From Boothiomyces macroporosus (taxonomy: Eukaryota > Chytridiomycota > Chytridiomycetes > Rhizophydiales > Terramycetaceae), in NCBI GenBank assembly GCA_027604185.1, contig JADGKB010000201.1:1-14428 (forward strand): a DNA stretch of 14,428 bases, read 5' to 3'. Below are positions 1-14,428 of the stretch, in pieces. The first letter of the stretch is position 1. Each line of letters starts with the position of its first letter. The position numbers and the translations under genes were made by a program. The notes beneath the pieces are model-generated. The model saw nothing but the letters and a program-made list of their open reading frames with translations, ran no database searches and was not told where the DNA came from.

Positions 1-152
1 GCAAGCCGGGAGCAGGAAGCAACATTGGGACGGTCATTGACGGGGCAGGTGTGGTGGTAGATACGATTGGCGTAGGGGTTGACATTGCAAACACAGTCGA
101 AAACAACCAGGCACCAGCACCAGCCGAGAGCTCTGCACCAGAGACAAACTAG
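1..152 (+). CDS. 3' end of an unidentified Ala/Gly/Val-rich protein (partial)
   Basis: An open frame enters from the left edge (first full codon at position 3) and ends at TAG 150-152, giving 49 residues. The visible tail is small and uncharged at first (repeated GAG, GVVV, GVGVD runs) and then Pro/Ala/Glu-rich (NNQAPAPAESSAPETN before the stop). No known domain is visible. The base composition is clearly more GC-rich than most of the window, as expected for a Gly/Ala-rich coding end. An AATAAA at 187-192, 34 nt past the stop, is a plausible poly(A) signal and supports a real gene end. The tail could belong to a glycine-zipper-like or surface protein, but that is only a guess. Confidence in coding is moderate because only the tail is visible. 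Confidence 0.55.
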   Translation, partial: KPGAGSNIGTVIDGAGVVVDTIGVGVDIANTVENNQAPAPAESSAPETN

Positions 153-186
153 GCATTTCGGCAACCATTCGTATATACGTCGTGAA

Positions 187-192
187 AATAAA
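187..192 (+). terminator. Poly(A) signal AATAAA
   Basis: Exact AATAAA 34 nt after the stop of the left-edge gene. It is the only such hexamer between that stop and the minisatellite. Confidence 0.4.
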
Positions 193-277
193 GATCGCTG
201 TAAGGATTTGATTTTTGTGTTGTGGTGTTAAAAAGAGTAGGTGCTGTGGTATGTAGGTCGAGGAGCAGCAGTTGGTG

Positions 278-441
278 TTGTAGTGTGGAGCTAAGTGGCA
301 GTGATATAGCTGTAGTGTGGAGCCAAGTACCAGTGATAGTATTGTGGTGTGGAGCCAAGTACCAGTGATAGTACAGTGATAGTATTGTGGTGTGGAGCCA
401 AGTACCAGTGATAGTACAGTGATAGTATTGTGGTGTGGGGT
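278..441. repeat. Minisatellite with 32-bp and 43-bp units
   Basis: Unit starts lie at 278, 310, 342, 385 and 428. The core is TTGTGGTGTGGAGCCAAGTA followed by CCAGTGATAGTA. The first two spacings are 32 bp and the next two are 43 bp. The 11-bp difference is an extra copy of CAGTGATAGTA inside the unit. The last unit breaks off after about 11 bp. The first unit is the most diverged (CTAAGTGG in place of CCAAGTAC), so growth seems to have proceeded towards the right. The open frames seen through it on the minus strand are a by-product of the repeat. It lies between the end of the left-edge gene and tRNA-His; the rest of 193-513 is G/T-rich and shows no gene. Confidence 0.9.
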
Positions 442-513
442 GATACTACAGCAATAGAAGTAATACTGGTTGGAAGCAGGGATCTGAGGGAGAGGGGGCA
501 AGGACTCGCATCG

Positions 514-583
514 GCCATCATAGTATAGTGGCAGTACTCAGCGTTGTGACCGCTGCGACGCAGGTTCGATTCCTGCTGATGGC
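514..583 (+). tRNA. tRNA-His(GTG)
   Basis: Full cloverleaf: acceptor GCCATCA pairs with TGATGGC, anticodon stem CAGCG/CGCTG holds the loop TTGTGAC with GTG at 546-548, and T stem GCAGG/CCTGC encloses TTCGATT. The discriminator base would be A584, with no CCA encoded. The base before the acceptor is G513, so the G-1 of histidine tRNA happens to be in the DNA. There is no T-run after it. The next tRNA begins at 587, so the two are probably made as one precursor. Confidence 0.96.
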
Positions 584-586
584 AAT

Positions 587-658
587 GGTTCCATAGTGTA
601 GTTGGTTATCACACCAGACTTTGAATCTGGTGACCCGAGTTCGAATCTCGGTGGGACC
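587..658 (+). tRNA. tRNA-Gln(TTG)
   Basis: Acceptor GGTTCCA pairs with TGGGACC (with G-T wobbles). Anticodon stem CCAGA/TCTGG holds CTTTGAA with TTG at 621-623. T stem CCGAG/CTCGG encloses TTCGAAT. A T6 run at 659-664 is the RNA polymerase III terminator and would also serve the tRNA-His three bases upstream. Confidence 0.96.
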
Positions 659-1622
659 TTTTTTCTTGCTCCTCCGCCAAATCAAATCAAACGCATTCAG
701 TATTGCTCGACTGTAGCACCCTTTTTGTTATAAATCTAGCTTTATTTGCAATTAGGAAAGTAAGTCGTACAGGTTGGAGCGTCTTTTCACTGGTTGAATA
801 CTCTCAATTGCTTGTGTAGAACTTTCAATTGCACAGAGGATAAAACTGCAATGTTTATACATACAAATACGAATTTGTTCTTCTGGTTTCATTTTTAATA
901 CAGAAATTATTCTAACTAACAGTTAGAGTTCACAAAAATTGCCTCGTTTTACGGAGGACCAGTTAGGAAAAAAGTTTGCAATCAGCAAATAAATTCGTTC
1001 AGTCGAAACTTCACTACGAACTTCTAACTCCCGTGCAAAGATGCCTTTCCTCAAATTTCCACCAATTTATACCCCGTTGGGGGGTATCTCGCGTTTTTAT
1101 TGGTTGAAAAAATTCTCCGAGTTGGAGTCAGTTGTGTCATCTTTGATTAAAGTTGTGCATCATAGTTGTAGAACACTAAAGATCATAAATTCATGGTTGA
1201 GTACAGTAATTATCTCAGCTTACTTCTTACTGTGGGTCATCGTCAATCTTTAACCTTGAAATTGACATTACTTGCCGTTTTGATTCCACGCTAATCAGGT
1301 TTTATCTTTGATCTGTCAATTTCAATGTGTTAAGGGGACATAAGTTTTAGCTTTTAATTTCTTGAATGAGTCAAAGGTGAAGATGTGAGCGTTGTGTTGA
1401 TCTTTCTACCATCGATCATCACATACAATCAGGGATAGAAATGATCGTGTTTTGTGTATCCGGTCTAATTAATTGAATGTGAACATACGGCTAAGTTCAT
1501 AAATAACTATTCTTCATTTTTCTACAAAGTCAAATTTAATAAAGATCGATAACTGAAACAATTGGATTTAATATCACGAATCGAGTTGATTAAAATTTAA
1601 CTCCGACTTTACTTTACACATA
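659..1622. other. Long gene-poor stretch
   Basis: Nearly 1 kb between tRNA-Gln and the GH18-like gene with no recognisable gene. It begins with the T6 terminator. It contains a possible small minus-strand ORF (752-892, listed separately), a TATAAA-like sequence read on the minus strand near 1065, and a 70-codon plus-strand ORF at 1041-1253 with no recognisable features beyond a hydrophobic C-terminus. The right part should hold the promoter of the GH18-like gene, but no clear TATA box stands out near its start. Confidence 0.5.
752..892 (-). CDS. Possible small protein, 46 aa, unknown
   Basis: An ATG-started frame (ATG at 892, TAA at 752-754) encodes 46 residues, beginning MKPEEQIRICMYKHC and ending KRRSNLYDLLS. 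It has three cysteines and a balanced composition. An AATAAA follows the stop within about 10 nt on the same strand, and a TATAAA-like box lies about 170 nt upstream of the ATG near 1065. I recognise no family. An open frame this short can arise by chance in AT-rich DNA, so it is recorded as a candidate. It could also be one exon of a gene whose other exons were not found. Confidence 0.25.
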   Translation of the reverse strand: MKPEEQIRICMYKHCSFILCAIESSTQAIESIQPVKRRSNLYDLLS

Positions 1623-2582
1623 ATGTTCAAGACCATCTTGTTGCTCATAAATATATTGGGATTATCTAATGGAGCAGGTTTGTTTGTATATCCGAAAGGG
1701 TTAGCTACATCTAAAGTGGTTGCCGATTTGATACGGTATAATGCAATCGCAAATCCGAAAAGTGCAATCACAACAATCCACATGTACACTGGATCTATAG
1801 ACTATGATGGACATTGGATTATTCCTTTCAATAATTCAAGTGCTTCTGGTTTATTAAAAGTCCCCAAAGTGAAAAGGCTGCTTTACTTGTTTGACAGCTC
1901 GTTGATATTGCAAGGTCTGCCATATCAGGAACTTGGTTATAGATTAGTTCTCCTCGTGTGCCAATCTAACCAGGTTGCCGGACTAACTATTGACTTTGAA
2001 CCATTATCGCAAATGATTGATTTTGTTGCTCATCTTGTAAAGTACATGAACCCTTTACTATTAAGCACCAAATATAACTGTCGAAACAAGAAATTTCCAA
2101 ACGGAAGGCTTCTTTCAGTATATGGACCAGCAAAACAGATAAAGCCAATACTATCAGTATTTCGGGAAAACAACATGTACATATTAAATGGATACGATCT
2201 ATACGGTGGTTTAGCTTACTCTGAAAGCCCAAAGATGTACGGCCAGCTATTAAAGTCTGTTGTTAACCAGTTTTGTCTTCAATCAAACAGGAGCGTTTCG
2301 TATTCAATCATCATCCCGGCGGCAGCAAGCACGAACGAATTTAGTTACTATCTTCGTAATGGAAAGAAATTATCTAATGGGTTTCATACGTTTGACTATG
2401 GAAACGGATATGTTGAACATGCTGTTCAAACAATTAATCAGCTAAGCTTGGGATCAAAATACATTGAAACAACTTTGTGGGCTTATACAAACTCCATTAC
2501 CGTCACTCAGTATTCATTCTTTCCAACCAACCCTTTTCAAATACGTGGAGAAATGCAGTTCCTAAGTGTGAATTTAAAATAA
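1623..2582 (+). CDS. Secreted GH18-like (chitinase-fold) protein
   Basis: One exon of 319 aa. Residues 1-17 form a signal peptide (MFKTILLLINILGLSNG). The hallmark is AGLTIDFEP at 119-127, which aligns with the beta-4 motif DGxDxDxE of family 18 glycoside hydrolases. The catalytic pair D124-x-E126 is kept, but the two earlier aspartates are replaced (A119, T122). YDLYG at 191-195 resembles the later substrate-binding YD strand, and LWAYTN at 285-290 resembles the last-strand tryptophan of GH18. Its length suits a compact barrel without the chitinase insertion domain. The gene is convergent with the carboxypeptidase, with 16 bp between stop codons, and AATAAA at 2578-2583 overlaps its TAA. The family assignment rests on motifs only. 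Activity on chitin is not assured; an endo-N-acetylglucosaminidase or a binding role is equally possible. Confidence 0.6.
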   Translation: MFKTILLLINILGLSNGAGLFVYPKGLATSKVVADLIRYNAIANPKSAITTIHMYTGSIDYDGHWIIPFNNSSASGLLKVPKVKRLLYLFDSSLILQGLPYQELGYRLVLLVCQSNQVAGLTIDFEPLSQMIDFVAHLVKYMNPLLLSTKYNCRNKKFPNGRLLSVYGPAKQIKPILSVFRENNMYILNGYDLYGGLAYSESPKMYGQLLKSVVNQFCLQSNRSVSYSIIIPAAASTNEFSYYLRNGKKLSNGFHTFDYGNGYVEHAVQTINQLSLGSKYIETTLWAYTNSITVTQYSFFPTNPFQIRGEMQFLSVNLK

Positions 2583-2583
2583 A
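2578..2583 (+). terminator. Poly(A) signal overlapping the GH18-like stop codon
   Basis: AATAAA contains the TAA stop of the GH18-like gene. Cleavage some 10-30 nt downstream would place the mRNA end inside the last exon of the convergent carboxypeptidase gene. Confidence 0.45.
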
Positions 2584-2597
2584 CCAAACGATGAATT

Positions 2598-2603
2598 TTT
2601 ATT
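2598..2603 (-). terminator. Poly(A) signal overlapping the carboxypeptidase stop codon
   Basis: Read on the minus strand, CAATAAAA gives AATAAA that includes the stop TAA of the spliced carboxypeptidase frame. It supports the spliced 3' end over the longer unspliced frame. Confidence 0.45.
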
Positions 2604-4112
2604 GAGAAATAATTGATTTACCTCTAATCCATTTGTTGATAAACTCCAATGAATGTTCAGGCTATCGTTAATACAATTTACTTGATCAGCTGGAACAAAG
2701 TGGGAAGAGTTGTACACTTTCAAAAAAGCAAAGTTTTCAAATTGACGATATACTCCGGCAGGGCGGCCAGTTACACTAGATATCCACTCTGTATCATTTT
2801 GATTATTGAATCCGTCGTGACCATGCCATGGCAAGTTCATGGCCCAGGCTTTATTTCCAATCCAATTACATGTCCAGTCAGCATCACCAGCATATACCAA
2901 TATATCAATTCCGTCTTCTAAAAGTGAAGGTATTCCAGCGACAATTGGCATCATGATATCTCCATTCTTTCTAAAATCAGCCCCAACTTTATCGTTGCAT
3001 CCAACAAAAGTACGATCAACTCCCAACTGCTTTTGAACTTTTGGTGAATTTATCCACTTGGCCATCAATATTTCAGATTCGTCAAATGACTTGTCCCCAG
3101 GAGGTTTTCTTAAATCATAAGGGTTTAATTTAGTCTTGTCAAAATCACTTCCAGTTAGATTCTCACAATATTCTGCAGCAGGCTTACAAGTGTGATGAGT
3201 AGGGAGCAAATAGCATGTCTTTATCAAAGCGGAACATATTGGCCATCCCATGCGCATTTTTTCGATGGCTTCTGGCGATAGAATTGGACCATACGTTGCA
3301 TCCTCCGCCATATCAGCATAGTACTCATATTGAACCAGAGAATCAGTAATGCCGTTTCCAATCGCCAATGATTTCAAGTTGATCAATAGCCCTTCTTCAT
3401 TTCCCATTTCTATTGCGTGTTTATGATCTTGGATTGATTTCGCAATTGCAGGAATGTAGTGCCCAGCATAAGATTCGCCTGTAATGTGGAAGCTTTGAGT
3501 AGAGTATTTTGGGAATGCATCAAAGAACAGTTGTAAAAATGTCTGAACGTTCTCTGCAGCAGAAACTGTAGTGTCCACAATTTGAGTATCAGAATAACTC
3601 AGGCCAACATTCACAGGCTAAATGAATATTTTAATTACCTGGTCTAAAAAGAAAATGTTTGCATTGGAGTTCCAAGAAAAATTGTTGAAATCAGTCCCAG
3701 AACCATCCTTATTGATATTGCAAGGCCCAAGTTCAGTCAAAAGTCCGATGAATGAACTACATCCTGGACCTCCGTTCAACCACATAATAACTGGATCTTC
3801 AGCAGGCTTGTCTCTACTTTCAAAAAACCAAAAATAGTAATGCTTATCATCTGCAGTATCTAAATAGCCGGAATACTGTCTGACAGTTGGGTCGCATAGT
3901 TTTCCGTTAGTCTGCACCCTTAACCCGTACCCAGGATAACTTGAATGCGTAAATTGCGTCCAGGTTGATTCACCCACAAGTGAATTCGATTTTAAAAGGA
4001 GCTCTTTGGTGAACCTGCGAATCCCTGTCCCAAATTCCAACAAACCCTCTTTTGCATCCTGAAAGTTTAACACAGAATTCAATGCCAAAACGCTGGATAT
4101 GAGTAAAAACAT
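2599..4112 (-). CDS. Serine carboxypeptidase, carboxypeptidase Y type (S10), three exons
   Basis: Exons on the minus strand are 4112-3639, 3617-2682 and 2661-2599, giving 490 aa. Residues 1 to about 13 form a signal peptide. S10 landmarks appear in order: WLNGGPGCSS (111-120), DQPVNVGLSYSD across the first splice (157-168), the nucleophile GESYAGH with Ser207, the GDAD aspartate region of VYAGDADWTCNW (399-410), and catalytic His464 in SSHFVPADQ. The yeast-type GGH before the histidine is SSH here. After removal of a second intron the C-terminus reads PEHSLEFINKWIRG, the expected end of carboxypeptidase Y. The unspliced frame instead gives an unrelated 36-residue tail. The product should enter the secretory pathway and act in the vacuole or outside the cell, releasing C-terminal residues from peptides. 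The gene is convergent with the GH18-like gene, and its promoter side faces a tRNA-Gly pair. Confidence 0.93.
2662..2681 (-). other. 20-nt spliceosomal intron (carboxypeptidase intron 2)
   Basis: On the minus strand the segment starts GTAAATTG, has TTAAC at its positions 11-15, and ends GATAG. It interrupts ...VPADQ | PEHSLEFINKWIRG between codons (phase 0). Its length is not a multiple of three, so it must be removed to read the family-typical C-terminus. The boundary is after CAA. Confidence 0.88.
3618..3638 (-). other. 21-nt spliceosomal intron (carboxypeptidase intron 1)
   Basis: On the minus strand it starts GTAATTAAAA and ends CATTTAG, falling after GACCAG (phase 0). Removal joins FFLDQ to PVNVGLSYS, which is the unbroken S10 family block. 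Its length is a multiple of three, but the acceptor TAG is itself an in-frame stop when the intron is retained. It has no TTAAC-type motif near the acceptor; TTCAT or the more distant TTAAA are the only candidates for a branch site. Confidence 0.87.
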
Positions 4113-4131
4113 GAAAAAAATTGCTAGTGAG

Positions 4132-4145
4132 TGAACAATTGTTCA
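4132..4145. repeat. 14-bp perfect palindrome TGAACAATTGTTCA
   Basis: Perfect dyad about 20 bp upstream of the carboxypeptidase start codon and about 140 bp upstream of the Gly tRNA pair. It could bind a dimeric regulator of the peptidase gene or be a chance AT-rich palindrome; nothing else supports a function. Confidence 0.3.
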
Positions 4146-4286
4146 ACTCGCTGCTTCTTCACTGAAAATAGAAGGAGTCTGGTCAGTATTCATCTTTGGA
4201 ACTGATACATGGAGTGCTTTGGCTTTACACTTGGGAATCTAATTGCTATTTTAATAATATAATGCACCCAGGAAGTTCAGGAACAA

Positions 4287-4356
4287 GCGCCAGTGGTTTA
4301 GTGGTAAAATTCGTCGTTGCCATCGACGAGCCCCCGGTTCAATTCCGGGCTGGCGC
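4287..4356 (+). tRNA. tRNA-Gly(GCC), pair copy 1
   Basis: Acceptor GCGCCAG pairs with CTGGCGC. Anticodon stem CGTCG/CGACG holds TTGCCAT with GCC at 4319-4321. T stem CCCGG/CCGGG encloses TTCAATT. The discriminator is A4357. Only A4358 then separates it from the next tRNA, and there is no terminator between them. Confidence 0.96.
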
Positions 4357-4358
4357 AA

Positions 4359-4428
4359 GCAACAGTAGTGTAGAGGTAACATGCTCGCCTTCCAAGCGTG
4401 CGCCCCGGGTTCGATTCCCGGCTGTTGC
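4359..4428 (+). tRNA. tRNA-Gly(TCC), pair copy 1
   Basis: Acceptor GCAACAG pairs with CTGTTGC. The anticodon loop CTTCCAA carries TCC at 4391-4393. T stem CCGGG/CCCGG encloses TTCGATT. The anticodon stem CTCGC/GCGTG has one T-T mismatch, at the second pair, which is shared by all three copies in the window. A T5 run at 4430-4434 is the likely terminator for both tRNAs of the pair. Confidence 0.94.
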
Positions 4429-4558
4429 ATTTTTGTTACTTTTTAGACTCATTTATTTTTGGGCTAAAATGATTTTTCTAATAGTTTGTGGTTGTTGCTT
4501 GCCTGTCTCTTGTAGGGAATTTAAAGGCGCTTTTCGACTTTATTTTTTTTGAAAACTA

Positions 4559-6283
4559 ATGAAAAATATTATTTGGTTACCAGCTTATGTCCCTCAGCAG
4601 GAGCCTCTAGAGAGATTAGATGAAGAGTTGGAGTCGTTAATAATGTATATTACACCCACAGCAATGGAGGAAGAAATCAGAAGAAAAGTAATACAGAAAT
4701 ACCAAACAGTTATCAACGAGAGATTTCCCAATTACCAAGTGGCAGTATTTGGCAGCTGTTGTAACTCACTATACCTTCCAAATAGTGATATTGATTTGGT
4801 GATTATCAATACAGAGGAAGAAGAGGGAATCCCTGCACAACGAATGTCTTCAGTATTGTCAAAAATTACCCGCAAATTGCATCCCCATACTAGTTACTTA
4901 TTCCTAGTAAAGAAAGCCAAAATTCCAATCATCAAGATTATTGACTACAGTTCAAATATTGCCATTGATATTTCCTATAATTCAGCAGAAAATACAACAA
5001 AAGTTGCTGAATTTGTTGCAGAAAAATTGATGGAATATTCGGATATTAAATGGATGGTATTATTCCTCAAACAGTACTTGGCCAATAGAGAGCTGAATAA
5101 TAACGCAAATGGCGGGTTGGGTGGATTCGCAGCTTTTCTACTTGTACTTTCATTCCTTGAATTATATCCCATGCTATATAAAGATACAAAATTGGATTTC
5201 TACACCAAGCCAAACTCGAAAGCAAAGCTCCTGATTGATTTTTTTCATTTCTATGGAAGGATACTGGATATCAATAGCGTTGGGTTAGCACCAACAGGAA
5301 TGGAAGGAGATAGATCTGTGATTATGATTGACAAGGAATACTATTACAATAATATCGAACCTTATGAAACTAAACAAGCAAATTTAGGCTATTCGAGACC
5401 AAAAATGTTGTTATTGGATCCAACGAATCAAGCAAACAATACTGCTAAAGGATGTAGCTTAATAGAAACTATATTTTCTGAATTCAACAAATCTTACGAC
5501 AGGTTGTTGACAATAGCTGGCAACGACAGTATGCAGTTTGAGGATGGAACATACATTGGCTTTTTGTCTAATGATATTATTGCAATTAGCTCAGAAGAAG
5601 TCGAAAAAAGAAAGCAGTTCAAACAATATGGTTCCAGGCTAGGGTTGAGTCAATGGGATGGTAATTTACATTTACAAGACGATTTCTGGTCAGATGCAAC
5701 TGGTACCAAGCACAAGTTGGTGAACAAGCCAATTTTAACTGAATTCAAGAAACGTGTCTCTGATTCTGATTACTACAACAAGAACAAGATGCAAAAATCT
5801 ACTCCGTTTTCAAAGTTTCCCAATGTTAAGCAGTCTCCCCCGAAACATTTGAAGAAAAATCCTCAGCAAAAAGCAGCTCCAAACCAAAAGAATGTTTGGA
5901 CCAATCCCAAGTCAAATAATTCAGCAAAAGCCCAATCAACTGCTAAACAATTCACTCATCCAAATTTCAAACCTGCCCAGAATAATAGACAATCGACTAA
6001 CTCACCAAATCAGAGACCGTTGCATGCACTAACCCAAAAACAATCTAATAATGGAAATGCAAAGTCTCAAAAGGACTCTCCCGGCAAAAAGAATTCAAAC
6101 GCCAAAAGACAGGGACAGTTGTTTGCTTTAAAACACCAAAAGGGAAATAGCAATGTAGCGAACAAGCAACCCAAAAATAAAGGTAAGTTTAATTCACCAC
6201 ACAAACAAGGCAATGCAAGGCAGAGCACTCCAAACTTGCACAGGGTGCATACTCCAATGAAAGTCGCAAAGAATAAAAGCTAA
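4559..6283 (+). CDS. Non-canonical poly(A) polymerase, Trf4/Cid14 (TENT4) type
   Basis: 574 aa. The N-terminal segment WLPAY...LDEELESLIMYITPT matches the region ahead of the Trf4 catalytic domain. The nucleotidyltransferase signature is VFGSCCNSLYLPNSDIDLV (63-81) with G65-S66 and the metal-binding D77-x-D79. The third acidic residue is D137 in NIAIDISY. The central domain shows GGLGGFAAFLLVLSFL (185-200). The nucleotide-recognition motif is LLDPTNQANN (285-294). From about 390 to the end is a Lys/Asn/Gln/Ser/Pro-rich, probably disordered basic tail suited to RNA binding. In yeasts this enzyme adds short A-tails to nuclear RNAs in the TRAMP complex for exosome decay. Oddities: CC follows the GS dipeptide, and an in-frame GTAAGT..AAG segment of 27 nt at 6183-6209 could be an optional intron. 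The gene starts 130 bp after the Gly tRNA pair. Confidence 0.92.
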   Translation: MKNIIWLPAYVPQQEPLERLDEELESLIMYITPTAMEEEIRRKVIQKYQTVINERFPNYQVAVFGSCCNSLYLPNSDIDLVIINTEEEEGIPAQRMSSVLSKITRKLHPHTSYLFLVKKAKIPIIKIIDYSSNIAIDISYNSAENTTKVAEFVAEKLMEYSDIKWMVLFLKQYLANRELNNNANGGLGGFAAFLLVLSFLELYPMLYKDTKLDFYTKPNSKAKLLIDFFHFYGRILDINSVGLAPTGMEGDRSVIMIDKEYYYNNIEPYETKQANLGYSRPKMLLLDPTNQANNTAKGCSLIETIFSEFNKSYDRLLTIAGNDSMQFEDGTYIGFLSNDIIAISSEEVEKRKQFKQYGSRLGLSQWDGNLHLQDDFWSDATGTKHKLVNKPILTEFKKRVSDSDYYNKNKMQKSTPFSKFPNVKQSPPKHLKKNPQQKAAPNQKNVWTNPKSNNSAKAQSTAKQFTHPNFKPAQNNRQSTNSPNQRPLHALTQKQSNNGNAKSQKDSPGKKNSNAKRQGQLFALKHQKGNSNVANKQPKNKGKFNSPHKQGNARQSTPNLHRVHTPMKVAKNKS

Positions 6284-6594
6284 TGAATACTTGATATTTT
6301 GTTTCTCTGATCCTCAATAGCCTATTCAAAAGTCCAGTCGTCAAAAATGTAAATTTGAACAGTGAAATATCAAAAGTGGTGGAAATTGCACGCGATAATC
6401 TCCAAATGTTACTCTGTGAGATTGGAGAGAATTGGTACAAATATTGAACTGTTTTGGTAATATTTACTTTTTTAAAGGCATCTATATCGTGCTATCTGGT
6501 ATAAAGAATGATGTTTATAGGACGTTGTCAGAGTGAAATGCTGGAATGAATATACTACAGATTTCATTTACCTACCTAAAATTGCAATCACGTG
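6284..6594 (+). other. Spacer with an orphan open frame
   Basis: 311 bp between the poly(A) polymerase stop and tRNA-Thr. A 50-codon open frame (6295-6447, stop TGA at 6445) lacks an early ATG. Its later part reads like protein (EISKVVEIARDNLQMLLCE). It is in a different frame from the polymerase. It may be chance, a remnant, or a terminal exon reached from a donor not identified here. Nothing else stands out in the remainder. Confidence 0.3.
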
Positions 6595-6666
6595 GCCCTT
6601 TTAGCTCAGTGGTAGTAGCGCTTGCCTAGTAAGCAAGAGGTCCTCTGTTCGATCCAGGGAAAGGGC
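6595..6666 (+). tRNA. tRNA-Thr(AGT)
   Basis: Acceptor GCCCTTT pairs with AAAGGGC. Anticodon stem CTTGC/GCAAG holds CTAGTAA with AGT at 6628-6630. T arm CTCTG/CAGGG encloses TTCGATC. The D stem GCTC..AGC has the usual unpaired fourth position. The discriminator is A6667, followed by a T7 terminator run at 6668-6674. No intron. Confidence 0.95.
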
Positions 6667-6759
6667 ATTTTTTTGCCTTTTAACATTAAAATTTCAGATA
6701 GTTTCTATTTTTTGAATGGTTGATAAAGCTAAACTTTACATAAACTATATTCAAATCTA

Positions 6760-7998
6760 TTAATCTTCAAGATATTCTGAACTAGCTGCATAGGAATCAG
6801 TCCTACTATTGAGTGTAAGAGGGCGAATGCTTTGAACGCTTCTGCTATCCCTGATTGAACTACCTTGAGATGTATTAAAGTAAGCGGAAAACGTGAAGCT
6901 TTTGTATCCACTTGAATTGCTTGTACTTTCAGTTCCACTATATCGCTGCCCAACTTGATTAATATCAACATAAGCGGGAAAAGGCAATGGCGCACTCAAA
7001 GTAGACATTGTGCCCAAGCTACCTCTGGAACTATCAATCATTTCGCTAAGATGAACAGATCCTGCGTATCCATATCTATGATTCGGTTTAACTGCTGCAT
7101 CATCTGGGACTTTGAAATCATCTGATAAAAGATTAAAATCCATACTCGATAATGGTGGAAGTAAATCTTTTGGTTCAGTATTGCCAAAAATATCAACATT
7201 TTCTTCTTGCACATCAAATATTGAGTATTTCCGATGGAGTTGGTTCCTGGCATAATAGGATGCTCCAACTACAACAACCAAAGCACCAGCTGTTATTCCC
7301 ACTATTAGTGCTGGATGTATGCTAGTAGAATTCGCAGATGGGTTGTTTGGAGGAGTTGCTGATGTTCCCCCAGATGGATTAGTAGGAGTGTTTGAACTAT
7401 TCGGTTGGGAAATTCCATTATTGTTTTGATTTGTAGCTCCTTCAATAGACTGTTGAGCATTCGTGCTCCCAGTATTATCGGATTTAACAATTACAATGGG
7501 ATTAGCCGCGGTGTTTCCTGAATTGCTTAGGACAGTGCCAATACCAGCAGTTTGTGATGATTGAGATTCAGATACAGTCACTGAAGGGTTTACATCAGGA
7601 GGGACTGCAGGGGCATTGATTGATATTCCATTAGTACTGCTTTGTGAACTGTTACTCGTATCAGTTGCGTCAACTCCTGATGTAGATGGATCGTTTGCTC
7701 CAGGAGATCCTGGACCATCAGTCCCAGGAGAAGGTGGACCGTCAGTACCAGGAGAAGGTGGACTACCAGATTTTGGCGCTTTCTTTCCAGCTTTCCCTTT
7801 CGGCGCAGGCCCTTTCTTTTTACCTTTTCCTTTCGGTGAGGGAGGACCATCTGGACCAGGATCTTGTCTTTTGTACGCAAAATGCGTTGGATGCACAGCT
7901 TTTGTGTTTATTCGCAAACCAGCTCTTTTCTTCATCTTGGAGTTCTTGGCAATAGTAGAGGAAACCAATATAAAAGCCAGTATTTGAATAAACTTCAT
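6760..7998 (-). CDS. Mucin-like single-pass membrane protein, cysteine-free
   Basis: 412 aa. A signal peptide (MKFIQILAFILVSSTIA, 1-17) is followed by a basic pro-segment with dibasic sites KKR at 23-25 and KR at 43-44, suited to Kex2-type cleavage. Residues 45-105 are Pro/Gly/Lys-rich with SPGTDGPP repeats. Residues 106-228 are Ser/Thr/Asn/Pro-rich with many N- and O-glycosylation candidates. One transmembrane helix (ALIVGITAGALVVVVGASYY, 230-249) is followed by Arg/Lys. The cytosolic tail of about 160 residues is rich in Ser, Thr and Tyr. No cysteine occurs anywhere, so WSC or other disulfide-stabilised modules are absent. The layout matches fungal wall-stress sensors or mucin-like adhesins (Mid2/Msb2-like in plan, not in sequence). 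No family is recognised. The gene is single-exon and its 3' end faces tRNA-Thr. Confidence 0.82.
   Translation of the reverse strand: MKFIQILAFILVSSTIAKNSKMKKRAGLRINTKAVHPTHFAYKRQDPGPDGPPSPKGKGKKKGPAPKGKAGKKAPKSGSPPSPGTDGPPSPGTDGPGSPGANDPSTSGVDATDTSNSSQSSTNGISINAPAVPPDVNPSVTVSESQSSQTAGIGTVLSNSGNTAANPIVIVKSDNTGSTNAQQSIEGATNQNNNGISQPNSSNTPTNPSGGTSATPPNNPSANSTSIHPALIVGITAGALVVVVGASYYARNQLHRKYSIFDVQEENVDIFGNTEPKDLLPPLSSMDFNLLSDDFKVPDDAAVKPNHRYGYAGSVHLSEMIDSSRGSLGTMSTLSAPLPFPAYVDINQVGQRYSGTESTSNSSGYKSFTFSAYFNTSQGSSIRDSRSVQSIRPLTLNSRTDSYAASSEYLED
7680..7760 (-). repeat. Short in-frame repeats coding SPGTDGPP units
   Basis: CCAGGAGAAGGTGGACC-type units of about 24 bp recur (for example near 7723 and 7747, with a shorter diverged copy near 7700). 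They encode the Ser-Pro-Gly-Thr-Asp-Gly-Pro repeats of the extracellular stalk of the mucin-like protein. Because the units are multiples of three, the number can vary without breaking the frame. Confidence 0.6.
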
Positions 7999-8386
7999 AT
8001 TAGGTATGGACTATCCATTCGACCGTCGTTTTATTTGCATTAGGCTGTGAGCATGCATGTCAACGTTGGCTCAGATCCCAAACCAGTGGCGTTTATGACA
8101 AAAGATTGATAGTGTAGGATAAACTTGATCAAATTTCACGAATATGAAGCTGATTAACGACATTAATTAAGCTGTGCACCCTGAAGGTGTTCGCCGGCTT
8201 TATCCAACGCGATTTAGTGCACTTGTGCGGTACAGTTAAAACTCGCAAAAGTGGAGCCAACTTTTCTCAAGGCCAAAGATTTGCCTAAATCAAGGTACAC
8301 AGATTTAAGTAATTTGTTCAATGAGGCTTGCAATGAACAATACTAGCCAAGTTTCAACAATTTTATTCTGGTCATTTATAGCGAAT
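7999..8386. other. Spacer upstream of the mucin-like gene
   Basis: 388 bp between the start of the mucin-like gene and the end of the LRR gene, both on the minus strand. It should carry the promoter of the former and the 3' UTR of the latter, including AATAAA (minus strand, 8362-8367) 20 nt past the LRR stop. No further gene or convincing motif was seen. Confidence 0.5.
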
Positions 8387-9868
8387 CTAGTCCAAATTTA
8401 GCTCATGGTGATAAGCGATGCACTGATCAATTAATTTCTGCTGGTCAAAAGGAGATAGAGTTAATCTACCCATCATGTCTTCAAGTGAATTATCACTGAT
8501 TTTGCCTTTAACTGACACTGCCAATTTACCTAACGACCTTCGATCAAGCAGAGCGTAGATTAGGTATTTTTGCTGATGATTCGAAATCATTGCAGCGTTG
8601 CAAAGGTAATGGAGGATCTGCTCCTTTATCTCAAAGGGAAGCTGGAGCAATAGAAGGGCTCTTGCATCATACAATAATTCCTGGGCTAAATTTGCTTGAT
8701 ACTTGATGTTCCTATTAATAAGAGAAGTAATTTGAGGATCTTTGGCTAATGTGTCTATCTTTCGGTAACCAGGATGACTGTTAAAGCTTGTGAGCGTGTA
8801 ATTTGACCTCAAAGCATCGATAACAGTTTGTCTATATGCTAATCCACACCCGTTGAATGTGAAATTCTTTAATCCGCTGCTACTAGATAGTAATTTTTTG
8901 ATTTGATCCTTGAAGATTTGAGATCCATGCACTGAAATGGATGTAATATCAAGTTCACTCAAAAAAGGATTGCTAATGATTACATTGACCAAGAATGCGA
9001 ACCCTTCTCTTGTAAATGTACCTCCGTATAAATCAATTGAATTAAAGCTCTTTTTGTACCGCAAGGCTTTCGTAAATCGTTTAAGCGTTTCATAGTCCCA
9101 CCGAATACAGGTGAATCCAAAATGTTCAATTCGACTATCACTTTCAAAAAAATCTATAAACTGAGCAATGCCTTGCTTGCCCAAAGTTTGTTCATCGAAT
9201 CTTAATCGCTTCAATTTCTTGTTATTTCTAACAGCCTTGAATATTTTTTGAATCGAATTAGAAAGATGTCCGTCAAACAAGCTTAATGCCATTATGGTTT
9301 GATTGCGTTCTAGCAGACTGACTATGGCATCAGCATGGCTATCGTTTAGTCCACAATTTTCAATGTATAACCGGTCCAAGTGTGGATTGGTTTCTAGGCC
9401 TTTAAATAGCCTTTCTAGCCAATCGCCACTTATTCTGCAATCGTAAATCTTTAACAATTTAGGATGAAAGTTTTCCCATCTCATTTCATTGAAAAAACGT
9501 GTGGAACCTTCATCCATAATATCGCCTAGGTCTAATTGGACAATAGAACTTTTAGATGAAAGCAATTCTACGCAGTGAGGAACTATTTCAGAATCAATTC
9601 CTGTTATTTTCAAATAATTGATTTGTGAATTCGATTTTAAAATAGAATTCGCAAATCGCATTGCGCTTTTACTGGTACCATTAGAGATAATCATATCAGA
9701 GTGTTTTTTCAATTCAGCGCCATCTACGTAAAATTTCAATAGCAAATCCTGTGGTTTCTTGTATTTCTTTGATGCCACCGCCAGAAATTCTTCCATTTCG
9801 TTGAAAAATGATACAAAATCATCACAGATATTGGAGTAATTTTCACTTGACAATCTGAAAATGTTCAT
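8387..9868 (-). CDS. Leucine-rich-repeat (RNI-like) protein with C-terminal F-box-like stretch
   Basis: 493 aa, single exon, ATG at 9868. From about residue 80 to 365 there are irregular repeats of the RNase-inhibitor type, for example INYLKITG, IVQLDLGDI, LDRLYIENCGLNDSHADAIVSLLERN, LKRLRFDEQTLGKQGIAQFIDFF, LSELDITSISVHG and LKNFTFNGCGLAY. Each is a beta-strand segment followed by a helix of about the right length. Near the C-terminus, LLLLQLPFEIKEQILHYLC (405-423) resembles the start of an F-box (LPxEIxxxIL). If real, it would point to an SCF ubiquitin-ligase substrate adaptor, but an F-box is usually N-terminal. The N-terminal 70 residues are unassigned. Such RNI-like proteins form large, fast-evolving sets in some fungi. 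The substrate or partner cannot be inferred. Confidence 0.8.
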   Translation of the reverse strand: MNIFRLSSENYSNICDDFVSFFNEMEEFLAVASKKYKKPQDLLLKFYVDGAELKKHSDMIISNGTSKSAMRFANSILKSNSQINYLKITGIDSEIVPHCVELLSSKSSIVQLDLGDIMDEGSTRFFNEMRWENFHPKLLKIYDCRISGDWLERLFKGLETNPHLDRLYIENCGLNDSHADAIVSLLERNQTIMALSLFDGHLSNSIQKIFKAVRNNKKLKRLRFDEQTLGKQGIAQFIDFFESDSRIEHFGFTCIRWDYETLKRFTKALRYKKSFNSIDLYGGTFTREGFAFLVNVIISNPFLSELDITSISVHGSQIFKDQIKKLLSSSSGLKNFTFNGCGLAYRQTVIDALRSNYTLTSFNSHPGYRKIDTLAKDPQITSLINRNIKYQANLAQELLYDARALLLLQLPFEIKEQILHYLCNAAMISNHQQKYLIYALLDRRSLGKLAVSVKGKISDNSLEDMMGRLTLSPFDQQKLIDQCIAYHHELNLD

Positions 9869-9995
9869 TTCTAAGTGATTAAATTTTGAAGGACGTCATT
9901 CTGATTACGCGCAGTGATAAGCAATCTAGATTGAAATTGGAATCGCCATACCAACAAAAAATCATCTATAAATGACGCTCTAAAGAAACAAAAAT

Positions 9996-10065
9996 GCAAC
10001 AGCCGGGAATCGAACCCGGGGCGCACGCTTGGAAGGCGAGCATGTTACCTCTACACTACTGTTGC
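9996..10065 (-). tRNA. tRNA-Gly(TCC), pair copy 2
   Basis: Identical in sequence to the copy at 4359-4428; anticodon TCC is read on the minus strand at 10033-10031. It includes the same T-T mismatch in the anticodon stem. On the minus strand it is followed by A and then a T5 run (terminator). Confidence 0.94.
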
Positions 10066-10068
10066 TTT

Positions 10069-10138
10069 GCGCCAGCCCGGAATTGAACCGGGGGCTCGTC
10101 GATGGCAACGACGAATTTTACCACTAAACCACTGGCGC
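10069..10138 (-). tRNA. tRNA-Gly(GCC), pair copy 2
   Basis: Identical to the copy at 4287-4356; anticodon GCC at 10106-10104 on the minus strand. The spacer to the downstream tRNA-Gly(TCC) is AAA, one base longer than in the other two pairs. The upstream flank CCGAAACGA matches that of copy 3 except for one base. Confidence 0.96.
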
Positions 10139-10563
10139 TCGTTTCGGAAATTTTGGTGTGCACTCTGACCTGAATTTTTGTATTTCATTGAAATTGAAAT
10201 CAGATAGAACCCAATAGATACTTTTCATTGGAATTGGTTTGCAATACACTTCTTGTTAGTCACTGAACAGATTAGGTTAGAATTAGGGGATAAAGTTTGA
10301 ATATGGTATTAGGTTAGAAATCGAAATTGGTATTAGAAAAGATTAGAATAGAGTCAGAAATATAAAATCGGGTTCTAGTTAGATTATAGAACATTAGGAA
10401 AAGTCACTTCAGATCCGTCTTCCTCTAATACGAATACAATGACGACTATCCGTAAAACACCAAGCTTAATTTCAATTGTATGTCATTATAGGCCGCATAT
10501 TTAGTAGAGACTGCTTATTCATATCCCAGAATTTTTACATTCTTTTTTTACTTTTTCAAAAAA
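10139..10563. other. Spacer with degenerate ATTAGGTTAGAA repeats
   Basis: 425 bp between tRNA pair copy 2 and mL53 with no gene seen. ATTAGGTTAGAA occurs exactly at 10271-10282 and 10308-10319, with shorter ATTAGAA and TTAGG variants up to about 10400. This looks like a decayed simple repeat. The last 60 bp before the mL53 ATG are pyrimidine-rich and end in A7, which fits a fungal start region. Confidence 0.5.
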
Positions 10564-10883
10564 ATGTCCATGTTGAAATTCATAAAGTCTGTAAAACTTG
10601 GGTTCAGTCCTACAGCAATCAACGGCAAATCAACTAGGACCCTCTTAACTAGACTTAAAACGGACAAGAATGTAGCCGCTTCCAAATGTGAATTTGATAT
10701 TAAAACAAAAGACAGTATTTCAGAGCCTTTTGTTCATATTGAATTTGGTAATTATTATTTAATTTAGTCGACAAGAAGGAAATGAAATTCAATCCAGCTA
10801 ATTTAAAGGTTGACGAAATGGTAATGGATATCACCAGGTATTCAAAGAGACTTCAACTCCAGGAAGAAATTAATCAACAATAA
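10564..10883 (+). CDS. Mitochondrial large-subunit ribosomal protein mL53 (yeast MRPL44 type), two exons
   Basis: Exons 10564-10747 and 10768-10883 give 99 aa, close to the length of the yeast protein. The N-terminal part, KFIKSVKLGFSPTAINGKSTRTLL, fits the KFNPFG..AKVAR..L pattern of this family. The splice joins VHIEF to VDKKEMKFNPANLKVDEM, matching the DKKEM..DPSN block near the middle of the family. Without splicing the frame ends after 67 residues. The protein is part of the mitochondrial large ribosomal subunit. It has no obvious long presequence, but a basic N-terminus. Its stop codon is inside an AATAAA (10879-10884), and only 5 bp separate it from the stop of the convergent PPT2 gene. 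The ATG follows a T-rich tract and A7, a good fungal context. Confidence 0.88.
10748..10767 (+). other. 20-nt spliceosomal intron (mL53)
   Basis: It starts GTAATTATTA, has TTTAAT at positions 11-16 and ends TTTAG. Phase 1: G of exon 1 plus TC of exon 2 makes the Val codon before DKKEM. Only 2 of its 20 bases are G or C. If retained, the acceptor TAG is read in frame as a stop. Confidence 0.88.
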
Positions 10884-10884
10884 A
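10879..10884 (+). terminator. Poly(A) signal overlapping the mL53 stop codon
   Basis: CAATAAAA at the end of the mL53 frame contains AATAAA that includes the stop TAA. The mRNA 3' end should then lie inside the last exon of the opposing PPT2 gene. Confidence 0.45.
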
Positions 10885-10888
10885 ATAA

Positions 10889-11277
10889 TTAATGTGGTTT
10901 ATATACTAGTACGAAAGCGGAAAGTAATTCCTCCTCGTGCGATACTGTGCAGTGTACTTTGAACTCTTTCAAATTAATTCCATTGATTTCACCGTCAAGT
11001 TGAATCTCTGGCTTTCCGTTATTTTTTATCACTGTGACCTTCAATTAACTCATCTTACCTGATGCCAATTCAGTTTGATTGGGTACATTGCTTTGTACAT
11101 GGATTCTTTTAACGCAAACCTCAACCCAACGTACCTAATTTGATTGGATTTTAAACTTTGATATTCGATCAGCTCTGATGGAGATAAAATCTTGTTTGGA
11201 AATCTTGGGTTTCTCTTTAGTACCGTTTCTATTCTTTTTAAATTCAACAAGTCATTTCCTATTCCAATAATTTTCAT
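10889..11277 (-). CDS. Holo-[acyl-carrier-protein] synthase, 4'-phosphopantetheinyl transferase (AcpS/PPT2 type), two exons
   Basis: Exons on the minus strand are 11277-11059 and 11038-10889, giving 122 aa, the usual AcpS size. Motifs: GIGNDLLNLKRIE (5-17) with metal-binding D9, the FPNKILSPSEL stretch (26-36), and LRFALKESMYKAM (52-64) with K57-E58, the second metal and catalytic region. The W71 block LNWHQ | VTVIKNNGKPEIQL continues across the intron. The C-terminal VHCTVSHEEELLSAFVLV matches the family's SxSHE...A.A.v strand. The enzyme transfers the phosphopantetheine arm of CoA to acyl carrier protein; in fungi the small AcpS-type enzyme (Ppt2) serves mitochondrial ACP. No targeting presequence is visible upstream of GIGND, so either a short internal signal is used or a 5' exon is missed. 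The usual Thr of GIGTD is Asn. The gene is convergent with mL53. Confidence 0.88.
11039..11058 (-). other. 20-nt spliceosomal intron (PPT2)
   Basis: On the minus strand it starts GTAAGATGAG, has TTAAT at positions 11-15 and ends TGAAG. It follows CATCAG (phase 0). Removal restores NWHQVTVIKNNGKPEIQL. If retained, the third codon TGA ends translation. Confidence 0.87.
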
Positions 11278-11512
11278 GAAAAATCAAGGAAAATCTGAGG
11301 GTGATCTGGTGCAATAATCATTGAATACTAGGTCATATTTATCTTGAAATTGATTTGGTTTATCCTTGACTGAATATAAATGTAGTCATCCACTATTTTA
11401 TTTGTCAACTCTAATACTTTATAAATACTGTGCTCATTGACGAAAATGGTTTTATTCTCAATCTAGATCTTCACTCTGAATTTCAAAGTATACAACAAAA
11501 AATAACAAAAAT

Positions 11513-11582
11513 GCAACAGCCGGGAATCGAACCCGGGGCGCACGCTTGGAAGGCGAGCATGTTACCTCTACACTACTGTTGC
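11513..11582 (-). tRNA. tRNA-Gly(TCC), pair copy 3
   Basis: Identical to the copies at 4359 and 9996; anticodon TCC at 11550-11548 on the minus strand. It is followed on that strand by A and a T5 terminator run. Confidence 0.94.
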
Positions 11583-11584
11583 TT

Positions 11585-11654
11585 GCGCCAGCCCGGAATT
11601 GAACCGGGGGCTCGTCGATGGCAACGACGAATTTTACCACTAAACCACTGGCGC
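11585..11654 (-). tRNA. tRNA-Gly(GCC), pair copy 3
   Basis: Identical to the copies at 4287 and 10069; anticodon GCC at 11622-11620 on the minus strand. It is 2 nt (AA) from the downstream tRNA-Gly(TCC). The upstream flank CCGAAACAA is shared with copy 2 apart from one base, so these two pairs are probably the more recent duplicates. Confidence 0.96.
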
Positions 11655-11891
11655 TTGTTTCGGAAAATTATGGTGCCGCCATCAACCTAGTTTTTCCTTT
11701 CCAAAATACCTACTATCTTTTTAAATGTGCTTTGCGATAGATGCAAGTGCATTAACTGTTTATCTATTACGATTCAAGAAAGGTCCAACAGCTGGTTTGC
11801 CAAATGCTCATGTAGAGAGATCCAAACAACCGGCTGTTTGGAATTAGAATTGATCCCATCAACAATAAAACAAACCCGTTTATTTTCATTT

Positions 11892-12239
11892 TTAATCTAG
11901 TAGAGCGGTTTTGCCTACTCCCAACCAGAAGGCATTCCAGTCGTCATTACTCGTGAATAGCAGAACCAAGACGTATCCCAGGCAAAAAAGCGACCCCAGA
12001 GTGCATGTAAGCAATGCGTACAGTATTCTAAATCCCCAACTGTTCTCCCTGTACCAAACCCATCCTATGAACAAAAAAAAGGTTGCATAAATATCAACCA
12101 TAGTAAACGCTCCCCAAGGATTTTTCAGCAATGCAGCACCGTCTTTGAAAAAATCGCCTTTGGCAAATGCGACAATGATTGCTACCAGATCTATAACAAA
12201 TACAATCGAAAAGAATATTTTGACTGCTTCCATTGACAT
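11892..12239 (-). CDS. DUF1475-like small membrane protein
   Basis: 115 aa, single exon. There are three predicted membrane helices at about 5-26, 46-62 and 72-96. The segment LLKNPWGAFTMVDIYATFFLFIGWVWYRENSWG (38-69), followed by LGSLFCLGYVLVLLF, closely resembles the PW....VD.Y......W..YKE.SW...GS....Y pattern that I associate with DUF1475 proteins of plants and bacteria. Function is unknown in that family. The C-terminus (NDDWNAFWLGVGKTALLD) is polar and probably cytosolic. AATAAA (minus strand, 11879-11884) follows the stop by 8 nt. No link to its neighbours is evident. The domain assignment is by memory of the pattern and should be tested. Confidence 0.75.
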   Translation of the reverse strand: MSMEAVKIFFSIVFVIDLVAIIVAFAKGDFFKDGAALLKNPWGAFTMVDIYATFFLFIGWVWYRENSWGFRILYALLTCTLGSLFCLGYVLVLLFTSNDDWNAFWLGVGKTALLD

Positions 12240-12346
12240 TGTTTTCGATAAATCGCGGAAAATTGTAAAATCAGAGTGATATAAGAGCTTGGTGGAAAAT
12301 TAGATTGACAGAGTACATAAAAACACATTTTATTCTATGAGAATAC

Positions 12347-13210
12347 TTATTGAGCGATACAGCTGTTTTGGCTGTTGGACCATTCTAGTTGAACAGTGTA
12401 GGTGTTTCCGTTTCCTCCAGTGATGGTGGTCTGTTGAGCATTGCAGATGTCACCAATTTCACCATTGTTGGAATCATACCAACCTAGTGGAGCAGCATTG
12501 CCCTTTGCAACACCGACTGCAGGGTCAGTGGTTGCTTCAATCATTTCGTGGGAAGAAACAGAGCAAAGGTTGTTGAATGGGTTAGAGTCAGAACCACAAC
12601 CACCAGAACAAGCGCCTCCTTGGTCTGGGATGACACCATAGTAGATATAGCCACCTTTGTATTCAATAGTTCCGTGATATGCACAGAATACTTGGCACGA
12701 TGCGCTTCCCCCTTGAGAAATATCAACATTAGGCTGGAAGTGGATAGGGAAGTAAGTATTTGCATTTGGTTGAATGGTACCTGCATCTGCCAATTTCTTG
12801 AGCAATGGTTGAATATCGTTTTGATCATCCAATGAAGATGCCAAGTTGTCGGTATAATCGATAGAACCTACATATTTACCGCGGCCGATGGTTTGAGTTT
12901 GAGTATTGTATTCACTTAACCAATCAAAGTAAGGAGAGTCAACTACACCAGCATAGAAGCCTTGAATATCAGATTTGTACTGTACATTGTCACCACCATA
13001 GAAAATTGGGTGAACTTCAATGTTGGAGATAACTGGACCACCGTAATAGGTTAATTGAGCACCAGAAGCCTGTCTTTTTCCATGTTCACCAGTTGATTTG
13101 TAGTGAAGCCCTCTGTGTTTATGAGTATCAGGATCAACGTTAGTTTTGTAGTGAATTCCTCTTCCACGAGCAAGGACAAGAGATACGAGAGCGAATACTG
13201 GAGAGACCAT
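12347..13210 (-). CDS. Secreted EXORDIUM/PHI-1-like protein with HE motif
   Basis: 287 aa. A short signal peptide (1 to about 14) is followed by a pro-segment with two RG[IL]HYK repeats (16-22 and 33-38) and KR at 45-46, a Kex2-type site. The mature chain would start QASGAQLTYYGGPVISNIEVHPIFYGG, a conserved opening in a secreted family I know from fungi. Later blocks are FYAGVVDSPYFDWLSEYNT (85-103), QVFCAYHGTI (173-182), YYGVIPDQGGACSGGCG (190-206), SSHEMIEATTDP (219-230; H221, E222, E225) and GWYDSNNGEIGDICNA (243-258). The HE..E and EIGD elements recall the plant EXORDIUM/PHI-1 family (Phi_1), whose biochemical role is unclear; metal binding is plausible. Seven cysteines in the mature part fit an extracellular protein. 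AATAAA lies 12 nt past the stop. A TATA-like box is about 39 nt before the ATG. Confidence 0.85.
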   Translation of the reverse strand: MVSPVFALVSLVLARGRGIHYKTNVDPDTHKHRGLHYKSTGEHGKRQASGAQLTYYGGPVISNIEVHPIFYGGDNVQYKSDIQGFYAGVVDSPYFDWLSEYNTQTQTIGRGKYVGSIDYTDNLASSLDDQNDIQPLLKKLADAGTIQPNANTYFPIHFQPNVDISQGGSASCQVFCAYHGTIEYKGGYIYYGVIPDQGGACSGGCGSDSNPFNNLCSVSSHEMIEATTDPAVGVAKGNAAPLGWYDSNNGEIGDICNAQQTTITGGNGNTYTVQLEWSNSQNSCIAQ

Positions 13211-14293
13211 TTGTATTTTAGATAATTATTGGGGAGTTTGGTTTTCAATTTATATCTTTGGCAGCACGTTGTTTTTTCATCTACATGTGGAGGACCAGAC
13301 AATTTCGTATGGTGTGGATACGGTACCCAAAGAGACCTTCCTTTTTTCATGAAAACTGCGGAAACCTACATAGCCCACTCGGCCATGTGATGAGATCAAC
13401 TGCTGGAAAAGGGTTGAAATAATGACTTGAATTAAAGACTTTTTCTTTGGATAAAATAAATGAATTCAGCTCAAAGACTTCCGGGTCTACTGGTGTAATT
13501 ATTTTTGCTTGATTGATGTCTCTTTTTTTCATTGTGCCAACATGAGTACACTGACCAAAATGAAACAAAGAGAAAACAGATTCCATTAAGACCAAAATTT
13601 GAGCAACTTTTCACCTTGATACTTTTCAAAAGCTATTTGAGTTTAAAGTAATTCAACAAACTACTCTTGCACTTTATAAGGGGTTAAAAAATACGGAAGT
13701 AAAATTCAGGTTGCAATCACTATTAAACCAATTGTTTTGTACATAAATTTAAAGAGTATCTTACTAACATATCGGACGATTAGTTGATTTTCCATCAAGC
13801 AAAGATCACAATCACCAAGTAATACAATGGTAACAATAATTCAGATAGGAAGGTAATCTTTGAAGCTAAAACTATGACTGCATTTTGAGGGTAATTGTAT
13901 CGGCAATCTACCGAAAAGGTGCCAAAAACCAAAGTGATAGTAAATAATAGACCCATTTATAGATGTAATCCAGTCAAATAGCCCTTTATTGACTCTGAGG
14001 ACGATCTGTTGGTATTCTAGAAGTTGAAATTATGCCAATTTTGATTTTCCAAAATATTCGTTCCTGTCAAACTGGCAATATTATCAATTCAGCTGTCCGG
14101 TGAGTAGATCTCTAAAATTTTACACAAGTTTAACTGCCAGCGTAGATATTAATTCAGGATATCTTGCTCAAATTCTTGAAACATTAGAGTTCTTAGGCAA
14201 CTGGTTTTGCAGTGTTCAATTCAATAAGTTATTCCAAAAAACATGTCTACTACTTTACAACCGGCTAGTATACGAAATTTCAATCCAGCAGCC
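13211..14293. other. Gene-poor stretch of about 1.1 kb
   Basis: No confident gene. A minus-strand ATG frame at 13347-13586 (79 aa, MESVFSLFHFG...) has balanced composition, and CTTATAAAG read on the minus strand lies near 13675, but it matches nothing I know. A plus-strand frame without ATG runs about 105 codons to 14336. A short plus-strand ATG frame begins at 14243 in a good context (AAAAACATGTCT) and stops after 26 codons at the tandem repeat. The left end carries the promoter of the EXORDIUM-like gene. Confidence 0.4.
13249..13255 (-). promoter_or_regulatory. TATA-like box for the EXORDIUM-like gene
   Basis: ATATAAA read on the minus strand, ending about 39 nt before the start codon at 13210. 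That spacing implies a very short 5' leader. It was chosen because it is the nearest TATA element to this start. Confidence 0.4.
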
Positions 14294-14428
14294 CTACTTT
14301 CGAGGATGGCGGTCATCTTCTAGATATTTTGGTTGATCTCCACAAGAGTAATCTTCTAGATATTTTGGTTGATCTCCACAAGAGTAATCTTCTAGATATT
14401 TTGGTTGATCTCCACAAGAGTAATCTTC
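14294..14428 (-). CDS. Possible 3' end of a repeat protein (YSCGDQPKYLED units), partial
   Basis: Read on the minus strand, the 36-bp repeat encodes three perfect copies of YSCGDQPKYLED, followed by DRHPRK and a TAG at 14294-14296. The frame is open to the window edge (44 residues). Codon choices (GGA, CAA, CCA, AAA, GAA, GAT) suit the AT-rich genes nearby. One cysteine per unit and no KR site argue against a Kex2-processed peptide precursor. The plus strand is also open through the array (LLDILVDLHKSN units), but no ATG starts that frame. The coding strand is therefore a preference, not a proof. Confidence 0.4.
   Translation of the reverse strand, partial: EDYSCGDQPKYLEDYSCGDQPKYLEDYSCGDQPKYLEDDRHPRK
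14315..14428. repeat. 36-bp tandem repeat at the window edge, 3.2 perfect copies
   Basis: Units start at 14315, 14351 and 14387, and a fourth begins at 14423 and is cut by the edge. The copies are identical base for base over the visible part. The unit length is a multiple of three. If the window ends where a contig ends, the array may be a true minisatellite at which assembly stopped, or an assembly artefact. Confidence 0.95.

Follow-up and report, generated by a model that had tools for sequence, protein, structure and literature searches.

Four segments of 20–21 nt in the S10 carboxypeptidase, mL53 and AcpS-like genes of the window (the whole 14,428-nt stretch of DNA that was analysed) are very probably U2-type spliceosomal introns, as predicted from their sequence and from their match to a class of 18–24-nt GT...AG segments called by a gene finder in this likely chytrid genome. 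An earlier note had proposed introns of 20, 21, 20 and 20 nt at these positions, and direct reading of the sequence confirmed all coordinates, with a GTAA start and an AG end in each of the four (Table 1). The fungus-like character of the genome, likewise proposed, agrees with the closest database proteins, which come from the chytrids Boothiomyces and Terramyces.

Table 1. Positions of the predicted introns, their exons and the U4 snRNA gene in the window.
Feature	Position	Strand	Length	Sequence	Branch motif or basis
U4 snRNA gene	910..1042	-			Rfam RF00015, 58.0 bits against a cut-off of 46
S10 carboxypeptidase exon 3	2599..2661	-		PEHSLEFINKWIRGKSIISQ, then stop	
S10 carboxypeptidase intron 2	2662..2681	-	20 nt	GTAAATTGTATTAACGATAG	TTAAC
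S10 carboxypeptidase exon 2	2682..3617	-			carboxypeptidase Y alignment
S10 carboxypeptidase intron 1	3618..3638	-	21 nt	GTAATTAAAATATTCATTTAG	weak branch motif
S10 carboxypeptidase exon 1	3639..4112	-			carboxypeptidase Y alignment
mL53 exon 1	10564..10747	+			alignment to mL53 chains
mL53 intron	10748..10767	+	20 nt	GTAATTATTATTTAATTTAG	TTAAT
mL53 exon 2	10768..10883	+			alignment to mL53 chains
AcpS-like exon 2	10889..11038	-			sequence reading and holo-ACP synthase alignment
AcpS-like gene intron	11039..11058	-	20 nt	GTAAGATGAGTTAATTGAAG	TTAAT
AcpS-like exon 1	11059..11277	-			holo-ACP synthase alignment

Predicted splice junctions in the window and in other genes

As had been claimed, removal of the segments restores three conserved proteins. 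The spliced S10 junctions FLDQ/PVNVG and PADQ/PEHS are ungapped against carboxypeptidase Y, and among the 120 best S10 homologues the junction of intron 1 is ungapped in all and that of intron 2 in 119. Intron 2 shares its position and phase with two S10 paralogues and intron 1 with one; these paralogous introns sit in the same codon and phase, differ in sequence and are nearly equal in length (21/20/20 and 21/21). The mL53 junction EF/VDKKEM is ungapped against YmL44/mL53 chains of solved mitoribosomes among the matches listed, and the AcpS junction NWHQ/VTV is ungapped over seven residues on either side against the best holo-ACP synthase chain; the alignments behind these two junctions are weak, with the mL53 family match comprising eight sequences at E values from 1e-7 to 0.03. 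The AcpS-like gene is missing from the listed calls of the gene finder (score of at least 5).

In MCM6, five junctions are ungapped in 115 of 118, 115 of 119, 113 of 120, 118 of 120 and 120 of 120 homologues, and a sixth, situated in a variable stretch, in 49 of 114; one MCM6 intron was overlooked by the caller. In beta-tubulin, homology backs four of the five called junctions. At least one call, that of the first beta-tubulin junction, was wrong; the alignment at this point fits an intron of 39 nt better, so that the class is not strictly confined to 18–24 nt. It is nevertheless very unlikely that the segments belong to ordinary longer fungal introns with misplaced 20-nt boundaries, since these boundaries align ungapped in S10, MCM6 and beta-tubulin. 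Such a reading could draw on the possible 39-nt intron at the start of beta-tubulin, on two intron pairs that adjoin directly or lie 1 base apart, and on a 113-nt form of the 2662–2681 intron (2662–2774) preferred by the flat-prior gene finder; this form was overruled by homology, because it would delete a conserved part of S10 for which carboxypeptidase Y provides an alignment.

Two MCM6 models and one S10 model deposited for Boothiomyces continue through most of these junctions. Gene-prediction pipelines thus seem to have met such introns already, though the literature searched holds no discussion of them; the matches listed by word searches of open-licence PubMed Central include none that describes introns of this kind from a fungus. 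Deposited proteins also bear on whether the segments arose as insertions during assembly or sequencing, or are signs of decayed genes, a possibility that the earlier note would have seen borne out by relatives showing them to be insertions. The proteins deposited for Boothiomyces JEL0866 and JEL0838 instead read over most of the junctions, and random insertions would lack a common GT...YTRAY...AG layout, a length peak at 19–22 nt and common positions in paralogues. We therefore regard this explanation as extremely improbable, even for an assembly of 216 contigs in which a 3,288-bp stretch is identical on two contigs.

An 18-nt in-frame segment called in the poly(A) polymerase gene (5661–5678) is not claimed as an intron; no stop interrupts the frame within it, and at this place a motif look-up in the relative P0001 gave no matching residues.

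A class of predicted short introns in the genome

The class was sampled in 200 kb of a contig other than that of the window, in a genome of 15.2 Mb. Using a flat-prior gene finder, with a length prior of 12–120 nt and decoy motifs as background, 134 of 205 introns fell at 19–24 nt and none at 12–18 nt, whereas three decoy motifs placed 8 of 140, 8 of 72 and 6 of 128 calls at 18–24 nt. A second class of longer introns, sought at 25–120 nt in the same sample, gave no excess over decoys: calls of at least 25 nt came to 71 for the real motif, against 128, 63 and 120 for the three decoys, a background level that further argues against misplaced boundaries of longer introns. A short-intron model called 218 introns in 119 gene models, 69 of which carry 18–24-nt GT...AG segments, compared with 22, 8, 5, 8, 8 and 13 calls for six decoys, and it recovered 133 kb of coding sequence against 85–89 kb with decoys. 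When coding frames joined across GT-AG segments were counted with no branch model at all, 21, 45, 22 and 20 such joins were seen at 19, 20, 21 and 22 nt, a total of 108 where the neighbouring lengths would predict 36.0, with a Poisson p of 3e-22 that is only nominal because candidate joins overlap. Beyond the training contig, 33 of 61 introns lay at 19–24 nt and 3 at 12–18 nt, while the decoys put 2 of 36 calls and 4 of 53 calls in the 19–24-nt range.

The sharp peak at 19–22 nt that the earlier note had proposed looking for in the genome-wide length distribution is thus present in the 200 kb sampled, and the range is narrow and within about 25 nt, with the beta-tubulin intron as a possible exception. 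Length peak, decoy motif runs and paralogue positions all lie beyond chance, in keeping with the statement that chance indels are very unlikely.

The called introns share one layout: they open with GTA(A), mostly preceded by AG, and contain a YTRAY branch motif that only a short tail separates from the closing AG. In 183 of the 218 called introns the branch A precedes the final G by 5–6 nt, in 195 it occupies intron position 14–16, and TTAAT, CTAAT, TTAAC and CTAAC together provide 130 of the 218 branch motifs; as the motif model was trained on the sampled contig itself, the branch motif may seem more uniform than it is. The last exon base is G in 55% of called introns, while only 22% of them have G at donor position +5 despite a canonical U1. 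In longer members the extra bases are split between the spacer from 5' site to branch and the tail, with slightly more in the spacer. All four window introns have GT-AG ends and a 5' site predicted to pair with U1, and carry a branch motif of the YTRAY type complementary to GUAGUA of U2, weak in one of the four: the 3618–3638 intron scores 1.5 (ATTCAT) and the other three 4.1–5.0.

Splicing machinery

Major snRNA genes were found for U1 (68.8 bits, slightly under the cut-off of 69.5; 5' end ACUUACCUG), U2 (two genes with GUGUAGUAUCUG), U4 and U6, and the recognition sequences of U1, U2 and U6 are canonical, so altered snRNA recognition was rejected as a cause of the short introns. The U4 gene, located in the window, contains an Sm-like AAUUUUUG, and its 5' end complements U6 of the same genome; its single-strand fold gave no signal over shuffles (z -0.84), and its identity rests on the Rfam match. 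U5 was not found in the genome by Rfam model or sequence pattern, which does not imply its absence. Among five protein families sought, matches were obtained for Prp8 PROCN, SF1-HH, the U2AF large subunit (230.7 bits, spread over exon pieces of a single locus, where the cut-off for the whole protein is 310.3) and CWC25. RED is required for short introns in human cells; the fifth family, RED_N, gave no match, and its control was silent as well. Cwc25 keeps its N-terminal glycine plug MGGGDLNLKKSWHP (MGGGDLN), and a loss of the Stentor type was accordingly rejected. Of the components that the earlier note had suggested comparing, U2, Prp8 and SF1 were found and are conventional, not visibly altered, while U5 was not found.

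These findings also bear on other routes of removal, namely elimination at the DNA level or bypass by the ribosome. Short non-coding inserts with such fates exist elsewhere, as the eliminated sequences of ciliates and the bypass elements of mitochondria. The segments, however, have spliceosomal signals (GT...AG ends, YTRAY, AG/GT exon context), the genome holds U1, U2, U4 and U6 genes together with splicing protein matches, and 49 of 59 called segments of 3n length contain an in-frame stop, a figure biased by detection. We consider either route exceedingly unlikely.

Proposed mechanism and comparison with known systems

The evidence favours the earlier proposal of true introns of about 20 nt that would be removed by the spliceosome of a fungus-like genome. 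Most likely, they are U2-type introns near minimum size, whose lariat loop is predicted to measure 14–15 nt and whose spliceosome has a conventional Cwc25 plug. U1 would pair with AAG/GUAA at the 5' site, and the YTRAY element would be bound by SF1 and then by U2. Branching would yield a lariat loop of about 14–15 nt and a tail of 5–6 nt. An intron of about 20 nt would be too short to hold a polypyrimidine tract and probably also too short to accommodate U1 and U2 simultaneously in their usual geometry, so that the 5' site would have to be passed on early. The floor of about 19 nt may represent the least spacing tolerated by an otherwise conventional spliceosome. In human spliceosomes the branch site reportedly has to lie about 50 nt from the 5' splice site (PMC6692369), compared with a predicted distance of about 14–15 nt here.

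Introns of such size were said to be known from some ciliates and from nucleomorphs, which the literature bears out for Stentor (PMC9505925) and chlorarachniophyte nucleomorphs (quoted in PMC10245619), with mikrocytids as a further case (PMC10245619). Those of Stentor coeruleus resemble the present introns in GT-AG ends, narrow lengths, AU-richness and a post-branch tail of about 5 nt, and both genomes have canonical U1 and U2 recognition sequences; they differ in length (15–16 nt against 18–24 nt), branch point (position 10–11 against mostly 14–16), last exon base (reportedly not typically G against G in 55%) and Cwc25 glycine plug (reported lost against kept) (PMC9505925). Mikrocytid introns of 16–17 nt are likewise uniform, tiny and conserved in sequence, but they number 224, distributed over 179 genes, and belong to a reduced parasite in which 17–19 spliceosomal proteins were identified (PMC10245619), whereas here 218 were called in 119 gene models from only 200 kb of a 15.2-Mb genome that has matches to SF1, the U2AF large subunit and Cwc25. 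Chlorarachniophyte nucleomorph introns (18–21 nt) are nearest in length, their host being an endosymbiont relic nucleus rather than a fungal nucleus (PMC10245619). Usual fungal introns, with a mean of 63 bp in C. neoformans (PMC8476143) and 55–333 nt in Blastocladiella (PMC2773782), share U2-type signals and a fungal spliceosome and are about threefold longer or more, in line with the expectation of a several-fold difference.

We lean, with limited confidence, towards the view that Terramycetaceae, perhaps together with Globomycetaceae, independently cut the standard intron to about 20 nt while their spliceosome stayed conventional and unreduced and the Cwc25 plug remained intact. If this lineage-wide shrinkage is true, minimal intron size would not follow from a reduced spliceosome, nor would it require changes of the Stentor type, and U1 and U2 could not share one intron as in the textbook pre-spliceosome. 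Gene predictors that accept only introns of at least 30 nt would be expected to break or truncate many genes of this genome; 69 of the 119 sample models have such short introns. Several-fold shorter than the fungal norm, such introns would be a test case for the lower size limit of introns. The comparable cases described, which come from ciliates, nucleomorphs and a group of rhizarian parasites, are far from the structural models, and a fungus combining tiny introns with a conventional-looking spliceosome would make the determinant of minimal length testable by standard cryo-EM and genetics.

Conserved proteins restored at predicted short introns

Direct reading of the window bore out the positions, lengths and GTAA...AG ends that the earlier note had given for all four short segments, and its claim that their removal restores conserved protein was likewise upheld, the S10 carboxypeptidase, mL53 and AcpS junctions all aligning ungapped. 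The S10 junctions FLDQ/PVNVG and PADQ/PEHS showed no gap against carboxypeptidase Y, and the 16 residues around each were ungapped in 120/120 and 119/120 of the best 120 of 3,849 homologues; the mL53 and AcpS junctions were ungapped against solved relatives, at lower significance than S10. The sole gapped S10 homologue among the best 120, P0129 of Globomyces sp. JEL0801, stops at the second junction with ...LDQVNY; judged from the protein alone, its model likely continued into a GTNAAYTAY... intron that went unrecognised at that position. A 490-residue S10 model from Boothiomyces sp. JEL0866 (Terramycetaceae, Rhizophydiales, Chytridiomycota), seen as protein only, reads through both junctions. 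Among the matches listed, the S10 protein shares 91% identity with JEL0866 and 69% with Terramyces, and the poly(A) polymerase-like protein of the window shares 83% with Terramyces sp. JEL0728. Judged by such best-matching proteins, which belong to Boothiomyces and Terramyces, the genus is likely Boothiomyces.

Six called MCM6 junctions were compared with the best 120 of 6,210 homologues. Five were ungapped in 115/118, 115/119, 113/120, 118/120 and 120/120 of the homologues covering them, and the first, in a variable stretch, in 49/114. Our MCM6 model carried a 7-residue insert, KLGFIVG, absent from 119 of the 120 homologues and missing from both deposited Boothiomyces models; the DNA of this insert is a 21-nt intron overlooked by the caller, which if retained would add seven residues and leave the frame unbroken. 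The JEL0838 model is identical across five of the six called junctions and drops 30 residues at the remaining one, and its 95% identity to ours (among the matches listed) falls short mostly through this stretch and our insert. The JEL0866 model begins just past the third junction and spans the other three.

For beta-tubulin, four of five called junctions fit, the last lying in the acidic tail. The first was wrongly called: a 39-nt GT...AG segment, apparently splitting the start codon (A/TG), fits instead, so at least one intron may exceed the main class in length.

Two intron positions are common to the S10 paralogues, in the same codon and phase, with dissimilar sequences and lengths of 21, 20, 20 and 21, 21 nt, the pattern to be expected of ancient introns whose length is constrained. 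At one further locus (L006), two 20-nt introns lie one G apart, and removing both while keeping the G restored the S10 motif GGPGCTS, making a one-nucleotide exon possible.

Coordinates of the features discussed
Feature	Location	Strand	Remarks
S10 segments	window 2662-2681; 3618-3638	-	
mL53 segment	window 10748-10767	+	
AcpS-like segment	window 11039-11058	-	
U4 snRNA gene	window 910-1042	-	RF00015, 58 bits; same window as short introns
tRNA-Gly pair	window 4287-4429	+	
tRNA-Gly pair	window 9995-10138	-	
tRNA-Gly pair	window 11512-11654	-	
Tandem repeat	window about 290-440		near left edge; GTGTGGAGCCAAGTACCAGTGATAGT-like units; by eye
Tandem repeat	window 14316-14428		right edge; ~36-nt unit; by eye
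MCM6 missed intron	C13 80833-80854		0-based, half-open; GTAAGTTGGGTTTTATTGTAG, 21 nt, no in-frame stop
Beta-tubulin 5' end	C13 about 186120-186160		39-nt segment
Adjoining introns	C13 18852-18897		0-based start; L010
Intron pair	L006 890-931	-	0-based

A length class beyond the window

The sample comprised 200 kb of contig C13, about 1.3% of the 15.2-Mb genome in 216 contigs, and a genome-wide class is an extrapolation from it and from loci on other contigs. We counted GT-AG pairs joining two 90-nt coding windows where unspliced reading would break, using no gene model or branch motif and scoring coding potential with hexamer statistics trained on 66 long open frames. Joins at 19, 20, 21 and 22 nt numbered 21, 45, 22 and 20, with no second peak up to 120 nt in these 200 kb; GTAA-AG joins numbered 7, 12, 15 and 4, other tabulated lengths giving 0-4. 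The 108 joins at 19-22 nt compare with 36.0 expected from neighbouring lengths, overlapping candidates making the p-value nominal.

On the same sequence, Viterbi gene finding under a flat length prior of 12-120 nt (genes scoring >20) returned 205 introns, 134 at 19-24 nt, none at 12-18 and 71 at 25-119. Three decoy motifs derived from its matrices produced 140, 72 and 128 introns, of which 8, 8 and 6 fell at 18-24 nt and 128, 63 and 120 at 25 nt or more, so the 71 longer calls do not rise above background. Loci outside C13, the S10 gene of the window included, yielded 61 unique introns (33 at 19-24 nt, 3 at 12-18, 25 at 25-120), and two decoys there placed 2/36 and 4/53 at 19-24 nt. Limited to 18-25 nt, the model called 218 introns on C13, with 69 of 119 gene models intron-bearing, and recovered 133 kb of coding sequence; six decoys yielded 22, 8, 5, 8, 8 and 13 introns, and decoy coding sequence came to 85-89 kb. 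The intron length distribution, to which the earlier note had looked for support, thus peaks at 19-22 nt on these 200 kb, above neighbouring lengths and decoys.

Anatomy of the called introns

The 218 calls measured 18 (1), 19 (32), 20 (95), 21 (55), 22 (20), 23 (12) and 24 nt (3), with 30% G+C versus 39% for C13. Exons end in A-G (55% each) and introns begin GTA, with A at +3 in 89% and at +4 in 60%. At donor position +5, G accounts for just 22% and T for 42%; the predominance of T or A despite a canonical U1 amounts to a loosening there. The branch A lies 5-6 nt before the last G in 183/218 and at intron position 14-16 in 195/218, most commonly within TTAAT (51), CTAAT (39), TTAAC (21) or CTAAC (19). 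This motif uniformity is partly circular, because the motif model was trained on C13 itself; the model-free 19-22-nt peak is free of that circularity. At one C13 site, two complete introns of 23 and 22 nt were called adjoining, with no exon between, and may represent either a single 45-nt intron or a twin. Within the window, a tRNA-Gly gene pair (GCC and TCC anticodons) occurs in three copies within 7.4 kb.

Splicing machinery

Genes for U2 (two copies), U1 (68.8 bits, just under the cut-off of 69.5), U6 and U4 were found, with canonical recognition sequences in U1 (ACUUACCUG), U2 (GUGUAGUAUCUG) and U6 (ACAGAGAAGAUUAGC). By inspection, CUUUGCACGGG of U4 can base-pair with CCCUGUGCAAGG in the U6 gene, leaving a single bulge and using one G-U pair. 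U5 gave no match by snRNA model or sequence pattern, from which nothing firm follows. Prp8, SF1 and Cwc25 were matched as proteins, and the U2AF large subunit in exon pieces scoring below the whole-protein cut-off; RED_N gave no match, and its control search was silent too. Introns of 19-24 nt are predicted within the Prp8, SF1 and U2AF gene models and in the Cwc25 gene as well. Contigs C49 and C100 share, at 100% identity, a 3,288-bp stretch that includes the Cwc25 gene, reflecting either recent duplication or uncollapsed assembly.

Proposed mechanism and known short introns

Layout, length limits, restored proteins, snRNA genes and protein matches are shown by sequence analysis. Splicing would very probably be U2-type, U1 binding AAG/GUAA and SF1 and U2 taking the YTRAY branch motif, with a tight lariat of predicted loop about 14-15 nt formed without a polypyrimidine tract. 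In human systems, a minimum of ~50 nt from 5' site to branch is described for efficient assembly (PMC6692369), whereas ~14 nt is predicted here. At that spacing U1 and U2 on one intron simultaneously, in the usual geometry, looks impossible, so the 5' site may be handed over early, which is our guess. In Stentor, the Cwc25 glycine plug is reported as lost, a proposed steric relief for a 10-nt lariat (PMC9505925); here, in contrast, it is intact (MGGGDLN), so its loss would be unneeded at the predicted loop.

Introns of such size are already known as a class, with 15-16 nt given for Stentor, 16-17 nt for mikrocytids and 18-21 nt for chlorarachniophyte nucleomorphs (PMC9505925, PMC10245619). For fungi, the discussion of a survey of 644 genomes names mean lengths of 63 to 469 bp, and its ancestral-state table has two Chytridiomycota (PMC8476143). 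Word searches of open-licence PubMed Central listed no paper on fungal introns of 20 nt. Within the literature searched, an intron of about 20 nt as the prevailing kind in a fungus whose spliceosome looks conventional seems to be new in print.
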